NCBI GenBank assembly: GCA_949285025.1
Contig: CASDXG010000096.1
Location: forward strand, 1 to 64,000
Direction: 5' to 3'
Origin: an uncultured Bacteroides sp.
GTDB lineage: Bacteria; Bacteroidota; Bacteroidia; Bacteroidales; Bacteroidaceae
DNA: 64,000 nt
Part shown: positions 1 to 64,000 of the stretch, piece by piece
How positions within the stretch are numbered: position 1 is the stretch's first letter
Layout: each line of letters begins with the position of its first letter
Position numbers and translations under genes: made by a program
The notes under the pieces: model-generated
Seen by the model: only the letters and a program-made list of their open reading frames with translations
Database searches by the model: none
Told to the model about the DNA's origin: nothing

Positions 1-2
1 GC

Positions 3-635
3 GGTGCGCGTATGGGGAATAAAAATACGGTATATCAGGGTGCAGTGATTGCTGCAGTTCCTCAAGACTTTGCATATACAGGCGAAGATACACTGGCTTG
101 TATCGGGAATAATAATGTGATTCGTGAAAATGCTGTCATTATTCGTGGAACACATGCCGGGCATGCAACTACGGTGGGAGACGGAAACTTTATTATGACC
201 GGAGCCCGTCTGTCTCACGATGTAGAGGTGGGAAATGGATGTATTATCGGTAATGGCACGCAGATCTCGGGCGATTGTATTGTGGAGGACCATGCGATTC
301 TTACATCGAATGTACTGATGCAAGGTAAAACCCGTTTGGGAACTTATTCAGTGGTGCAGGGTGGCTGTCGTTTTGTAAAAGATATCCCTCCATATATTAT
401 TGCTGCTCATGAGCCGATTTCCTTTTATAGCGTTAATACTACGGTCTTGTCTCATTGTGGATTTTCTGAGACTTTGGTGAAACATATAGCACAGGCATAC
501 CGTATTTTGTATAAATCAAATACATCGTTGACTGATGCATTATTGCGTATAAAAGAGCAAATACCCAATAGTCCGGAAATTGACCATATCGTAGATTTCG
601 TAAAATCTTCGAAACTTGGTATTATCCATCAATAA
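3..635 (+). CDS. LpxA-like UDP-N-acetylglucosamine acyltransferase, 5' end outside the window
   Basis: The product is a left-handed beta-helix protein with repeated hexapeptide turns, followed by the C-terminal helical domain typical of LpxA, which puts the first acyl chain on UDP-GlcNAc in lipid A synthesis. The frame is open to the left edge (Gly-Ala-Arg precede the first Met), so the start lies upstream and about 50-60 residues are probably missing. IRENAVIIRGT matches the LpxA signature region, and the His of RLSHD corresponds to the catalytic His of E. coli LpxA. Two other His residues around the E. coli active site are replaced here (by Asp and Met by eye). Bacteroidales usually carry another lpxA fused or adjacent to lpxC/fabZ, so this copy next to a TetR gene may be a paralogue with a different acyl donor. 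Family sure, exact substrate not. Confidence 0.8.
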   Translation, partial: GARMGNKNTVYQGAVIAAVPQDFAYTGEDTLACIGNNNVIRENAVIIRGTHAGHATTVGDGNFIMTGARLSHDVEVGNGCIIGNGTQISGDCIVEDHAILTSNVLMQGKTRLGTYSVVQGGCRFVKDIPPYIIAAHEPISFYSVNTTVLSHCGFSETLVKHIAQAYRILYKSNTSLTDALLRIKEQIPNSPEIDHIVDFVKSSKLGIIHQ

Positions 636-644
636 AAGAATTGC

Positions 645-1286
645 ATGCTTGTATCAAGGAAAAGAAATGACAGAGATGAATTAAGGCAAAAAGTCATCGA
701 AACGGCATATCAGGCTTTTTCAAAGTCCGGCATTAAAAATGTGCATATAGATGATATTGCGTTGTCTTTGTCTATTTCTAAGCGGACTATTTACGAACTG
801 TTTCAAGGGAAAGAGCAACTCTTGTTGAGTGTCGTACGTTTCCGGCAAGATTGTATTACAGAATATATGAAAAGAATCACTTCCAGAACTGAAAATGTTC
901 TGGAAGTGATTCTTTTGTTTCATCTCCGCGAATCCGATGAATTTTATAGAATGAACCCGTTGTTCTTTAAGGAACTTGTAAAATATCCGAAAGTGTTGGA
1001 ACTTATTCATGAGGAGCAGCGTAAAAACGAATCCGTTTCATTGGATTATTTTCATAAAGGTGTAGAGCAGGGAATGTTCAGAGATGATATTAATTATAAT
1101 GTAATAAATAAAATCATCTCATCGCAGATGGATATATTGCTTTATTCAGATCAGCTGGATGTCTATTCTCTTCCTGAGGTATTGCAGGAGATTACTTTGC
1201 TCTATCTTCGTGGTATATCGACGGAAAAAGGATTGAAAATTGTGGATGAATTTCTGCAGAAGATGAAAAGAAAGCCGGTGGGCTGA
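645..1286 (+). CDS. TetR/AcrR family transcriptional regulator
   Basis: The first 60 residues form the TetR helix-turn-helix (AYQAFSKSGIKNVHIDDIA, then SISKRTIYELF, then the GKEQLL turn). The remaining 150 residues are the variable helical ligand and dimer domain. It starts 9 bp after the acyltransferase stop, so the two are probably cotranscribed and the regulator may control this lipid or surface locus; that is inference. The ligand cannot be told. A perfect 20-bp inverted repeat lies inside the reading frame at 870-916 and is listed separately. The length of 213 residues is normal for the family. Confidence 0.9.
   Translation: MLVSRKRNDRDELRQKVIETAYQAFSKSGIKNVHIDDIALSLSISKRTIYELFQGKEQLLLSVVRFRQDCITEYMKRITSRTENVLEVILLFHLRESDEFYRMNPLFFKELVKYPKVLELIHEEQRKNESVSLDYFHKGVEQGMFRDDINYNVINKIISSQMDILLYSDQLDVYSLPEVLQEITLLYLRGISTEKGLKIVDEFLQKMKRKPVG
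870..916 (+). repeat. perfect 20-bp inverted repeat inside the TetR gene
   Basis: The arms lie at 870-889 and 897-916 with a 7-base spacer, and begin AAAAGAATCACTTCC. The right arm ends in TTTT and is followed by GTTT, so the transcript can fold into a long hairpin with a short U-run, like an intrinsic terminator. It encodes residues around 76-91 of the regulator. Whether it acts on transcription or on mRNA stability is unknown. Confidence 0.8.
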
Positions 1287-1287
1287 A

Positions 1288-1316
1288 TTTGTGACCTGAA
1301 AAATCTTCTATATTTG
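1288..1316 (+). promoter_or_regulatory. Candidate Bacteroides-type promoter for the O-acetylation module
   Basis: TATATTTG at 1309-1316 matches the -7 consensus TAnnTTTG and lies 23 bases before the ATG at 1340. A TTTG at 1288-1291 could serve as the -33 element, but the 17-bp spacing is shorter than the usual 19-20. Confidence 0.5.
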
Positions 1317-1339
1317 CACAAGTTTTTAGAAAAGTTTCC

Positions 1340-2719
1340 ATGAAGAATAAAGTATCCGATACTTTCTTATTTACCTTATTGGTCGTTTCCGGCTTATTTG
1401 CATTGCATTTTTTGCCATCGGTGTCGATAGGAGGAAGGCACTTACGTCAGGTTGATATATTGTCAGATATACGTCCTGATATATCAGATGATGAATTGTT
1501 GAGCGATTCGGATCAGGTCGTTTTTCCTCCGTTGCCTAAACCTGTTTTTGTGGATAGCTGTAAAAAAGGTATTACTTGTATAGAAGATTATGCCGATTCA
1601 ACGGGAGTCGGTATGGGCTTTTTCTACGAGGCTTTGGAAAAACGCGCTACATTGGGACGTCCGGTGCGTATCGCTTATTTTGGTGATTCCTTTATCGAGG
1701 CGGATATTTTGACCGCTGATTTGCGTGAAATGTTGCAGAAACAGTTCGGAGGATGTGGTGTGGGTTATGTCTCTTTAACCTCGCCAATTTCCGGATTCCG
1801 CCCTACTGTTGGACATTCGTTTGAAGGATGGCATAGTCATACATCTACCGATACGGTAGGTTTTGACCGCTCTTGTCAGGATTTGTCGAACCGTTATTTT
1901 TATGCGTCTCCGAAAGCGTCTGTAACATTAAAGGGCCTCCGTAAATACGCATCGTTAGCAGATACATGTACGGTCTCTTCTTTCTATTTCCGTTCTTCCG
2001 ACTCTGTGTATATTTCAGCCCTTATTAACGGAAAACGTTCTTCCGACTTTAAACTTTCCGGTGACAGTCTTTTGCGTGAAGTTTCGGTAAAAGGTAAAAT
2101 AGGTTCGGTGAAATGGACTGTGGAAGAGGCCTCAGAGGACGCAATCTTTTATGCTGCAACGATGGATCCATCGGAAGGAATTGTTTTGGATAATTTCAGT
2201 ACGCGGGGGAGTAGCGGGCAGCAATTAGGGGGAATTTCGGAAGCTGTGTTGAAACAATATGACCGTTTGCGTACGTACGATCTGATTGTTTTACAATACG
2301 GATTGAATGTTGCATCAGAAAAGGGAGTAGATTACAATTATTACAAGGCGCCGATGAAGCGAATTGTAAACTATTTCAAAAGAATTTTTCCTCATGCATC
2401 TGTACTGATTGTCGGAATTGGTGATAGAGAATATAAAACAGAAAACGGTGAACTCCGTACAATGCCGGGAGTAAAGAACCTAATCCGTTATCAGCAGGCT
2501 TTGGCTGTTGAGACGAATTCGGCTTTTTGGAATATGTATGAAGCGATGGGCGGTGAGGGAAGTATCGTGAAGATGGCGAATAATAAACCGCCGATGGCTA
2601 ATTATGATTATACTCATATCAATTTCGAGGGAGGGAAATATGTGGCGAAAAAGCTGTTCGATGCATTAATGTACGGAAAAGAACAATATGAAAGACGGAA
2701 AGCATATGAGTCGGAATAA
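1340..2719 (+). CDS. Membrane-anchored SGNH/GDSL-type protein of an O-acetylation module
   Basis: One N-terminal hydrophobic segment (about residues 9-30) would place the protein in the periplasm, anchored to the inner membrane. SGNH-family block I is seen as IAYFGDSFIEAD near residue 115, with Ser as nucleophile. The final block is DYTHINFEG, supplying the Asp-x-x-His pair near residue 430. A block resembling the GxND region reads LQYGLNVAS. The next two genes are another SGNH protein and an MBOAT protein, the same set used for alginate-type O-acetylation (AlgI with AlgX/AlgJ). It therefore probably transfers or removes acetyl groups on an envelope or secreted polysaccharide. The polymer is not known. 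Confidence 0.75.
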   Translation: MKNKVSDTFLFTLLVVSGLFALHFLPSVSIGGRHLRQVDILSDIRPDISDDELLSDSDQVVFPPLPKPVFVDSCKKGITCIEDYADSTGVGMGFFYEALEKRATLGRPVRIAYFGDSFIEADILTADLREMLQKQFGGCGVGYVSLTSPISGFRPTVGHSFEGWHSHTSTDTVGFDRSCQDLSNRYFYASPKASVTLKGLRKYASLADTCTVSSFYFRSSDSVYISALINGKRSSDFKLSGDSLLREVSVKGKIGSVKWTVEEASEDAIFYAATMDPSEGIVLDNFSTRGSSGQQLGGISEAVLKQYDRLRTYDLIVLQYGLNVASEKGVDYNYYKAPMKRIVNYFKRIFPHASVLIVGIGDREYKTENGELRTMPGVKNLIRYQQALAVETNSAFWNMYEAMGGEGSIVKMANNKPPMANYDYTHINFEGGKYVAKKLFDALMYGKEQYERRKAYESE

Positions 2720-3656
2720 GCATTTTCTTTTTGTTATTTGTTGTTGTTTTCTGTCAGTTTTCGCTGTGTATGGGCAAGACCCCTTGCCGGAACAGGCGAA
2801 AACAGATCGCTTGGCTGCTCTGGTTTATCTCAGCGAGGAAATGAAACAGCTATTGCGTTTTCTTCCGGTTTCTGATTCTATGCCAGAAATTTTTCGCGGA
2901 GTTCAGGAAAATTGTATCGATGATCCTACAGCATCGCTTGCATCTTTTTGGCAAAAGCTGTCATGTTTAGATAAACCTGTCCGCATAGTACATATAGGAG
3001 ATTCGCATGTTCGCAGTCATATATTTCCGGCCGTTGTAAGGAAACTTCTGGAGGAAGATTTCGGTGGTGATGCTGTTGATGATATTCCGCTTACGTATCA
3101 TACTTCAGGAATTGCCAGCGAGACAGGAAAACCCGGTATTGTTTATCATGTGATTGGGATAAATGGGGCTACATGTGATAAGTTTCTGACACATGGGCTG
3201 TTGGATGAAATTGAAAAATTGCGTCCGGATTTGGTGATTATGTCTTTCGGAACGAATGAAGCGCATGGGCGTCTTTATAATAAGGCCAGGCATACGGCTG
3301 TAATGAATACGTTGTTGTCGTCATTAAAAGCCCGTTGTCCGGACTCGGCCTTTCTGTTGACAACTCCACCGGGAGCCTATGTACGATTAAACAGGAACCG
3401 GCGTGTGATAAATACCCGTACGCCGTTGGTTGTTGAAAACGAGCTGAAATTTGTGCGTGAGCATGCTTTGGCTGTTTGGAATCTTTATGATATTGCGGGA
3501 GGTAGCAAGCATGCTTGTTTGAATTGGACATCGGCTAATATGTTCCAAAGAGATAAAATACATTTCACACGTGAGGGATATACTTTGCAAGGATTGTTAT
3601 TACATGAGGCATTAATAAAAGCGTACAATGATTATGTGGCAATTAGACTGGACTAA
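2706..3656 (+). CDS. Secreted SGNH/GDSL hydrolase-like protein
   Basis: The reading frame also has an ATG at 2688, inside the preceding gene. I prefer 2706, which directly opens a signal peptide (MSRNKHFLF then a Cys-rich hydrophobic run ending at about VYGQ) and follows a GGAA stretch. Block I is HIGDSHVRSH with the nucleophilic Ser. Block III is SFGTNEAHG, with Asn in the oxyanion position. Block V is DKIHFTREGY with the Asp and His of the triad. All canonical SGNH residues are therefore present. It overlaps the previous gene and is overlapped by the MBOAT gene, so the three are translationally coupled. The likely role is acetyl transfer or hydrolysis on a polysaccharide in the periplasm. 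Confidence 0.8.
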   Translation: MSRNKHFLFVICCCFLSVFAVYGQDPLPEQAKTDRLAALVYLSEEMKQLLRFLPVSDSMPEIFRGVQENCIDDPTASLASFWQKLSCLDKPVRIVHIGDSHVRSHIFPAVVRKLLEEDFGGDAVDDIPLTYHTSGIASETGKPGIVYHVIGINGATCDKFLTHGLLDEIEKLRPDLVIMSFGTNEAHGRLYNKARHTAVMNTLLSSLKARCPDSAFLLTTPPGAYVRLNRNRRVINTRTPLVVENELKFVREHALAVWNLYDIAGGSKHACLNWTSANMFQRDKIHFTREGYTLQGLLLHEALIKAYNDYVAIRLD

Positions 3657-5121
3657 ATTTCGCGATATATTGGTTTACAATCCGGAAGAGCCGATGATCT
3701 TTAACAGCGGTTTTTTCTTATTCCTGTTCTTGGGATTCAGCTTTATTTACATGATTTTAAGGAAACAGCGGACAACAACATTACGTCTATTGTTTGTCTC
3801 TTTGGTTTCTTATTACTTTTATTATAAGAGCAGCGGAATCTACTTTTTCCTTTTGGGAATTGTTTCAGTGACAGATTTTGTTTTGGCGCATCGGATGTCG
3901 CACACGGAATCTGTATGGAAACGTAAACTTTTAGTCACCATTAGCCTGTGTGTTAATTTAGGGCTGTTGTGTTATTTCAAATATACGAACTTCTTTTATG
4001 AAATGCTGGCACCTTTATGGCATGGACATTTTGAGCCTTTAGACATATTTCTGCCTGTAGGTATTTCTTTTTTTACATTTCAATCGCTTAGTTATACCAT
4101 TGATGTATATAGACGTGACCTGAAACCTTTGAATAGTTTGTTGGATTACGTGTTTTATGTCTCATTCTTTCCGCAATTGGTAGCCGGCCCTATTATACGT
4201 GCACGTGATTTTATCCCTCAAATACGGCGTCCTTTGTTGGTGACGAATGAGATGTTCGGGCGAGGTATATTTTTTATTATAAGCGGTTTGTTTAAGAAGG
4301 CTGTGATATCCGATTACATCAGTGTCAATTTTGTTGAGCGCATATTTGAGAATCCCGGATTGTATTCAGGAGTGGAAAACCTGTTTGGTGTGTATGGATA
4401 TGCACTGCAAATTTATTGCGATTTCTCGGGATATAGCGATATGGCCATCGGAATAGCATTGCTGTTAGGCTTTCATTTTCCTCCGAACTTCGATTCTCCT
4501 TATAAGTCCGACAGTGTTACATCTTTTTGGCGTCGCTGGCATATTTCATTGTCTTCATGGTTGCGTGATTATTTATATATTTCTCTTGGCGGTAACAGAA
4601 AAGGAAAATTCCGTATGTATGTCAATTTGATTGTGACAATGTTACTTGGAGGATTATGGCATGGCGCCTCATGGAATTTCATTGTCTGGGGAAGTTTGCA
4701 TGGAGTAGCTTTGGCCGTTCATAAATATTTTCGGGGGATTTTACATCATTCAAAACAATATCATAGTGTAGGATTACGTAAATTCGGGGCAGTTCTTTTG
4801 ACTTTCCATTTTGTCTGCTTCTGTTGGATTTTCTTCAGGAATACAACTTTTGAAGGTTCGGCCACAATGATTCGCCAGATATTTACGTCCTTTCATCCGG
4901 AACTCTTTCTACAATTGATACAAGGATATTGGAAAGTTTTCGTGTTGATGGGAATCGGATATTTGCTTCATTGGTGTCCGGACAGTTGGCAGAATGCTTG
5001 TTGCAGAGGAATGATCCGTTTGCCTTTAATAGCTCAGGCTTGTATCCTTGTGATGTTGATTTATTTGGTCATTCAAGTGAAGAGCAGCGATATCCAACCT
5101 TTTATATACTTCCAGTTTTAA
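3634..5121 (+). CDS. MBOAT family O-acyltransferase (AlgI-like)
   Basis: A polytopic membrane protein of about 495 residues with roughly ten hydrophobic segments. It shows the MBOAT hallmarks: FWRRWHISLSSWLRDYLY near residue 300 and LWHGASWNFIVWG near residue 350, where the His is the presumed catalytic residue. AlgI-type proteins move acyl groups from the cytoplasm across the inner membrane to periplasmic partners, here presumably the two preceding SGNH proteins. The 5' end overlaps the previous gene. ATG codons exist at 3628 and 3634 and the choice is uncertain by two codons. Family assignment is firm; the acceptor polymer is unknown. Confidence 0.9.
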   Translation: MWQLDWTKFRDILVYNPEEPMIFNSGFFLFLFLGFSFIYMILRKQRTTTLRLLFVSLVSYYFYYKSSGIYFFLLGIVSVTDFVLAHRMSHTESVWKRKLLVTISLCVNLGLLCYFKYTNFFYEMLAPLWHGHFEPLDIFLPVGISFFTFQSLSYTIDVYRRDLKPLNSLLDYVFYVSFFPQLVAGPIIRARDFIPQIRRPLLVTNEMFGRGIFFIISGLFKKAVISDYISVNFVERIFENPGLYSGVENLFGVYGYALQIYCDFSGYSDMAIGIALLLGFHFPPNFDSPYKSDSVTSFWRRWHISLSSWLRDYLYISLGGNRKGKFRMYVNLIVTMLLGGLWHGASWNFIVWGSLHGVALAVHKYFRGILHHSKQYHSVGLRKFGAVLLTFHFVCFCWIFFRNTTFEGSATMIRQIFTSFHPELFLQLIQGYWKVFVLMGIGYLLHWCPDSWQNACCRGMIRLPLIAQACILVMLIYLVIQVKSSDIQPFIYFQF

Positions 5122-5231
5122 GAAAAATATCATTTCCTTTTTTCAATGTTATTGTTTTTTTATTTACCTTGCATTGCTTAGAGAGATGCCGGGCAGATGT
5201 GTGCTGCTATATTTGAAGAAAGGAGAAATAT

Positions 5232-5657
5232 ATGGATAAAATTGCTTATTGTGTGGAGCGGTTGGAGAAAAAAGGAGTGAAGCCTACAGCAATACGGATA
5301 TTGATATTTCGCACAATGTTGGAAATCTCGGAAGCTGTTTCTTTGGTGGAACTTGGAGAACGTTTGGAAACAGTTGATAAGTCTACAGTATTTCGTACGT
5401 TAAATCTATTCCTTGCCCACCGTTTGATTCATGCAATTGAAGACGGGAGTGGTGTGTCGAAGTATGAAATTTGTGCCAATGAAAATTCATGTAATCCTGA
5501 TGATATGCACGTTCATTTCTATTGTGTAAACTGCCATCGTACGTTTTGTTTTAAGGCGATTCACATACCATTAATTTCCCTCCCGTCCGGTTTCCGGATG
5601 GACTCTGTGAATTATATGATAAAAGGTCTGTGTGATAATTGTGCGGCAGGCCGGTGA
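5232..5657 (+). CDS. Fur family metal- or peroxide-responsive regulator
   Basis: 141 residues with the Fur layout. An N-terminal winged helix contains the recognition stretch VDKSTVFRTLNLF. A dimer and metal domain follows with HVHFYCVNC (residues about 93-101) and a second Cys pair, CDNC, close to the C terminus, which together form the structural zinc site. Fur, Zur and PerR cannot be separated from these motifs alone. It lies 110 bp after the MBOAT gene on the same strand and is probably expressed separately. A partly matching promoter element (TACCTTG around 5166) is seen upstream. Confidence 0.88.
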   Translation: MDKIAYCVERLEKKGVKPTAIRILIFRTMLEISEAVSLVELGERLETVDKSTVFRTLNLFLAHRLIHAIEDGSGVSKYEICANENSCNPDDMHVHFYCVNCHRTFCFKAIHIPLISLPSGFRMDSVNYMIKGLCDNCAAGR

Positions 5658-5721
5658 AGATTCTCAATTGGTACCATATATGAGAAAACAGGTGGGCGTT
5701 ATTGGGGTAAGATAACGGTAG

Positions 5722-6966
<1,245 letters not shown>

Positions 6967-6972
6967 TCCGAT

Positions 6973-7018
6973 GAAGCAAACCAAAGATTTACATGTCTTT
7001 TCGGTTTGCTTCTTTCTT
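6973..7018 (+). terminator. Intrinsic terminator after the esterase gene
   Basis: GAAGCAAACC (6973-6982) pairs with GGTTTGCTTC (7003-7012), with further AAAGA/TCTTT pairing inside. TTTCTTTTTT follows. The right arm lies within the last codons of the convergent GNAT gene. Confidence 0.8.
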
Positions 7019-7504
7019 TTTTATAAAAGCGATGCGCGGAGTTCCGTTGGCTATATAAATTATTCCGCAACGGGTGAAACCATATTTTTTTAATAAAGAC
7101 AGCATGACCGTATTGTTCCGGTGCGTGTCAATCCGGATGTTGGAATAATGCGAGAAACACCAGTCGAAGCAGAATTCTCCGATTCCTTTTCTGCTGCCAT
7201 CGGAAGCCAGTCTGTGGATGACGTAGTAAGGTTCATCGTCAGGCCATTCGCCGTGTTCGATGTGCGCATAAGTAGGATCCGGTCCGGGAATGAAACAGAA
7301 AGTTCCGATGGGAAGGCCGTTCGTTTCATCGCAACATACATAACAATGTCCTGCTTTGATTTCAGATTCTATCAGTTCTTTGCCGGGATATCCGTTAATC
7401 CATTGGTTGGCATTCCCGTTTTCGGCCATGAATTTTCGTGCATGGTCGAATATTTCCATTAATCGGTCAAGATCTTTTTGCCTGGCTTTTCTGATGGTTG
7501 GCAT
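6989..7504 (-). CDS. GNAT family N-acetyltransferase
   Basis: 171 residues with the GNAT fold. The acetyl-CoA loop is seen as LASDGSRKGIGEFCFDWCF (R/Q-x-x-G-x-G/A type, near residues 95-112), followed by NNTVMLSLLKKYGFTRCG, the usual motif-B strand with the conserved Asn and the YGF turn. It probably acetylates a small molecule or an amine; the acceptor cannot be predicted. It begins 9 bp downstream of the uvrA stop on the same strand and is probably cotranscribed with uvrA. Confidence 0.88.
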   Translation of the reverse strand: MPTIRKARQKDLDRLMEIFDHARKFMAENGNANQWINGYPGKELIESEIKAGHCYVCCDETNGLPIGTFCFIPGPDPTYAHIEHGEWPDDEPYYVIHRLASDGSRKGIGEFCFDWCFSHYSNIRIDTHRNNTVMLSLLKKYGFTRCGIIYIANGTPRIAFIKKKEANRKDM

Positions 7505-7513
7505 ATTGATTCC

Positions 7514-10315
7514 TTATTTGACAACGGACAAGCCGTTATTTCTTTCCTGTAATTTTTCGGCAAGATATTTTCCTGTATAGGACTCCGTACACTGAATGAT
7601 TTCTTCCGGTGTACCGGTTGTCACGATATTTCCGCCTTTTTCTCCGCCTTCCGGTCCTAAGTCAATAATATAATCGGCGCATTTGATTACATCCATGTTG
7701 TGTTCGATAATGATAATCGTATGTCCGCGTGTAATTAGAGCATCGAAAGCCTCGAGCAGTTTTTTTATGTCGTGAAAGTGAAGTCCGGTTGTCGGTTCAT
7801 CGAAAACGAAAACGGTCGGTTGCGTTTTTTCCATGCTTAAGAAATAAGCCAGTTTGACGCGCTGGTTTTCACCTCCGGATAATGTGGAAGATGATTGCCC
7901 GAGTTTAATATATCCTAAACCGACATCCTGTAGCGGTTGCAGTTTTTTTGCAATCTTTTTTTGCTTATGCTCCGAAAAGAAATCAATGGCCTGGTTAACG
8001 GTCATTTCCAGAACGTCGTAAATGTTTTTACCTTCATAGCATACTTCCAGAAGGTCGCTTTTAAAACGTTTGCCGTGACATGATTCGCATTCTAAAACCA
8101 AATCGGCCATAAACTGCATTTCCACCGTAATGGTTCCTTCTCCTTTGCACTCTTCACAGCGGCCGCCTTCCGTGTTGAATGAAAAATATCCGGCTGTATA
8201 CCCCATTTGTTTGGCAAGCGGTTGTTCGGCAAACAGTTTCCTTATTTCATCGTATGCCTTTATGTAGGTAACCGGATTACTGCGCGATGATTTGCCTATC
8301 GGATTCTGATCAACGAATTCTATGTCGCTTATCAGATTGATATCTCCTTCAAGTGAGAGGAATTCTCCCGGACGTTCGCTGGTTTCGCTGAGTCGGCGTT
8401 TTAATGCTTTGTAGAAAATGTCTCTGACCAACGTGCTTTTCCCCGAACCGCTTACGCCTGTTACAACGGTCATGACGTTTAGCGGAAACCGGACATTGAT
8501 GCCTTTCAGATTATTTTCTCGTGCTCCTTTTACTTCTATATAGTTATTCCATGGTCGGTGTGTGACGGGAATCTCTATTTTATCTTCCCCCAAAAGGTAT
8601 TGTACGGTATAGCTTTTACTCCCTTTTTTCAAGTTTTTCATGTCTCCGCAATACACGATTTCACCGCCCAGACGTCCGGCTTTTGGACCGATATCGATAA
8701 TATAATCGGCGGCCCGTATAATTTCCTCATCATGTTCGACGACAACAACCGTATTGCCTAATTCCTGTAATTGACGCAGTACCTTGATGAGCCGGTCAGT
8801 GTCTCGGCTGTGAAGTCCTATACTCGGTTCATCTAAAATGTAAAGTGAGCCGACGAGGCTGCTCCCCAATGACGTCGCCAGATTGATACGCTGGCTTTCT
8901 CCTCCGGATAGTGAATTGCTGAGGCGGTTTAAAGTAAGGTATCCTAATCCCACATCGGCAAGGAATGTCAGCCGGTTGTTTATTTCGTTTAGCAGACGTT
9001 TGGCTATGTTTTTGTCATGTTCGTCCAGAGAAAGATTCTGAAAGAATTTCTGTAATTCGTAAATTGGCAGGTTAACCAATTCGGTAATCGACTTCATTCC
9101 GACCTTTACATATTCAGCTTCTTTTTTGAGTTTCCCGCCATGACATTCGGGACAGGTCGTTTTTCCGCGGTAACGTGCCAGCATTACCCGGTATTGTATC
9201 TTATATTGGTTCTCTTCCAGCATCTTGAAGAAAGAGTCAATACAGACCTTTTCTTTCGGTCCATGCCAAAGATAATCTTTCTGTTCTTTGGTCAATTCGT
9301 AGTAAGGTGTAAATATGGGGAAGTCGTGTTCGGGAGCTTCGCGTAGAAATTCCGTGAGCCATTCTCCCATTTTTTCTCCTCGCCAGCATACTACGGCACC
9401 GTCGTACACACTGAGTGTGCGGTTAGGTATTACCAGATGTTCGTCTATCCCGATGATTTTTCCGAACCCTTCACATCTGGGGCAGGCACCTACCGGAGAG
9501 TTGAAAGAGAACATCTGGTCATTAGGTTCGGTAAATGTCATCCCGTCGGCTTCGAACTTTGTACTGAAACAGTGCAGTTCCGTCTTTCCGTCGGGTAGAT
9601 AAAACCGCAAGATACAAGAACCATCGCCTTCGAACATTGCGGTTTCTGCCGAATCTGTCAGGCGGCTTATCGCATCTTTGCTGTTGTCGCAACTCATACG
9701 GTCAATAAGCAGGTAAACCGTATCTGCGGGAATATCTCGGTAATCTTCGATGCGGAGAATCTCGCCGTTTACTTCGATTCGTGTAAAGCCCTGCTTCAAA
9801 TCAATTTCCAATTGTTCGGAACGGGAACGTCCTTCGCGGGGAATCAGGGGTGTCAGTACGGTATATCGTGTGCCTTTCGGGTAAAAAAGCATACAGTTTA
9901 CAATATCTTCCGGGCTGTCTTTCTTGACCACTTTCCCCGATATGGGTGAATAAGTCTTTCCGATGCGGGCAAAAAGCAGGCGGAGGTATTCGTAAATTTC
10001 AGTAGATGTTCCGACTGTGGAGCGCGGATTTCGGCTGATTACTTTTTGTTCGATGGCAATAGCCGGGGGAATGCCTTTGATAAAGTCACATTCCGGTTTG
10101 CTCATGCGTCCTAAAAACTGGCGGGCATACGAGGAAAGGCTCTCCACATACCGGCGTTGTCCTTCGGCATATAGCGTATCGAATGCCAATGAAGATTTTC
10201 CTGATCCGGACAATCCTGTGATAACTACAAGTTTATTTCGGGGAATGTCTACGTCAATGTTTTTCAGATTATTGACTCTTGCACCTTTTATTCGTATATA
10301 GTTGTTCTCTGGCAT
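7514..10315 (-). CDS. uvrA: UvrABC excinuclease subunit A
   Basis: UvrA is the damage-recognition ATPase of nucleotide excision repair. The protein (about 933 residues) has two ABC ATPase modules. The first has Walker [21 protein letters not shown] and signature [12 protein letters not shown]. The second has [13 protein letters not shown] and [12 protein letters not shown]. The C-terminal zinc finger is CEECKGEG then CESCHGKRF, and the insertion-domain zinc site is CPRCEGFG with CPECHGG. The frame could be extended to a TTG at 10345, but a TATCTTTG promoter element at 10350-10343 overlaps that codon. The ATG at 10315 is therefore the likely start. Length and motifs are complete. Confidence 0.97.
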
Positions 10316-10342
10316 GTCTTGTTCGGATTGGTTGTTCGACGC

Positions 10343-10350
10343 CAAAGATA
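10343..10350 (-). promoter_or_regulatory. -7 promoter element of uvrA
   Basis: TATCTTTG on the minus strand matches TAnnTTTG and lies 27 bases before the chosen ATG. No clear -33 TTG is seen. It decides the uvrA start because it overlaps the alternative TTG codon. Confidence 0.55.
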
Positions 10351-10560
10351 AAAATAAATTCGGATTAGTTGAAAATCTATTGCGATAACTTCGAACCTGT
10401 TTGTTCGGAATCGTATAAAAAGTCTTCGGGAATTTAACAGAAACATCCTCGCGTTTTGTGAGAAAGACGGAAGTGTTTTTTCAAGACTTGATAACGATGT
10501 GGAAGAAAGACGCTATATATTTAAAAACGGATGCTGCGTTTGTATGGGTATCTTTATGTA

Positions 10561-10592
10561 TTTGGTTCTGTATTTTCTATTCTGTATCTTTG
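10561..10592 (+). promoter_or_regulatory. Bacteroides-type promoter of the family-10-like glycosidase gene
   Basis: TTTG at 10561-10564 and TATCTTTG at 10585-10592 are separated by 20 bp, matching the -33 and -7 elements recognised by the Bacteroidota primary sigma factor. The expected transcription start is near 10599, 17 bases before the ATG at 10616. The frame's upstream extension to 10499 is therefore not part of the protein. Confidence 0.8.
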
Positions 10593-10615
10593 CAAACAAA
10601 CAATTAAAGACAGAT

Positions 10616-12118
10616 ATGAAATTAAAAATATTATTGGTAATATGTGCGGTTCTGGGGATAAACATGTGTTTGTGTAATGCCCGGACAACGCATCCCAAAC
10701 GAGAGTTTCGCGGAGCATGGATTCAGTGTGTGAACGGTCAGTTTCAAGGATTGGGAAGCGAACAGATGAAAGCAAAGCTGATAACGCAGTTGGATAATCT
10801 GAAAGGTGCGGGTATTAACGCCATCATTTTTCAGGTTCGTGCCGAGTGTGATGCTTTATATAAGTCGTCTTATGAGCCTTGGAGCCGTTTCCTTACGGGG
10901 GAACAAGGGAAGGCACCGTCTCCGTTTTGGGACCCTTTGCAGTTTATGATAGAGGAGTGTCACCGCAGGAATATGGAACTTCATGCCTGGATAAATCCGT
11001 ATCGGGCGAAAACGAAGGGTACCGGTAAACTGTCTCCTTTGCATCCATATAACAAGACTCCGGAATTGTTCGTGAATTATGAAGGGCAGTTGTATTTCGA
11101 TCCGGGCTATCCTCAGTCAAGAAAATATATATGTAAGATTGTAAGAGATATTGTTTCCCGTTATGATGTTGATGCCATTCACATGGATGATTACTTTTAT
11201 CCTTATCCGGTAAACGGGAAAGAGTTTCCTGACAATATCAGCTTTGCTGCTTACGGGCGGGGCTTTGAAAGTAAGGCCGACTGGCGTAGAAATAATGTGA
11301 ATACGCTGATTAAAGAAATTCATGAGACGGTTCGGGCTTGCAAGCCGTGGGTTAAGTTTGGTGTCTCTCCGTTTGGCATTTACCGGAACAAGAGAAACGA
11401 TCCGAAAGGCAGCGATACAAACGGATTGCAAAACTATGATGATTTGTATGCGGACGTGCTTTTATGGGTGAAAAACGGATGGGTAGACTATAATATTCCT
11501 CAGATTTATTGGGAAATTGGCCATCCGGCAGCCGATTACGCAACGTTGGTTCGCTGGTGGGCGCAGAATGCTTCGCAACGTCCGCTTTTTATTGGTCAGG
11601 ATGTGAACCGTACAGTTATGCATGCCGACTTGAAGAATCCGAGAATCAGTCAGATTCCTGAGAAATACCGGTTGCAACGTTTGTATCCTCAGATACAGGG
11701 AAGTTGTCAGTGGTATGCGGAAACTGTGGTGAATAATGTGGGGAATTACCGTGATATGTTGTCGGGTATTTACCATAAATATCCCGCACTTATGCCGGAG
11801 TTCCCGTTTATCGATGATGAGGCCCCGAAGAAGGTGAAGCGGATGAAGGCGATATGGACAGAAGACGGTTATATTTTATGCTGGACTCCTCCCAAAGCGA
11901 AAGAAAAAATGAACGAGGCGGTAAAGTATGTTGTTTATCGCTTTTCCGATAAGGAAGACGTCAATCTGAGTGACCCTTCCCATATTGTGGCTGTTACACA
12001 GTATCCTTTCTATAAATTGCCTTATGTAGATGGAGAAACCCGCTACAGATATGTCGTGACAGCCTTAGACCGTCTGCAAAATGAATCGAAGGCTTCCGGG
12101 AAAAAGATCAGGTTGTGA
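10616..12118 (+). CDS. Secreted glycoside hydrolase-like protein (GHL10 / YngK type)
   Basis: About 500 residues. It starts with a signal peptide (MKLKILLVICAVLGINMCLC); the start at 10616 is fixed by the promoter just upstream. The mature part opens with HPKREFRGAWIQCV and carries a TIM-barrel of the glycosyl-hydrolase-like 10 family, with YDVDAIHMDDYFYPYP (acidic residues on a barrel strand), ELHAWINPYRA and YNIPQIYWEIGHP. A C-terminal fibronectin-like stretch (residues about 410-500, AIWTEDGYILCWTPP) follows. Related proteins are thought to act on cell-wall glycans, for example YngK of Bacillus. The substrate here is unknown. It is monocistronic, divergent from uvrA. Confidence 0.85.
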   Translation: MKLKILLVICAVLGINMCLCNARTTHPKREFRGAWIQCVNGQFQGLGSEQMKAKLITQLDNLKGAGINAIIFQVRAECDALYKSSYEPWSRFLTGEQGKAPSPFWDPLQFMIEECHRRNMELHAWINPYRAKTKGTGKLSPLHPYNKTPELFVNYEGQLYFDPGYPQSRKYICKIVRDIVSRYDVDAIHMDDYFYPYPVNGKEFPDNISFAAYGRGFESKADWRRNNVNTLIKEIHETVRACKPWVKFGVSPFGIYRNKRNDPKGSDTNGLQNYDDLYADVLLWVKNGWVDYNIPQIYWEIGHPAADYATLVRWWAQNASQRPLFIGQDVNRTVMHADLKNPRISQIPEKYRLQRLYPQIQGSCQWYAETVVNNVGNYRDMLSGIYHKYPALMPEFPFIDDEAPKKVKRMKAIWTEDGYILCWTPPKAKEKMNEAVKYVVYRFSDKEDVNLSDPSHIVAVTQYPFYKLPYVDGETRYRYVVTALDRLQNESKASGKKIRL

Positions 12119-12433
12119 TAAGGGAAACATTACAGGATTTTCTCAGAAGGCAACCGTTGTTTTTTTAAGCCCGTTTAGTCTTTAAAAAGGCACAGATAGT
12201 TTTGTTTTCTGACTTGTTGGTCAGATAACTTGTCTTTCAGGCCGGCCTGCTCCCGATATCCCGTTTCTGCATTCTTAAAAAAAGATTAACTTTGTTTTGA
12301 AAAAGGAAGCGTATTATTCTTCTTCGGCCAAAGTCTGACGGAAGGAAAATGATAACCTCTTCACTTCTTTTTTTAAGAAAGAAAAAAGACCGGAGTTTTT
12401 GAGAGGTGAGGCTCCAAAAAAGAATAAAGACTT
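12119..12433 (+). promoter_or_regulatory. Intergenic region with promoter of the barrel-protein gene and a long leader
   Basis: This 315-bp stretch has no gene. TTTC at 12264-12267 and TAACTTTG at 12287-12294 form a likely promoter (19-bp spacing). The start would be near 12301, giving an untranslated leader of about 130 bases, long for this window. A perfect 12-bp palindrome (CAGGCCGGCCTG, 12238-12249) lies just upstream of the -33 element and could be an operator. A T-rich stretch near 12160 may terminate the preceding gene, but I see no strong hairpin. Confidence 0.6.
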
Positions 12434-13123
12434 ATGAGAAAGTTATTGTTAACAGTTTTGTTGGGAATGTCTACACTTGTAGGATTTTCTCAAATTAGAT
12501 GGGATGCTAAATTAGGTATGTCTATGTCTAATTTATCAAAAATCGATCCAAATGGCATGAAAGTTGGTTATACTTTCGGTGTAGGAATGGATTATGCTTT
12601 TACAGACATGTGGTCTTTGCAGTCAGGACTTATGTTCAGCAGCAAAGGTTACAAGGCAACTGAAGAAGATGGTGAGTATAAATGGACAGGAAAAGCGAAT
12701 ACTCATTATTTGGAGATTCCTATCTTGGCTGCATATAAGATGAACATTACCGACAACATGAAGTTTGTTGTTAATGCAGGTCCTTATTTGGCTGTAGGAT
12801 TAGGTGGCTGCTATACCGACAAAGAAGAATATCAAGGAGAGGAAGATAAAGATCATACCAAGATCTTTAAGAAGTATGATATGCCGGACGGTCAAGGCGG
12901 AACTACCAGCGAAGCGATATGTAAGCGTTTTGATATGGGACTTCAATATGGAGTAGGGCTGGAAATCAGCGACCATTACCTGGTAAATATTACCGGACAA
13001 TACGGTTTCATTAATCCGTATAAGCAGGATGTTTATAAAGTAGATGCAGATGGAGATCCTACTAACGAGACGATTTCTCCGAAAAACTTATCGTTCTACA
13101 TCTCTGTAGGATATAGATTCTAA
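12434..13123 (+). CDS. Small outer-membrane beta-barrel protein (porin-family/PorT-like)
   Basis: 229 residues. A signal peptide (MRKLLLTVLLGMSTLVGFSQ) is followed by alternating hydrophobic strands and glycines typical of an eight-stranded outer-membrane barrel: VGYTFGVGMDYAF, WSLQSGLMFSSKGY, FVVNAGPYLAVGLGG. The last residues, SFYISVGYRF, end in Phe as required for barrel insertion. A charged, lysine/glutamate-rich loop around residues 125-150 would face outward. Such proteins are common in Bacteroidota and mostly of unknown role. It has its own promoter and a strong terminator. Confidence 0.8.
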   Translation: MRKLLLTVLLGMSTLVGFSQIRWDAKLGMSMSNLSKIDPNGMKVGYTFGVGMDYAFTDMWSLQSGLMFSSKGYKATEEDGEYKWTGKANTHYLEIPILAAYKMNITDNMKFVVNAGPYLAVGLGGCYTDKEEYQGEEDKDHTKIFKKYDMPDGQGGTTSEAICKRFDMGLQYGVGLEISDHYLVNITGQYGFINPYKQDVYKVDADGDPTNETISPKNLSFYISVGYRF

Positions 13124-13160
13124 TTATGTTTTAGGTTTTCTATTGCATTTATTTAGCATG

Positions 13161-13197
13161 CTCCCGTCGGAAAGTCTTTTTCGGCGGGAGTTTTTTT
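13161..13197 (+). terminator. Intrinsic terminator of the barrel-protein gene
   Basis: CTCCCG(T)CGG at 13161-13170 pairs with the CGG CGGGAG arm ending at 13190, and seven T residues follow. Confidence 0.85.
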
Positions 13198-13207
13198 ATG
13201 CTAAGTT

Positions 13208-13981
13208 TCATTTAATCTTTTCGCGAATCTTGCTAAGATAGGCATGCATCCTTTCCGGGTCTTTATGACTTATAATGTCAAGCAGTTCATTCAACTCGGT
13301 GCGGATGCTCTCAACCTGTTCAGGTGTATGCGGGTTGAATAATATTTCCTGCAGAAGAAAATCGTCTTCATTCAGTACACCTTTGGCAATGGACATGTGT
13401 CGCTTGAACGTAGTTCCCGGTGCATCCTGATGTTTCATGACGGCTGCAAAGACAAAAGTCGAGACGAAAGGAATGGAAAGCGAATATGCTACGGTTTCAT
13501 CATGCCCTTTGAATGTATATTCAAAGATGTTCAATCCCAGATGTTGGTACAGGTCTTTAAAGAAAATTTTACCCAAATGGTCGCCTTCTTTGATGATGAT
13601 TGCATTTTCTGTGCTCAGTTGGTCTAAGTTGGCAAAGGTAGGACCGAACATCGGGTGCGTGGAAACATAGCGGAATCCGCAGTTTTCGTAAAACTCCTGC
13701 AGGCCGGTTTTTACCGATGCGATATCGCTTATGATGCAGTCTTTGGGCAGGACTGGCAATATTTGATGAAAAGCATCAAGTGTGTACTTTACGGTTACGG
13801 CATTAATAACCAGTTCCGGTTTGAAGTTTGTTATCTCTTCCAGCGTGGTAAACCGATAGCAGTTATACATGAACCGCAGGTTTAAAGGATTGACATCGTA
13901 TACGCCTACTTCGTGTTCAAAGCTTAAAACATCTGTAAAAAAAGAGCCCATCTTTCCGGCTCCCAAGATAAGTATTTTCAT
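13208..13981 (-). CDS. tyrA: Prephenate dehydrogenase (tyrosine branch)
   Basis: Oxidative decarboxylation of prephenate to 4-hydroxyphenylpyruvate, the step leading to tyrosine. The N-terminal Rossmann motif is MKILILGAGKMGSFF with a GxGxxG-like turn. VSTHPMFGPTF near residue 110 is the characteristic substrate-site motif with the conserved His. The C-terminal half is the helical dimerisation domain. At 257 residues it is a short form without an ACT domain. It is the last gene of the pheA operon, 65 bp after the DAHP synthase gene, with a hairpin in the gap. Confidence 0.92.
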   Translation of the reverse strand: MKILILGAGKMGSFFTDVLSFEHEVGVYDVNPLNLRFMYNCYRFTTLEEITNFKPELVINAVTVKYTLDAFHQILPVLPKDCIISDIASVKTGLQEFYENCGFRYVSTHPMFGPTFANLDQLSTENAIIIKEGDHLGKIFFKDLYQHLGLNIFEYTFKGHDETVAYSLSIPFVSTFVFAAVMKHQDAPGTTFKRHMSIAKGVLNEDDFLLQEILFNPHTPEQVESIRTELNELLDIISHKDPERMHAYLSKIREKIK

Positions 13982-14001
13982 CGTTTCGGTTTTTGTATAA
14001 T

Positions 14002-14033
14002 CATCCTTCGAGCTTTTAAGAACTCGAAGGATG
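14002..14033 (-). repeat. Hairpin between the DAHP synthase/chorismate mutase gene and tyrA
   Basis: CATCCTTCGAG (14002-14012) and CTCGAAGGATG (14023-14033) are perfect inverted copies with a 10-base loop. On the minus strand no U-run follows, so it looks like an RNA-processing or stability element inside the operon rather than a terminator. Confidence 0.6.
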
Positions 14034-14046
14034 AAAGTAAAGAATA

Positions 14047-15114
14047 TTACTTATTGATTATTTCCAACTGTTGGCGAACGCTTTCTTCATGAATGGCTTC
14101 AAAAATATTTTTAACGAAAGTTGCATCCATACCACATAGCGCTCCTTGTGCGCCGCGTTTATCCAGAATTTCATTGTACCGGCCGGTTTGAAGTACTGTC
14201 ATGTTATGTTCTTTCTTAAAAGTACCGATTTCACGGCAGATACGCATGCGTTTGGCCAAAATTTCCATGAGATCATTATCGCAATCGTCTATTTGTTGTC
14301 TGAGCTCATTCAGGTTTTCCGTACTTTGATGTTCCTTGCGGATTACCAACAAATTTAAGATGTAGTCAAGCACGTCCGGTGTGATTTGTTGTGAAGCATC
14401 GCTCCATGCTGCATCAGGATTGCAGTGGGATTCAACGATTAATCCGTCGAAACCAAGATCCATTGCCTGTTGGCAGAGTGGGGCGATTAGCTCGCGTTTA
14501 CCTCCGATATGGCTTGGATCGCATAAAATAGGCAGATTAGGTATGCGTCGTCTCAGCTCTATCGGGATATGCCATTGCGGGAGATTCCGATAAATCTTTT
14601 TATCATAAGAAGAGAATCCGCGGTGAATTACTCCCAGATGTTTCAATCCGGCATTGTTTATGCGCTCTAACGCTCCGATCCATAGTTCCAGATCCGGGTT
14701 GACAGGATTCTTTATGTAAACCGGAATATCCACGCCTTTCAGTGCATCGGCGATTTCTTGCACAGCAAACGGATTGGCAGTTGTACGTGCTCCTATCCAT
14801 AAAATATCGATACCGGCTTTTAAACATTCGTAAACATGCTTGGCGTTTGCTACTTCTGTTGCCACATACATGCCTGTTTCCTGTTTTACTCTTTTCAACC
14901 AGCTTAATCCTTCTACGCCAATACCTTCAAAACCTCCGGGTTTGGTGCGTGGTTTCCAGATACCGGCGCGGAATATTTTGAATCCTTTATTGGCCAGTTG
15001 CGTGGCAGTTGTCATAACTTGTTCTTCTGTTTCGGCACTGCATGGGCCGGCAATAATAAGAGGACGTTCTTTTGATACGCCGTCCAGTTCTATGGGAGCT
15101 AAGTTTAATTCCAT
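14047..15114 (-). CDS. Bifunctional DAHP synthase / chorismate mutase
   Basis: Residues 1 to about 260 are a type I-beta DAHP synthase (IAGPCSAETEEQ, GIWKPRTKPGGFEGIG, CDPSHIGGKRELI, and GLIVESHCNPDAAWSDASQ). It condenses erythrose-4-phosphate with phosphoenolpyruvate, the entry step of the shikimate pathway. Residues about 265-355 are an AroQ-type chorismate mutase (LRQQIDDCDNDLMEILAKRMRICREIGTFKK), which makes prephenate for the flanking enzymes. This fusion is usual in Bacteroidetes; the mutase domain can give feedback inhibition by prephenate or chorismate. Spacing to the upstream aminotransferase is 16 bp. The operon is under the Phe/Tyr leader. Confidence 0.95.
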   Translation of the reverse strand: MELNLAPIELDGVSKERPLIIAGPCSAETEEQVMTTATQLANKGFKIFRAGIWKPRTKPGGFEGIGVEGLSWLKRVKQETGMYVATEVANAKHVYECLKAGIDILWIGARTTANPFAVQEIADALKGVDIPVYIKNPVNPDLELWIGALERINNAGLKHLGVIHRGFSSYDKKIYRNLPQWHIPIELRRRIPNLPILCDPSHIGGKRELIAPLCQQAMDLGFDGLIVESHCNPDAAWSDASQQITPDVLDYILNLLVIRKEHQSTENLNELRQQIDDCDNDLMEILAKRMRICREIGTFKKEHNMTVLQTGRYNEILDKRGAQGALCGMDATFVKNIFEAIHEESVRQQLEIINK

Positions 15115-15130
15115 AAGGCTTGTGTTTTAT

Positions 15131-16315
15131 TTAAATGATTTCTTTGATACGTTTTAATGCTTCCTTCAGTTTATCTTCTTTTGCACAAAGTGATATGCGG
15201 ATGTAACGTTTGCCGTTGCTGCCGAAAATGAATCCCGGTGTTATGAATACGCGTGCTTTATGTAGAATATGTTCTGTGAGATCTTCCACGTTGGAATACG
15301 TTTCCGGGATTCGTCCCCATAAGAACATTCCTACTTGTGAATGGTCAAAAGTACATCCTATTGTCGACATAATTTCTTCGGCAAGTTTCCGTCGGCGGAG
15401 GTAGGTATTGTAATTGGCTTCTTCATGCCATTGGGCGCTATTGTGGTAAGCCTGTGCTGCTGCCAGTTGCATAGGGCGGAAAGTGCCGGAGTCAATATTG
15501 CTCTTTACCTTCAGAATCCATTGTATGAATGTTGCATTAGTGGCAATCATTCCTATACGCCAGCCGGGCATGTTGTGGCTTTTACTCATTGAATTGAATT
15601 CAATGCAGCAGTCTTTGGCTCCGGCGACATTCAGGATGCTGATAGGATGCCGGTTTAAAATAAAACTATAAGGGTTATCGTTTACAATGACAATATGGTG
15701 CTTCTTTGCGAAAGTTACCAATTGTTCATAGAGTTCGATAGTTGCATTTGCTCCAGTCGGCATGTTGGGGTAGTTGGTCCACATAATCTTTACCCGGCTA
15801 AGATCCTTTTGTTCCAATGCTTGGAAATCGGGTTGCCAATGATTGTTTTCTTGCAGGTCGTAGTGAACAACCTCACATCCCAGAAGTTTGCTGAGCGAAG
15901 TATATGTAGGATATCCCGGATTTGGTACTAAAACCTGTTCGCCGGGGTTGACCAAGGCCAGCGTTACATGCAGAATTCCTTCTTTTGAGCCGATGAGAGG
16001 CTGGATTTCTGTGGCCGGATTTAAATCGACATCGTACCAACGTTTATACCAGTCGGACATGGCCTGTCGCAATTCGGGTATCCCGATTGTGGGCTGATAT
16101 CCGTGAGCATCCGGCTTTTTTGCATTTTCACAAAGCGTTTGAATGGTTTCTTCCGAAGGGGGCATGTCCGGACTTCCTATGCCTAAACTGATGACATCTT
16201 TTCCTTCTGCATTCATTTGAGCTACTTCTTTCAGTTTGCGGCTGAAATAATATTCGTTGACAAGGCTCAACCTGTCGGCCGGCTTTATCTCATAATGTAG
16301 ATTCTCCTTCTGCAT
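15131..16315 (-). CDS. PLP-dependent aminotransferase, class I/II (likely aromatic)
   Basis: 394 residues, fold type I aminotransferase. The PLP lysine is in SMSKSHNMPGWRIG (near residue 238); NYPNMPTGA and NDNPYSF give the other cofactor contacts. It resembles LL-diaminopimelate and aspartate-type aminotransferases. Its position between pheA (26-bp overlap) and the DAHP synthase/chorismate mutase gene argues that it transaminates phenylpyruvate and hydroxyphenylpyruvate to Phe and Tyr. That substrate is inference from context. The start at 16315 lies inside the end of pheA, indicating translational coupling. Confidence 0.9.
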   Translation of the reverse strand: MQKENLHYEIKPADRLSLVNEYYFSRKLKEVAQMNAEGKDVISLGIGSPDMPPSEETIQTLCENAKKPDAHGYQPTIGIPELRQAMSDWYKRWYDVDLNPATEIQPLIGSKEGILHVTLALVNPGEQVLVPNPGYPTYTSLSKLLGCEVVHYDLQENNHWQPDFQALEQKDLSRVKIMWTNYPNMPTGANATIELYEQLVTFAKKHHIVIVNDNPYSFILNRHPISILNVAGAKDCCIEFNSMSKSHNMPGWRIGMIATNATFIQWILKVKSNIDSGTFRPMQLAAAQAYHNSAQWHEEANYNTYLRRRKLAEEIMSTIGCTFDHSQVGMFLWGRIPETYSNVEDLTEHILHKARVFITPGFIFGSNGKRYIRISLCAKEDKLKEALKRIKEII

Positions 16316-17132
16316 ATTCTCCTAATATTTTAAGTGCTTTTGTGAGCGGAGTTACCGCATCGATGGATTGTTTGTATCTTAAATAATCGTTGAACATAAC
16401 ATCGACATAAAACAGATATTCCCATTCTCGGCCGATGATAGGCAGTGATTGTATTTTTGTCAGGTTGATGTGGTAGAAAGAAAATATAGATAAAACTTGT
16501 GACAAACTGCCTTCGTTGTGTGGAAGCGAGAATACGATATTTGCCTTATTAACGTTTTTCTTGTCTCTCAGATCATCGGCTACCCATGGGTCGCTTACTA
16601 CGAGGAAGCGGGTAAAATTATGCTTGTTTGTCTCAATTCCTTCTTGAAGTATTTTCATTCCGTAGAGGGGAGCAGCGTGTTTTGAGCAGATTGCCGCATG
16701 TCCGCGAAGATGATTTTTTTGGATGTTTTCGGCACTGCCGGCAGTATCATCTGTTTCTACGGCTTTTAATTCGGGATGTTTTTGCAGGAACTCGCGACAT
16801 TGTGCTAAAGCAACCGGGTGGGAATTGACTTCTGTCAGGTCGCTCCAGTCATCTTCTGGCAGGCACATGATGCTATGGCTGATGCGGAGTTTATGCTCTC
16901 CTATAATTGTTGTTCCGCTTTCGCGCAGGAGTTCGTAATTATGTAACAAGCTCCCTGCGATGGTATTCTCTATGGCGATGACTCCGATGATTCCGCTGTC
17001 TTTACGCATGTTTTCGAAGACTTCTTCAAAAGTATTGCAGCAGATCAGTTCGATTTCCTCGTTTTTAAAGAATTTGTGAGCAGCAATATCGTGGTAAGAC
17101 CCGATGACTCCTTGAATTGCTATTTTTTTCAT
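16290..17132 (-). CDS. pheA: Prephenate dehydratase with ACT domain
   Basis: Converts prephenate to phenylpyruvate. The 280-residue protein has the PDT domain with the motif NKHNFTRFLVVS (Thr-Arg-Phe catalytic triplet near residue 175) and IAIENTIAGSLLHNYELL. The C-terminal ACT domain (about 195-270, NIVFSLPHNEGSLSQVLSIF) includes the ESR-like region for Phe feedback. There is no chorismate mutase domain; that activity is fused to the DAHP synthase downstream. First structural gene of the operon, directly behind the attenuator. Confidence 0.95.
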   Translation of the reverse strand: MKKIAIQGVIGSYHDIAAHKFFKNEEIELICCNTFEEVFENMRKDSGIIGVIAIENTIAGSLLHNYELLRESGTTIIGEHKLRISHSIMCLPEDDWSDLTEVNSHPVALAQCREFLQKHPELKAVETDDTAGSAENIQKNHLRGHAAICSKHAAPLYGMKILQEGIETNKHNFTRFLVVSDPWVADDLRDKKNVNKANIVFSLPHNEGSLSQVLSIFSFYHINLTKIQSLPIIGREWEYLFYVDVMFNDYLRYKQSIDAVTPLTKALKILGEYAEGESTL

Positions 17133-17150
17133 ATTATAATTGTCTTTAAA

Positions 17151-17183
17151 TAAAAAATCCCGCTTTCGGTTAAGAAGCGGGAT
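17151..17183 (-). terminator. Attenuator (intrinsic terminator) in the pheA leader
   Basis: On the minus strand ATCCCGCTT (17183-17175) pairs with AAGCGGGAT (17165-17157) across a 9-base loop, and TTTTTTA follows at once. It ends 18 bases before the pheA ATG and after the leader peptide stop, so its position fits a regulated terminator. Its upstream arm can instead pair perfectly over 9 bases with a segment inside the leader reading frame (17232-17240). Confidence 0.88.
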
Positions 17184-17212
17184 CCGTTGTTTGTTTTTAT
17201 CACGTTTTCGTA

Positions 17213-17302
17213 TTATCGTATATATGCGAACTCCCGCTTCACTTCATTGCTAAAGTAAAAGTAATAAAAGAAAAAGAAGAAGTATGTCGCAAAAGTCTTC
17301 AT
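17213..17302 (-). CDS. Phe/Tyr-rich leader peptide of the pheA operon
   Basis: A 29-codon reading frame, ATG at 17302 to TAA at 17213, too short for routine gene calling. Residues 7-17 read YFFFFFYYFYF; in all 9 of 29 residues are Phe and 5 are Tyr. A run like this is the hallmark of ribosome-mediated attenuation: slow decoding when charged tRNA-Phe or tRNA-Tyr is scarce stalls the ribosome. Codons 22-24 contain GAAGCGGGA (17240-17232), the antiterminator strand complementary to the terminator's first arm. The promoter lies 22 bp upstream of the ATG. Function inferred from arrangement, but the arrangement is very specific. Confidence 0.9.
   Translation of the reverse strand: MKTFATYFFFFFYYFYFSNEVKREFAYIR
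17232..17240 (-). promoter_or_regulatory. Antiterminator strand of the pheA attenuator
   Basis: GAAGCGGGA on the minus strand is the perfect complement of TCCCGCTTC (17182-17174) and is repeated almost exactly in the terminator's second arm (GAAAGCGGGA). Both copies compete for the same middle strand. Confidence 0.8.
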
Positions 17303-17330
17303 GTCGAATGATATATTATTGTTTTGTGTG

Positions 17331-17359
17331 CAAAAGTAATACTTTTCTTGAATAAACAA
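17331..17359 (-). promoter_or_regulatory. Promoter of the pheA leader and operon
   Basis: On the minus strand TTG (17359-17357) and TACTTTTG (17338-17331) are separated by 18 bp. Transcription would begin near 17324, about 20 bases before the leader ATG. The 317-bp gap between pheA and the next gene is thus filled by promoter, leader peptide and attenuator. Confidence 0.75.
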
Positions 17360-17449
17360 GTATTATATGAATTTTTTTTCTATGATAATTTTATTTCGGT
17401 GATATATTGTGTTTCTTTGCATAGGAATTCAATATAAAATGTAACAAAT

Positions 17450-18622
17450 ATGAAATATGATTTTGATGAAATAATAGACCGTTCCGGTACCGATGCGGTA
17501 AAGTGGAATGAGATGACGGAAATATGGGGTAGAAACGATTTGATACCTATGTGGGTTGCCGATATGGACTTGGCTACTCCTCCATTTATATTGGATGCTT
17601 TGAAGAGGCGTTGTGAGCATCCGGTGCTGGGTTATACCCGAAAATCAGAGGGATATTACCGTGCCATTACGAATTGGGTAAAGGAACGCTACGGGATGGA
17701 TGTGGAGAAGGAACATTTAAATTATGTGCCGGGAATAGTAGCCGGTCTCGGAATGGCGATTAATGCTTTTACCGATCCCGGCGATAAAATCATGATTATG
17801 CCTCCGGTTTATCATCCTTTTGCTTGGTTGGTTACGCGTAACCGCAGGCGTCTGGTGGAATGTCCTTTGCTATTGACAGACGGACAATATCGTATGAATC
17901 TGGAGTTATTCCGCCGTAAAATTAAGGGCATTCGCATATTCATTTTATGCAATCCTCATAATCCGGGAGGTGTTGTATGGAAGCGCGAGGAACTGGAGGC
18001 TGTGGCTGATATCTGTGCGGATGACAATGTAATTGTACTTTCTGACGAGATTCATGCTGATTTGACATTGCCTCCTTACCGGCATCTTCCTTTTGCGATG
18101 GTGTCGGAAAAGGCACGTAATAATTCAGTTACGTTCATGTCTCCCAGCAAAGCTTTCAATATGGCCGGAGTTGCAGCTTCGCATACGATTATATATAACA
18201 AAGGATTGCGGGAACGTTTCAACACGTATTTGGAGGCTGGCGAGTTGAATATGGGGCATTTATTTGCTTTCCCCGCAGTCGAAGCGGCCTATTCGAACGG
18301 GACGGAATGGCTGGATCAATGTGTTTCTTATTTGAAAGGAAACATTGATTATGTGACAGATTATCTGAAAGAGCATATGCCTTTGATAAAAGCAATGCCT
18401 CCGATGGCTTCTTATCTGGTTTGGTTAGATTGCAGGGCGCTGGGCTTATCGCAAAAAGAACTCAACGATTTCTTTGCAGGAAAAGCACGTCTGGCTTTAA
18501 ACGACGGGGAGATGTTCGGAAAGGATGGGCATGGATTTATGCGGATGAATGTAGGTTGTCCACGTTCTGTTCTGGTGCGTGCAATGAAACAGCTGGAAGA
18601 GGCATACCGGATATTCCGATAA
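17450..18622 (+). CDS. MalY/PatB family PLP enzyme (cystathionine beta-lyase or aminotransferase)
   Basis: 390 residues of the class I/II aminotransferase fold, MalY/PatB subgroup. It opens with YDFDEIIDRSGTDAVKWNEM and PMWVADMDLATPP, typical of this subgroup, then NPHNPGGVVWKREEL, SDEIHADL, and the PLP lysine in SPSKAFNMAG near residue 240. Members cleave C-S bonds (cystathionine, cysteine) or transaminate. It is divergent from the pheA operon, not part of it. An imperfect -7 element (TTTCTTTG near 17411) lies upstream. Confidence 0.88.
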   Translation: MKYDFDEIIDRSGTDAVKWNEMTEIWGRNDLIPMWVADMDLATPPFILDALKRRCEHPVLGYTRKSEGYYRAITNWVKERYGMDVEKEHLNYVPGIVAGLGMAINAFTDPGDKIMIMPPVYHPFAWLVTRNRRRLVECPLLLTDGQYRMNLELFRRKIKGIRIFILCNPHNPGGVVWKREELEAVADICADDNVIVLSDEIHADLTLPPYRHLPFAMVSEKARNNSVTFMSPSKAFNMAGVAASHTIIYNKGLRERFNTYLEAGELNMGHLFAFPAVEAAYSNGTEWLDQCVSYLKGNIDYVTDYLKEHMPLIKAMPPMASYLVWLDCRALGLSQKELNDFFAGKARLALNDGEMFGKDGHGFMRMNVGCPRSVLVRAMKQLEEAYRIFR

Positions 18623-18671
18623 AATAAAAAACGTATCGCCCGTAAGAAAGAATCTTATCCGGGTGATACGT
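18620..18671 (-). terminator. Terminator between the convergent MalY/PatB and EEP genes
   Basis: ACGTATCGCCCG (18631-18642) pairs with CGGGTGATACGT (18660-18671), with further TAAGA/TCTTA pairing in the loop. On the minus strand TTTTTTATTTT follows, so it mainly serves the gene ending at 18710. Confidence 0.8.
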
Positions 18672-18709
18672 TCAAACTTTGTGCTTTTAAAGATGGTTCT
18701 TTGAAGTGT

Positions 18710-19579
18710 TTAGAAAGAAGCCTGAATCATGACAGGGAAATGATCGGAGGGAAAATGTCCGTATTGCTGTTCGTTCAGGACTCCATATTTCAGCACTTTG
18801 ACAGGAGAAGTTACCCAGATGTAATCGATACGTCCCTTCATTGCCGAATTTGTCCGGAATCCGTTTGTGGTTCCTTCCGTGCCATAAGGAGCTTGTTCGG
18901 TAAGCTGATAAGAATCTTTCAGCATGCCGTCGGCAATCAATATCTGGATTGGTTCGTCAGAAGGGCGTGCGTTGAAGTCTCCGGTAGCAATGACCAGCTC
19001 ATTTTCTCCGGCGATTTCTTTTATTTTCCGGAGTAACAGTCGCGAAGATTCTTTTCTTGCTACTTTTCCCTGATGGTCATAGTGAGAATTGAACAGGTAA
19101 AATGTCTTCCCGGTTTCTCTGTCTTTGAACTGTCCCCAAGTGCATATCCGGTTGCAACATGTGGCATCCCAGCCTTTTCCCGGCGTGTCGGGGGTCTCTG
19201 AGTACCAGAAATTTCCTTGTTTCAGTACCTCGAACCGCTTTGTCTTATAGAATATCGCCGAGTGTTCGCCTCCGTCTTTCCCGTCATCTCTTCCTACTCC
19301 GATATAAGCGTAATTGCCTAATTCGAGGATATCTTCCAGTTGATGTTTGAATCCTTCTTGTGTTCCGAAGATGTCGAAGTCGTGGAAGCTGATTAATCCT
19401 TTGACCATTTCTTTACGATGAGGCCATGCATCGGCACTGTCTTTGGGATTATCTTGTCGTAGGTTAAACGTTGCAATGTTCATCACAGAATTGTTTGTTT
19501 GTTTCGTTTCGGGAGAGCATGCCTGAAGAATGCCGGCAAGCAGCAGAAACGATAAATAAAACAGACGAAATGATTTCAT
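18710..19579 (-). CDS. Lipoprotein of the endonuclease/exonuclease/phosphatase (EEP) family
   Basis: A lipoprotein signal (LSFLLLAGILQACSPE, Cys about residue 21) exports it to the envelope. The mature 265 residues have all EEP motifs: MNIATFNLRQDNP, FGTQEGF with the catalytic Glu, FNSHYDHQG, ATGDFNARPSDEP, and the terminal SDHFPV with Asp-His. The fold includes DNases, phosphatases and sphingomyelinases. An exported form points to hydrolysis of phosphoesters in nucleic acids, lipids or sugar phosphates outside the cytoplasm. It follows the SusD gene by 30 bp, the same operon, so it may process what this SusCD pair imports (inference). Confidence 0.85.
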   Translation of the reverse strand: MKSFRLFYLSFLLLAGILQACSPETKQTNNSVMNIATFNLRQDNPKDSADAWPHRKEMVKGLISFHDFDIFGTQEGFKHQLEDILELGNYAYIGVGRDDGKDGGEHSAIFYKTKRFEVLKQGNFWYSETPDTPGKGWDATCCNRICTWGQFKDRETGKTFYLFNSHYDHQGKVARKESSRLLLRKIKEIAGENELVIATGDFNARPSDEPIQILIADGMLKDSYQLTEQAPYGTEGTTNGFRTNSAMKGRIDYIWVTSPVKVLKYGVLNEQQYGHFPSDHFPVMIQASF

Positions 19580-19609
19580 AATTTTTTGTCCTTTATTTTA
19601 TTGTTTTAA

Positions 19610-21376
19610 TTAGTTCCAATTCGGATTTTGTCCTAAGGCCGGGTTTAAATTGGTAGCCGATTTCGGTATCGGGTAGTAATATTGACGGTCATCATCATAC
19701 CATATCCGTTCGCTGTCGTTGCTGTACCATGTGAGGTTTCCTGAATCGGTTCCGGTTAGTCCCTGTTTGCTGCCGTTCCCTATTTGAATAGGTGTGCAGG
19801 AAGCAGGAAGGCCTTCGGGCTTCTCATCTTGATAGAATATTACATCGGTTGTACCATTGTGGTCTAAATCCATTTGTACGTTTAAGGCCGGAACGTAAAT
19901 ACCTGTCCATTCCATTTCCATTAATTCACCGCGTTTCCAACGGATGATGTCGGTAAAGCGGAAACCTTCCAAGGCCAGTTCAACAGAACGTTCGCGACGG
20001 ACTTCCAAGATAACGGGATCATTGATGTCAGGGAAGTAAGTCTGCTGAATATACGTGTCTACCTTTGTCGGTTTTGTACTTGTTCCTCCGGTTATTCCGG
20101 CTCTTTCTCTCAGTTTCCCTATCGTGTTTTTCCAGTCATCGTCCGTCAATATTCCGAGTTCAGCTTTAGCCTCTGCATAGTTTAATAATACCTCAGCATA
20201 GCGGAAAAGCGGTATTGCATTGGTGTTCAATGCGCCGGAGTTATACTGCTCACTATCCAGCGTATATTTGATAGGCTGGTAACCTGTGTATGAATATCCG
20301 TTGAAGTTTGGAGCCACTTCTACGCCGTCTACTTTGTATCCCGGCGTACGAATGGTCTGGGCTAAACGCGTGTCCCGGTTCTGACATTCCTCATAAAATT
20401 CAATTTTCTCGTGGTTGGGTTTGTCGGTAAACGGTGTTCCGTCTGTCATAAGAAACAGATTGATGAACGGACGGATCATGCTGAAACGCGGACCGTATGT
20501 GCCTGAAGTCCACCACCAGTTGGCAGAACCTAATACGCCTAACTTTTCGTCTGCGCAGCTTGCCAGCATGACCTCTGAAGTGATGGGCGTGTCACTTATA
20601 AATAAGGCACGGAAAGATGCGTCAACGCCTTCAGCAGTATAAAGAGAATGTCCGCTTTCTTTCATTACGACATCAGCAGCCTTGTAGGCTTCTTCCAACC
20701 ATTTATCGGCTGTTGAGGCAAGGTTCAGTTCGGTGTGATACTTTCTAAAAGTACCTTCGAACAGACAAATTCTTGATTTGAGTGCATAGGCTACCCATTT
20801 TGTTACCAGTGATCCGGTCTCATCCGAAGTATGTGTAATATTTTGGCAGGCAAAATCCAGATCTTCCAATACGTGATCCATTACAACCGTACGCGAGTCA
20901 CGCGGTGCATAAAGCTCGGGAGAGTCTACATCCAACGGATGATCTATCCAAGGAACATCTCCGAAACGGACTACTTTATTGTAGTAAAAGTATGCCCGGA
21001 AGAACCGTGCCAGACCGATGTAATGGTTTCTTGTCTCTTGACTGATGGCTTCGTTTGTACAGTTAACGATGAAATAATTGATATTTCTCAGGTCGCCCCA
21101 GCTCCAGCCACTGCTTTTTGTTGAAGAATAAGCGTCTTTTCTGATAAAGTCATTGTAATTGCTTACAGCTCCGTAATCGCACATTTCGTCTTTTTTATAA
21201 CCGTCGGTTACCGAGGGTAGCATGTTATAGAAAGAATACGAATAAGTTTTTAATCCTGATTCCGTACCGAATATTGCATCCTTGTCTACGGAGGATTGCG
21301 GAATTTCATCCATAGAACATGCTGCAAGAGCGGCGCAGAAAGAAATTGTAATTAAAGGTTTTATGATAGATCTCAT
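19610..21376 (-). CDS. SusD/RagB family nutrient-binding outer-membrane lipoprotein
   Basis: 588 residues with a lipobox (AALAACSMDE) near residue 20. It shows the alpha-helical TPR-rich SusD fold, with ARFFRAYFYYNKVVRFGDVPWID and VTKWVAYALKSRICLFEGT early, then LFRYAEVLLNYAEAKAELG and ILEVRRERSVELALEGFRFTDIIRWKRGE, the conserved C-terminal signature. It caps the SusC channel encoded 23 bp upstream and binds the substrate on the cell surface. The substrate is not revealed by neighbours other than the EEP lipoprotein. Confidence 0.95.
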   Translation of the reverse strand: MRSIIKPLITISFCAALAACSMDEIPQSSVDKDAIFGTESGLKTYSYSFYNMLPSVTDGYKKDEMCDYGAVSNYNDFIRKDAYSSTKSSGWSWGDLRNINYFIVNCTNEAISQETRNHYIGLARFFRAYFYYNKVVRFGDVPWIDHPLDVDSPELYAPRDSRTVVMDHVLEDLDFACQNITHTSDETGSLVTKWVAYALKSRICLFEGTFRKYHTELNLASTADKWLEEAYKAADVVMKESGHSLYTAEGVDASFRALFISDTPITSEVMLASCADEKLGVLGSANWWWTSGTYGPRFSMIRPFINLFLMTDGTPFTDKPNHEKIEFYEECQNRDTRLAQTIRTPGYKVDGVEVAPNFNGYSYTGYQPIKYTLDSEQYNSGALNTNAIPLFRYAEVLLNYAEAKAELGILTDDDWKNTIGKLRERAGITGGTSTKPTKVDTYIQQTYFPDINDPVILEVRRERSVELALEGFRFTDIIRWKRGELMEMEWTGIYVPALNVQMDLDHNGTTDVIFYQDEKPEGLPASCTPIQIGNGSKQGLTGTDSGNLTWYSNDSERIWYDDDRQYYYPIPKSATNLNPALGQNPNWN

Positions 21377-21399
21377 TTTTTTCTTGTTTAAATTGTTTG

Positions 21400-24300
21400 T
21401 TAGAAAGTTAAAGAAACGCCCAGACTGACACTTTTCATCTGCGGATAACTGTTTCCGTCTCCGCTTCCTCCATCGGTAATGTCAGGATCGGAACCGTAAA
21501 TGTTTGTTACATCCAAGTCTCTTGTATGCTTGTATAGCGGAGACCAGCACCACAAATTCTCGGCAGAAAGGTAAATTCTTGCCTTTTGCAGTTTGACTTT
21601 TGATGTAACTGATTCGGGAACATTGTACCCGAGTTGCAGGTTTTTCAGTCGGATGTAAGCTACATTTTGTAAGTAGCGGGTTTGTGGCGTACTTTTTAGT
21701 GAACTGTTGTATCCGGCATATCGTGGCAAATAAGCATCAGGATTGCTTTCTGTCCAGTAATTTCCCATGTGCCATTTAGGCAGATTATTGTATGGACGGT
21801 TGTATTGTCCCCAGAAGATACATTCACTGCTTGGGTACCAATCCTGTTTTCCTACGCCTTGAAAGAAAGCAGAGAAGAAGATGTTATTCCAGTCGGCGCT
21901 TATATTTAAGCTGTAAGTATAGCGGGGAAGTTCGTTACCGATGATGGTCTTGTCGCCATGATCTGCCAGTGTATTGTTCCCATCGTCAATATAACCGCTG
22001 TCATCCAGGTCTTTCAATTTTACATCGCCCGGATAAACCGTACCGTTTGTTGAGGATTTTATGTAAGATTGATCGGCATGCTGCCTTATTTCTTCTTCAC
22101 TTTGGAATAAACCTTCTGTTATATATCCCCATATTTCACCGACTCTCTGTCCTTCATAATAATCGGAAAGTTTGCCGTCTTGGTTATTGTATCGGTCGAT
22201 TGTTGCAATATAATCGGCCAGTGTACCGCGAATTTCATAGTTAAAAGGCTTGTCGGCTAATTGGAATTGATCTCGCCAAGTCAGGGTGATTTCCCATCCT
22301 TTTGTAGTGAGGTCGGCATAGTTTCCTTTAGGAGATGTAGCTCCGAATACATCGGGAAGCGTAGGTCCTTTCGTGTACATGTCAGTCGTTTTACGGATAT
22401 AATAGTCGCCGGAGAAACGAAGACGGCCTTTCAGCATTCCGAAATCGAGACCGATGTCGGTTGTTGTCGCTGTTTCCCAAGTCAAACCATTCGGGATAAC
22501 TCCGGGAGCTTTTGTGTACTTGTTTTTAAGTCCGTTAAGAACTCGTCCGGAAGTGCTGATGCTTAATAATTCCAAGTAACTGTACGGACTGATATTTCCG
22601 TTTCCGAGAGAACCGTAAGAGGCACGGATTTTCACATCGGAGAATATTTCCGGTTTGACTTTCCAGAAAGACTCTTCAGACAAACGCCATCCTCCGGAAA
22701 TTGACGGGAAGAAAGCCCATTGTTGGTCGGTCGGGAATTTTGAAGAGCCGTCATATCTTCCGTTAACTTCAAATAAGTAGCGGTTGTCGAAAGCGTAATT
22801 TAATCGGAAGAAAGCACCGCCAATTCTCCATTTGTTGTACGAACCTGAAGTAGTTATAGCGTCCCCTAATGCCAGATTAATGTTTTCTGAGTCTTCCAAT
22901 AATAGCCCGTTTCTTAAAACAGTTAATGCATTATACGTAGATTGTTCGTAATTGTATCCGGCCATTCCCTTGAAATAATGTACCTTATTAAAGGTATTTT
23001 CATAGTCGGCATAGATATTCGTTGCAAGATAGTTCGTCTCGTTTTTATTTTCTTGCAAGTCGTTATACTTGGTCGACAGCAATGTGACAACGCCTTCTTT
23101 TGTACTGTAAGGCACAGGAACCCGTTTTTGTGTCTTGCTTTGATCGGTATTCCGGAACGTAAAATCGCCTTTGATATGCAATTTGTTATTGAGGAACGAG
23201 GCGGTAAATCCTGTTGTATTTCTTAACACGCGCTTGTTTGTGTCAACACCGTTTTTGCCATAAATAAAATCTCCCAAAGTAAATGCGGCGGAATGTGTAA
23301 ATGTTCCGTCCGGATTATAGATAGGAGAACTTGGATGGCCTTCGTCGGATAAGTTACGCCAAATGGAACCTCCTTCTCCTACGTTGATAGGATTATGATA
23401 ATCCATGTTGGAAAATTCCATATTGTTTTCGATTTTTAACCAGCTGAATACCTGAATTGAGCCTTTAGCGCGCAGGTTCATGGTTTTATATGTATCGGTA
23501 TTGTATTTGAATAAGCCGTTATAGTCGTAGAAACGTCCCGAGATGTAATAATTTAACTTCCCATTGTTTCCGCTGACAGACAGGTTATGGTCTTGGGCAA
23601 ACGTGCTGTTCTTATAAAGTTCTTCGTACCAGTCGGTATTGCCATAGTAGATCCATTTCCCGGAAGCGTCTTTTTCCCATTCAGAAGTGATTCCGGCTTC
23701 TTTGCGTTTGCGGAATTCTTCTAACCAGCTTAATGAGAATTCTTGGGTTTTATTTATGTTTTTGGGATCGGCCGAATAGTTGTTCCATGCGTGATATGCT
23801 TCGTAGAAGTGACTGGCATATTCATATCCGTCGGTTACGAAATCAGGAACCGTTACCGGTTTTTGGAAGGAAAAGTTCCCGGTGTAATTGATGGATGTCT
23901 TGTCTTTGTTCGGTTCTTTTGTTGTAATCAATACGACACCGAATGTACCTCTTGCTCCGTAGATGGCAGAAGATGCTGCATCTTTTAGTACAGATACAGT
24001 GGCAATATCGTTCGGGTTTAGCATTGAAGGGTCGCCTTCAACTCCATCAATGAGAACTAAGGCGTTTCCGCCTTGACCGATAGACGTTGTTCCACGTACA
24101 TTAAAACTTGCTGTTCGTGTAGGTTTTCCGTCGGTAATGCTTAAATTGAGGTTCGGAATTGCACCTTGTAATGCTTGGGTTACGTTGGGGACGGAGCGGT
24201 TCTCGAAAACTTCTTCATCGATTTGTTCTACAGCTCCGGTCAGGTTTACCTTCTTTTGTGTACCATATCCGACTACGACAACCTCGTTAAGTGAGCGGGA

Positions 24301-24651
24301 GTCTTCTTTAAGTACAATGTTCAGAACCTTATTTTCCGTTACGGTTATGGTTTGAGTAATATAACCGATGTAAGAGATTTGCAGTTCTGCATTAGGGCTT
24401 ACCTGCAAAGAGAACTTTCCGTCTAAGTCGGAAATCACACCGTTTTTCGTACCTTTCTCCATAATGTTGGTCCCGATAACCGATAATCCACTTTCATCGG
24501 TTATCGTTCCGCTGACGGTCAGCTTGTTTTCCTGTAAGAAAACATTGGTTTCATTTACTCCGTATGCCGGAATTATTGCCGGAATTCCCGATAATATGCC
24601 TGCCATACAGAACAATCTTGTTACCTTAAACAATTTGTTTTTTACCTTCAT
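21400..24651 (-). CDS. SusC/RagA family TonB-linked outer-membrane transporter
   Basis: 1083 residues. Signal peptide, then a carboxypeptidase-regulatory-like domain (VSGTITDESGLSVIGTNI, about residues 45-125). The TonB-box region EVVVVGYGTQ is followed by the plug (ALVLIDGVEG, SVLKDAASSAIYGARGTFGVVLITT) and a long beta-barrel ending in SLGVSLTF with terminal Phe. It imports a ligand across the outer membrane using TonB energy, together with the SusD downstream. Its 5' region shares no repeat with the two SusC genes near 60 kb, so it is not part of that switch. Confidence 0.96.
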   Translation of the reverse strand: MKVKNKLFKVTRLFCMAGILSGIPAIIPAYGVNETNVFLQENKLTVSGTITDESGLSVIGTNIMEKGTKNGVISDLDGKFSLQVSPNAELQISYIGYITQTITVTENKVLNIVLKEDSRSLNEVVVVGYGTQKKVNLTGAVEQIDEEVFENRSVPNVTQALQGAIPNLNLSITDGKPTRTASFNVRGTTSIGQGGNALVLIDGVEGDPSMLNPNDIATVSVLKDAASSAIYGARGTFGVVLITTKEPNKDKTSINYTGNFSFQKPVTVPDFVTDGYEYASHFYEAYHAWNNYSADPKNINKTQEFSLSWLEEFRKRKEAGITSEWEKDASGKWIYYGNTDWYEELYKNSTFAQDHNLSVSGNNGKLNYYISGRFYDYNGLFKYNTDTYKTMNLRAKGSIQVFSWLKIENNMEFSNMDYHNPINVGEGGSIWRNLSDEGHPSSPIYNPDGTFTHSAAFTLGDFIYGKNGVDTNKRVLRNTTGFTASFLNNKLHIKGDFTFRNTDQSKTQKRVPVPYSTKEGVVTLLSTKYNDLQENKNETNYLATNIYADYENTFNKVHYFKGMAGYNYEQSTYNALTVLRNGLLLEDSENINLALGDAITTSGSYNKWRIGGAFFRLNYAFDNRYLFEVNGRYDGSSKFPTDQQWAFFPSISGGWRLSEESFWKVKPEIFSDVKIRASYGSLGNGNISPYSYLELLSISTSGRVLNGLKNKYTKAPGVIPNGLTWETATTTDIGLDFGMLKGRLRFSGDYYIRKTTDMYTKGPTLPDVFGATSPKGNYADLTTKGWEITLTWRDQFQLADKPFNYEIRGTLADYIATIDRYNNQDGKLSDYYEGQRVGEIWGYITEGLFQSEEEIRQHADQSYIKSSTNGTVYPGDVKLKDLDDSGYIDDGNNTLADHGDKTIIGNELPRYTYSLNISADWNNIFFSAFFQGVGKQDWYPSSECIFWGQYNRPYNNLPKWHMGNYWTESNPDAYLPRYAGYNSSLKSTPQTRYLQNVAYIRLKNLQLGYNVPESVTSKVKLQKARIYLSAENLWCWSPLYKHTRDLDVTNIYGSDPDITDGGSGDGNSYPQMKSVSLGVSLTF

Positions 24652-24753
24652 AATTTAGTTAGTTTATGATTTGTTCTTTAGACAGTGCAAAAGAATTATA
24701 AGTAAATTATGAAAGAGTTAAAGACAGACTACAATTTATTTCACATTTGATTA

Positions 24754-24761
24754 CAAAGTTA
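24754..24761 (-). promoter_or_regulatory. Candidate -7 element of the first SusC/SusD operon
   Basis: TAACTTTG (minus strand) matches TAnnTTTG; the leader would be about 95 bases. A weaker TTCTTTTG lies near 24690. No good -33 element is seen. Confidence 0.45.
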
Positions 24762-24804
24762 TAACAAAATTTGTTTTTATTACGGAAGAGGTCTTGTATG
24801 TGTT

Positions 24805-25740
24805 TTATCGTTCTGTGTTTGAAAAACTGCGGAATTCTCCGGTAAGTTTTTGGCTGTCAGGAGATAGCTCCAATGCTTTTTTCATATCTTTTATCGATTC
24901 ATCCTTCTCGCCTTTTAAGAGTTTTGCACGTCCTCGTTCACGGTAGATTGCAGCATTGTCGGGGATGAGTTCGATAGCCTCATCGTATGTGGAGATTGCA
25001 TTATTGAAGTCTTTCTGACTGAGCAATAGTTCTCCTTTCAGTAAATATCCCTTCTCATTGAACGGGTTGAGGCTGATAACCCGATCGAAGCAACTGATGG
25101 CTTCTTTTACATGTCCTTGTGCTGCTTCTATTTTCCCACGCAGAAGGAGAGCATCTTCTTCATTGGGATTGTGTGATAAAATATGTTCTATGTCGTTTGT
25201 TGCCTCTTGAGCCTGTCGCATTTCCCATAGAATTTCGGCTCTGAGCAAGTATGCTTTTATGAGGCTTTCATCTTGTGCGATGGCTTTTGTCAGCATGACA
25301 ATGGCCTGAATATCGTTCTTCAGACAATATTCAGCTTTACCTGCAAGGAGATATGCCGTAGCGTTATTGTTGTCTTGTCGGAGTATTTTATTGCAGACTT
25401 CACGCATTTCTTCATAGTTTTCTTCCATGTAGCAGATATTGGCAAGCGACAATAATGCATTGATGTTGGCGGGAGATTTCTCTGTCAGCCGGATTAATGT
25501 TGAATATGCATTTTCAATTTCACCTGCATTTAAGTAGGCAGTAGCCAATAGTTCCAATGTTTCGTCATCTTCCTTAAGGGCGATGGCTTGCTGGAAGCAT
25601 TTGATGGCATAGGAAAATTGCTTTATGTTTTGAGCTCGTATGCCATCGTATTTCAGTATTTCGAAGTTTTTCTTTTCTTGTTTTCTTTGTTGTTCCTGTG
25701 CAGAATTTCTTCCACCAAACAGCGATGATAATAAACTCAT
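24805..25740 (-). CDS. Tetratricopeptide repeat protein
   Basis: About 311 residues made of consecutive 34-residue TPR units from residue 35 onward, each with the A/G-Y-A pattern (ALLLRGKIEAAQGHVKEAIS, GYLLKGELLLSQKDFNNAIS, AIYRERGRAKLLKGEKDESI). No signal peptide or membrane segment, so it is probably a cytoplasmic scaffold for protein contacts. An in-frame ATG exists at 25770, but it lies inside the TATATTTG promoter element, so the start is 25740. Partner proteins unknown. Confidence 0.85.
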   Translation of the reverse strand: MSLLSSLFGGRNSAQEQQRKQEKKNFEILKYDGIRAQNIKQFSYAIKCFQQAIALKEDDETLELLATAYLNAGEIENAYSTLIRLTEKSPANINALLSLANICYMEENYEEMREVCNKILRQDNNNATAYLLAGKAEYCLKNDIQAIVMLTKAIAQDESLIKAYLLRAEILWEMRQAQEATNDIEHILSHNPNEEDALLLRGKIEAAQGHVKEAISCFDRVISLNPFNEKGYLLKGELLLSQKDFNNAISTYDEAIELIPDNAAIYRERGRAKLLKGEKDESIKDMKKALELSPDSQKLTGEFRSFSNTER

Positions 25741-25767
25741 ATTCTTATCTTTTGTTATTAAACAATG

Positions 25768-25775
25768 CAAATATA
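25768..25775 (-). promoter_or_regulatory. -7 element of the TPR protein gene
   Basis: TATATTTG on the minus strand lies 28 bases before the ATG at 25740. It overlaps and thereby excludes the ATG at 25770. Confidence 0.55.
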
Positions 25776-25809
25776 GAAAGAAAAAATGTAACTCTTGAGG
25801 GAAAATTTG

Positions 25810-25817
25810 TAAGTTTG
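25810..25817 (+). promoter_or_regulatory. -7 element of the secreted protein gene at 25901
   Basis: TAAGTTTG matches TAnnTTTG. The leader would be about 77 bases. It is divergent from the TPR promoter 35 bp away. Confidence 0.45.
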
Positions 25818-25900
25818 CACTATTCCTGTCGGATGAACCGGGAGGGATTATTATTGGGGGCTGATGATAAATTTTAAAAACATAGTTATAATATAGAGTT

Positions 25901-26605
25901 ATGAGAAAGACAGTTTTTTTGATAGCGACTTTATTTTCTTGTTTTGTTGCGCATGCGCAATATTTTTGTTCGAATAATGGGACGGAGCTTCATTATGTAA
26001 ATTATGATGAAGCCGGGCAGAGTATTTCTGAAACAACGGTTACCGTGCAGAATGCCGTTGAAGAAGAAGTAAAGTTGTCTGCGCAGTATTATGCAAAAAT
26101 TGTGACGAATAAATCGAAAAATAATACAAGCTATACGTTGTACGATTGGGTATATGAGGGAGGAAATACAGTTTGTACAGAAGACTTGATGTATGGTCCT
26201 TATATAGATTCTGATTCAGATCCAAAGAAATACGATAAGAATGTCCGTGAGTCAATGCGTGAGGAACGGAAATTTAAGGGAGACAATTCGTTTGCTCTTC
26301 GCCGTGACGCAAAAGCAGGAGAAGTAATGCCGGACCGTTCTTATTCGCTTGTTTTAAATATGTTGAAGAATGATGTCAGCATAACGGGAGCAACTTATAT
26401 GGGAAACGAACAGATAGGTACACGTGCCGGAAAGTTCTCGTGTTTGAAAATCTCTTATCTGAAGCGCACCAAGATTCTTTTAAAATCGGAAACGTTGCGT
26501 ATCGTTGAATGGTATGCAGAGGGTATCGGTCTGGTAAAATCGGAATCCTTTAATACAAAAGGCGAGCCGGCGGGTAAAACTTTGCTGGTGAAAATTGTGA
26601 AATGA
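25901..26605 (+). CDS. Secreted protein of unknown function
   Basis: 234 residues with a signal peptide (MRKTVFLIATLFSCFVAHAQ). The mature protein looks like a single beta-rich domain: LHYVNYDEAGQSISETTVTV at the start, then FSCLKISYLKRTKIL and IVEWYAEGIGLVKSESFNTKG at the end. The pattern of an early strand, a Cys-containing middle strand and an EWYAEGIGLVKSE end recalls DUF3108-like periplasmic proteins, but I cannot confirm the family. It is monocistronic between its own promoter and a strong terminator. Confidence 0.7.
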   Translation: MRKTVFLIATLFSCFVAHAQYFCSNNGTELHYVNYDEAGQSISETTVTVQNAVEEEVKLSAQYYAKIVTNKSKNNTSYTLYDWVYEGGNTVCTEDLMYGPYIDSDSDPKKYDKNVRESMREERKFKGDNSFALRRDAKAGEVMPDRSYSLVLNMLKNDVSITGATYMGNEQIGTRAGKFSCLKISYLKRTKILLKSETLRIVEWYAEGIGLVKSESFNTKGEPAGKTLLVKIVK

Positions 26606-26642
26606 CAGGAAAAGACGAAGAATACGTTCCCGCCTTTTTATG

Positions 26643-26686
26643 AAAATCCCTGCAACATTTCCGAGAAATGTTGCAGGGATTTTTTA
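26643..26686. terminator. Bidirectional terminator between convergent genes
   Basis: A perfect 19-bp stem (26643-26661 with 26665-26683) and a 3-base loop, flanked by TTTTTA on the right and AAAA on the left. It can stop transcription of both the secreted-protein gene and the acyl-CoA synthetase operon. Confidence 0.9.
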
Positions 26687-26704
26687 TTGAAAAGAGGACT
26701 GTTT

Positions 26705-28357
26705 TCAAATAATTTCGATGCCATTCTGGCGGCATAATTCCAGCCCGAGATCTTTTAATTTGAATTTTTGAATTTTTCCGCTGCCTGTCATCGGGAACTC
26801 ATCGACGAAGAAAATATATTTCGGTATTTTATATCGCGCAATTTTTCCTTGACAGAATTCTCTTACATCGAATTCATTCATTTTGATACCTTCATGCAGT
26901 ATGATGAAGGCGCCTACCGCTTCACCGTATTTTTTCGACGGGATGCCGGCCACCTGTATGTCTTTTATGCCGGGCATCTGGTAAAGAAATTCTTCTATTT
27001 CTCGCGGATAGATGTTTTCTCCTCCGCGAATGATCATGTCTTTTATTCGCCCTGTGATACGATAATTGCCGTTCTCATCTTTTATGCCTAAGTCTCCGGA
27101 ATGTAAGAATCCGTTTTTGTCGATAACTTCGGCTGTGGCCTGCGGATTTTTATAGTAGCCTTTCATTGTGTTATATCCGCGATTGCACATTTCTCCTTGT
27201 ACTCCTACGGGACATTCTTCTCCAGTTTCCGGGTCAATGACTTTGACTTCCGTGAACTCGAATTCTCTTCCTACGGTATGGATTCGTACGTCTTGCGGGT
27301 CATCAATGCGGCTGTGTGTCATTCCGGGTGAGGCTTCTGTCAGTCCATAAACGCTTGTTACCCGCATAAACATCTTTTCTTCTACCTGTTTCATAAGTTC
27401 TACCGGGCAAAGAGAGCCGGCCATGATGCCGGTACGCAGGCTTGAGAGGTCGAACATGTCGAACATGGGATGGTTGAGCTCTGCGATGAACATGGTAGGA
27501 ACACCGTATAAGGCTGTGCACCGTTCCTTATGTACGGAAGCAAGAACCAAGAGAGGGTCGAAACGTTCTATCATGACTTGGGTACATCCGTGCGTAAGAC
27601 AGTTCATGGTAGCCAGCACAACTCCGAAGCAATGAAACAGCGGAACGCATATGCAAAGCTTGTCGTCCTGTGTAAATTTCATGTGCTCTCCTGTAAGGAA
27701 GCCGTTATTTGCAATATTATAATGGCTGAGCATGACTCCTTTGGGGAAGCCTGTTGTCCCGGATGTGTATTGCATATTAACGGTATCGTGGCAGTTTACC
27801 TTCTTTTTAGCGTTATCAAGTAAATCATCATCCACGTTTTTCCCGAGTAAAAGAATTTCCGCAGTGTTGTACATTCCCCTGAATTTCTCCTGACCTATGT
27901 AAATTACATTCCGCATATGTGGGAAACGTTTGCTCTTTAGATGTCCGCGTTCGAATGTCTTTAATTCGGGAAGCATGGAATAAGTCATCTCTACAAAATT
28001 ACTATCCCGTTCTCCGTTTACAATGCAAAGGGTATGCATGTCGGAATTTTCGCAGAGATATTCTAATTCGGCCTGTTTATAGTTTGTGTTGACTGTAACT
28101 GCAACAGCTCCGATTTTGGCGCAGGCATATAAAAATGTGAGCCAATCGGGCACGTTACCGGCCCAGATTCCTACATGTGTGCCGTGTGTTACTCCGATGG
28201 CAAGCAGGCCTTTGGCCATATTGTCAACGCGGTGGTTGAATTGTTTCCAGCTGAATCGCAGATTACGATCGGAATAAACGATGTATTCTTTATCGGGTGT
28301 TGTGTCAGCCCAATACTCCAACCATTCTCCTAAAGTTCTTTCAGATAACTGTATCAT
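26705..28357 (-). CDS. AMP-binding acyl-CoA synthetase
   Basis: 550 residues of the ANL (acyl-CoA synthetase) superfamily. The P-loop is [16 protein letters not shown] (near residue 190), A5 is [11 protein letters not shown], and A7/A8 are [19 protein letters not shown]. The catalytic lysine is in [13 protein letters not shown] at the end. It activates a carboxylic acid, probably a short- or medium-chain fatty or branched acid, to its CoA ester via the adenylate. It lies 12 bp behind the XRE-cupin gene, a pair commonly seen in Bacteroidales, which suggests acid-responsive control. Confidence 0.93.
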
Positions 28358-28369
28358 GCTTTTGTCTTT

Positions 28370-28948
28370 TTAAATGGGTGTGTATATTACAGCCAGTATT
28401 TGGGCTGCTTGCCCCTGGAAGGCATGCACGTGATGGGGGATGATTGAGTCGTAATAAATTGTATCGCCCTTTTCAAGTCGATAAGTGTTTTTGCCGTAAT
28501 TTATTTCGACTGTGCCTTCCAGTACCATAATGAACTCTTCTCCTTCATGGGCTGAAAGATTGAACTGGCTGTTTTGGTCAGGGAGAATGTCGACAATGAA
28601 CGGTTCCATGTGCCGGTCTGTTTTGCTTCGCGATAGCGAATGGTAGCACATGTGTTGTCGTGCATCGATGGCATTATTTGAAAAGCTGATGGATGTGTCG
28701 GATTTTCCTTTGCGGCAAATGACAGCCCCGCTTTCATCTGTTACGTCATCAAGAAAGGTTCCTAACCGTACACCGAGCGCACGCGCAATCTTAATTAACG
28801 GTGCAAGTGAGGGAATGTCAACGTTCGTTTCTATGCGGCTGATTTGTTCTTCTGCCAAACCTGTGCGTTCTGCCAATTCCTGAATGCTTATTTCTTTTGC
28901 AATACGTAATGATTGAATCTTTTCTCCTATAATGTTGGTGTTGTCCAT
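28370..28948 (-). CDS. XRE-family regulator with C-terminal cupin domain
   Basis: 192 residues. Residues about 8-65 form an XRE helix-turn-helix (KIQSLRIAKEISIQELAERT, EEQISRIETN). Residues about 110-190 form a cupin barrel (FNLSAHEGEEFIMVLEGTVEINYG, LEKGDTIYYDSIIPHHVHAF) that would bind a small effector or metal. It is the first gene of a two-gene operon with the acyl-CoA synthetase and probably regulates it. A TATATTTG promoter element lies 65 bp upstream. Confidence 0.9.
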   Translation of the reverse strand: MDNTNIIGEKIQSLRIAKEISIQELAERTGLAEEQISRIETNVDIPSLAPLIKIARALGVRLGTFLDDVTDESGAVICRKGKSDTSISFSNNAIDARQHMCYHSLSRSKTDRHMEPFIVDILPDQNSQFNLSAHEGEEFIMVLEGTVEINYGKNTYRLEKGDTIYYDSIIPHHVHAFQGQAAQILAVIYTPI

Positions 28949-29012
28949 AGGTTGAATTGTGTTTTATGGTGAAATGTGATTTTTAGAAAAAAATGTTTCT
29001 TTTCTCAAGGAG

Positions 29013-29020
29013 CAAATATA
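29013..29020 (-). promoter_or_regulatory. -7 element upstream of the XRE-cupin gene
   Basis: TATATTTG on the minus strand matches TAnnTTTG; no clear -33 element at standard spacing. Confidence 0.45.
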
Positions 29021-29118
29021 GAAAATTTTTATAAACAAACGGCATGCTTTTTCCGGATAACGGGATATTATATGAAAAATACGGGCATGTCTTTTCAAAA
29101 AGATTTCGGTAAAAGTGT

Positions 29119-29988
29119 TTAAAGGTGCTGTTCTTTTAAGAATGGCGATAAGATTTCTTTTGCGCAATGATAGCCTTCGTCATATAACAGGGTGAGTTTT
29201 TTTGTGTCTCTTTCGATGCGGTTTACCGTGACCGGTTGCATCGGCCGGATGGCAAGCACTTTTCCTTCTTCTTCCAATTGCTCTATCATTTGTAATTGTT
29301 CGTTATAGATTCGGCAACGATTGCTGAGAACCGCGCGTAAACGCGGATAATATTTATAGATAAAGCGAGGTACTTTGATGTCTTTTTCCGTTTTTCGATA
29401 GCCTTTATTGCGGGTAAGTATGACAATATTTTCGGCATAGCCCTGACTTATTGCGCGTTTGACCGGAATGGAATCGACAATTCCTCCATCCAGCATGGGA
29501 CGTCCGTCGATCTGGACAATCGGGCAAACGTACGGTAAACTGCTGGATGCTTTGGCTATATCTGTGAGTCGTTTGGGGTCTTTTTTCTCTTCCAGGTAGC
29601 AGGCTTGTCCCGTTATGCAGTCGGTTGTAACCATTTCAAAGCGGTCGGGGTTGCGGAAATAGGCATTGTAGTCATAAGGAAGAATTTCTTTGGGGAACAG
29701 CTCGTATAATAGCTTTTGATCTAATATGCTGTGTTGGTACCATAAATGTTTCAGTCCGATGTAATGGTATTTTTCAAGGAGATCTATATTGCTGTAACGT
29801 GCCCGGCCTCGTTGTCCTGACATGAACGACAGCCCGTTGCAGGCTCCGGCTGACACTCCGATTACGTAAGGAAAGGTTATTTTATTGTCCATCATGAAGT
29901 CAAGTACTCCACAAGTAAATACTCCTCGCATTCCTCCGCCTTCAAGAACCAGCCCCATTTTGCGGAAATTTAAGTTTGTGACATGCAT
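29119..29988 (-). CDS. Patatin-like phospholipase family protein
   Basis: 289 residues with the patatin hallmarks: the oxyanion stretch LVLEGGGMRGVF, the nucleophile elbow GVSAG with Ser near residue 46, and the Asp of the dyad in MLDGGIVDSIPV near residue 163. No signal peptide, so it is a cytoplasmic lipid acyl hydrolase of the RssA/YjjU type. A second in-frame Met (MGLVLEGG) lies 10 codons inside and could be the start. Its gene is divergent from the aminopeptidase P gene. TATTTTTG at 30027-30020 is a candidate -7 element. Confidence 0.9.
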   Translation of the reverse strand: MHVTNLNFRKMGLVLEGGGMRGVFTCGVLDFMMDNKITFPYVIGVSAGACNGLSFMSGQRGRARYSNIDLLEKYHYIGLKHLWYQHSILDQKLLYELFPKEILPYDYNAYFRNPDRFEMVTTDCITGQACYLEEKKDPKRLTDIAKASSSLPYVCPIVQIDGRPMLDGGIVDSIPVKRAISQGYAENIVILTRNKGYRKTEKDIKVPRFIYKYYPRLRAVLSNRCRIYNEQLQMIEQLEEEGKVLAIRPMQPVTVNRIERDTKKLTLLYDEGYHCAKEILSPFLKEQHL

Positions 29989-30069
29989 GCTTCTTTTGTC
30001 TTTTTTGCGTCGTTTCCTACAAAAATAATGATTTTCAGTAGAAGAATCGTGCTTTTCTGATTTATTTGC

Positions 30070-30077
30070 TACTTTTG
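30070..30077 (+). promoter_or_regulatory. -7 element of the aminopeptidase P gene
   Basis: TACTTTTG places the transcription start near 30084. An ATG at 30085 would then sit on the start site, so translation more likely begins at 30109 or 30121. Confidence 0.5.
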
Positions 30078-30108
30078 CATTTGCATGATAAAGGTATTAG
30101 AATATAAA

Positions 30109-31512
30109 ATGAAAGACAATATGTTTGAATCTTCCATCTATCGTAACCGCCGTATGGCCTTGAAAGAAAAGGTCGGTAATGGAATAATTCTGATTTTAGG
30201 AAACAATGAATCTCCTGCAAATTATCCGGATAATACGTATAAGTTCCGTCAGGATAGTTCATTTCTTTATTTCTTTGGATTGTCTCATCCGGGTTTTGCC
30301 GGTGTGATGGACGTGGATTCCGGAGAAGATATTCTGTTCGGTGATGACGTGACAATGGATGATATTATCTGGATGGGGACGCAGCCAAGTGTAAAGGAAC
30401 TGGCTCTTCGTGTAGGAGTTGAGAATAGTCTCCCTTTTTCGCGGCTGAAAGATGTGGTGGGTAAGGCGATGTCTCAGCGGAGGAAAATACATTTTCTTCC
30501 ACCATACCGTTATGATAATCTTCTGTTGTTGGAAGAATTGACAGGTATCCGTACATCAATGGTGAGACAGCACGCATCGCTTGATCTGATAAAAGCGGTA
30601 GTTTCTTTGCGTTCCATTAAGGAACCTTGCGAGATAGAAGAAATAGATAAAGCATGTAATATAGGATATGAGATGCATGTGGCGGCGATGCGTTTGTGCA
30701 AACCGGGCGTTTCGGAACAATATATTGCCGGAGTGTTGGATGGTATTGCTGCGTCGTATGGAAGCATGACTTCATTTGCTACGATTCTTACGCAGAACGG
30801 ACAGACTCTTCATAACCATGATCATAGTCATTTGTTGGAGGCCGGGCGTCTGATGTTGACCGATGCCGGAGCGGAAGGCCTAAGCAATTATTGCTCCGAT
30901 CACACGCGGACAATACCGGTCGGCGGCCGGTTTACGGAGAGACAGCGCGATGTATATGGAATTGTGTTGGCTTGTCATGATAAGGCATTGGAATTGGCTC
31001 GTCCGGGAGTTACATATAAATCAGTGCATTTAGAGGTTTGTAAAACGCTTGTTTCGGGACTGAAGGATCTTGGCCTCATGAAGGGAGATGTGGAAGATGC
31101 CGTTTCTTCAGGTGCGCATGCCTTATTTATGCCACATGGACTGGGGCACATGATGGGGCTTGATGTGCATGATATGGAGGATTTAGGGCAATGTTATGTA
31201 GGATACGATGAGGAAACACGGCCATCCGAACAGTTTGGTCTGGCTTCTTTGCGTATGGGACGTCGGCTGCAAGAGGGGTTCGTTGTAACAGATGAGCCCG
31301 GATGTTATTTCATTCCGGCGTTGATAGATAAGTGGAAAGCGGAGAAACTGCATACGGATTTCTTGAATTTCAGTGTAATAGAAACTTATAAAGATTTCGG
31401 AGGAATCCGTTTGGAAGATGATATCCTGATAACGAAAGACGGTTCTCGCTTCACCGGAGAGAAGCGGATTCCGATAACTGTTGAGAGCGTTGAGGAAACG
31501 ATGAACAGATGA
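30109..31512 (+). CDS. Xaa-Pro aminopeptidase (M24B family)
   Basis: About 467 residues. The N-terminal aminopeptidase P domain (YRNRRMALKEKVGNGIILILGNNESP) precedes a creatinase/pita-bread catalytic domain with the metal ligands spread over LTDAGAE, CSDHTRTIPVGG, MPHGLGHMMGLDVHD, VTDEPGCYFI and GIRLEDDILIT. It removes N-terminal residues preceding proline from peptides, in the cytoplasm. The start at 30109 is preferred over 30085 because of the promoter position. It is followed 48 bp later by another peptidase gene. Confidence 0.92.
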   Translation: MKDNMFESSIYRNRRMALKEKVGNGIILILGNNESPANYPDNTYKFRQDSSFLYFFGLSHPGFAGVMDVDSGEDILFGDDVTMDDIIWMGTQPSVKELALRVGVENSLPFSRLKDVVGKAMSQRRKIHFLPPYRYDNLLLLEELTGIRTSMVRQHASLDLIKAVVSLRSIKEPCEIEEIDKACNIGYEMHVAAMRLCKPGVSEQYIAGVLDGIAASYGSMTSFATILTQNGQTLHNHDHSHLLEAGRLMLTDAGAEGLSNYCSDHTRTIPVGGRFTERQRDVYGIVLACHDKALELARPGVTYKSVHLEVCKTLVSGLKDLGLMKGDVEDAVSSGAHALFMPHGLGHMMGLDVHDMEDLGQCYVGYDEETRPSEQFGLASLRMGRRLQEGFVVTDEPGCYFIPALIDKWKAEKLHTDFLNFSVIETYKDFGGIRLEDDILITKDGSRFTGEKRIPITVESVEETMNR

Positions 31513-31560
31513 TTGTACAAAGTTTGAATATATAAATCATTAAATCAATTAGAATAACAG

Positions 31561-32754
31561 ATGAATAAATTAATCACATTATTGGCATTAAGTGTTTGTT
31601 TGGGCTCAGCCTATGCAAAAGGTCCGAAGAAGGATAAGGCGGAAGAAGGTTTTGTGTTTACTACGGTAAAAGAAAATCCGATTACATCAGTGAAGAATCA
31701 GAACAGATCAGGTACGTGTTGGGCTTTCTCTTCAATGGGTTTCTTTGAATCAGAGTTGCTTCGTTTGGGAAAAGGAGAATTCGATCTTGCAGAGATGTTC
31801 TTGGTTCATAAAACAATGGAAGAGCGTGCAGCGAATTATGTGCGTTATCATGGAGACGCATCTTTCTCTCCGGGCGGTAGCTTTGAAGATATCGTGTCTT
31901 GTTACAGAACGTACGGTCTGGTGCCTCAAAGCGCGATGCCGGGTATTATGTATGGCGATTCGCTTCCTGTTCATACCGAGTTGGATGCAGTAGCCGGTGC
32001 TTATGTTGAGGCTATAGGAAAAGGACGATTCAGCAAACTTACTCCGGTCTGGAAGAAAGGATTATGTGCTATTTATGATACATATCTGGGGGAATGTCCG
32101 GAGAACTTCACCTATGAAGGAAAGACTTATACGCCGAGAACTTTTGCAGACGAAGTTTTAGGTTTGAACATGGATGATTATGTTTCATTGACTTCTTATA
32201 CGCATCATCCGTTTTATACCAAGTTTTTTGTAGAGGTGCAAGATAACTGGCGTAATGCATTGTCGTACAATCTTCCGATAGAAGAGCTGATGGAGGTTAT
32301 GGAAAATGCCGTGATGAACGGATATACATTTGCATGGGGAGCTGACGTCAGCGAAAGCGGATTTACACGCGACGGTATTGCTGTTTGTCCAGACGCCGAG
32401 AAAGCTGCTGATTTGACAGGCTCTGATATGGCCCGTTGGTTGGGATTAAGTGCAAGTGACAAGCAAAAAGAACTGACAACCAAGCCTGCGCCGGAAATAA
32501 CCGTTACGCAAGAAATGCGTCAGGAGGCGTTCGATAATTGGGAAACAACGGATGACCACGGCATGTTAATTTATGGAATTGCGAAAGACCAGACGGGGAA
32601 AGAATATTTCATGGTAAAAAACTCATGGGGAAAAAGCGGGAAATATAAAGGTATATGGTATGCATCAAAAGCATTCGTCGCTTATAAGACGATGAATATT
32701 TTGGTCCATAAAGATGCAATTCCTGCAGCTATCGCAAAAAAAATGGGATTGTAA
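31561..32754 (+). CDS. Secreted C1 papain-like (bleomycin hydrolase/PepC type) cysteine peptidase
   Basis: 397 residues with a signal peptide (MNKLITLLALSVCLGSAYA). The catalytic Cys is in NQNRSGTCWAFSS (near residue 53), the His in TTDDHGMLIYG, and the Asn in VKNSWGKSGKYKG. A large insertion between Cys and His and the overall length fit the bleomycin-hydrolase (PepC) branch, although export is unusual compared with cytoplasmic PepC. It is probably a periplasmic or secreted aminopeptidase for peptide use, together with the preceding Xaa-Pro aminopeptidase. A strong terminator follows. Confidence 0.9.
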   Translation: MNKLITLLALSVCLGSAYAKGPKKDKAEEGFVFTTVKENPITSVKNQNRSGTCWAFSSMGFFESELLRLGKGEFDLAEMFLVHKTMEERAANYVRYHGDASFSPGGSFEDIVSCYRTYGLVPQSAMPGIMYGDSLPVHTELDAVAGAYVEAIGKGRFSKLTPVWKKGLCAIYDTYLGECPENFTYEGKTYTPRTFADEVLGLNMDDYVSLTSYTHHPFYTKFFVEVQDNWRNALSYNLPIEELMEVMENAVMNGYTFAWGADVSESGFTRDGIAVCPDAEKAADLTGSDMARWLGLSASDKQKELTTKPAPEITVTQEMRQEAFDNWETTDDHGMLIYGIAKDQTGKEYFMVKNSWGKSGKYKGIWYASKAFVAYKTMNILVHKDAIPAAIAKKMGL

Positions 32755-32788
32755 TCCGTTATAAAATAGAACGATTATAAATAATACG

Positions 32789-32830
32789 CGGCCGTTCCCG
32801 AAAAATAAATCGGGAATCGGCCGTTTTTTT
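32789..32830 (+). terminator. Terminator after the C1 peptidase gene
   Basis: CGGCCGTTCCCGA (32789-32801) pairs with TCGGGAA-T-CGGCCG (32810-32823) with one bulged T; seven T follow. Confidence 0.9.
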
Positions 32831-32959
32831 CTGCCTTTTTTCTTAACTTTACGAATTGAATCAGGAAACATTACGCCTTCTTTGGGAAAAAAGAACGAGG
32901 GCTTTGGGATAAAACATCCTGTTAAGTGAAGCAAGAAAAGAAAGAAAAAAATATATATA

Positions 32960-34684
32960 ATGAATTACAAATGGAACTATCAGCCTCCAACTCAAGAACA
33001 ACGCGATGCAGCCAGAGCATTGGCAAAGGATGTCGGCATCAGTCCGATATTATGTCATTTGTTGTATAAGCGGGGAATTACGTCGGCGAAAGCGGTGAAA
33101 CAATTCTTTCGTCCGCAACTGAGTGATCTGTATGACCCGTTTTTGATGAACGATATGGATGTTGCTGTGGAGCGTCTGAACCGGGCTATGGGTCGGAAAG
33201 AGCGTATTTTAATTTATGGAGATTATGATGTAGATGGAACTACTGCCGTAGCTTTGGTGTATAAATTTCTTCAACAATTCTATTCAAACATCGATTATTA
33301 TATCCCGGACCGGTATAATGAAGGGTATGGCGTCTCGAAGAAGGGAGTCGATTATGCCGATGAAACGGGAGTAAAACTGATAATTGTTTTAGACTGCGGT
33401 ATTAAGGCTGTTGAGGAAATTGCTTATGCAAAAGAGAAAGGAATTGATTTTATTATTTGTGATCACCATGTCCCCGGTGACGTATTACCTCCTGCCGTTG
33501 CTATTTTAAACCCGAAAAGAGCGGATTCATCCTACCCGTATGAGCATCTTTCCGGTTGTGGAGTAGGCTTTAAGTTTATGCAAGCTTTTGCAAAGAACAA
33601 TGGAATCGGGTTTAATCAACTGATTCCTTTGCTTGATTTGGTGGTAGTAAGCATTGCCTCCGATATCGTGCCTGTCATGGGAGAAAACCGTATTTTGGCA
33701 TATCACGGGCTGAAACAGCTGAATTCAAACCCAAGTCTGGGGTTGAAAGCGATAATAGATGTGTGCGGACTGTCAGAAAAAGAAATTACGATGAGTGATA
33801 TCGTTTTTAAAATCGGTCCGCGTATTAATGCCTCCGGGCGTATTCAGAACGGAAAAGAAGCGGTCGATTTGTTGATAGAAAAAGATTACCATCAGGCTTT
33901 TGCAAAAGGGAACCGGATAAACAGCTACAACGAGACCCGTAAAGACCTTGATAAAAATATGACGGAAGAAGCAAACCGGATTGTTGATGGGCTGGAAAAT
34001 CTGTCACAACGTCGGAGTATTGTTATTTATAATGAGGATTGGCACAAAGGGGTAATAGGAATCGTTGCTTCAAGGCTGACGGAAATTTATTATCGTCCCA
34101 CTGTTGTTCTGACCAGAACGAATGAATTGGCGACAGGCTCGGCGCGCTCGGTTTCCGGTTTCGATGTGTACAAGGCTATCGAACATTGCAAAGATCTGTT
34201 GGAAAATTTCGGGGGACATACTTATGCAGCCGGGCTCTCTATGAAGGTAGAAAACGTACCGGAATTTACACGACGCTTTGAAAATTATGTTGTAGACCAT
34301 ATTCTTCCTGAGCAGACAAATGCGACAATCAATATCGATGCCCAGTTGGATTTCAGGGATATTACTCCGAAGTTCTTTTTTGATTTGAAAAAAATCAGTC
34401 CCTTTGGCCCGGATAATCATAAACCTGTTTTTGCAACTTTAAATGTTTACGATTATGGAACAAGTAAAGTTGTAGGGCGTGATCAGGAGCACATCAAGTT
34501 GGAACTGGTGGATAATAAGTCGAATAATGTAATGAATGGTATTGCTTTCGGGCAGAGCTCTCAGGCTCGTTATATAAAGACGAAACAGTCGTTTAATATC
34601 TGTTATACGATAGAGGAAAATTCCCATAAGCGTGGAGAAATTCAATTGCAGATAGAAGATATAAAACCGAGTAGAAGTAAATGA
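32960..34684 (+). CDS. recJ: Single-stranded-DNA-specific 5'-3' exonuclease RecJ
   Basis: 574 residues of the DHH phosphoesterase family. Motif I is IYGDYDVDGTTAVAL near residue 80, motif III is ICDHHVPGD, the DHHA1 region contains GPRINASGRIQNG, and a C-terminal OB-like part follows. RecJ degrades single-stranded DNA from the 5' end during recombination and repair. Its last codon overlaps the recQ start (ATGA), so the two are translationally coupled, which fits their joint role in the RecFOR pathway. A near-consensus TAACTTTA lies about 110 bp upstream. Confidence 0.95.
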   Translation: MNYKWNYQPPTQEQRDAARALAKDVGISPILCHLLYKRGITSAKAVKQFFRPQLSDLYDPFLMNDMDVAVERLNRAMGRKERILIYGDYDVDGTTAVALVYKFLQQFYSNIDYYIPDRYNEGYGVSKKGVDYADETGVKLIIVLDCGIKAVEEIAYAKEKGIDFIICDHHVPGDVLPPAVAILNPKRADSSYPYEHLSGCGVGFKFMQAFAKNNGIGFNQLIPLLDLVVVSIASDIVPVMGENRILAYHGLKQLNSNPSLGLKAIIDVCGLSEKEITMSDIVFKIGPRINASGRIQNGKEAVDLLIEKDYHQAFAKGNRINSYNETRKDLDKNMTEEANRIVDGLENLSQRRSIVIYNEDWHKGVIGIVASRLTEIYYRPTVVLTRTNELATGSARSVSGFDVYKAIEHCKDLLENFGGHTYAAGLSMKVENVPEFTRRFENYVVDHILPEQTNATINIDAQLDFRDITPKFFFDLKKISPFGPDNHKPVFATLNVYDYGTSKVVGRDQEHIKLELVDNKSNNVMNGIAFGQSSQARYIKTKQSFNICYTIEENSHKRGEIQLQIEDIKPSRSK

Positions 34685-36582
34685 ACGATTACCGGGATAT
34701 TCTGAAGCAATATTGGGGATATGATTCTTTTCGGGGCATACAGGAAGAAATAATCCATAGTATCGGTGCCGGTAACGATACATTAGGTCTGATGCCGACC
34801 GGAGGAGGGAAATCTATAACCTTTCAGGTTCCGGCTCTTGCGCTGGAAGGACTTTGTTTGGTTGTTACTCCTTTGATTGCTTTGATGAAGGATCAGGTCA
34901 GGGGGCTGCGAGAGCGTGGTATTAAAGCTGCGGCGGTATATTCGGGTATGTCGCGCGAAGAGATTTTTGTTGCTTTGGAGAATTGTATATTTGGCGATTA
35001 TAAATTCTTATACATTTCTCCGGAACGTCTGGCCTCAGAACTGTTTCGCCTTAAGTTGAAGCGGATGAAGGTTTCTATGATAACAGTTGATGAGGCGCAT
35101 TGTATCTCGCAGTGGGGCTATGATTTCCGTCCCTCTTATCTGAAAATTGTAGAGATTCGTGCACTTTTGCCGGGAGTTCCGGTATTGGCCCTTACGGCAA
35201 CTGCGACTCCGGAAGTGGTAAAAGATATTCAGATGCGTTTGTCTTTTTCCCGTGAAAATGTGTTTCGGATGAGTTTCGAACGCCGGAATCTTGCTTATGT
35301 CGTGCGCCGGACTGAGGATAAGAGGGGAGAGTTGTTGCATATATTAAGGCATATTGACGGTTCAGCAATTGTTTATACGCGTAACCGGAAGAAGACAAAG
35401 GAAGTGGCTTGTTTTCTTGAAGAACATGGAATTTCCGCCGGTTTTTATCATGCCGGTCTGAGCGATTCAGAGAAAGACAAGAAGCAGAAGGACTGGCTGA
35501 ACGGGCGTTTTCGTGTGATGACAGCGACAAATGCTTTTGGTATGGGGATTGATAAACCTGACGTCAGGCTTGTTCTGCATATTGATTTCCCCGATTCTCC
35601 GGAAGCATACTTTCAAGAGGCCGGCCGTGCCGGCCGTGACGGGAAAAAATCATATGCGGTTTTACTTTATGCAAAGAGTGATAAAGCGATATTGCGCAAA
35701 CGGATTTCCGATACTTTTCCTGATAAAGATTTTATACGAAAGGTTTATCAGGATATAAATTACTATTATCAGATGGCAATGGGTGACGGCTGTGGCTGTA
35801 TGTATCCGTTTAATATCGATGAATTCTGCCATAATTTTAAATATTTTCCTGTGCAGGTTGACAGTGCTTTGAAGATTCTTACGCGTGCAGGCTACTTGGA
35901 ATATACGGATGAACAGGATAATGCCTCCCGGTTGATCTTCACGCTTCAAAGGGAGGAATTATATCGTATCGCCGAAAATAGCGAGGATACCGAAAGGCTG
36001 TTGCGGGCAATTTTGCGTTCGTATACCGGTGTTTTCACAGATTATGTTTATATTAATGAAGACACGTTGGCCTTGCGTAGCGGATTGTCTCGTCAGCAGG
36101 TATATGAAACGTTGGTATATCTTACAAAACGTCGTATATTGCATTATATACCCGGACGCAAGACTCCTTATATAATATATGTGCGTGAAAGACAGGAAAC
36201 GGAACGCCTTGTCTTTACTTCTGAGGTTTATGAGGACAGAAAAGACAGTTATGTAAAGCGCATTTCTGCCTTGTTGGATTATGCAGACAGTAATGATAAG
36301 TGTAGAAGCCGTATGCTGTTGCATTATTTCGGAGAGAAAAATGAGCACGATTGTGGTATATGTGATGTTTGTCTTTCGGCACATCGTTCGGGATTACGGC
36401 AGAATGAATTTAATGTGCTGGCCGACAAGATTCAGAATCTGTTGCGGGAAAATCCGCTTTCTTCCCGTGATTTGTTGGATAGATTTTTTGATGACAGGGA
36501 AAGGGTTCTGAAAGTTTTGTCTTATTTATTGGCCGAAGAGAAAATTTTTCAGGAGAATGGCTTGTTATGTGTGTGTAAATAA
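34681..36582 (+). CDS. recQ: ATP-dependent DNA helicase RecQ
   Basis: 633 residues. The SF2 helicase core shows Walker A MPTGGGKSITFQ, motif II DEAHCISQWGYDFRPSY, motif III LTATATP and motif VI QEAGRAGRDGKKS. The RecQ-C-terminal zinc site follows with Cys residues in CRSRMLLHYFGE and CGICDVC, then a winged-helix region. HRDC is not obvious. It unwinds DNA for recombination and fork repair, in partnership with RecJ encoded just before it (4-bp overlap). Confidence 0.95.
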   Translation: MNDYRDILKQYWGYDSFRGIQEEIIHSIGAGNDTLGLMPTGGGKSITFQVPALALEGLCLVVTPLIALMKDQVRGLRERGIKAAAVYSGMSREEIFVALENCIFGDYKFLYISPERLASELFRLKLKRMKVSMITVDEAHCISQWGYDFRPSYLKIVEIRALLPGVPVLALTATATPEVVKDIQMRLSFSRENVFRMSFERRNLAYVVRRTEDKRGELLHILRHIDGSAIVYTRNRKKTKEVACFLEEHGISAGFYHAGLSDSEKDKKQKDWLNGRFRVMTATNAFGMGIDKPDVRLVLHIDFPDSPEAYFQEAGRAGRDGKKSYAVLLYAKSDKAILRKRISDTFPDKDFIRKVYQDINYYYQMAMGDGCGCMYPFNIDEFCHNFKYFPVQVDSALKILTRAGYLEYTDEQDNASRLIFTLQREELYRIAENSEDTERLLRAILRSYTGVFTDYVYINEDTLALRSGLSRQQVYETLVYLTKRRILHYIPGRKTPYIIYVRERQETERLVFTSEVYEDRKDSYVKRISALLDYADSNDKCRSRMLLHYFGEKNEHDCGICDVCLSAHRSGLRQNEFNVLADKIQNLLRENPLSSRDLLDRFFDDRERVLKVLSYLLAEEKIFQENGLLCVCK

Positions 36583-36605
36583 GAGTTATTTTAAGGCGTA
36601 TTTAT

Positions 36606-36653
36606 AAAAAAGTTCCGGGACATTTCAATTAAAATGTCCCGGAACTTTTTTAT
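36606..36653. terminator. Bidirectional terminator between recQ and rny
   Basis: A stem of about 19 bp, AAAAAGTTCCGGGACATTT (ending 36624) with its complement from 36632 to 36651, A-run on the left and T-run on the right. It serves both convergent genes. Confidence 0.9.
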
Positions 36654-36672
36654 ACAAGGGAAGATATTGCTG

Positions 36673-38205
36673 TCATTTTGCGAAACTTACGGCGCGGGTT
36701 TCACGGATGACGGTAATTTTTACCTGTCCCGGATAAGTCATTTCATCCTGTATTTTTTTTGCAATCTCGGTAGAAAGACTTTCTGTTTGCTTGTCGTCTA
36801 TCTTGTCGGCTCCTACGATAACACGCAATTCACGCCCGGCTTGTATTGCATATGTCTTGGTTACTCCCGGATATGACATGGCCAATTCTTCCAGGTCGTT
36901 TAGTCGTTTGATGTATGCTTCTACTATTTCTCGTCTTGCACCCGGTCTTGCTCCTGAAATGGCATCGCATACTTGTACGATGGGGGCTAACAGGCTTGTC
37001 ATTTCTATTTCGTCATGATGAGCTCCGATTGCGTTACAGATATCGGCTTTTTCCTTATATTTTTCTGCAAGTTTCATGCCGAGTAGTGCATGAGGAAGTT
37101 CCGGTTCCTCATCAGGAACCTTTCCTATGTCGTGTAATAACCCGGCGCGTTTGGCCTTTTTCGGGTTCAGACCAAGTTCAGAAGCCATAACTGCGCACAG
37201 ATTTGCCGTCTCGCGTGCATGTTGCAAAAGGTTTTGTCCGTAGGAAGAACGGTATTTCATTTTTCCGATGATGCGGATTAGTTCCGGATGGAGTCCGTGA
37301 ATACCTAAGTCGATAGTGGTACGTTTTCCGGTTTCTATGATTTCATCTTCTACTTGTTTACGAACTTTTGCTACGACTTCTTCGATGCGTGCCGGATGAA
37401 TGCGCCCGTCAGTTACCAGTTGATGTAATGCCAATCGGGCAATTTCGCGGCGAACCGGGTCGAAAGCCGACAGCACGATTGCTTCGGGGGTATCGTCAAC
37501 TACGATTTCTACTCCCGTTGCAGCTTCTAAAGCACGGATATTTCTTCCTTCCCGGCCGATGATTCTTCCCTTGATTTCATCCGATTCTATGTGGAATACG
37601 GTTACAGAGTTTTCTATGGCTGTTTCGGTAGCCACGCGTTGGATTGACTGGATAACGATGCGTTTGGCTTCGCGGTTTGCCGTTAACTTGGCGTCATCCA
37701 TAATATCATTTATGTATGATTGTGCTTGGGTCTTGGCTTCTTCTTTCAACGATTCGACTAGTCTTTCTTTCGCTTCTTCAGCAGAGAGGCCTGATATCGT
37801 TTCCAGTTTTTCGCGTTCTTGTGACTGTAAGAGATTCAGTTCTTCTTTTTTCTTTTCAATGATAGCGAGTTGTGCCTCCAGATTTTCCTTGACTGCTTCG
37901 TTTTCGCTTCTTTTTCTTTGGAGTTCCTCATTCTTTTGGTTTAATACCATTTCACGTTGTTTCAAACGATTCTCTGCTTGCTGTATTTTTTGGTTCCGTA
38001 TTGCAACTTCCTTTTCCAAATCAGCTTTTTTATTGAGGAACTTTTCTTTTACTTCCAGAAGTTTGTTCTTTTTGATAACTTCTGCCTCGTTTTCAGCTTC
38101 TTTTATGATTTTATTATATCTCGACTTCAGGCCGTACTTAAAGAAGCAGTAGGCCAATATTGCTCCGATGAGGAGCCCTGCTAATACTGATATTGCTGTT
38201 GTCAT
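36673..38205 (-). CDS. rny: Ribonuclease Y
   Basis: 510 residues. One N-terminal membrane segment (residues about 3-22) is followed by a long, Lys/Glu-rich coiled coil to about 190, then a KH RNA-binding domain ([21 protein letters not shown]) and an HD metal-dependent nuclease domain ([19 protein letters not shown]). RNase Y starts mRNA decay by endonucleolytic cleavage at the membrane. It follows the zapA pair on the same strand, but a strong terminator lies in the 111-bp gap and I see no promoter between terminator and start. Expression may depend on readthrough. Confidence 0.96.
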
Positions 38206-38231
38206 TCTTGTAAATTTAATTTAGTTATATA

Positions 38232-38284
38232 ATAAAAAAGCGCAAGCCTCCCATAAAGTACTTTACTTTATGTCAGGCTTGCGC
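38232..38284 (-). terminator. Strong two-part hairpin terminator between zapA and rny
   Basis: On the minus strand GCGCAAGCCT (38284-38275) pairs with AGGCTTGCGC (38249-38240). Inside, CATAAAGTA pairs with TACTTTATG. TTTTTTATT follows. It closes the coiled-coil/zapA operon just ahead of rny. Confidence 0.85.
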
Positions 38285-38316
38285 GTATTGTTTCAGTTTT
38301 TACCTTTTAAAGTACA

Positions 38317-38619
38317 TTATTTTTCCGTTACTTTTCCTTCTAAGCATTCATCTAAATCCTTCGACCATTGCTTTAGGATTCTGATAAACGGCCCGGTGTC
38401 GTTACGGTTTATCAAGGAAGCATTCTCGCATGCTAATTCTGTGGAACTGACAGCCCATAGAGCTTCACGGTCAATGTCCGGGAATGCTTTCCGGTTTTTT
38501 AATAATGTATCATTTACCCGCACTGCTGCTTTACGATATATTTCCTCGTTTCCTTTCGGGATGTACAAGGTATATTCTACGTTGTTTATACGCAGGTGAA
38601 TTCTCAATTTATCGTCCAT
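38317..38619 (-). CDS. zapA: Cell division protein ZapA
   Basis: 100 residues when started at MDDKLRIHLRINNVEYTL; an ATG 13 codons further upstream lies inside the preceding gene and is less likely. The N-terminal part is the small ZapA beta-sheet domain (VEYTLYIPKGNEEIYRKAAVRVND). The C-terminal part is a helix for tetramer formation. ZapA bundles FtsZ filaments at the division ring. It is cotranscribed with the coiled-coil gene just upstream. Confidence 0.88.
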   Translation of the reverse strand: MDDKLRIHLRINNVEYTLYIPKGNEEIYRKAAVRVNDTLLKNRKAFPDIDREALWAVSSTELACENASLINRNDTGPFIRILKQWSKDLDECLEGKVTEK

Positions 38620-38650
38620 AATCGTATCCTTTACCGTCTTTTTTTTAAAT

Positions 38651-38944
38651 TTATTCATTCAGTAAAGCGATGCATTTATCGACTTCACGCACAAGCCTCG
38701 CCAATCGTTGTTTTGTATCGGCGATATCTCTATCGTTGATACTGATTATGCGGGCGCTTTTCAGGTCGTTATACATGGCTTCCAAAGTTTTTTTGCTTTT
38801 TTCTATGCGTAAAAGTTCTGCTTCTTTCTCTTTTAATTCTTCACGGAGTTCTGCATTTTCTTTTTCTAGATTTCGATAGAGTGTAATGAAATGTTTCAGT
38901 TTCTCATCGAATGCATATAATAGCCTGTTTTCTTCTTCCGTCAT
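38651..38944 (-). CDS. Coiled-coil protein paired with ZapA (ZapB-like by position)
   Basis: 97 residues, almost entirely a coiled coil (residues about 15-60, YRNLEKENAELREELKEKEA) followed by a short conserved helix (DTKQRLARLVREVDKCIALL). No membrane segment. Its constant position before zapA in Bacteroidetes suggests a division-ring partner comparable with ZapB, but sequence similarity to ZapB is not evident; that is inference. A TATATTTG element at 38971-38964 is its likely promoter. Confidence 0.75.
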   Translation of the reverse strand: MTEEENRLLYAFDEKLKHFITLYRNLEKENAELREELKEKEAELLRIEKSKKTLEAMYNDLKSARIISINDRDIADTKQRLARLVREVDKCIALLNE

Positions 38945-38963
38945 TTCTCACCTAAAATCTACA

Positions 38964-38971
38964 CAAATATA
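38964..38971 (-). promoter_or_regulatory. -7 element of the coiled-coil/zapA operon
   Basis: TATATTTG on the minus strand, 20 bases before the ATG at 38944. Confidence 0.5.
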
Positions 38972-39144
38972 GCATAAGGATGGGATATATGAAAATATTT
39001 GGTCGATATTTTATAAAAAACGTCTTATTTCTCTGTTTGAAAGCGCTTTCCCGTTTGGGAAAAGGGGGAGTGGGATAGATAAAAATATGCTGACGTTTTT
39101 GAGAAAATATGGTGGCAAATTGCTTCGTACATCGGCATGTATGA

Positions 39145-39190
39145 AAAAAAATAACGGAATGTTTTTTCCTGTGGATGAAAACATTCCGTT
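39145..39190 (-). terminator. Terminator of tRNA-Trp
   Basis: On the minus strand AACGGAATGTTTT (39190-39178) pairs perfectly with its complement at 39165-39153; TTATTTTTTTT follows. It starts 8 bases after the tRNA 3' end. Confidence 0.9.
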
Positions 39191-39198
39191 GAGCTTTG

Positions 39199-39271
39199 CA
39201 CGGGAAGAGAGACTCGAACTCCCGACACTCGGTTTTGGAGACCGATGCTCTACCAACTGAGCTATTCCCGT
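39199..39271 (-). tRNA. tRNA-Trp (CCA anticodon)
   Basis: A 73-base cloverleaf: acceptor ACGGGAA paired with TTCCCGT, D arm with AGCTCAGTTGGTAGAGC, anticodon stem TCGGT/ACCGA with loop CTCCAAA giving anticodon CCA, T arm with GTTCGAGTC, and discriminator G. The 3' CCA is not encoded. Confidence 0.96.
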
Positions 39272-39282
39272 AAATCCGTTTG

Positions 39283-39312
39283 CAAAGGTAGCATAAAAAG
39301 CAATACTTGCAA
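39283..39312 (-). promoter_or_regulatory. Promoter of tRNA-Trp
   Basis: On the minus strand TTG (39312-39310) and TACCTTTG (39290-39283) are 19 bp apart, an exact match to the Bacteroidota consensus, 11 bases ahead of the mature tRNA. Confidence 0.8.
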
Positions 39313-39392
39313 GAATTTATTTAAAGAAGTTTCTTTTTCCCGGGCGGAAGTATTTGTTGGAACCGTTTGTTTGTGGTTGGGAATGAATGATA

Positions 39393-39989
39393 TTACGTCA
39401 TGTTTAGCGATGATAATATTTTCCGGTAGTAGGTAGCTTTCCATTCTATTGGACGAGGATACGCGCGTGATGAAGACGGCATTCGCCAGATTGTCAGTGG
39501 TCGTTCTGCAAAGTTTGTTCTGATGTATTCGCCGATAGGGATAGAAGGTGTGTGAGTGATGGATTGGAGAACTTCGGCTGATTTTTGACCGGTTGTTACA
39601 ATCGTATGGCATTCCGGTATTTCTTGTAACAACATTTTCAGGTCGGTTGGCTTTATGATTTGCAAGGAATTGTCAGACGCATTATTCTTTAGACGGATAA
39701 CTTCTTCAGCAGTGTCGTAAAGGGCGAGGCCGATTTCCTTGCAGAAATCTTTTATTTTCTCCTCATCAAACTTTTTATTGTTCGGTATGATGAAGTAATT
39801 TTTGTCACCTTTGGCTATGAGTCCCCAGATTCTCCACATATCGTTGTTCCAGTTTGGGTAAAAGAAATCCATGCACCACCGTTTCTTTTGTGGCGGAAAG
39901 CTGCCAAGCATCAGAATTTTTGCGCTTTGAGGGAGAAATGCTTTCAGCGGGTGTTTCTCTATTGGCAGATGGTCTGGTGTAGGGGACAT
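39393..39989 (-). CDS. Uracil-DNA glycosylase family protein
   Basis: About 198 residues from the ATG at 39989 (the longer frame would run into the preceding gene). It starts PLKAFLPQSAKILMLGSFPP, the family's first active-site strand, and has TIVTTGQKSAEVL and a terminal LTIWRMPSSSRAYP, similar to the SSxAN/SPS-type motif of mismatch-specific (MUG-like) glycosylases. DNA base-excision activity is likely, but the exact class and substrate cannot be told. It lies 7 bp after an unknown gene with which it is probably cotranscribed. Confidence 0.7.
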   Translation of the reverse strand: MSPTPDHLPIEKHPLKAFLPQSAKILMLGSFPPQKKRWCMDFFYPNWNNDMWRIWGLIAKGDKNYFIIPNNKKFDEEKIKDFCKEIGLALYDTAEEVIRLKNNASDNSLQIIKPTDLKMLLQEIPECHTIVTTGQKSAEVLQSITHTPSIPIGEYIRTNFAERPLTIWRMPSSSRAYPRPIEWKATYYRKILSSLNMT

Positions 39990-39996
39990 GGAGCGG

Positions 39997-40626
39997 TTAT
40001 GCTTTGGGTTTCGGTTCTTTTCTTGCCAGCAGCAGCAAAGTTTGGAAATAATTGCATATCCATTCTTCAGAAAAGCCGAGCACGCGTTGGTATTGACGGA
40101 TGCCTGTTGTGGTCTTGCGAATGCTGTCATCTTTCCAGTTTGTCTTGGTCAAGATATCATGCACCGTTTTATTTGTCATACTTTCAAGTAATTTTTTCGG
40201 AAGGAAAGGGACACGAAGTTTCCATTGCATGAGATTGACAATGACAGTCATCAGGTCCTGACTGAAGGTTTGATAGATGGAAAGATAAGTAGGAACGTCG
40301 TTTAGTGTCTTACAGTTCTTTTTGATGGAACTGTCTGTTTCCTTGAAAAACGAGTTTTTTATTCCATAAATTTCGGTCAGCATCTTTTTGCAGTGGGCTT
40401 TTTCTGCAATACCTAATTTATTGTTTTGCGTAGGGATTTTTAATGTTCGCTTGAATGCCGCAAGGTCGGGCAGGTATCTGATGTTGCTGATGCCTAATTG
40501 GGCTGCCATTGCTGCCTGAGTATATACACGGATTAATGTGAGATAGTCTTCCATTCCTCCCACGCGTGCGGTCGGTTCTTGGTTTTCTTTCGATTTATTT
40601 CCGAAAAGTTTTGAAAAGATGTTCAT
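39997..40626 (-). CDS. Conserved protein of unknown function
   Basis: About 209 residues starting MNIFSKLFGNKSKENQEP. It is a largely alpha-helical, lysine-rich soluble protein (ARVGGMEDYLTLIRVYTQAAMAAQLG; VPTYLSIYQTFSQDLMTVIVNLMQW) with no signal peptide or membrane segment. I recognise no catalytic motif. The start at 40656 is possible, but the ATG at 40626 precedes the more ordered sequence. It is adjacent to the uracil-DNA-glycosylase-like gene, so a cofactor role in the same process is possible but unsupported. Confidence 0.65.
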   Translation of the reverse strand: MNIFSKLFGNKSKENQEPTARVGGMEDYLTLIRVYTQAAMAAQLGISNIRYLPDLAAFKRTLKIPTQNNKLGIAEKAHCKKMLTEIYGIKNSFFKETDSSIKKNCKTLNDVPTYLSIYQTFSQDLMTVIVNLMQWKLRVPFLPKKLLESMTNKTVHDILTKTNWKDDSIRKTTTGIRQYQRVLGFSEEWICNYFQTLLLLARKEPKPKA

Positions 40627-40690
40627 ATAATAAGCATTATTTATTTTGGTGTACAAAGATACGAAAAATGTAATTTCTTTTAAGCTTCCG

Positions 40691-41341
40691 CTAAGATTCT
40701 TCCTGGGGACAGAAGTAAAATGTATGTTTCTTGAATATCTGTTTTACCAGACCGAAGCGGATAAAATCGGCAAGAAGCGTACAAACGTGTTTACGTTTCA
40801 GCTTCACCATTCGGCAGCATTGGTTTAGGGTGAGCTCTTTGTGCTTTTCCAATAAATTCAGAAGGCTTTTTTCCTGTTCGCTATATTTGATAAAAGTGTC
40901 TTTCTTTGTGAGTCCCTTTTTCCATATTTCCAGTTGTACGGGATTGGCCAAGATGTTTTCATCACCGATACGCATGTATGCCCATCCTTTATTATGCTCA
41001 TCTATGGCGTAAACCGGCTTCGTGTTGTTTTCCGATATTTGTACTTCGAGTATATCTTTTTTATCGACTTTATGTATGAAGATATGGATATCGGGCTTCG
41101 GTCGGCAATATATTTGCGCGGCAGCTTCTATCATATATGCTTCTTCATCGGAGTGTATTCCGGCGATTTTACCGTTATCTTTTACTCCGATCAGCAGCTT
41201 GCCTCCTTTTGTATTTGCAAAGGCAGAGAGACTGTGAGCTATTTTCCGGGCATCTGATATGGCAAATTTAAAGTCTTGCCTTATGTGTTCTCCTTCGTTT
41301 ATTAATTGATGGATGTAGTTGTCGTCATCTGTTTTTTTCAT
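40691..41341 (-). CDS. AlbA_2 / Schlafen-type putative DNA-binding protein
   Basis: About 216 residues. Residues 8-115 form the AlbA_2 domain (EGEHIRQDFKFAISDARKIAHSLSAFANTKGGKLLIGVKDNGKIAGI), a divergent ATPase/nucleic-acid-binding fold found in transcription regulators. The C-terminal part (SLLNLLEKHKELTLNQCCRM) looks like a winged helix. The upstream ATG at 41368 is an alternative start. It is probably a regulator of unknown target. Confidence 0.78.
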   Translation of the reverse strand: MKKTDDDNYIHQLINEGEHIRQDFKFAISDARKIAHSLSAFANTKGGKLLIGVKDNGKIAGIHSDEEAYMIEAAAQIYCRPKPDIHIFIHKVDKKDILEVQISENNTKPVYAIDEHNKGWAYMRIGDENILANPVQLEIWKKGLTKKDTFIKYSEQEKSLLNLLEKHKELTLNQCCRMVKLKRKHVCTLLADFIRFGLVKQIFKKHTFYFCPQEES

Positions 41342-41416
41342 TGTCTTGATGTTTGGAAAGAAGAACATGTAAAATCGGATAGAATGATCCGCAAATTTTT
41401 CACTTCTGTTGAAGTG

Positions 41417-43438
41417 TCATTTGCGGAAATTCTTCAATCCGGTTTGTAAGAATTCAATATATTTGTCTATGTCCTCGTTGTATGCGTATGATTTATTGAG
41501 CGGTTTCCCCTCATTGTCGAGCAAGACATAAAATGGTTGGGCATTTGCTCCGAATTTTACGCGTTGTAAATAACTCCATTTGTCGCCTACGGTCCGGAGA
41601 ATTCGTTCCTGCCCGTTCTCTGTGACTCGAATTGGTTCGGGAAGTTTCTTCTTGTCATCTACATAAAGCGTGATTAATACGTAGTCGTTTTCGAGCATGT
41701 CGCTTACACGATAATCGGTCCATACAGCCAATTCCATTTTTCTACAGTTTACACATCCGTAGCCTGTGAAATCTATCATGACCGGCTTTTGGGTCCGGCG
41801 TGCATATGCCATGCCTTCATCATAGTCGTAAAATTGGGCATGTACCTCGTTGTTATATAAATTAAAATCTTGTGTTTGCATGGGAGGGGCGAAGGCACTG
41901 ATTGCTTTTAGCGGAGCTCCCCACAATCCCGGAAGCATATATACGGCAAAAGCGAAAGAGAATAGTGCCAAAAAGAAACGGGGAACGGAAACGTGTGTGT
42001 TGTCGTCATCGTGCGGGAACTTCAATTTCCCCAGTAGATATACTCCCAGTAATGCGAAGATAACTATCCAAAGAGCAAGGAACGTCTCACGGTCGAGGAT
42101 GCCCCAACCGTATGCTAAATCGGCTACAGACAGGAATTTCAGGGCAAAGGCCAATTCAAGGAAGCCTAATGTTACTTTTATGGCATTCATCCAACCGCCG
42201 GATTTTGGCATTGATTTCAGCCATGACGGGAACAAGGCAAACAGGGTGAATGGTAAAGCAAGGGCGATGGAAAAGCCTAACATTCCGATGGCCGGGTCAA
42301 TAACGTTGCCGGTTGTGGAAACTTCGACCAATAGAAATCCGATGATAGGGCCGGTGCATGAGAAAGAAACCAGCGCCAACGTGAATGCCATGAGGAATAT
42401 GCTTAGCAGGCCGGCTGTTTTTTCTGCCTTACTGTCGACAGCATTGCTCCATTTTGATGGGAGAGTGATTTCAAATGCTCCGAAGAATGATGCTGCAAAG
42501 ATGACCAAAAGCAAGCAGAAAAACAGGTTGAAGAATGCATTTGTAGACAGATCATTCAATCTGTTTGCTCCATAGATCAATGTAACGGCCAGTCCTAATG
42601 TTACATAAATAACCACAATGGATGCGCCGTATATCCAGGCATCGCGAATACCTTTTCGTTTGTTTTTACTTCGTTTCAGGAAAAAACTTACAGTCATCGG
42701 GATGATTGGCCATACACAGGGAGTAAATAAAGCAAGCAGACCACCGATAAATCCGGCAAAAAAGATTGCCATCCAAGAGCGGGAACTCTCTTCTGTATGT
42801 TCTCCATATTGTTGTAGCTCTTTAATGACGGGCTGCCAATAATCGATTGATTGTGACGAAGTTTCTTCTTTTATACTGGCTTGTTGTGTCTCTGAGCCGG
42901 CCGTGTCTGCGGAATTTTCTCCGGAGTTTTTCGGGGTAGTGTCGGTTGTATATGGTTGGGCATTCGTATTGCTTGTCTGGCTTGTTTCCCCGTTGAATTG
43001 GAAGTCTACTTTTGATGGAGGCAGACAATTCTCATTGCTGCATGCCCCATATTCAAGGTATCCGGAAATTTTGTACGTTGTACCGGTTAATCTGACCTTT
43101 TGTTTGAACGTGACTTCCTTCTCGAAGTATCGTACTTGCATGCCAAAAACGGGGTCATTTATATCGATTTCTTTTCCTTCGGCTTTCAGCTTTCCTATAA
43201 GTTCGGCGCCTGTTATCTCATCAATGTTGAACGTGGCCGGGATAGGGCCTCCTTCTTCCAAGTCGGTAGAGTAGACATGCCATCCCTCGTCTATCGTTCC
43301 TTTGAAAATGATTTCGGCTTCTTTATCTGAAATGATTTTCCATTCTTTTTTAAAATGAACCGGTTCTTGTATTTGGGAAAATGCAGGTAAACAGAATAGC
43401 AGGGCGTATAGCCATCCGAGAAAAAGTTTTTTTATCAT
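41417..43438 (-). CDS. dsbD: Thiol:disulfide interchange protein DsbD
   Basis: 673 residues. Signal peptide, then the periplasmic alpha domain with its Cys pair in the GACSNENCLPPSKV region. Eight membrane segments follow (residues about 225-500) with FTPCVWPIIPMTVSF and FSCTGPIIG carrying the membrane Cys pair. The C-terminal thioredoxin domain has FTGYGCVNCRKMELAVW (active Cys-Val-Asn-Cys). It passes electrons from cytoplasmic thioredoxin to periplasmic partners for disulfide isomerisation and cytochrome maturation. A promoter with an inverted-repeat operator lies upstream. Confidence 0.93.
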   Translation of the reverse strand: MIKKLFLGWLYALLFCLPAFSQIQEPVHFKKEWKIISDKEAEIIFKGTIDEGWHVYSTDLEEGGPIPATFNIDEITGAELIGKLKAEGKEIDINDPVFGMQVRYFEKEVTFKQKVRLTGTTYKISGYLEYGACSNENCLPPSKVDFQFNGETSQTSNTNAQPYTTDTTPKNSGENSADTAGSETQQASIKEETSSQSIDYWQPVIKELQQYGEHTEESSRSWMAIFFAGFIGGLLALFTPCVWPIIPMTVSFFLKRSKNKRKGIRDAWIYGASIVVIYVTLGLAVTLIYGANRLNDLSTNAFFNLFFCLLLVIFAASFFGAFEITLPSKWSNAVDSKAEKTAGLLSIFLMAFTLALVSFSCTGPIIGFLLVEVSTTGNVIDPAIGMLGFSIALALPFTLFALFPSWLKSMPKSGGWMNAIKVTLGFLELAFALKFLSVADLAYGWGILDRETFLALWIVIFALLGVYLLGKLKFPHDDDNTHVSVPRFFLALFSFAFAVYMLPGLWGAPLKAISAFAPPMQTQDFNLYNNEVHAQFYDYDEGMAYARRTQKPVMIDFTGYGCVNCRKMELAVWTDYRVSDMLENDYVLITLYVDDKKKLPEPIRVTENGQERILRTVGDKWSYLQRVKFGANAQPFYVLLDNEGKPLNKSYAYNEDIDKYIEFLQTGLKNFRK

Positions 43439-43494
43439 AGTCGGTATTTAATATTTAGTATTGTAATGGGATAAAAACCGATGCAAAGATACGG

Positions 43495-43518
43495 CGTTTC
43501 GGGCGGATAACCGAAACG
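43495..43518. promoter_or_regulatory. Inverted-repeat operator candidate in the dsbD promoter
   Basis: CGTTTCGG (43495-43502) and CCGAAACG (43511-43518) are perfect 8-bp inverted copies with an 8-base spacer, placed directly upstream of the -7 element. A repressor bound here would block RNA polymerase. Confidence 0.55.
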
Positions 43519-43700
43519 ATAATTTGAAAAGTATTGAAAAATATGCTATTGGACGTATATATTCTCATGAAACCTCTCGTTCTTTCGGCGGAGATATAGT
43601 GACGTTTTCTGCAAAAGGGCGAGATGTTTCCAATGCAGAACTGCCGTTCTTATTGTCTTTTATTTTATGACAAGGTTTGAATTGTTGCAGAAATTAAAAC

Positions 43701-43783
43701 AATCTGTCGGAAGATTAGTTTCATATATTACCTGATTTTCAGGTAAAACCTATGGCGAGGAGAAGCTAATCTGCCGACAGATT
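43701..43783. repeat. Nested inverted repeat of 83 bases downstream of the ECF S-component gene
   Basis: Outer arms: AATCTGTCGG-A-AGATTAG (43701-43718) with CTAATCT-G-CCGACAGATT (43766-43783), complementary except for one A-G mismatch. Inner hairpin: TTACCTGA-TTT-TCAGGTAA (43728-43746), perfect. Single-stranded segments of 9 and 19 bases separate the two helices. On the minus strand GTTTTAATTT follows, so it may act as a large terminator for the upstream operon, a 3'-end small RNA or a miniature mobile repeat. Confidence 0.7.
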
Positions 43784-43865
43784 GGAATGTCCGCTAATGG
43801 AACCGCATCAACAAACTGCATATAAGGGAGTAAGAGGGGCGATTCTTTTTTTATTATGTCTTGGA

Positions 43866-44375
43866 TTATTTTGTAAGCAAATATCTGATTACGCCATAAC
43901 CGCCTGCTATTTGTACGAGCATTCCCGGAACACCAATCCGAAAGTCTTGGATTGCTGCATAGAAACTTCCTGTCATTAACCATTCTCCGGCAGTACCTAT
44001 GATTTGATATGCCAGCACTGTTGCAAGGAGAAGAAGTATGTTTACTTTCTGAAAGCGGTGAGCAATGTATCCGGCAGTTAGTGCAAGTGCTACAGATTTC
44101 AGTAAAATGGCAGGTAATACGGTGGGAGCAGGCATTCCGAATAATGCCGAGTTGATTACCGGAGAAAGTATTGCAGTCAGTAGTCCGGCTTTCCAACCGT
44201 ATTTATAAGCTGCAATTAGTGTGAAAAAATAAATGGGAAGCCAGATCATACCGCCCTGAGGCATGAGATGACAAAGCTGCGGTAATAAGATGTTTCCTAA
44301 GATGAACAAACCGGCCATCCGGTATGTTTTTACATTATGATACGTCAATGTGTAAAGTTTTACGCTTGTTTCCAT
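43866..44375 (-). CDS. ECF transporter S component-like membrane protein
   Basis: 169 residues with five to six hydrophobic helices. The sequence GLFILGNILLPQLCHLMPQGGMIWLPIYFFTLIAAYKYGWKAGLLTAILSPVIN resembles substrate-binding S components of energy-coupling-factor vitamin importers. No EcfA or EcfT genes are in the window, so it would use shared modules or act alone. The substrate is unknown. It is the last gene of the redox operon starting at 47771, so a cofactor or its precursor is a fair guess. Confidence 0.75.
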   Translation of the reverse strand: METSVKLYTLTYHNVKTYRMAGLFILGNILLPQLCHLMPQGGMIWLPIYFFTLIAAYKYGWKAGLLTAILSPVINSALFGMPAPTVLPAILLKSVALALTAGYIAHRFQKVNILLLLATVLAYQIIGTAGEWLMTGSFYAAIQDFRIGVPGMLVQIAGGYGVIRYLLTK

Positions 44376-44396
44376 TTTGTATAGGGTTTTAGATGA

Positions 44397-44810
44397 TTAT
44401 TTTTTTTCATTGTTTTTTATAAAACGTTCTATGATCGGAAGAATTTCTTCTGCGGTTTCTGTCTGTAATGTAAGCGTTTCCAAAGGGCACCATCCCGTTT
44501 TTTCTCGGTTTATGATGTGTGGAACTTTTTGGGCATAAGAAACTTCTGTCTGATATTTCTGCAGCAGGGTTAATGCCGGTTGGCTGATTACATCGGCATA
44601 AACCTGTTTTATCCCGCCCAAAATCATTAGAGCCGCAGCTGCTTTTCCTATGACTTTGTCGGCAATAGAGGCTCCTTTTATGAATTCTGCGTCATGCTTT
44701 AGCAGATAGTATAGGTCAGCTACTCCGCGTTGCCGGAATATCCGGATTTCTTTGTTGGCGATAACGCAAGAACATCCTTCGTCGTGCAATTTTTTTATCA
44801 GCTCTTCCAT
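44397..44810 (-). CDS. DUF1893 domain protein
   Basis: 137 residues, soluble. The stretch CVIANKEIRIFRQRGVADLYYLLK followed by GASIADKVIGKAAAALMILGGIKQVYADVISQPALTLL is typical of DUF1893, a cytidine-deaminase-like fold of unknown function. VGKAAA-like and VY(A/T)DVIS segments match that family. The gene begins 3 bp after the Fe-S aldo/keto reductase stop and ends 21 bp before the S-component gene, so it belongs to the redox operon. Confidence 0.82.
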   Translation of the reverse strand: MEELIKKLHDEGCSCVIANKEIRIFRQRGVADLYYLLKHDAEFIKGASIADKVIGKAAAALMILGGIKQVYADVISQPALTLLQKYQTEVSYAQKVPHIINREKTGWCPLETLTLQTETAEEILPIIERFIKNNEKK

Positions 44811-44813
44811 CTG

Positions 44814-46199
44814 TTAGCGTTTGCCTTCTTTTAATTCGTTTACGAATTGATCGATGCGATGTAATTCTTTGGGAATGTCGATAGCTTGCGGACAATGTGG
44901 GGTACACTGGTTGCATCCGGTACAGTGGTCGGCTTGTCGCAAGCGGGGGACGCTCCGATCGTATCCGATGAGAAAAGCTCTTCTTGCCTTGCGGTAGTTT
45001 TCCGATTGCGAATTTTCCGGGATATTTCCTTCATTCACGCATTTGTTGTAATGTAATAATATGCCTGGAATGTCGATGCCGTATGGACAAGGCATGCAAT
45101 ATTGGCAGTCATTACACGGTATAGTCGGGTATTCCAGCATCAGTACGGCGGTATCATAGAGAAACTGGAATTCCTCATCTGATAATGGTTGTAACGGTGA
45201 ATATGTGCGAAGATTGTCTTCCAAGTGTTCCATGTATGTCATGCCGCTCAAAACAGTTAGCACTCCGGGAAACGAACCGGCGTATCGGAATGCCCAGGAT
45301 GCCACACTGCTTTCGGGAGCACGTTGTTTTAAACGTGCTGTGATGTGGTCGGGAACATTGGAAAGGCGTCCGCCCAACAGGGGCTCCATGATGATGGCCG
45401 GAATGTTTCTTTTCTGAAGTTCTGCATAAAGATATTCGGCATTGACATTGTTTCCCGAAGCATGTTGCCAATCTACATAGTTTAATTGGATTTGAATAAA
45501 GTCCCAATGTACTTTTTCGTGTAGGGCTATCAGTTGGTCGAATACTTCACGTCGTCCGTGAAAAGACCATCCCAACCGGTGGATTCGTCCGGCTTTTCGT
45601 TCTTCAATGAGGAAATCGAGCATACCATTGTTGATATATCGCGACTCAAAATCCCTCATACTCCCGCCAATAGAGTGAAGAAGATAGTAATCAATATAGT
45701 CAACTTGTAAATCTTCAAACGATTGGTGATACATTCTGAGGGAACCTTCCCGACTATGGTCGCCAAAGTTTGACAGTTTTGTCGCTATAAAGAGCTTCTC
45801 TCTCGGGTAGCGTTTTAGGGCAATCCCTGTGGCCTTTTCAGACAGACCTCGTACATAAGCTGGGGATGTATCGAAATAATTTACGCCATGAGCGATAGCT
45901 ACATCGACCAATTTGTTTACAGTTTCCTGATCTATTACTTCCTTTTTACTGTCATTTTTATCTTTTATGACAGGCCATCTCATGCATCCATATCCTAAAA
46001 GCGATACTTTATCTCCCAAAGAAGGATGGGTGCGATAGGTCATTTTATCGGTAGGGATTTCTGTGTTTGTTGTGTGGTTTGCACCGTTTTCTGTTCCGCT
46101 TTTGCATGATGCAATTCCTGTTGTGGCAAGGCCTGCAAGCCCCATTGTCTTGAAGAAATCCCGGCGATTTATTTTATGTTCGTTATGATTGTCTTTCAT
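44814..46199 (-). CDS. Exported aldo/keto reductase with C-terminal 4Fe-4S ferredoxin domain
   Basis: 461 residues. It starts with a twin-arginine-type signal (KINRRDFFKTMGLAGLATTG) that ends at a possible lipoprotein Cys (IASCKSG). Residues about 55-340 are an AKR barrel (GYGCMRWPV, VNYFDTSPAY with Asp and Tyr, LFIATKLS with Lys, IDYYLLHSIGG with His). The C terminus adds Cys clusters CNDCQYCMPCPYGIDIP and CTGCNQCTPHCPQAIDIP for Fe-S centres. It could transfer electrons between a ferredoxin chain and an organic carbonyl outside the cytoplasm. It follows the NapH-NapG fusion gene by 60 bp. Confidence 0.9.
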   Translation of the reverse strand: MKDNHNEHKINRRDFFKTMGLAGLATTGIASCKSGTENGANHTTNTEIPTDKMTYRTHPSLGDKVSLLGYGCMRWPVIKDKNDSKKEVIDQETVNKLVDVAIAHGVNYFDTSPAYVRGLSEKATGIALKRYPREKLFIATKLSNFGDHSREGSLRMYHQSFEDLQVDYIDYYLLHSIGGSMRDFESRYINNGMLDFLIEERKAGRIHRLGWSFHGRREVFDQLIALHEKVHWDFIQIQLNYVDWQHASGNNVNAEYLYAELQKRNIPAIIMEPLLGGRLSNVPDHITARLKQRAPESSVASWAFRYAGSFPGVLTVLSGMTYMEHLEDNLRTYSPLQPLSDEEFQFLYDTAVLMLEYPTIPCNDCQYCMPCPYGIDIPGILLHYNKCVNEGNIPENSQSENYRKARRAFLIGYDRSVPRLRQADHCTGCNQCTPHCPQAIDIPKELHRIDQFVNELKEGKR

Positions 46200-46259
46200 T
46201 TTGCAGAGTTTATTATTTGAACGGTTGAATGTTTGGTTCTGATTATGGTGTTGCCTGAT

Positions 46260-47771
46260 TTAAATCGTGCGATGCACTTCATGTCCTTCCACGTAAATTG
46301 CGCTGAACGGCCGGGCCGGGCATAAGTTTTCACAGCTTCCGCAACCGATGCAACGCTCGCTGTTTATTGCAGGAATCTTGCGCGAATCTTGATTGTTCGG
46401 GTCGGATGGAATCATTTGTATGGCACCTGTGGGACAATGACGTGCGCAGTTATCGCAATCCACGTTGTCGGTTTGTGTAATGCAATTGGCTTTTATCCAT
46501 ACTGCATGTCCGATTTGTGTTGCAGATTTCTCAGCAGCAGTGATAGGGCGTATGGCACCTGTAGGGCAAACGTCACCACATTTAGTGCATTCGGGGCGGC
46601 AATATCCGCGTTCGAATGACATTTCCGGTTGCATGAACCGTGATAAATCGGAAGATGGCCGGAGTACTCCTGTGGGGCAGACCGATACGCATAATTGACA
46701 TGCCGTGCAGTGTTGTGCAAAATGGCGTGCGCTTAGGGCCCCCGGCGGCGTTAATGGAGTAGCACGTTCGGGGATTTTTTTGTCAACGATGACGGCTAAA
46801 CCTCCGTCCACCTTTTTCTCTTGGGCTTTTATTGTCGATGCAGTCGTTATGGCAAGGGCGGTGCCTAAGAAGTTTCGGCGACTATTGTCGGTGGCCTTAT
46901 CGTTTGTTTGTTCCGATTTGTTGCCTGTATCGGAAACGGTTATGCGTTTCTTCGGATGAATATACCGGATTGCATTTTCCGAACATTGATTAATACAGTC
47001 CATGCATGCTACGCATCTGCTGTAATCGACGGTATGTGTTTTTACATTAATGCACGATGCTTTACAATTGCGGGCGCATTTGTTGCAACTGATACATTTC
47101 GAGGTGTCAATAACAGGTTTTAGCCAAGCGTATTTGGCGATGAAGCCGAGTATGGTTCCGACCGGGCATATTGTATTGCAGTATGTGCGTCCTCCGCGCC
47201 AGGCAAGTACGATAAGTATTAAAAATGTGGCGACGGCAACAAGAAAAGTCGGAATACTTTTCAACCAGACATCTGCAGAATAGAACCAATAGTTGCCCAT
47301 GTGTTCTGATAAAGCCGCCAACGCATTATTCCCCCATAGGTAAAGAGGCTGGAATAAGTTGGAAGCGATTCTTCCATAAGCACTATATGGAGCTATTAAA
47401 GCGGCAGCAGATGTTACTCCGGCGGCCAAAACGATGATGAACAAAGCCAATACGGTCCAACGTAAGCCCGTAAGTGCTTTTGAATAACGGAAACGGTTCT
47501 TTTTCTTCTTTCCTGCAAGCCATGAAACGATATCCTGGAATATTCCTAACGGGCAGATGACCGAACAATATACGCGGCCCAGAAGGAATGTGAGGAGTAT
47601 GAGCAATAGAATTACTCCGACATTCAAAGCTAATGCCGCCGGTAAAAATTGGATTTTGGCCATCCAGCCGAACCATTTGTGTATGGTTCCCGTAAAATCG
47701 AGGAATAAAAGCGTGATAAAGAATAGAAAAATGACAGCAAGTACGCGTCTGATCTTTTGTAACATAACCAT
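46260..47771 (-). CDS. Membrane ferredoxin, NapH-like domain fused to a NapG-like exported ferredoxin domain
   Basis: 503 residues. Residues 1 to about 285 are NapH/YccM-like: four to five membrane helices, two CSVICPLG/CNTICPVG motifs and two 4Fe-4S clusters (CISCNKCARNCKASC; CVACMDCINQCSENA). Near residue 298 an internal twin-arginine signal appears (NSRRNFLGTALAITTAS). It is followed by a second half with four more clusters (CTACQLCVSVCPTG, CTKCGDVCPTG, CDNCARHCPTG, CIGCGSCENLCPA), like NapG. In NapHG systems the two parts are separate and pass quinol electrons to a periplasmic acceptor. No nitrate reductase is nearby; the likely acceptor is the exported AKR encoded next. Confidence 0.9.
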   Translation of the reverse strand: MVMLQKIRRVLAVIFLFFITLLFLDFTGTIHKWFGWMAKIQFLPAALALNVGVILLLILLTFLLGRVYCSVICPLGIFQDIVSWLAGKKKKNRFRYSKALTGLRWTVLALFIIVLAAGVTSAAALIAPYSAYGRIASNLFQPLYLWGNNALAALSEHMGNYWFYSADVWLKSIPTFLVAVATFLILIVLAWRGGRTYCNTICPVGTILGFIAKYAWLKPVIDTSKCISCNKCARNCKASCINVKTHTVDYSRCVACMDCINQCSENAIRYIHPKKRITVSDTGNKSEQTNDKATDNSRRNFLGTALAITTASTIKAQEKKVDGGLAVIVDKKIPERATPLTPPGALSARHFAQHCTACQLCVSVCPTGVLRPSSDLSRFMQPEMSFERGYCRPECTKCGDVCPTGAIRPITAAEKSATQIGHAVWIKANCITQTDNVDCDNCARHCPTGAIQMIPSDPNNQDSRKIPAINSERCIGCGSCENLCPARPFSAIYVEGHEVHRTI

Positions 47772-47814
47772 AAATTATAAGTTAGCTATATTAAATGTAT
47801 ACATATGGATATTG

Positions 47815-47852
47815 CAAAAATACAAATATATTTTATTAGGGGTCTAATAAAA
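47815..47852 (-). promoter_or_regulatory. Promoter and operator-like repeat of the ferredoxin/AKR operon
   Basis: TATTTTTG (47822-47815) is a -7 element on the minus strand. TTTTATTAG-GGGT-CTAATAAAA (47831-47852) is a perfect 9-bp inverted repeat covering the -33 region, a good place for a redox or metal regulator. Confidence 0.55.
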
Positions 47853-47912
47853 AATACAGATTAATATATCAATTTTACAGATATTGTTCCCTGTGTATTT
47901 TTTATAAAAGGG

Positions 47913-47949
47913 CAAGAGGCAGAAAACATTTGGTGTGTTCTGCCTCTTG
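47913..47949 (-). terminator. Terminator after the DUF1080 gene
   Basis: CAAGAGGCAGAA (47913-47924) and TTCTGCCTCTTG (47938-47949) form a perfect 12-bp stem; on the minus strand CTTTTAT follows a few bases later. Confidence 0.75.
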
Positions 47950-47971
47950 TCATCGATATTGTTTTTCCCGA

Positions 47972-49324
47972 TTACGGTAGTTCTTTTATTTTTATATTCT
48001 TGAACCAGACTTCATCTCCGTGATCTTGTAATAAGATGTATCCTTCAGATGCATTGCCGAAATTCGGCCAGTTGCGATATTTGCTGTAAGCCACCAAGGC
48101 GTTCCACATCTGGTTATTCCTCTCGTATTCTATAATTTTTTCACCGTTCATCCAATGTTCTACATGGTTTCCTTTGACAATGATGGTGGCGGTGTTAAAT
48201 TCTTTTTTATTATAAGGTTTCTTTTCGGGAGCTGGAATGAGATCATATAATGAACCGGCTTTGCGGTTTCCTTTCACTCCTAGTTTTGCATCCGGGTGTT
48301 TGTCATCGTCCAGCACTTGATATTCGCACCCGATGGCAGAACCGTTTCCTTTATTTAATTCCGGGTCGACGAAATATTTTATCCCGCTGTTGGCTCCTTC
48401 TGTTATTTTAAAGTCAACCTTTAAGATGAAATTTTTATATGTGCGGGTTGTTACGATATCGCCTCCATTGGCAGATTCTGCACCGTCGCTTTTAAGTACT
48501 TTCAATACACCGTTTTCTATTTTCCATCCTTTTTCAGGGAATCCGGACAGTTTGGCTCCTCTCCATCCGTTTGTTGTCTTGCCGTCCCATAATAGTTTCC
48601 ATCCATTCTTGGCTTCTTGTGGTGAGATGGTATTGACAATCAGATTTACTTCCGGAGCTGCTTTTTCTGCCGGAGTGCTGTATTTTTCAACATCTTCCGT
48701 GCAGATGCGGATATTTCTCCAGCATACGGTCTTTCCCTCGTCTTTTTTGTTTCCAATTGCATGTACTTGTAGTGCGATAAAGCCTTCGGGAGTCATGTCA
48801 TCCCAAATGTTTGCGCAAGGAATATTGTTTACCCATGTGCGGATGGAGTTCCCGATTGCTTCGATACGAGCCTTATTCCATTGATTGTTTTTAAAAGCTT
48901 TTTTTGCAGGAACATTCAGTGTGAGCGGGTATAACCAATTGCGCCTTGCTTCATCATAAATGCCGCCACACCAAGCGCGTGATGAGGGGTCTATTTCAAA
49001 TTGATAGCCGTGAACCCGTCCGTTCTGGTAACTTTTCTTGCTTTCACTGCGGAGCTGTACTCCGGAATTCAGGCCGTCATCAATTTTGAACTCGAATTCA
49101 AGGATAAAATCCTTGTAAGTCTTTTTTGTGGCAAGAAACGTATTTGGCGTATTCATTTTCGATATGCCAATGATTGTGCCGTCTTCTATTTTATATTCGG
49201 CATTCCCGTTTAGTTTCTTCCATCCTTTTAAGTTCTTCCCGTTAAATAGCGGTTCCCAGTTTTGGGCTGAGGCGCCTGATGTCATAAATGCAAACAGACA
49301 GGCGAAAAGTATATATTTTTTCAT
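47972..49324 (-). CDS. Secreted protein with two DUF1080 (3-keto-disaccharide hydrolase) domains
   Basis: 450 residues with a signal peptide ([21 protein letters not shown]). Two copies of the jelly-roll DUF1080 domain are present: residues about 22-210 ([19 protein letters not shown]) and 235-450 ([16 protein letters not shown]). Each has F-L-E-F-K-type strands and a SGVQLRS/SGIKYFV strand. Some family members hydrolyse 3-keto-glycosides made by Gfo/Idh/MocA-type oxidoreductases, and such a gene precedes this one by 12 bp. The pair probably takes part in an oxidative route for cleaving glucosides (inference). Confidence 0.88.
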
Positions 49325-49336
49325 GTATACGATGAC

Positions 49337-50761
49337 TTAGAGTTTATAAAATTCTTCCCATCCTTTGCGGGGAGGAATGCCGGTGAGCATTGCGTTTGCA
49401 AAGGCGTTGTTTGTGATTTGTTTGGTTCTTGCATCGAAAAACAGTTGGGCGTTCAGTCTTTGGGCGATAACTCCAAGGCAGAATACCTGGCTTAATACGC
49501 CGTTGATTTCGAAAGGAGAACGTGTTTTTTCCAATCCTTGACATGCAAGAAGGAAGTTCTCGAAATGGTTCGACGGGCTCTTCGGAACCGGAGGCAGTTT
49601 ATCTGCCATTTCTTTGGCTTTTTCTTCGGGTATAATGGACAGGGTGCTGCCATGACTTCCTCCTTTAAAGATTAGATCTTTGGTGTAAATAATCTTTCCG
49701 GGATTCAGTGTTGACGGAGCAGTTTCTCCTTGATTGGTAGCCGGAATGTTCGGATCTAATTCAGAGATGCCGTATCCTTTGGGTAGAGGGGGAAGATTGT
49801 CTATCCCATCGTACCATGTAATGTCTACCGGAGGCATGCTTCTTCTTTGCGGGAAGCGGAATAAGATAGTAGAGGAATATGGAAAGAAAAATTCGTTGTG
49901 CCCTTCGGCTTTCAGCATGGTTACTTCGTAAGGAAGTCCTAATTCAAGGAACTCATGAACAGTATCAAGAATATGTGCTCCCCAGTCTCCCAGCACTCCC
50001 ATGCCGAAATCATACCAGCATCGCCAGTCTCCTTGATGATATTTTGCGTTGAAATCATGGTAAGGTGCAGCGCAAAGCCACGTGTTCCAGTCCATACCTT
50101 TGGGGATGTCTTGTTTGTCCGGCATTTTGTAGATAGTCTTTGCATCCCATTTATGCCAGCGTCTGACATTGTTCATGTGTGCGGTTACGGCAGTAACATC
50201 TTTGATTATTCCCGCATCCATCCATGCTTTGAACTGAAAATAATTTGCTTCCGAGTGCCCTTGATTTCCTACTTGTGTAGCTAAATTGGGATGTTTACGC
50301 GCAGCTTCCATCAAGAGTTCGGCCTCGAGGAAAGTACGGGTCATGGGTTTTTCCAGATAAACGTGCTTCCCTTCTGATAATGCTAACATGGCGATAGGGA
50401 AATGAGCGTGGTCGGGTACGGCGATGGTAACGGCATCAAACTCGTTTCCGCACTTGTCGAATAATTCACGGAAGTCGCGGAATTTTTTTGCTTTCGGGTA
50501 CATGCCTTGTGCTTTCTGCGTTTGTTTCCCGTCAAGGTCTACATCACATAGCGCAACGACTTCGACCATTCCTGTCCGTGCGAAATCGTCTATGATCTGC
50601 TGTCCGCGATTCCCGATGCCTATGTGGGCGATTTTCACTTTACCTTTGCCTTTTTTTTGAGCTGTTATAGGAGATGAAGCTCCCAGTAACTCACTGCTGC
50701 CTAATGCAATGCCGGTTGTGGTCATTGCCATTGTCTTTAAGAAGTTTCTTCGTGTTACCAT
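49337..50761 (-). CDS. Exported Gfo/Idh/MocA family oxidoreductase
   Basis: 474 residues. An N-terminal twin-arginine signal (VTRRNFLKTMAMTTTGIALG) shows export with bound cofactor. The Rossmann domain shows KVKIAHIGIGNRGQQIID, then VTIAVPDHAHFPIAMLALSEGKHVYLEKPMTRTFLEA, the EKP motif with the conserved Lys. The C-terminal sheet domain includes DWGAHILDTVHEFLELG. A bound NAD(P) dehydrogenase or glycosidase-like role on a sugar, possibly 3-keto formation, is likely. First gene of the operon with DUF1080. An ATCGGAA-N7-TTCCGAT repeat lies in the leader at 50798-50818. Confidence 0.9.
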   Translation of the reverse strand: MVTRRNFLKTMAMTTTGIALGSSELLGASSPITAQKKGKGKVKIAHIGIGNRGQQIIDDFARTGMVEVVALCDVDLDGKQTQKAQGMYPKAKKFRDFRELFDKCGNEFDAVTIAVPDHAHFPIAMLALSEGKHVYLEKPMTRTFLEAELLMEAARKHPNLATQVGNQGHSEANYFQFKAWMDAGIIKDVTAVTAHMNNVRRWHKWDAKTIYKMPDKQDIPKGMDWNTWLCAAPYHDFNAKYHQGDWRCWYDFGMGVLGDWGAHILDTVHEFLELGLPYEVTMLKAEGHNEFFFPYSSTILFRFPQRRSMPPVDITWYDGIDNLPPLPKGYGISELDPNIPATNQGETAPSTLNPGKIIYTKDLIFKGGSHGSTLSIIPEEKAKEMADKLPPVPKSPSNHFENFLLACQGLEKTRSPFEINGVLSQVFCLGVIAQRLNAQLFFDARTKQITNNAFANAMLTGIPPRKGWEEFYKL

Positions 50762-51068
50762 GATGTTGATTTAATATATGCAATCTAAGTGTTATAAATC
50801 GGAATATGAATTTCCGATAACTCGGCATAAAGTTAAATGTTTTTTTGAAGAAACAGTGTTTTTTTTCTCGTAATTTTTTAATTTTATTGCTTTTCTTGTG
50901 AGGAAAGGTCGGCATCTTTATGGTATGATGTTTCGTTCTTTTTGCTGAAATGGCCCGTTCTTTGAGGAATGTGTCTCTAAGAACGGGTTGTGTGTTGGGG
51001 ATTTGTTTTTATGTTTTATATTTGTGGATGAAAATAAATGGAATCGGATAATTAAAGATTTTGTGAAC
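50762..51068. promoter_or_regulatory. Divergent intergenic region before the oxidoreductase and VOC genes
   Basis: No gene. It holds the small inverted repeat at 50798-50818 and a near-consensus TAACTTTA (minus strand, 50835-50828) for the oxidoreductase. A hairpin lies at 50954-50987 (CCCGTTCTT/AAGAACGGG) and the VOC promoter at 50995-51024: TTG, 19 bp, TATATTTG. Confidence 0.55.
50995..51024 (+). promoter_or_regulatory. Promoter of the VOC-family gene
   Basis: TTG (50995-50997) and TATATTTG (51017-51024) are 19 bp apart, matching the consensus. It overlaps the N-terminal extension of the open frame and so supports the ATG at 51069. Confidence 0.75.
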
Positions 51069-51455
51069 ATGAGAATATCGCATATTGCAATTTGGGCAGA
51101 CAATCTGGATTTACTTTGTTCATTTTATGCGAAGTATTTTGGAATGATATGCGGGGATACGTATGTGAATCCCAAAAAGAATTTTACTTCCCGTATCCTT
51201 TCTTTTGATACAGGAGAAACTTGTCTTGAAATGATGCACATGCCCGGTTTGAAAAGTCCTGTAAGTAGAGGGAATTTAAAAGGACTGGCTCACTTTTCCA
51301 TTTCCGTAGGGAGCGGAGAGGCTGTAGATTCGCTTACAGAAAGGTTGAGGAAAGATGGTTACGTTGTATTGAGTGAGCCAAGAATGACCGGTGACGGTTT
51401 TTATGAAAGTGCGATAGCTGATCCGGAAGGGAATTATGTGGAGATTACAGTATGA
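51069..51455 (+). CDS. VOC superfamily protein (glyoxalase/bleomycin-resistance type)
   Basis: About 128 residues: two beta-alpha-beta-beta-beta units (ISHIAIWADNLDLLCSFYAKYFGM and LAHFSISVGSGEAVDSL...IADPEGNYVEIT). Metal ligands His near residue 4, Glu in CLEMM, His in LAHFSI and Glu in YVEIT fit the glyoxalase I-like fold. The substrate (methylglyoxal hemithioacetal, antibiotic or other) is not known. The start at 51069 is set by the promoter; an upstream ATG at 50988 would lie before the transcription start. Confidence 0.85.
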   Translation: MRISHIAIWADNLDLLCSFYAKYFGMICGDTYVNPKKNFTSRILSFDTGETCLEMMHMPGLKSPVSRGNLKGLAHFSISVGSGEAVDSLTERLRKDGYVVLSEPRMTGDGFYESAIADPEGNYVEITV

Positions 51456-51502
51456 TGTGATTGAATGGAATTTTATTCGGGCGGAGAGGGGAGGATTATA
51501 CG

Positions 51503-51539
51503 AAATCAGGCAGTTGTTTTCAAAACAACTGCCTGATTT
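51503..51539. terminator. Hairpin between the VOC gene and tRNA-Lys
   Basis: An 18-bp perfect inverted repeat (51503-51520 and 51522-51539, core AGGCAGTTGTTTT) with hardly any spacer. It sits 2 bases after the tRNA-Lys 3' CCA and can terminate both convergent units, though the U-runs are short. Confidence 0.7.
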
Positions 51540-51541
51540 CT

Positions 51542-51617
51542 TGGTGATCCGCTTGGGGCTCGAACCCAAGACCCCAACATTAAAAGTGTTGTGCTCTACC
51601 TGCTGAGCTAGCGAATC
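51542..51617 (-). tRNA. tRNA-Lys (TTT anticodon), CCA encoded
   Basis: Cloverleaf with acceptor GATTCGC/GCGGATC, D arm AGCTCAGCAGGTAGAGC, anticodon stem CAACA/TGTTG with loop CTTTTAA (anticodon TTT), T arm GGTTCGAGCC, discriminator A and an encoded 3' CCA, unlike the tRNA-Trp in this window. Confidence 0.96.
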
Positions 51618-51651
51618 TTACCATTAACGCATCGTTTTTCGATTGCGTGTG

Positions 51652-51683
51652 CAAAGATATATGTTTCTGATAAAACTGCCAAA
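51652..51683 (-). promoter_or_regulatory. Promoter of tRNA-Lys
   Basis: On the minus strand TTTG (51683-51680) and TATCTTTG (51659-51652) are 20 bp apart; the precursor would carry a leader of about 28 bases. Confidence 0.8.
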
Positions 51684-51737
51684 TCTTTTATGTCTTTTTT
51701 GCTGATAAATTTGAATCTCGTTGTTTTTTGTTTGTCT

Positions 51738-52841
51738 TTAGGGATTGTTTTGCGTAGATAAGAAGTCTATGTCTTTCTTATGTATATATTTTTGGTAATA
51801 CGACAGGAGTAAAGTTGTAAGCGGTAAGGCGATAATCATTCCTAACATTCCCATAAGTGTTCCCCAAACGGAGAGGGATAGCAAGATAATGGCCGGATTT
51901 AATCCGGTGATTTTTCCCATAATCTTGGGAACGAGAAAACTGTCTTCTATGATTTGTACGGCAACGAATACCAATAATGCCAGGCCTAAGATCAGCCAAA
52001 AATTCTCACCGGTATCGGCCGCTTTCAGTAAGGCTAATAAAATGGTGGGGATGAATCCGATGATTTGCAGGTATGGTACCATATTCAGAAGCCCGATAAA
52101 TAATCCGAGCCCGATGGCCAATGGAAAGTCGATGATGAGAAAGCCTATGCTGAAAAGGATTCCTACGCAGAAAGCCACGAGTGCTTGTCCTCTGAAGTAT
52201 TGGTTCATACTGTCTTTGATATCGGTCATGATGCGTAATACCATGTCGCGATGTTTGGCCTGAATCAGGTTAATCCATCCGGAAGCTATCCTTTCATAAT
52301 CCAGTAATATGAAAAAGGTATATAAAATCATGATGAATAAGGTACAGATGGCTACGATGATATTGAAGGAGGTTGACAACAATATTTGTACCTGAGGTAT
52401 GACTTTTTGTACGGCTTTTATGATGTTTTCAGTGTTAAGCATAGCTTTTAACTGCTCCGTATCGATATAGTCGCGGATAAAATTGCTGACAATCTCCGGC
52501 AAGGCGGCTTGCCTTCCTTCTATGAAATAAACTTCTATGAGTTGTTTTAGCTTGATGCATTCATCTATCATGGGCGGAATGAGAAGAAAACCTGCAGCTG
52601 TTCCTAAGATAAGTAAAGTAAGCATGACGGCCAATATGGAGACAGCCCGGTTTTTTATGCGGAGTCTGTGCTGATAGAACCGTACCATTGGATACATCAG
52701 ATAGGCTATTAACCATGAAATGAAGAAGGGAAGGAGTACGCTGCTTAGCCGGTTCAGCAGATAAAGTATGATTAAAATGACAATTCCGCCGAGAATTCCC
52801 CGGATAAAGCTGTCGAAAGTGATTTTTTTTGGGCTCAGCAT
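51738..52841 (-). CDS. AI-2E family transporter
   Basis: 367 residues with seven to eight membrane helices and the family features: an N-terminal LPFFISWLIAYLMYPMVRF segment, a long soluble middle (residues about 90-140) and the C-terminal LVPKIMGKITGLNPAIILLSLSVWGTLMGMLGMIIALPLT signature. Members export autoinducer-2 or act as sodium/proton antiporters; which applies here is unknown. Monocistronic. Confidence 0.9.
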   Translation of the reverse strand: MLSPKKITFDSFIRGILGGIVILIILYLLNRLSSVLLPFFISWLIAYLMYPMVRFYQHRLRIKNRAVSILAVMLTLLILGTAAGFLLIPPMIDECIKLKQLIEVYFIEGRQAALPEIVSNFIRDYIDTEQLKAMLNTENIIKAVQKVIPQVQILLSTSFNIIVAICTLFIMILYTFFILLDYERIASGWINLIQAKHRDMVLRIMTDIKDSMNQYFRGQALVAFCVGILFSIGFLIIDFPLAIGLGLFIGLLNMVPYLQIIGFIPTILLALLKAADTGENFWLILGLALLVFVAVQIIEDSFLVPKIMGKITGLNPAIILLSLSVWGTLMGMLGMIIALPLTTLLLSYYQKYIHKKDIDFLSTQNNP

Positions 52842-52987
52842 AATTTGGGATGATTGAAAATGTTTAGATATTGCAAATGTACGATAATTGAAAATTAAAT
52901 GATGAAAAAAGAATGATTAATCGTTGTAAAAGGTAAAACATCTGTTAAAAAAAGAATAGATTTAGACTGTGGATATAAAAACCTTTT

Positions 52988-52995
52988 TATCTTTG
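52988..52995 (+). promoter_or_regulatory. -7 element of rsmI
   Basis: TATCTTTG places the transcription start near 53002, so the TTG codon at 53010 is an unlikely start and the ATG at 53022 (or 53028) is preferred. Confidence 0.55.
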
Positions 52996-53021
52996 TTCAT
53001 AGCAAAAGCTTGAAAGATATA

Positions 53022-53696
53022 ATGGGAATGCTGTATGTAGTTCCCACTCCGGTGGGTAATTTGGAAGATATGACGTTTCGGGCTGTCCGGATTCTCAAGG
53101 AAGCCGATTTGATTCTGGCGGAAGATACACGGACTTCGGGTATCCTGTTAAAGCATTTTGAGATAAAGAATGCGTTGCAGTCATATCATAAATTCAATGA
53201 GCACCGCATGGTTGAGCAAATTGTCGAACGTTTGAAAGCAGGAGAAACGATGGCTTTGGTTTCGGATGCAGGGACTCCCGGTATATCCGATCCGGGTTTT
53301 CTTATTGTCCGTGAGTGTGTCCGGAATGGGATCGAAGTGCAATGCTTGCCGGGTGCTACGGCTTTTGTTCCGGCTTTGGTTGCATCGGGGTTGCCCGATG
53401 AGCGTTTCTGTTTTGAAGGATTTCTTCCTCAGAAGAAAGGAAGGATGACGCGGTTGGAAATGCTGCGTGAGGAAACCCGGACAATGATCTTTTACGAGTC
53501 GCCTTACCGGCTGGTGAAAACGTTAGGCCAGTTTGTCGAAGTGTTCGGAGAAGGGCGGGCAGCCTCCGTTTGTCGCGAAATCTCCAAGATACATGAAGAA
53601 AGCGTGCGAGGGACTCTCTCGGAACTTTTTTCGCATTTTGTGCAGAATGCTCCGCGTGGAGAGATAGTCATTGTGGTAGCAGGAAAAGAGAATTGA
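53022..53696 (+). CDS. rsmI: 16S rRNA (cytidine-1402 2'-O)-methyltransferase
   Basis: About 224 residues of the tetrapyrrole-methylase fold: MLYVVPTPVGNLEDMTFRAVRILKEADLILAEDTRTSGILL at the start, MALVSDAGTPGISDPGF with the SAM loop, and LPGATAFVPALVASGL. TMIFYESPYRLVKTL follows. It methylates C1402 of 16S rRNA in the decoding centre with SAM. Length agrees with the shorter RsmI proteins that lack the C-terminal domain seen in E. coli. Confidence 0.95.
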   Translation: MGMLYVVPTPVGNLEDMTFRAVRILKEADLILAEDTRTSGILLKHFEIKNALQSYHKFNEHRMVEQIVERLKAGETMALVSDAGTPGISDPGFLIVRECVRNGIEVQCLPGATAFVPALVASGLPDERFCFEGFLPQKKGRMTRLEMLREETRTMIFYESPYRLVKTLGQFVEVFGEGRAASVCREISKIHEESVRGTLSELFSHFVQNAPRGEIVIVVAGKEN

Positions 53697-53726
53697 GAAC
53701 ATTAATACGAAACAAAGAGAATAACT

Positions 53727-54578
53727 ATGAAGAAAGTTGTATTACTATCATTATGTGCGGTTGGCTTGGCTTCTTGCATGAATACAGGGCAGAGCCGTGA
53801 TGATTTGCAGGCGCAAAACGATTCTTTACGGATTGAATTGTCGGGGCGTGATGCGGAACTTGATGAGATTATGGGTGCATTCAATGAAATTCAGGAAGGT
53901 TTCCGCGAAATCAATGAAGCCGAGAATCGGGTGGATTTGGAGAACGGAGCACTGGAAAGTAAATCGGATGCCGATAAAATTAAGGAAGATATTCGTTTTA
54001 TCAGTGAAAAACTGAAAAGTAATCGTGAGCAGATTGCCGAGTTGGAAAAGAAATTGGAAAACAGCACTTACCAGTCTGCGGAGTTAAAAAAAGCAATAAA
54101 GAAGCTGACGGAGGAATTGGAATCCAAGCAAAGACAGATTGAAACTTTGCAGACAGAGTTGGCTTCGAAGAACATCCGCATTGCCGAACTTGATGAGGCT
54201 GTGGAAGGTTTGAACCGGAATGTCGATGAATTGACTGCCGAGAATGAAGCGCAAAGCAAGACTGTTGCTGTGCAAGACAAGGCTCTTAATACAGCTTGGT
54301 ATGTATTTGGTACGCGGTCGGAACTGAAAGATCAGAAAATTCTTAAGGGAGGAGAGGTACTGAAGGATAATGAATTTAATAAAGATTACTTTACGCAGAT
54401 TGACATTCGCACTGATAAAGTGATAAGATTATACTCAAAGCGTGCCAATCTGTTGACTACACATCCGGAAGGTTCTTATGAGTTAGTGAAGGATGATAAA
54501 GGACAGTTGACTTTGAACATTACCAATCCTACAGAATTCTGGAGCATTTCCCGTTATTTGGTTATTCAGGTGCGTTAA
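53727..54578 (+). CDS. Coiled-coil lipoprotein (Cbp1-like)
   Basis: 283 residues. Lipobox VGLASCMNTG with Cys near residue 17. Residues about 28-185 are a continuous coiled coil (LQAQNDSLRIELSGRDAELDE; IAELEKKLENSTYQSAELKK). The C-terminal 90 residues are a globular domain starting TAWYVFGTRSELKDQKIL and ending FWSISRYLVIQVR. This layout resembles the Bacteroidales collagen-binding adhesin family Cbp1, which I recall but cannot confirm without a search. It would be anchored in the outer membrane and act structurally or as an adhesin. Confidence 0.72.
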   Translation: MKKVVLLSLCAVGLASCMNTGQSRDDLQAQNDSLRIELSGRDAELDEIMGAFNEIQEGFREINEAENRVDLENGALESKSDADKIKEDIRFISEKLKSNREQIAELEKKLENSTYQSAELKKAIKKLTEELESKQRQIETLQTELASKNIRIAELDEAVEGLNRNVDELTAENEAQSKTVAVQDKALNTAWYVFGTRSELKDQKILKGGEVLKDNEFNKDYFTQIDIRTDKVIRLYSKRANLLTTHPEGSYELVKDDKGQLTLNITNPTEFWSISRYLVIQVR

Positions 54579-54600
54579 GAATTTATTTATTGTTTGAACT

Positions 54601-54642
54601 AAAAAGCCCCGATGTCTTGTGTATGATATCGGGGCTTTTTAG
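54601..54642 (+). terminator. Terminator of the coiled-coil lipoprotein gene
   Basis: AAAAAGCCCCGAT (54601-54613) pairs with ATCGGGGCTTTTT (54628-54640). Confidence 0.9.
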
Positions 54643-54662
54643 TTTGGATGTCTCTTTCTTTT

Positions 54663-54706
54663 AATAAAAACAGCCGCTTCTTTCAGCGGAAAGAGCGGCT
54701 GTTTTT
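54663..54706 (-). terminator. Terminator of the second SusC/SusD operon
   Basis: AAAAACAGCCGCT (54666-54678) pairs with AGCGGCTGTTTTT (54694-54706). The T-run on the minus strand closes the operon ending at 54726. Confidence 0.9.
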
Positions 54707-54725
54707 ATTGTAGTGAGACTTCCTA

Positions 54726-55211
54726 TTAATGGTCGTCTTCTGCAAATCCGGTACGGTAGTAACCGTCTATCGTATAGGTTGTCCCATCTTCCAGAACGAC
54801 TTTAAATGTAATTTTGTCTACTACGCTTTGGCTGGGTGCCGTATAAGCGTTTTCGGTAATCTTACCATCCTGTATCTTTACTCTTGCAGGACCGCCTTCA
54901 GATGCAAAAAGATTATCGACAAAATCGCTTGTCATAAACGCACGGTTGTCATAGTCAACGGCAACTTTTACTTTGAAGATTGCGCCATTCGGGTCATCAT
55001 TGCTTTCTAACCACATTTCTGTAGGCACATTTGCTGCAGTGTTATACGTGTTGATTAAGAAATATGCGCTGGCGCTTCCACCGTCAGGTGTAGATGTAAC
55101 CCACCAGTCGCCGGCCATTTCTTCCACACTTGTGCCGCCGGCTTCCGTATCGTCACACGATGTGAAAGCAAAGGTCAGCAGTGTCAGTAACAAATAAGTA
55201 TATATCTTCAT
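54726..55211 (-). CDS. Lipid-binding-type surface lipoprotein of the SusCD locus
   Basis: 161 residues; lipobox LTFAFTSCDDTE with acidic residues after the Cys, which fits the Bacteroidota surface-export signal. The mature part is a small beta-barrel-like domain (MAGDWWVTSTPDGG, FKVKVAVDYDNRAFMTSDFVDNLF, TIDGYYRTGFAEDDH). It resembles the Lipid_bd family often encoded after SusD-like genes of the same type. Probably it takes part in binding the cargo imported by this system. Last gene of the operon, 39 bp after the SusD gene. Confidence 0.75.
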   Translation of the reverse strand: MKIYTYLLLTLLTFAFTSCDDTEAGGTSVEEMAGDWWVTSTPDGGSASAYFLINTYNTAANVPTEMWLESNDDPNGAIFKVKVAVDYDNRAFMTSDFVDNLFASEGGPARVKIQDGKITENAYTAPSQSVVDKITFKVVLEDGTTYTIDGYYRTGFAEDDH

Positions 55212-55250
55212 ATCGGTTTTTACTGTTTATATGTTGATTAAATTGTTCTA

Positions 55251-56771
55251 TTATTTTTTATCCCACCATACTTTTTCAGTGTTGGCCGGTGAATCCGGAG
55301 TGTTCGGATTGTATTGTGCAGCGCTAAGCGGGTAAGGAATACGGTTAATGTATGTGCCGGCTCCCATTGTATTCTGCCAGGGACTGATCAAGTCTCCTGC
55401 CTGATATCCGCTTGTCGTTCCGTCGTTTTCGAAATATTCGTTGAAGATCTTTTCAGCATCTACCGATGATAGTTTCGGGATATCGGTACGACGTATTTCG
55501 CTCCATGCCTCCATGTGGTCCATATAATACAGTGCTACCCATTTTTGCATGCCTATCAAGTACATCTTGTCGGTATTGCTGTCCCAGTTTACTGCGGCTC
55601 CTGCAAGGAATGCGTCCGCACCGCTGATACCGCGTGCCGTAAAGTCTGTTCTCACACCTTCTTCGTATGCTGCTTTTGCTTTCGCATCATCGGCATGGAA
55701 ACGGTGATATACTTCGGCTTTCAGGAATTCCAGTTCGGCAAGGGTGAAGAAGTATACCGGTTGCGTGGTGGCAACTTCATAGTCGGCCGAGCTTACGTGT
55801 TCTGCTTTCCAGTTATCCGCTCCAAGTCTGCTCGGTGTGTTTGCTCTACCGCCCGGTATCTGTCCGATGTATTGTCCTAATGTCGGGTTGGTTGCAGGAT
55901 TGATTCCGTATGCAATGCGCGGGTCGTTTGTAGCCTGCAGATACGAGGTGAAAGGGAAAGCCATGCATTGGTTTTGCCCGTTCAGGTTCATGTTTACCTC
56001 TATCCAAGGGTTACGTTTGTTTACTTCGTTTGCCCATCCTTTCACACCTGCGTCGGCAGTCATGAATTCATTCGCATCGACTAATGATTTTATCTTGGTT
56101 TCGTATGTTGCTGCATCCACACCTCCATCATACAATCTCAGGTACATGCGCAGACGCAATGCGTTTGCAAAACCTATCCATTGGTTAATGTCGCGGTCGA
56201 ATATCAGGTCTTGGCTTGTCAGATTTGCCGGATCTGTGCCTAAATCTTCCTGTGCTGCATCAAGTTCTTCCAGCACGCCTTTGTATACATCTTCGCCATT
56301 ATCCCATTTCGGATTTTGAATGTCTTGTCCTTGTGTCGCTTCGCTGTACGGGATTTTATCGAACAAATCGACTGCTACTTGGTATGCGTATGCGCGTAAT
56401 ACGGTAGCGGCAAAACGGTCGGATGCGTTTGTGCTGTTCGTAATCACATAGTCTGCATCGGGCAATGCGCCGGCAAACATAAAGCGATACGCGCGAGAGA
56501 TGATATCATCATTTTCGTAAATACGGTAAATTGCGATGTTCTGGTATTGCGTACCTGAAGGCATTTGATCGAAATACTGTGCAAAATAACCGGTATTATT
56601 ATAAATCTCGCTTCCGATAGCTACGGCAAGTCCTGTTTCTATGCTGGGAAATACCAAATCGGGAGTCACATCACCGCTTGACGGATAATCCGGGTCTTCG
56701 TTGATGTCGAGGTCGCAGCTTGTGGTGAACAAACCGGCCATCATCATGCTATATAGTAATATTTTCTTCAT
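55251..56771 (-). CDS. SusD/RagB-type nutrient-binding outer-membrane lipoprotein (second locus)
   Basis: 506 residues. Lipobox (LFTTSCDLDINEDPDYP) with acidic residues after Cys. The sequence fits the SusD-2 group (QYFDQMPSGTQYQNIAIYRIYEN; AYQVAVDLFDKIPYSEATQG; FFTLAELEFLKAEVYHRF; KWVALYYMDHMEAWSEIRRTDIP). It is the binding lid for the SusC encoded 18 bp upstream. Because the SusC promoter lies on an invertible segment, expression of this gene is expected to switch on and off with inversion. Confidence 0.93.
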   Translation of the reverse strand: MKKILLYSMMMAGLFTTSCDLDINEDPDYPSSGDVTPDLVFPSIETGLAVAIGSEIYNNTGYFAQYFDQMPSGTQYQNIAIYRIYENDDIISRAYRFMFAGALPDADYVITNSTNASDRFAATVLRAYAYQVAVDLFDKIPYSEATQGQDIQNPKWDNGEDVYKGVLEELDAAQEDLGTDPANLTSQDLIFDRDINQWIGFANALRLRMYLRLYDGGVDAATYETKIKSLVDANEFMTADAGVKGWANEVNKRNPWIEVNMNLNGQNQCMAFPFTSYLQATNDPRIAYGINPATNPTLGQYIGQIPGGRANTPSRLGADNWKAEHVSSADYEVATTQPVYFFTLAELEFLKAEVYHRFHADDAKAKAAYEEGVRTDFTARGISGADAFLAGAAVNWDSNTDKMYLIGMQKWVALYYMDHMEAWSEIRRTDIPKLSSVDAEKIFNEYFENDGTTSGYQAGDLISPWQNTMGAGTYINRIPYPLSAAQYNPNTPDSPANTEKVWWDKK

Positions 56772-56789
56772 ATCTGTATTATGTTTTTT

Positions 56790-59700
56790 TTAGAATTTAA
56801 CCATTACATTGAAACCGAAACGGCGGGTTGACGGATTGGCCGTGAATTCTCCGAAATTACCTGACAGGTCGTTACCGAAAGAAGTCATTTCCGGATCGAT
56901 GAACGTATTGGAATCGGGTGTCCAAAGGAACAGGTTGTTTCCGTAAGCAGATATACGTACAGCCTGCAAAGGAGTGTTGACAAGCCACTTGTTCGGCAGG
57001 TCCCATCCGATAACCAGTGAGCGGAGTTTTACAAAAGATTTGTCAATCAGGAAGGCAGAAGCGTAATCGAAACCTCCGTCTGTCCAGAATGTCTGGATGC
57101 CTTCCCCGCTTGATATCGGGGTCGTATTCTCTACATAACTTACTTCCCCGCCCGGTCCTGTTACTTTATTTACTGATCCGGGAATGATAAAGTTGTTACG
57201 TCCGTTGTAAGTTGTCTGGATGGCTGTACCGCCGAAGTAGGTCAATGACTTGCTGTTTGAGTACATTACACCGCCATGACGGATATCGAAGTCGGCGCTT
57301 AACGTAAAGCCTTTATAGCGGAATGTGGTTGATAACCCCATTTGATACTTATTGTTCATGTCACCCACTACGGCATATTCAGAAGCAACTACGGGCTTTC
57401 CGTCAATAGCGCTTACTACAATGTTGCCATTCGGGTCGCGTTCCGGTACAGCAGATTCGAATACTCCCACAGGCATTCCCGTAATAGCGTACATGCTGGT
57501 GCCGCCTCCTAATGGGAAGAGTGAGGCTCTTCCTCCCAATTCTTCCGGCAGACTGATTACCTTACTCCAGTTGCGTGTGAAGTTTACGCTGACATCCCAG
57601 CTGAAATCCCGTATTTGTACCGGGGTGAAGTTTACCAACAGTTCCACACCTTTATTCTCTACTTTACCGAGATTCATGTTGCGTGATGTATAACCGGCCG
57701 ACGGATCCATGTTGACATTAAAGATTTGTTTGTCGGAATTACGGTTATAATATGCGAAGTCGAACGAAATCCGGTTATGAAGGAATGCCATGTTCAGACC
57801 GAATTCATACTCGGTAGTCATTTCGGGAGTCAGGTACATGTTCCCGAGATTATTACTGATAGTGTAACCGTTTACGCCGTTCAGCGGGAGATTGATTTGC
57901 CCGAATCCCATCGGATATTGGCCTTGAATGAACGGAGTGCTGGTCATGTATACTTTGGCATCGTTACCGGTTTTACCCCAGCTGGCGCGTACTTTACCGA
58001 AGGTGATGATGTCTTTCCATTCGTTATTCAGCAGTTCGCTGAAGATAAAGCTTCCGGTAACACCCGGATAGAAGAAGCTGCGTTCATTCTTAGGCAGTGT
58101 GGAAGACCAGTCGTTACGCGCGGTAACGGTCAGGTAAACCATGTTCTTCCACGAACCTTCAAACTGTCCGAATACACCCATCAGGCGGCGAAGTTCCTTA
58201 TTCGTAGTAATAAGCGGGGTTGAAGGTGAGTTTGTCAGGTTGAACCATGTGGGAAGAGTCAGGTTGGTGACTTCGGCCTGTTGATAAGAATAACTGCGTT
58301 CATTCCCGTTGAAACCTACCAATGCGTTTACATGGAAGTCGTTGATCGGCATATCGAAATTAACCATGATGTCGTGGTTAATCTCACGACGGCGGCTGAT
58401 TTGCTGCGTGTATGAACCGGTTTCCGAGTAGAAAGGACTGCTTGCACCGAGTTGTGTTCCGTTGGGGACATCATCGGTGTAGAACAAGGCTCTCAGGTTA
58501 GGAACACCCAAGTCCTGTTGTCCTGTAGTTGTATCGAGGCCTAAGCGGTAGGTGAACTTGAAGTATTTCAAGAAATCATAGTCTACCTGGAATTTACCGT
58601 AAAAGCGTTCCGATTCGTATGCGTTCAGATAATTCTCCAAAGTATAGTACGGGTTGTTCAGTCCGTACCATGTATAGTAATAACCCGGCGTGTTATGTAT
58701 GTTACTCATATCCGCCATATCGGTGATACTGATGTCGCGCGGAGTCTGGTAAACAGCGTTAAGAGCGGTGAGTCCTTGTCCTGTTCCGGCGAACTTGTTC
58801 TTTTGTGTGGAGTAGTTCAACGAAGTAGAGAACTTCAGGTTGCCGATAGAATGGCTTCCGCGAGCCGAGAACGTATATTTGTCGTAAGAATCGGCGTCGG
58901 TAGGCATGATACCGTCATCGCTGGTTTGCGAGAACGAAACGAAATAATCGCTGCGGTCTGTTGCACCGTTGAATGAGAGGCTGTTGCTGTAACGGAAGCC
59001 TGCATCGAAGAAATCTTTCATATTGTCTTCGTTGGCAACGTAGGGTTTTGTGCGTTGTTCCACATCGCCGAATCCCCAACCATACGGGCGCATGGTCCCG
59101 TTAAAGCGAGGTCCCCAAGAACCGTTCTCTGCGGGATCGGTAGTTCCATAGAATCCTTGACCGAAATCGTTTTGAAATTCCGGCAGGCGTAATACGGTAG
59201 ACCATTGCAGACCGCCGTTATATTCGATACCCAAGCCGCTTCCTTTTTTCCCGCTCTTGGTGGTAATCATGACAACACCGTTCGCTGCACGGCTACCATA
59301 AAGGGCAGTTGCAGCGGCACCTTTCAGGATGGTCATACTTTCCACGTCGTCAGGGTTGACGGCATTTGCACCGTTACCGAAGTCAAAGCCGTTATTCAGC
59401 TCATCGTCACTGCGGGTGGTTTCGTTGGTCAAAGGCACACCGTCAATGACATAAAGCGGTTGGTTGTTTCCATTCAACGAACTGATACCACGAATGATTA
59501 CGGAGTTTGAGGAACCCGGGTCGGATGAAGTGCTTGAAATCTGCACACCTGCAACCTTACCGGCGAGGCTTGACATGATATCCGATGAGCGGGTTGCCGT
59601 AATCTTTTCGTTATCTACTGCAGTGGCCGAGTAACCAAGTGCTTTCTCGGAACGTTTTATTCCCATAGCCGTAACGACCACTTCTTCCAGCATTGCGTTG

Positions 59701-59993
59701 TCCGACTTCAAGACAATATGCAGCGTCGGCTTTATTTCCACTTCTTGCGTTTGCATCCCGATGTAGGAAATGGTCAAAGTTTTTGCCGAACTTGGCAGAT
59801 TTGTGATTGAAAACTTTCCATCTATGTCGGTCACAGTACCTTTATCTGTTCCTGTAATCCGAATAGATGCTCCTACAACAGGTAAACCATCTTCCTCCGA
59901 AGTAACCGTACCGGTTACCGAAGTTGTTTGAGCATTTACCAGACCTATGCTTATAAATAAGCAGGTCATAAACAGCATCAATTTCCTTTTCAT
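56790..59993 (-). CDS. SusC/RagA family TonB-linked transporter, currently expressed partner of an inversion switch
   Basis: 1067 residues. Signal peptide (MKRKLMLFMTCLFISIGLVNA), carboxypeptidase-like domain (VTGTVTSEEDGLPVVGASI to about residue 95), TonB-box region LEEVVVTAMGI, plug (PLYVIDGVPL, MTILKGAAATALYGSRAANGVVMITT) and a barrel ending in FGFNVMVKF. Codons 68-112 (59793-59659) form one copy of the 135-bp inverted repeat shared with the silent SusC at 61596. So codons 1-67, with their promoter, are on the movable segment, and codons 113 onward are fixed. In this assembly the gene is intact and on. Confidence 0.96.
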   Translation of the reverse strand: MKRKLMLFMTCLFISIGLVNAQTTSVTGTVTSEEDGLPVVGASIRITGTDKGTVTDIDGKFSITNLPSSAKTLTISYIGMQTQEVEIKPTLHIVLKSDNAMLEEVVVTAMGIKRSEKALGYSATAVDNEKITATRSSDIMSSLAGKVAGVQISSTSSDPGSSNSVIIRGISSLNGNNQPLYVIDGVPLTNETTRSDDELNNGFDFGNGANAVNPDDVESMTILKGAAATALYGSRAANGVVMITTKSGKKGSGLGIEYNGGLQWSTVLRLPEFQNDFGQGFYGTTDPAENGSWGPRFNGTMRPYGWGFGDVEQRTKPYVANEDNMKDFFDAGFRYSNSLSFNGATDRSDYFVSFSQTSDDGIMPTDADSYDKYTFSARGSHSIGNLKFSTSLNYSTQKNKFAGTGQGLTALNAVYQTPRDISITDMADMSNIHNTPGYYYTWYGLNNPYYTLENYLNAYESERFYGKFQVDYDFLKYFKFTYRLGLDTTTGQQDLGVPNLRALFYTDDVPNGTQLGASSPFYSETGSYTQQISRRREINHDIMVNFDMPINDFHVNALVGFNGNERSYSYQQAEVTNLTLPTWFNLTNSPSTPLITTNKELRRLMGVFGQFEGSWKNMVYLTVTARNDWSSTLPKNERSFFYPGVTGSFIFSELLNNEWKDIITFGKVRASWGKTGNDAKVYMTSTPFIQGQYPMGFGQINLPLNGVNGYTISNNLGNMYLTPEMTTEYEFGLNMAFLHNRISFDFAYYNRNSDKQIFNVNMDPSAGYTSRNMNLGKVENKGVELLVNFTPVQIRDFSWDVSVNFTRNWSKVISLPEELGGRASLFPLGGGTSMYAITGMPVGVFESAVPERDPNGNIVVSAIDGKPVVASEYAVVGDMNNKYQMGLSTTFRYKGFTLSADFDIRHGGVMYSNSKSLTYFGGTAIQTTYNGRNNFIIPGSVNKVTGPGGEVSYVENTTPISSGEGIQTFWTDGGFDYASAFLIDKSFVKLRSLVIGWDLPNKWLVNTPLQAVRISAYGNNLFLWTPDSNTFIDPEMTSFGNDLSGNFGEFTANPSTRRFGFNVMVKF
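59659..59793 (-). repeat. Inverted repeat, copy 1 (inside the intact SusC gene)
   Basis: 135 bases. On the minus strand it begins AAGTTCGGCAAAAACTTTG and ends GGCTATGGGAAT. It differs from copy 2 only at 59748 and 59730, both third codon positions (Thr ACG/ACA and Lys AAG/AAA). Outside these limits the two SusC sequences diverge at once. Confidence 0.95.
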
Positions 59994-60325
59994 ACAAAAT
60001 TTCTCTTAAAGTTTAATTTCTGTTTCAAAACCATTAACAAGGCGCAAAAGTAATAAATTATTTTTAAATGTTTGTCTTTTTGAATGTATAAAGCAAGAAA
60101 AAATGTATATTTTGTTATATTTCGGTGATATAATCTTGATAAATATCCATTTTTGACGCCTTTGCAAGAAGATAATGTCAGGTATAAATGATGAAATCGA
60201 CAGGGGGAAGTAGTGAAAAAAACATGCCGTTTTATAATATTTGCTACGAGTGTAAGGCTCTATATTTCCGACTTTTACCTATTTTATACTAGAGTTGATT
60301 AAAATTTGCAGAAATAAACGATGCC
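59994..60325. promoter_or_regulatory. Divergent promoter region inside the invertible segment
   Basis: 332 bases without a gene. TACTTTTG (60052-60045, minus strand) is the likely -7 element of the SusC gene, giving a leader of about 45 bases; no consensus -33 TTG is visible. For the recombinase only imperfect elements (TAAAATTTG near 60300) are seen. The region is AT-rich. No operator or riboswitch is evident. Confidence 0.55.
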
Positions 60326-61516
60326 ATGTTAAAGATAAGATATAGAAAAGTATATAACAGAAAAAACAGGTTGAACCGTCAGGGTGAGGCATTGATACAG
60401 GTAGAGGCGTCTCTAAATAAAAGGAAAGTTTATTTTTCCACTCATATTTATATTGCTCCGCAGTATTGGAATAAGGAGAAGTCGCAAATTGTGAAGCATC
60501 CTCACCAAGAGGAGTTGAACGGAATGATTCAAGAGTTTCTTTTAAAATTGCAGTGGAAAGAGTTGGAATGCTGGAAAAAAGGTATTCCTGTTTCTCTTGA
60601 TATTTTGAAAACCGGGACGGAAACCGGGACAAATCACACGCATGGCTCTTTTGTAGAAATGGGTAAACAATGGGTAGATATGTCTGCGCGTCGGGAAAGT
60701 TCGAAGCAGAATTTACGTACGACATTGAATCTTTTGGAAAAATTTCACAGAGAATTGCCGTTGTCGGAACTGACTTATTCCATCCTGCAAGATTTTGAGT
60801 ATTGGCTGAGGATACGTCGATACAGGCAGAATACCATAGCAAAGCATATGGCTCATCTGCGGACATTGGCAAGAGAAGCGATAAAGAGGGGTTATCTTCG
60901 CGCGGAGGATAATCCGTTTTACAGTTATAAGATACGAACGACCGGAGGAGAACATGTGTTTTTATTGCCAGAGGAACTGGAAAAGTTGGAAACATTGGTT
61001 CTGCCGGAGCGGGAAAATGTGCTGCAACATTCTTTAGATGCTTTTTTGTTTTGCTGTTATACAGGCTTAAGATATTCCGATTTTACACAACTTACCGCGA
61101 AACACCTTATTTATATAAAAGGATATTTGTGGCTAAACTTCCGCACAATTAAGACAGACGAGGAAGTCAGTCTGCCTTTGTATCTGCTTTTTGATGGGAA
61201 AGCGGTAGGTTTGATTCGGAAATACGAAACGAAGATGAGCGATTTCTTTTGCCTGAAATCGAATTCATCGGTGAATAAAGATCTGGAGAAATTGCGGAAA
61301 TTCGCGAAATTGGAAAAGCATTTTTCTTTCCACTCGGCAAGACATACCAATGCAAGTTTGCTGATACATTATGGAGTGAAAATCACCACAGTACAGAAAC
61401 TGTTGGGACATCGCAGCATAAAAACCACACAATTATACAGCGATGTTTTCCATGATTCGATTGTAGAAGACCTGAAAAAGTGCAATTATTCTTCCCGCAA
61501 AGGAGATAAAGAATAA
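60326..61516 (+). CDS. Tyrosine-type site-specific recombinase (putative SusC invertase)
   Basis: 396 residues. An Arm-type N-terminal domain (about 1-95, LKIRYRKVYNRKNRLNRQGEA) is followed by a SAM-like core-binding domain (about 100-205) and the catalytic domain. Catalytic residues are Arg in CYTGLRYSDF, His-x-x-Arg in FHSARHTNASLL, His in LLGHRSIKTTQLYSDV and the nucleophilic Tyr in that same stretch. The family includes Bacteroides Tsr invertases that flip promoters and gene segments. It sits wholly within the segment between the 135-bp repeats, with its stop 80 bp from copy 2, so it is the obvious enzyme for inverting that segment. Confidence 0.93.
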   Translation: MLKIRYRKVYNRKNRLNRQGEALIQVEASLNKRKVYFSTHIYIAPQYWNKEKSQIVKHPHQEELNGMIQEFLLKLQWKELECWKKGIPVSLDILKTGTETGTNHTHGSFVEMGKQWVDMSARRESSKQNLRTTLNLLEKFHRELPLSELTYSILQDFEYWLRIRRYRQNTIAKHMAHLRTLAREAIKRGYLRAEDNPFYSYKIRTTGGEHVFLLPEELEKLETLVLPERENVLQHSLDAFLFCCYTGLRYSDFTQLTAKHLIYIKGYLWLNFRTIKTDEEVSLPLYLLFDGKAVGLIRKYETKMSDFFCLKSNSSVNKDLEKLRKFAKLEKHFSFHSARHTNASLLIHYGVKITTVQKLLGHRSIKTTQLYSDVFHDSIVEDLKKCNYSSRKGDKE

Positions 61517-61542
61517 GCGGTTTAAAGAAAACATCGGCATGA

Positions 61543-61576
61543 ATTTCCGTAAATACGGAAATCTTTTCCGGAAAAG
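61543..61576. repeat. Two adjoining palindromes between the recombinase gene and repeat copy 2
   Basis: ATTTCCGTA-AA-TACGGAAAT (61543-61562) is directly followed by CTTTTCCGGAAAAG (61563-61576). Both are perfect palindromes. The first can form a hairpin followed by CTTTT, a weak terminator for the recombinase transcript. Alternatively the pair could be recombinase- or accessory-protein binding sites. No counterpart exists beside copy 1. Confidence 0.65.
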
Positions 61577-61595
61577 AAGGCCGTCTTTCAGGGAT

Positions 61596-61730
61596 AAGTT
61601 CGGCAAAAACTTTGACCATTTCCTACATCGGGATGCAAACACAAGAAGTGGAAATAAAACCGACGCTGCATATTGTCTTGAAGTCGGACAACGCAATGCT
61701 GGAAGAAGTGGTCGTTACGGCTATGGGAAT
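61596..61730 (+). repeat. Inverted repeat, copy 2 (start of the silent SusC)
   Basis: 135 bases matching copy 1 in inverted orientation at 133 positions; differences at 61641 and 61659. It encodes the same 45 residues in the same frame (core SYIGMQTQEVEIKPTLHIVL), so an exchange anywhere in it gives an in-frame fusion. Confidence 0.95.
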
Positions 61731-64000
61731 TTCACGGGAGAAAAAAGCATTGGGTTACGCCGTTCAGGAGGTTGGGGCAGAACAATTGACACAAGCCGGC
61801 AATTCAAATCTGTCGGGTGCGCTGCAAGGCAAAGTCTCGGGCGTAGACATTCGTCCTTCTTCGGGCATGCCGGGTGCATCATCTCAAATAACGATTCGCG
61901 GATCCCGTTCTTTTTCGGGGGACAATACGCCGCTGTATGTCATCGACGGTATGCCGGTAACTTCTACACCGGATATCGATACGGAGGTGCAAAATAACGG
62001 AAGTGTGAGCGGAGCCGATTTCGCAAACCGTGCGGTAGATATTGATCCGAACGATATAGAAACGATTACAATTCTGAAAGGGCAGGCGGCAGCTGCATTA
62101 TATGGTATCCGTGCTTCAAATGGAGTTGTCGTCATTACAACGAAAAGCGGGAAGGGGCTGGAAAAAGGCCGTTCGCAAATCTCGCTTTCTTCCAGTGTAA
62201 GTTTTGATGTGGTAGGGCGCACTCCGGAACAGCAGATGCTGTATGCTCAAGGGTCAGCCGGCAAGTTTGACCCGACTTCCGGGCAGTCTTGGGGGCCTCT
62301 TATATCGGAACTTCCCAATGATGCGCAGTATGGAGGAAATACCGATAACCAATATACGCAGCAATACGGCAGGCATGAAGGTATGTATTACGTACCACAG
62401 CGTGCCGCAGCCGGGCTTGATCCTTGGGCTTATCCGCAGGCGTATGACAATATCGGGCAGTTCTTCCGTACGGGGGTTACGTGGAACAATTCGTTTAATA
62501 TCGCTCAGGCATTGGATAAGACGAATTATTCTTTCTCATTGGGTTCGTCTACCCAAAACGGAATTATCCCGGAAACGGGAATGCATCGCTATAATGCAAA
62601 GGTAAATGTCGAGACAAATCTGAACGAGCATTGGACTACCGGTATCGTGGCAAACTATATTACCAGTCATATTGATAAGGCAACTACATCGGGGAACGGG
62701 ATTCTGCGTACGGTATACCCGGCGCCGCCCAGCTATGATCTGGCGGGTATTCCAAGTCACATTGCTGGCGATCCGTACACTCAAAACTCATTCCGTACGG
62801 CGATGGATAATGCCTATTGGTCGGCAGATAATAATGAATTTAATGAGAAAACGAATCGTTTCTTCGGGAATGCCTATGCAAATTTCCGGACAAAATTCGG
62901 GACAGAGAATCATACGTTGAACGTAAAGTATATGGCCGGCGTGGATGCTTATACAACGCATTACAGCGATAGCTACGGATACGGCAGTTACACCGGACAG
63001 AACGGGCAGTTGGAGAAGTATGGTTGGACGAATGCAACTTATAACTCTTTGCTGACGATTAATTATGATTGGCGTATTAATCATGACTGGAGCCTGAATG
63101 CGATTGTGGGAAATGAGGTGATTCAGAGTAACCGGAACAAGTATTATTCGTATGGTTCGAACTTTGGTTTTTCCGGATGGAACCATTTGGACAATGCAAC
63201 GATTCAAAGCACTTCTTCCGAAAGATGGTCGAAGCGTACGGTGGGTTTCTTCGGGAATATTTCTGCTTCGTATAAGAATATGTTGTATTTAACGCTAACC
63301 GGGCGTCAGGATTATGTGTCGAATATGCCACGCAATAACCGCTCGTTCTTCTATCCGTCGGTGTCTTTAGGTTTCCTTCTTACAGAGTTGAAGGCATTGA
63401 AAAACGATGTGGTGAATTATGCAAAGATTCGTTTTTCTTATGCAGAGGTGGGACAGGCAGGCGATTATCTTGAGAATTATTTTGCGATTCCGGCTTACGG
63501 AGGAGGATTTTACCAGTTGACTCCGTTGATGTATCCCATAAACGGCAGCACGGCATACGTACCGTATGATGTAATCTTTGATTCAAAGTTGAAGCCACAA
63601 AACACGAAATCGTATGAAATCGGGGCAGATGTGAGTATGTTTGACAATTTGATTAGTGTCAGTTATACTTATTCCCGGCAAAATGTAAAGGATCAGATTT
63701 TTGAAGTTCCTTTGTCCGGTTCTACGGGAGCATCATCGTTATTGACAAATGGAGGGCGTCTTCATACCGATACGCACGAGCTTAATATCACAATCAGTCC
63801 GGTTCGTTCACAAAAAGTTGACTGGGATTTCGGATTTAACTTTACGCGGATGACGAATATGGTCGATGAGTTGGCTCCGGGAGTTGAGAGTATTACCTTG
63901 GGAGGATATGTAACACCTCAGGTTCGTGCCAGCGCTGGTGAAGAATTTCCCGTGATTTACGGTTCAAGCTATAAGCGCGATGCGAATGGGAATATTCTGG
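61596..64000 (+). pseudogene. Silent SusC/RagA gene lacking its 5' end (donor half of the switch), runs off the window
   Basis: An uninterrupted frame runs from repeat copy 2 to the right edge (open already from 61543, after a TGA at 61540). It encodes about 800 residues of a SusC transporter: EEVVVTAMGISREKKALGYA, plug (NTPLYVIDGMPVTS, ITILKGQAAAALYGIRASNGVVVITT) and much of the barrel. There is no signal peptide, no carboxypeptidase-like domain beyond its last part and no promoter. The first in-frame ATG is inside the repeat (61633). It is therefore not a decayed pseudogene but a silent cassette that becomes complete when the segment inverts. SusD and further genes probably follow beyond the window. 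Confidence 0.9.

What the first reader, a model, noticed from the sequence alone, without database searches (positions are those of the whole stretch)
59659..61730. DNA-inversion switch exchanging the N-terminus between two SusC transporters
A 135-bp inverted repeat (133 of 135 identical; the two differences are synonymous) lies in codons 68-112 of an intact SusC gene and at the head of a second SusC in opposite orientation. Between the copies sit the promoter, signal peptide and first 67 codons, plus a tyrosine recombinase gene. Inversion would move the promoter and N-terminal part in frame onto the other SusC, so the cell shows one transporter and hides the other. Established knowledge: tyrosine-recombinase-driven SusC/SusD phase variation exists in Bacteroides fragilis. 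Inference: this locus works likewise, with the recombinase gene itself flipping and exchange inside coding sequence. The cargo is unknown.
Basis: partly seen in the sequence, partly recalled or inferred. Interest (0 to 1): 0.95.

Follow-up and report, generated by a model that had tools for sequence, protein, structure and literature searches.

The report
Flip switch between two nutrient importers
In this gut bacterium a 1.8-kb stretch of DNA that carries the front end of a nutrient-importer gene, a likely promoter and a gene for a predicted DNA-flipping enzyme lies between matching reversed sequences inside two importer genes, and is predicted to flip so that the cell would make one importer and hide the other; it belongs to a known kind of switch, but comparison with relatives narrows the likely cutting site to 11 letters.

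Summary
Two inverted 135-nt repeats (133/135; both differences synonymous) lie in codons 68-112 of an intact susC (SusC1, 56790-59993 -) and at the head of a start-less susC (SusC2, + strand). The 1.8 kb between them holds a promoter-like -7 box, SusC1 codons 1-67 and an intact-looking tyrosine recombinase. In-silico inversion fuses codons 1-67 in frame to SusC2.

Of the 80 best recombinase loci (172 found), 42 have the same layout (start-bearing susC on one side, start-less susC on the other); 19 show neither. One Bacteroides fragilis record carries such a locus twice, in opposite states. In 55 of 55 ON/OFF repeat pairs (40 loci) the first 11 nt of the repeat are identical within a locus, although they differ between loci (310 of 2,936 between-locus comparisons identical): the likely crossover core. 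A sister species shows the two repeats evolving in concert.

SusC1/SusD1 resemble the crystallised importer BT2264/BT2263 of B. thetaiotaomicron (oligopeptide ligands), whose locus carries a DNA-invertase homologue and shows reciprocal expression with the neighbouring MAFF pair. This is a new member of a known kind (Bacteroidales SusC/SusD shufflons). Flipping in this species itself was not seen.

The parts
56790..59993 (-). SusC1, intact TonB-linked outer-membrane importer (1067 aa), ON in this assembly; BT2264-type
   Evidence: ORF; TIGR04056 696 bits; PDB 5fq6_B 1592.8 bits
55251..56771 (-). SusD1 (506 aa), BT2263-type lipoprotein partner of SusC1
   Evidence: PF12771; PDB 5fq6_A 535.6 bits
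54726..55211 (-). small lipoprotein, PF12888, BT2261-type component
   Evidence: PDB 5fq6_E E=1.1e-28
59659..59793 (-). inverted-repeat arm 1, inside SusC1 codons 68-112
   Evidence: 133 of 135 paired with arm 2
61596..61730 (+). inverted-repeat arm 2, at the head of SusC2
59782..59792 (-). predicted 11-nt crossover core in arm 1 (AGTTCGGCAAA)
   Evidence: within-locus identity 55 of 55 pairs; position; the extended 18-nt site occurs only twice in the genome held
61597..61607 (+). predicted 11-nt crossover core in arm 2 (AGTTCGGCAAA)
59793..61596 (.). predicted invertible segment between the two cores (1,804 bp)
   Evidence: a homologous segment is found in both orientations in L063/L065
59793..59993 (-). 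mobile N-terminal cassette: start, signal peptide and codons 1-67 of the ON SusC
60045..60052 (-). predicted Bacteroides -7 promoter box TACTTTTG (TAnnTTTG) for the ON SusC
   Evidence: all 50 ON arms tested have TAnnTTTG, 56-71 nt upstream of the start
60326..61516 (+). tyrosine recombinase (396 aa), predicted invertase, inside the segment
   Evidence: Pfam; R249 K276 H336 R339 H362 Y371 present in 81 of 81 sequences
61597..64000 (+). SusC2, start-less (OFF) importer gene; runs out of the window to C96:64563, followed by SusD2 at C96:64578-66152
   Evidence: TIGR04056 526 bits

Best explanation
This is a predicted DNA-inversion switch: a 1.8-kb segment that holds the start, the first 67 codons and the likely promoter of one SusC importer gene, together with a tyrosine recombinase gene, is bounded by near-identical inverted repeats inside two SusC genes, and its flipping would move that front end in frame from one importer to the other. 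In the assembly SusC1 is ON (complete) and SusC2 is OFF (no start, no signal peptide): shown. The recombinase is inferred to cut at an 11-nt core at the inner end of the repeats. Each flip would give one complete SusC and one headless SusC, so a cell would display either the BT2264-type, probably peptide-importing SusC1/SusD1 or the SusC2/SusD2 pair of unknown cargo. That the two states occur is shown for a homologous B. fragilis locus; for this species it is inferred from layout and from the concerted evolution of the repeats.
For: Repeat, frame and in-silico product. Same layout in relatives: 55 of 80 loci have an inverted repeat bracketing the recombinase; 42 of 80 (L063 and L065, one genome, both counted) have an ON susC on the recombinase's 5' side plus a start-less susC on the other, 11 only the ON half, 8 only the OFF half (in those 8 the sequence held begins 225-709 nt upstream of the recombinase), 19 neither. 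Both states in one record: B. fragilis Q1F2 (NZ_CP018937.1) holds the locus twice; the recombinase is on + in one copy and - in the other while the outside flank is on - in both; the N-terminal side stays, the SusC bodies swap, and the exchange lies in a stretch of 113 identical nt. Core: the first 11 nt of the repeat are identical in 55 of 55 ON/OFF pairs from 40 loci, against 310 of 2,936 comparisons between loci; 13 versions; the next best offset between -15 and 109 has 0.87 of pairs identical. First codon of the repeat is AGT in 116 of 116 arms (50 ON, 66 OFF), while the Ser at the ninth codon is AGT in 1 of 49 ON and 0 of 65 OFF arms. Promoter box upstream of 50 of 50 ON genes tested, 6.5 expected after base shuffling; three more ON arms are cut short and were not tested (L005, L008, L071). 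Concerted evolution: within codons 68-112, 17 sites pair the two arms of one species, 0 pair orthologues, 1 pairs crosswise and 5 differ in one sequence; the 4 orthologue-pairing sites lie in codons 67 and 113. Close homologues of SusC1 and SusC2 (59-94% identical) are ON in some species and OFF in others. Catalytic residues are kept in 81 of 81 (residue roles recalled).
Against: No read data: the window genome and its closest relative L004 show the same orientation. The genome is a MAG (76.7% complete, 109 contigs), and repeats are where assemblies can err, though L004 is an independent colinear contig. 19 of 80 recombinase relatives have no SusC repeats that I could find; 12 of those have over 3.5 kb of sequence on both sides, so the enzyme family is not tied to SusC. 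A single fixed crossover does not by itself homogenise the other ~120 nt of the repeat; gene conversion or homologous recombination must add to it. The 55 pairs come from related loci and are not independent, and arms were found by a protein motif, so arms that lack it were not counted. The two B. fragilis copies sit near the ends of one record; whether that is an unclosed overlap or a true duplication was not settled, and its recombinase is only 45% identical to this one.
Confidence: 0.87

Rival explanations
1. The segment flips by ordinary RecA homologous recombination between the 135-nt repeats, and the recombinase acts elsewhere or is a passenger.
For: The repeat is long and homogenised over its whole length, more than a site-specific enzyme needs; within-pair identity declines from the core outwards.
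Against: In 10 loci the best bracketing repeats share only 74-79% over 114-167 nt. The longest exact run in the 135 nt is 11-113 nt, median 28, and 20 nt or less in 17 of 55 pairs, short for efficient RecA exchange (general knowledge), yet the same 11 nt are identical in 55 of 55. The recombinase lies between the repeats in each of these loci.
Confidence: 0.08
2. A frozen switch: it flipped in the past but is locked now, and the repeats are relics.
For: Only one orientation seen in the window and in L004.
Against: The arms share 17 species-specific sites, so they exchanged sequence after the split from L004; the recombinase reading frame and catalytic residues are intact.
Confidence: 0.08
3. 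Assembly artefact or chance: a duplicated susC domain joined wrongly in a MAG.
For: MAG with 109 contigs.
Against: An independent contig (L004) is colinear over 20 kb at 82.7% identity with its own differing repeats; the layout recurs in isolates, including complete chromosomes such as Phocaeicola vulgatus ATCC 8482 (L016).
Confidence: 0.02
4. Promoter inversion only, without protein fusion, as was suggested for BT2264/BT2263 in PMC6080902.
For: The promoter box lies inside the segment.
Against: The repeats lie in coding sequence 67 codons past the start, and SusC2 lacks start and signal peptide, so the front of the protein would move too.
Confidence: 0.03

Closest known systems
SusC/SusD shufflons of Bacteroides fragilis driven by invertase Tsr0667 (Nakayama-Imaohji 2009, not held; seen only through passages in PMC4747536 and PMC11852207)
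   Same: A DNA invertase and shufflon-type inversions at SusC/SusD gene clusters that change which one is expressed.
   Different: Tsr0667 is described as acting on three SusC/SusD clusters and nine other regions; here the 18-nt site occurs only twice in the genome held and there is one partner.
Locus around MAFF of B. thetaiotaomicron, BT2261-BT2269 (PMC6080902, passages)
   Same: Two SusC/D pairs in reverse orientation with a DNA-invertase homologue, BT2267. SusC1, SusD1 and the PF12888 lipoprotein match BT2264, BT2263 and BT2261.
   Different: SusC2 was not matched at 45% or more by the ON susC of the B. faecis locus that holds the BT2264 homologue, so the partner is probably not maffC. That paper suggested inversion of the promoter sequence; here the protein front would move too.
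R64-type (Rci) shufflons
   Same: A recombinase chooses among alternative coding ends by inversion; its sites are called asymmetric (abstract of PMC11852207 in the listing).
   Different: There the C-terminus of PilV is exchanged (recalled); here the N-terminus and promoter are, and the recombinase gene lies in the segment.
B. fragilis Mpi capsule-promoter inversions
   Same: Phase variation by DNA inversion in Bacteroidales (PMC12632263 and PMC4747536, passages).
   Different: Promoters flip, no protein fusion is described in those passages; many scattered sites.

Membership tests
Bacteroidales SusC/SusD shufflon | tyrosine recombinase next to or inside the invertible DNA | tested here: met
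   inside the segment
Bacteroidales SusC/SusD shufflon | inverted repeats joining two or more susC genes so that one is complete | tested here: met
Bacteroidales SusC/SusD shufflon | promoter within the invertible DNA | tested here: met
   by motif only: TAnnTTTG; no -33 element seen; transcription not measured
Bacteroidales SusC/SusD shufflon | both orientations occur | tested here: inconclusive
   seen in a homologous B. fragilis record; not seen in this species, no reads available
Bacteroidales SusC/SusD shufflon | recombinase required for inversion | not testable with these tools
   needs a gene removal
Tsr0667 orthologue | orthology of the recombinase to Tsr0667 | not tested
   no Tsr0667 sequence at hand; source paper not held
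Locus around MAFF (BT2261-BT2269) | BT2264/BT2263-type SusC/D with BT2261-type lipoprotein | tested here: met
Locus around MAFF (BT2261-BT2269) | partner SusC is the maffC (BT2268) orthologue | tested here: inconclusive
   SusC2 not matched at 45% or more by the ON susC of the B. faecis locus; BT2268 itself was not at hand by name
R64 Rci shufflon | exchange of alternative C-termini of a pilin by Rci (recalled) | tested here: not met
   N-termini of SusC would be exchanged

The most novel reading that the evidence does not exclude
One clade of recombinases carries its own promoter plus SusC front end as a flipping cassette across Bacteroidaceae and couples it to a choice of SusC bodies through an 11-nt in-gene core that must match only within a genome. 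It thereby enforces one importer per cell, and explains the reciprocal switch between the peptide importer BT2264/BT2263 and the mucus factor BT2268/BT2269 reported under IgA as an N-terminal exchange rather than a promoter flip.
Probability: 0.6. Interest if true: 0.7.

Novelty: new member of a known kind. Interest (0 to 1): 0.55.

Why it matters
It would let a clonal population display alternative outer-membrane importers, one per cell, which bears on nutrient choice, phage adsorption and antibody recognition. The predicted 11-nt core, and the rule that it matches within a locus but not between loci, are directly testable, offer a way to lock cells in one state, and give a concrete mechanism to test for the unexplained reciprocal expression at the B. 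thetaiotaomicron MAFF region. They also warn that gene models of OFF copies may start too late: the PDB sequence of BT_2264 begins inside the repeat.

Tried and rejected
Repeat search in the rest of the genome: only the two arms match at E <= 0.001, so no third partner in what is held; the MAG is 76.7% complete, so one could be missing. Plasmid collection, near mode: no match. Rfam and tRNA scans: only two tRNAs, not part of the locus. The first SusC detection scripts were too strict and lost loci (and 68, superseded). One search is the earlier count (39 both, 11 only ON, 8 only OFF, 22 none; 47 ON and 63 OFF arms); one search recovered three loci (L018, L033, L078). One search gave 16 of 17 identical 11-mers; its one exception (L034) is a one-codon offset of the regex in the printed sequences. 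L065 was left out of the arm and pair counts as a duplicate of L063, and arms cut off by the end of the sequence held were dropped (ON arms of L005, L008, L071). The 80 loci are the best of 172 found.

Paper searches. Closest were MAFF (PMC6080902), passages on Tsr0667 (PMC4747536, PMC11852207), SusC-linked invertible regions in IBD (PMC10939037) and a remark on nutrient-receptor shufflons of B. thetaiotaomicron (PMC12548429). No paper was read whole: passages of PMC12548429, PMC10939037 (plus its section 8), PMC12632263, PMC11852207, PMC4747536, PMC11892184, PMC6080902, PMC7782687, PMC11817032 and PMC13114119 were seen. Nakayama-Imaohji 2009, Porter 2020 and Milman 2023 are not held, so details known from them may overlap with what is reported here.

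Considered and rejected: assembly chance and pure promoter inversion (see rivals). No structure prediction, fold search or homologous-protein search was run.
Full report
Observation. The inverted repeat is real: 59659-59793 against 61596-61730, 133 of 135 identical, inside SusC1 codons 68-112, with sharp ends (52/201 identical on the N-terminal side, 69/144 over codons 113-160). In the codon-framed count, shifted by one base, it is 132 of 135. SusC1 is complete (1067 aa). SusC2 lacks a start and a signal peptide and runs on past the window to C96:64563, followed by a susD. A tyrosine recombinase (60326-61516) lies between. Reversing the segment in silico gives an in-frame SusC1(1-67)-SusC2 fusion and leaves SusC1 headless. 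The SusC1 and SusC2 bodies are only 30% identical over 1,015 aligned positions.

Relatives. A scan of species genomes with the recombinase found 172 relatives, of which the best 80 were kept. An inverted repeat of 20 nt or more brackets the recombinase in 55 of 80. By reading frames, 42 of 80 have an ON susC on the 5' side of the recombinase and at least one start-less susC on the other (L063 and L065, of one genome, both counted); 11 have only the ON half; 8 only the OFF half; 19 neither. In the 8, the sequence held begins 225-709 nt upstream of the recombinase, where the ON arm would lie; in 7 that is the end of the contig, while L082 lies within a long contig. In the earlier count of 39 loci with both halves, 27 had one and 12 had two start-less partners on that side. 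In the genus of the window 45 of 61 genomes, its own included, carry a recombinase match at E <= 1e-40.

Both states in one record. The B. fragilis Q1F2 record carries the locus near both ends. The recombinase is on + in one copy and - in the other, while the outside flank is on - in both. The 9,160-bp segment is 99.98% identical between copies and the outer flanks are exchanged. The alignment of the four repeats shows that the N-terminal side stays with the ON gene and the SusC body changes, with the exchange in a stretch of 113 identical nt. This shows inversion in a homologue (recombinase 45% identical), not in the window's species.

Crossover core. In 55 ON/OFF pairs from 40 loci, the window among them (L065 left out as a duplicate), the first 11 nt of the repeat are identical 55 of 55 times; for 12 nt it is 48 of 55, and the next best offset between -15 and 109 reaches 0.87. 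Between loci the 11-mers match in 310 of 2,936 comparisons, and there are 13 versions. Two versions break the usual AGTTC (AGTCC, AGTAC), yet ON and OFF arms of those loci carry the same change. The first codon is AGT in 50 of 50 ON and 66 of 66 OFF arms, whereas the serine at the ninth codon uses AGT in 1 of 49 ON and 0 of 65 OFF arms. This is what a recombinase overlap region would look like: it must match within a locus but is free to drift between loci (inference). In the window the core is 59782-59792 and 61597-61607, and the extended 18-nt site occurs nowhere else in the 2.05 Mb held. The loci are related, so the 55 pairs are not independent, and arms were found by a protein motif, so arms without it are not in the count.

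Homogenised repeats. Between the window and L004 (82.7% identical over 20 kb, same orientation), 17 sites inside codons 68-112 are shared by the two arms of one species and differ between species; none inside is shared by orthologues only, 1 pairs crosswise and 5 differ in a single sequence; four orthologue-pairing sites are in codons 67 and 113. So the arms exchanged sequence after the species split. A fixed crossover alone would not do this; branch migration, conversion or homologous recombination is inferred. Over 52 pairs of 37 loci, median identity within pairs falls away from the core, not quite evenly (0.96, 0.885, 0.685, 0.74, then 0.50 past the repeat; between loci 0.75, 0.70, 0.57, 0.63, 0.48). 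The longest exact run in the 135 nt is 11 to 113 nt, median 28, over 55 pairs.

Promoter. A TAnnTTTG box lies 56-71 nt upstream of the ON start in 50 of 50 genes tested (6.5 expected from base shuffles). The motif is the Bacteroides -7 consensus as recalled. No clear -33 element was found in the window.

States across species. SusC1-type genes (62-94% identical) are ON in the window, L004, L034 and L058 but OFF in L050 (B. faecis). SusC2-type genes (59-93%) are OFF in the window, L004, L006, L058, L063 and L075, ON in L065, L068 and L076, and one (L014) stands downstream with its own start. So across species either gene can hold the front end.

Cargo and link to MAFF. SusC1, SusD1 and the small lipoprotein match BT_2264, BT_2263 and BT_2261 of PDB 5fq6; a later paper speaks of oligopeptide ligands in that structure (PMC7782687, passages). 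The B. faecis OFF copy is nearly identical to BT_2264 in the alignment shown, and the deposited BT_2264 sequence starts at the Met that is the 13th codon of the repeat. PMC6080902 (passages) reports BT2268/BT2269 and BT2264/BT2263 in reverse orientation, an invertase homologue BT2267, and opposite expression changes under IgA, and suggests inversion of the promoter sequence. The window's layout suggests that the protein front moves as well. The partner SusC2 is probably not maffC (BT2268 itself was not compared). SusD2 best matches PDB 3fdh, a SusD homologue; its cargo is unknown.

Known or new. Passages in PMC4747536 and PMC11852207 describe Tsr0667 shufflon-type inversions at SusC/SusD clusters in B. 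fragilis; PMC10939037 (section 8) reports SusC-linked invertible regions whose orientation differs in IBD; PMC12548429 (passages) mentions nutrient-receptor shufflons in B. thetaiotaomicron. Hence a new member of a known kind. The 11-nt core and the within-locus matching rule were not met in the searches made or in the passages read, but key source papers are not held, so their novelty is uncertain.

Noticed in passing
L063 and L065 (NZ_CP018937.1 near 20-41 kb and 5.163-5.190 Mb): The B. fragilis Q1F2 chromosome record carries the same region near both ends, with the shufflon in opposite states; either an unclosed circular overlap or a duplication.
   Followed up: partly
PDB 5fq6_B against window 59500-59993 and L050:12041-15013: The deposited BT_2264 sequence starts at an internal Met inside the repeat, as expected for a gene model made from the OFF state.
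   Followed up: yes
L020, L023, L024, L029, L030, L043, L045, L049, L051, L054, L056, L062: Recombinase relatives with over 3.5 kb on both sides but no SusC repeats found; L029, L030, L043, L051 and L056 have other short inverted repeats near by, perhaps other invertible DNA.
   Followed up: no
L014:18227 and L080:17107 (+): susC copies downstream of the recombinase that seem to carry their own N-terminus, so some related genes stand alone.
   Followed up: no
L081 and L082 (Bacteroides salyersiae, NZ_KB905466.1 about 1.499-1.512 Mb): Two recombinase copies about 10 kb apart in opposite directions, with 914-nt inverted repeats at 99% identity, a larger possible invertible unit.
   Followed up: no
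L010, L019, L061, L066, L072: A stop codon inside the recombinase match turned out to lie at residues 386-388 of 388-395, the ordinary end of the protein, not a break.
   Followed up: yes
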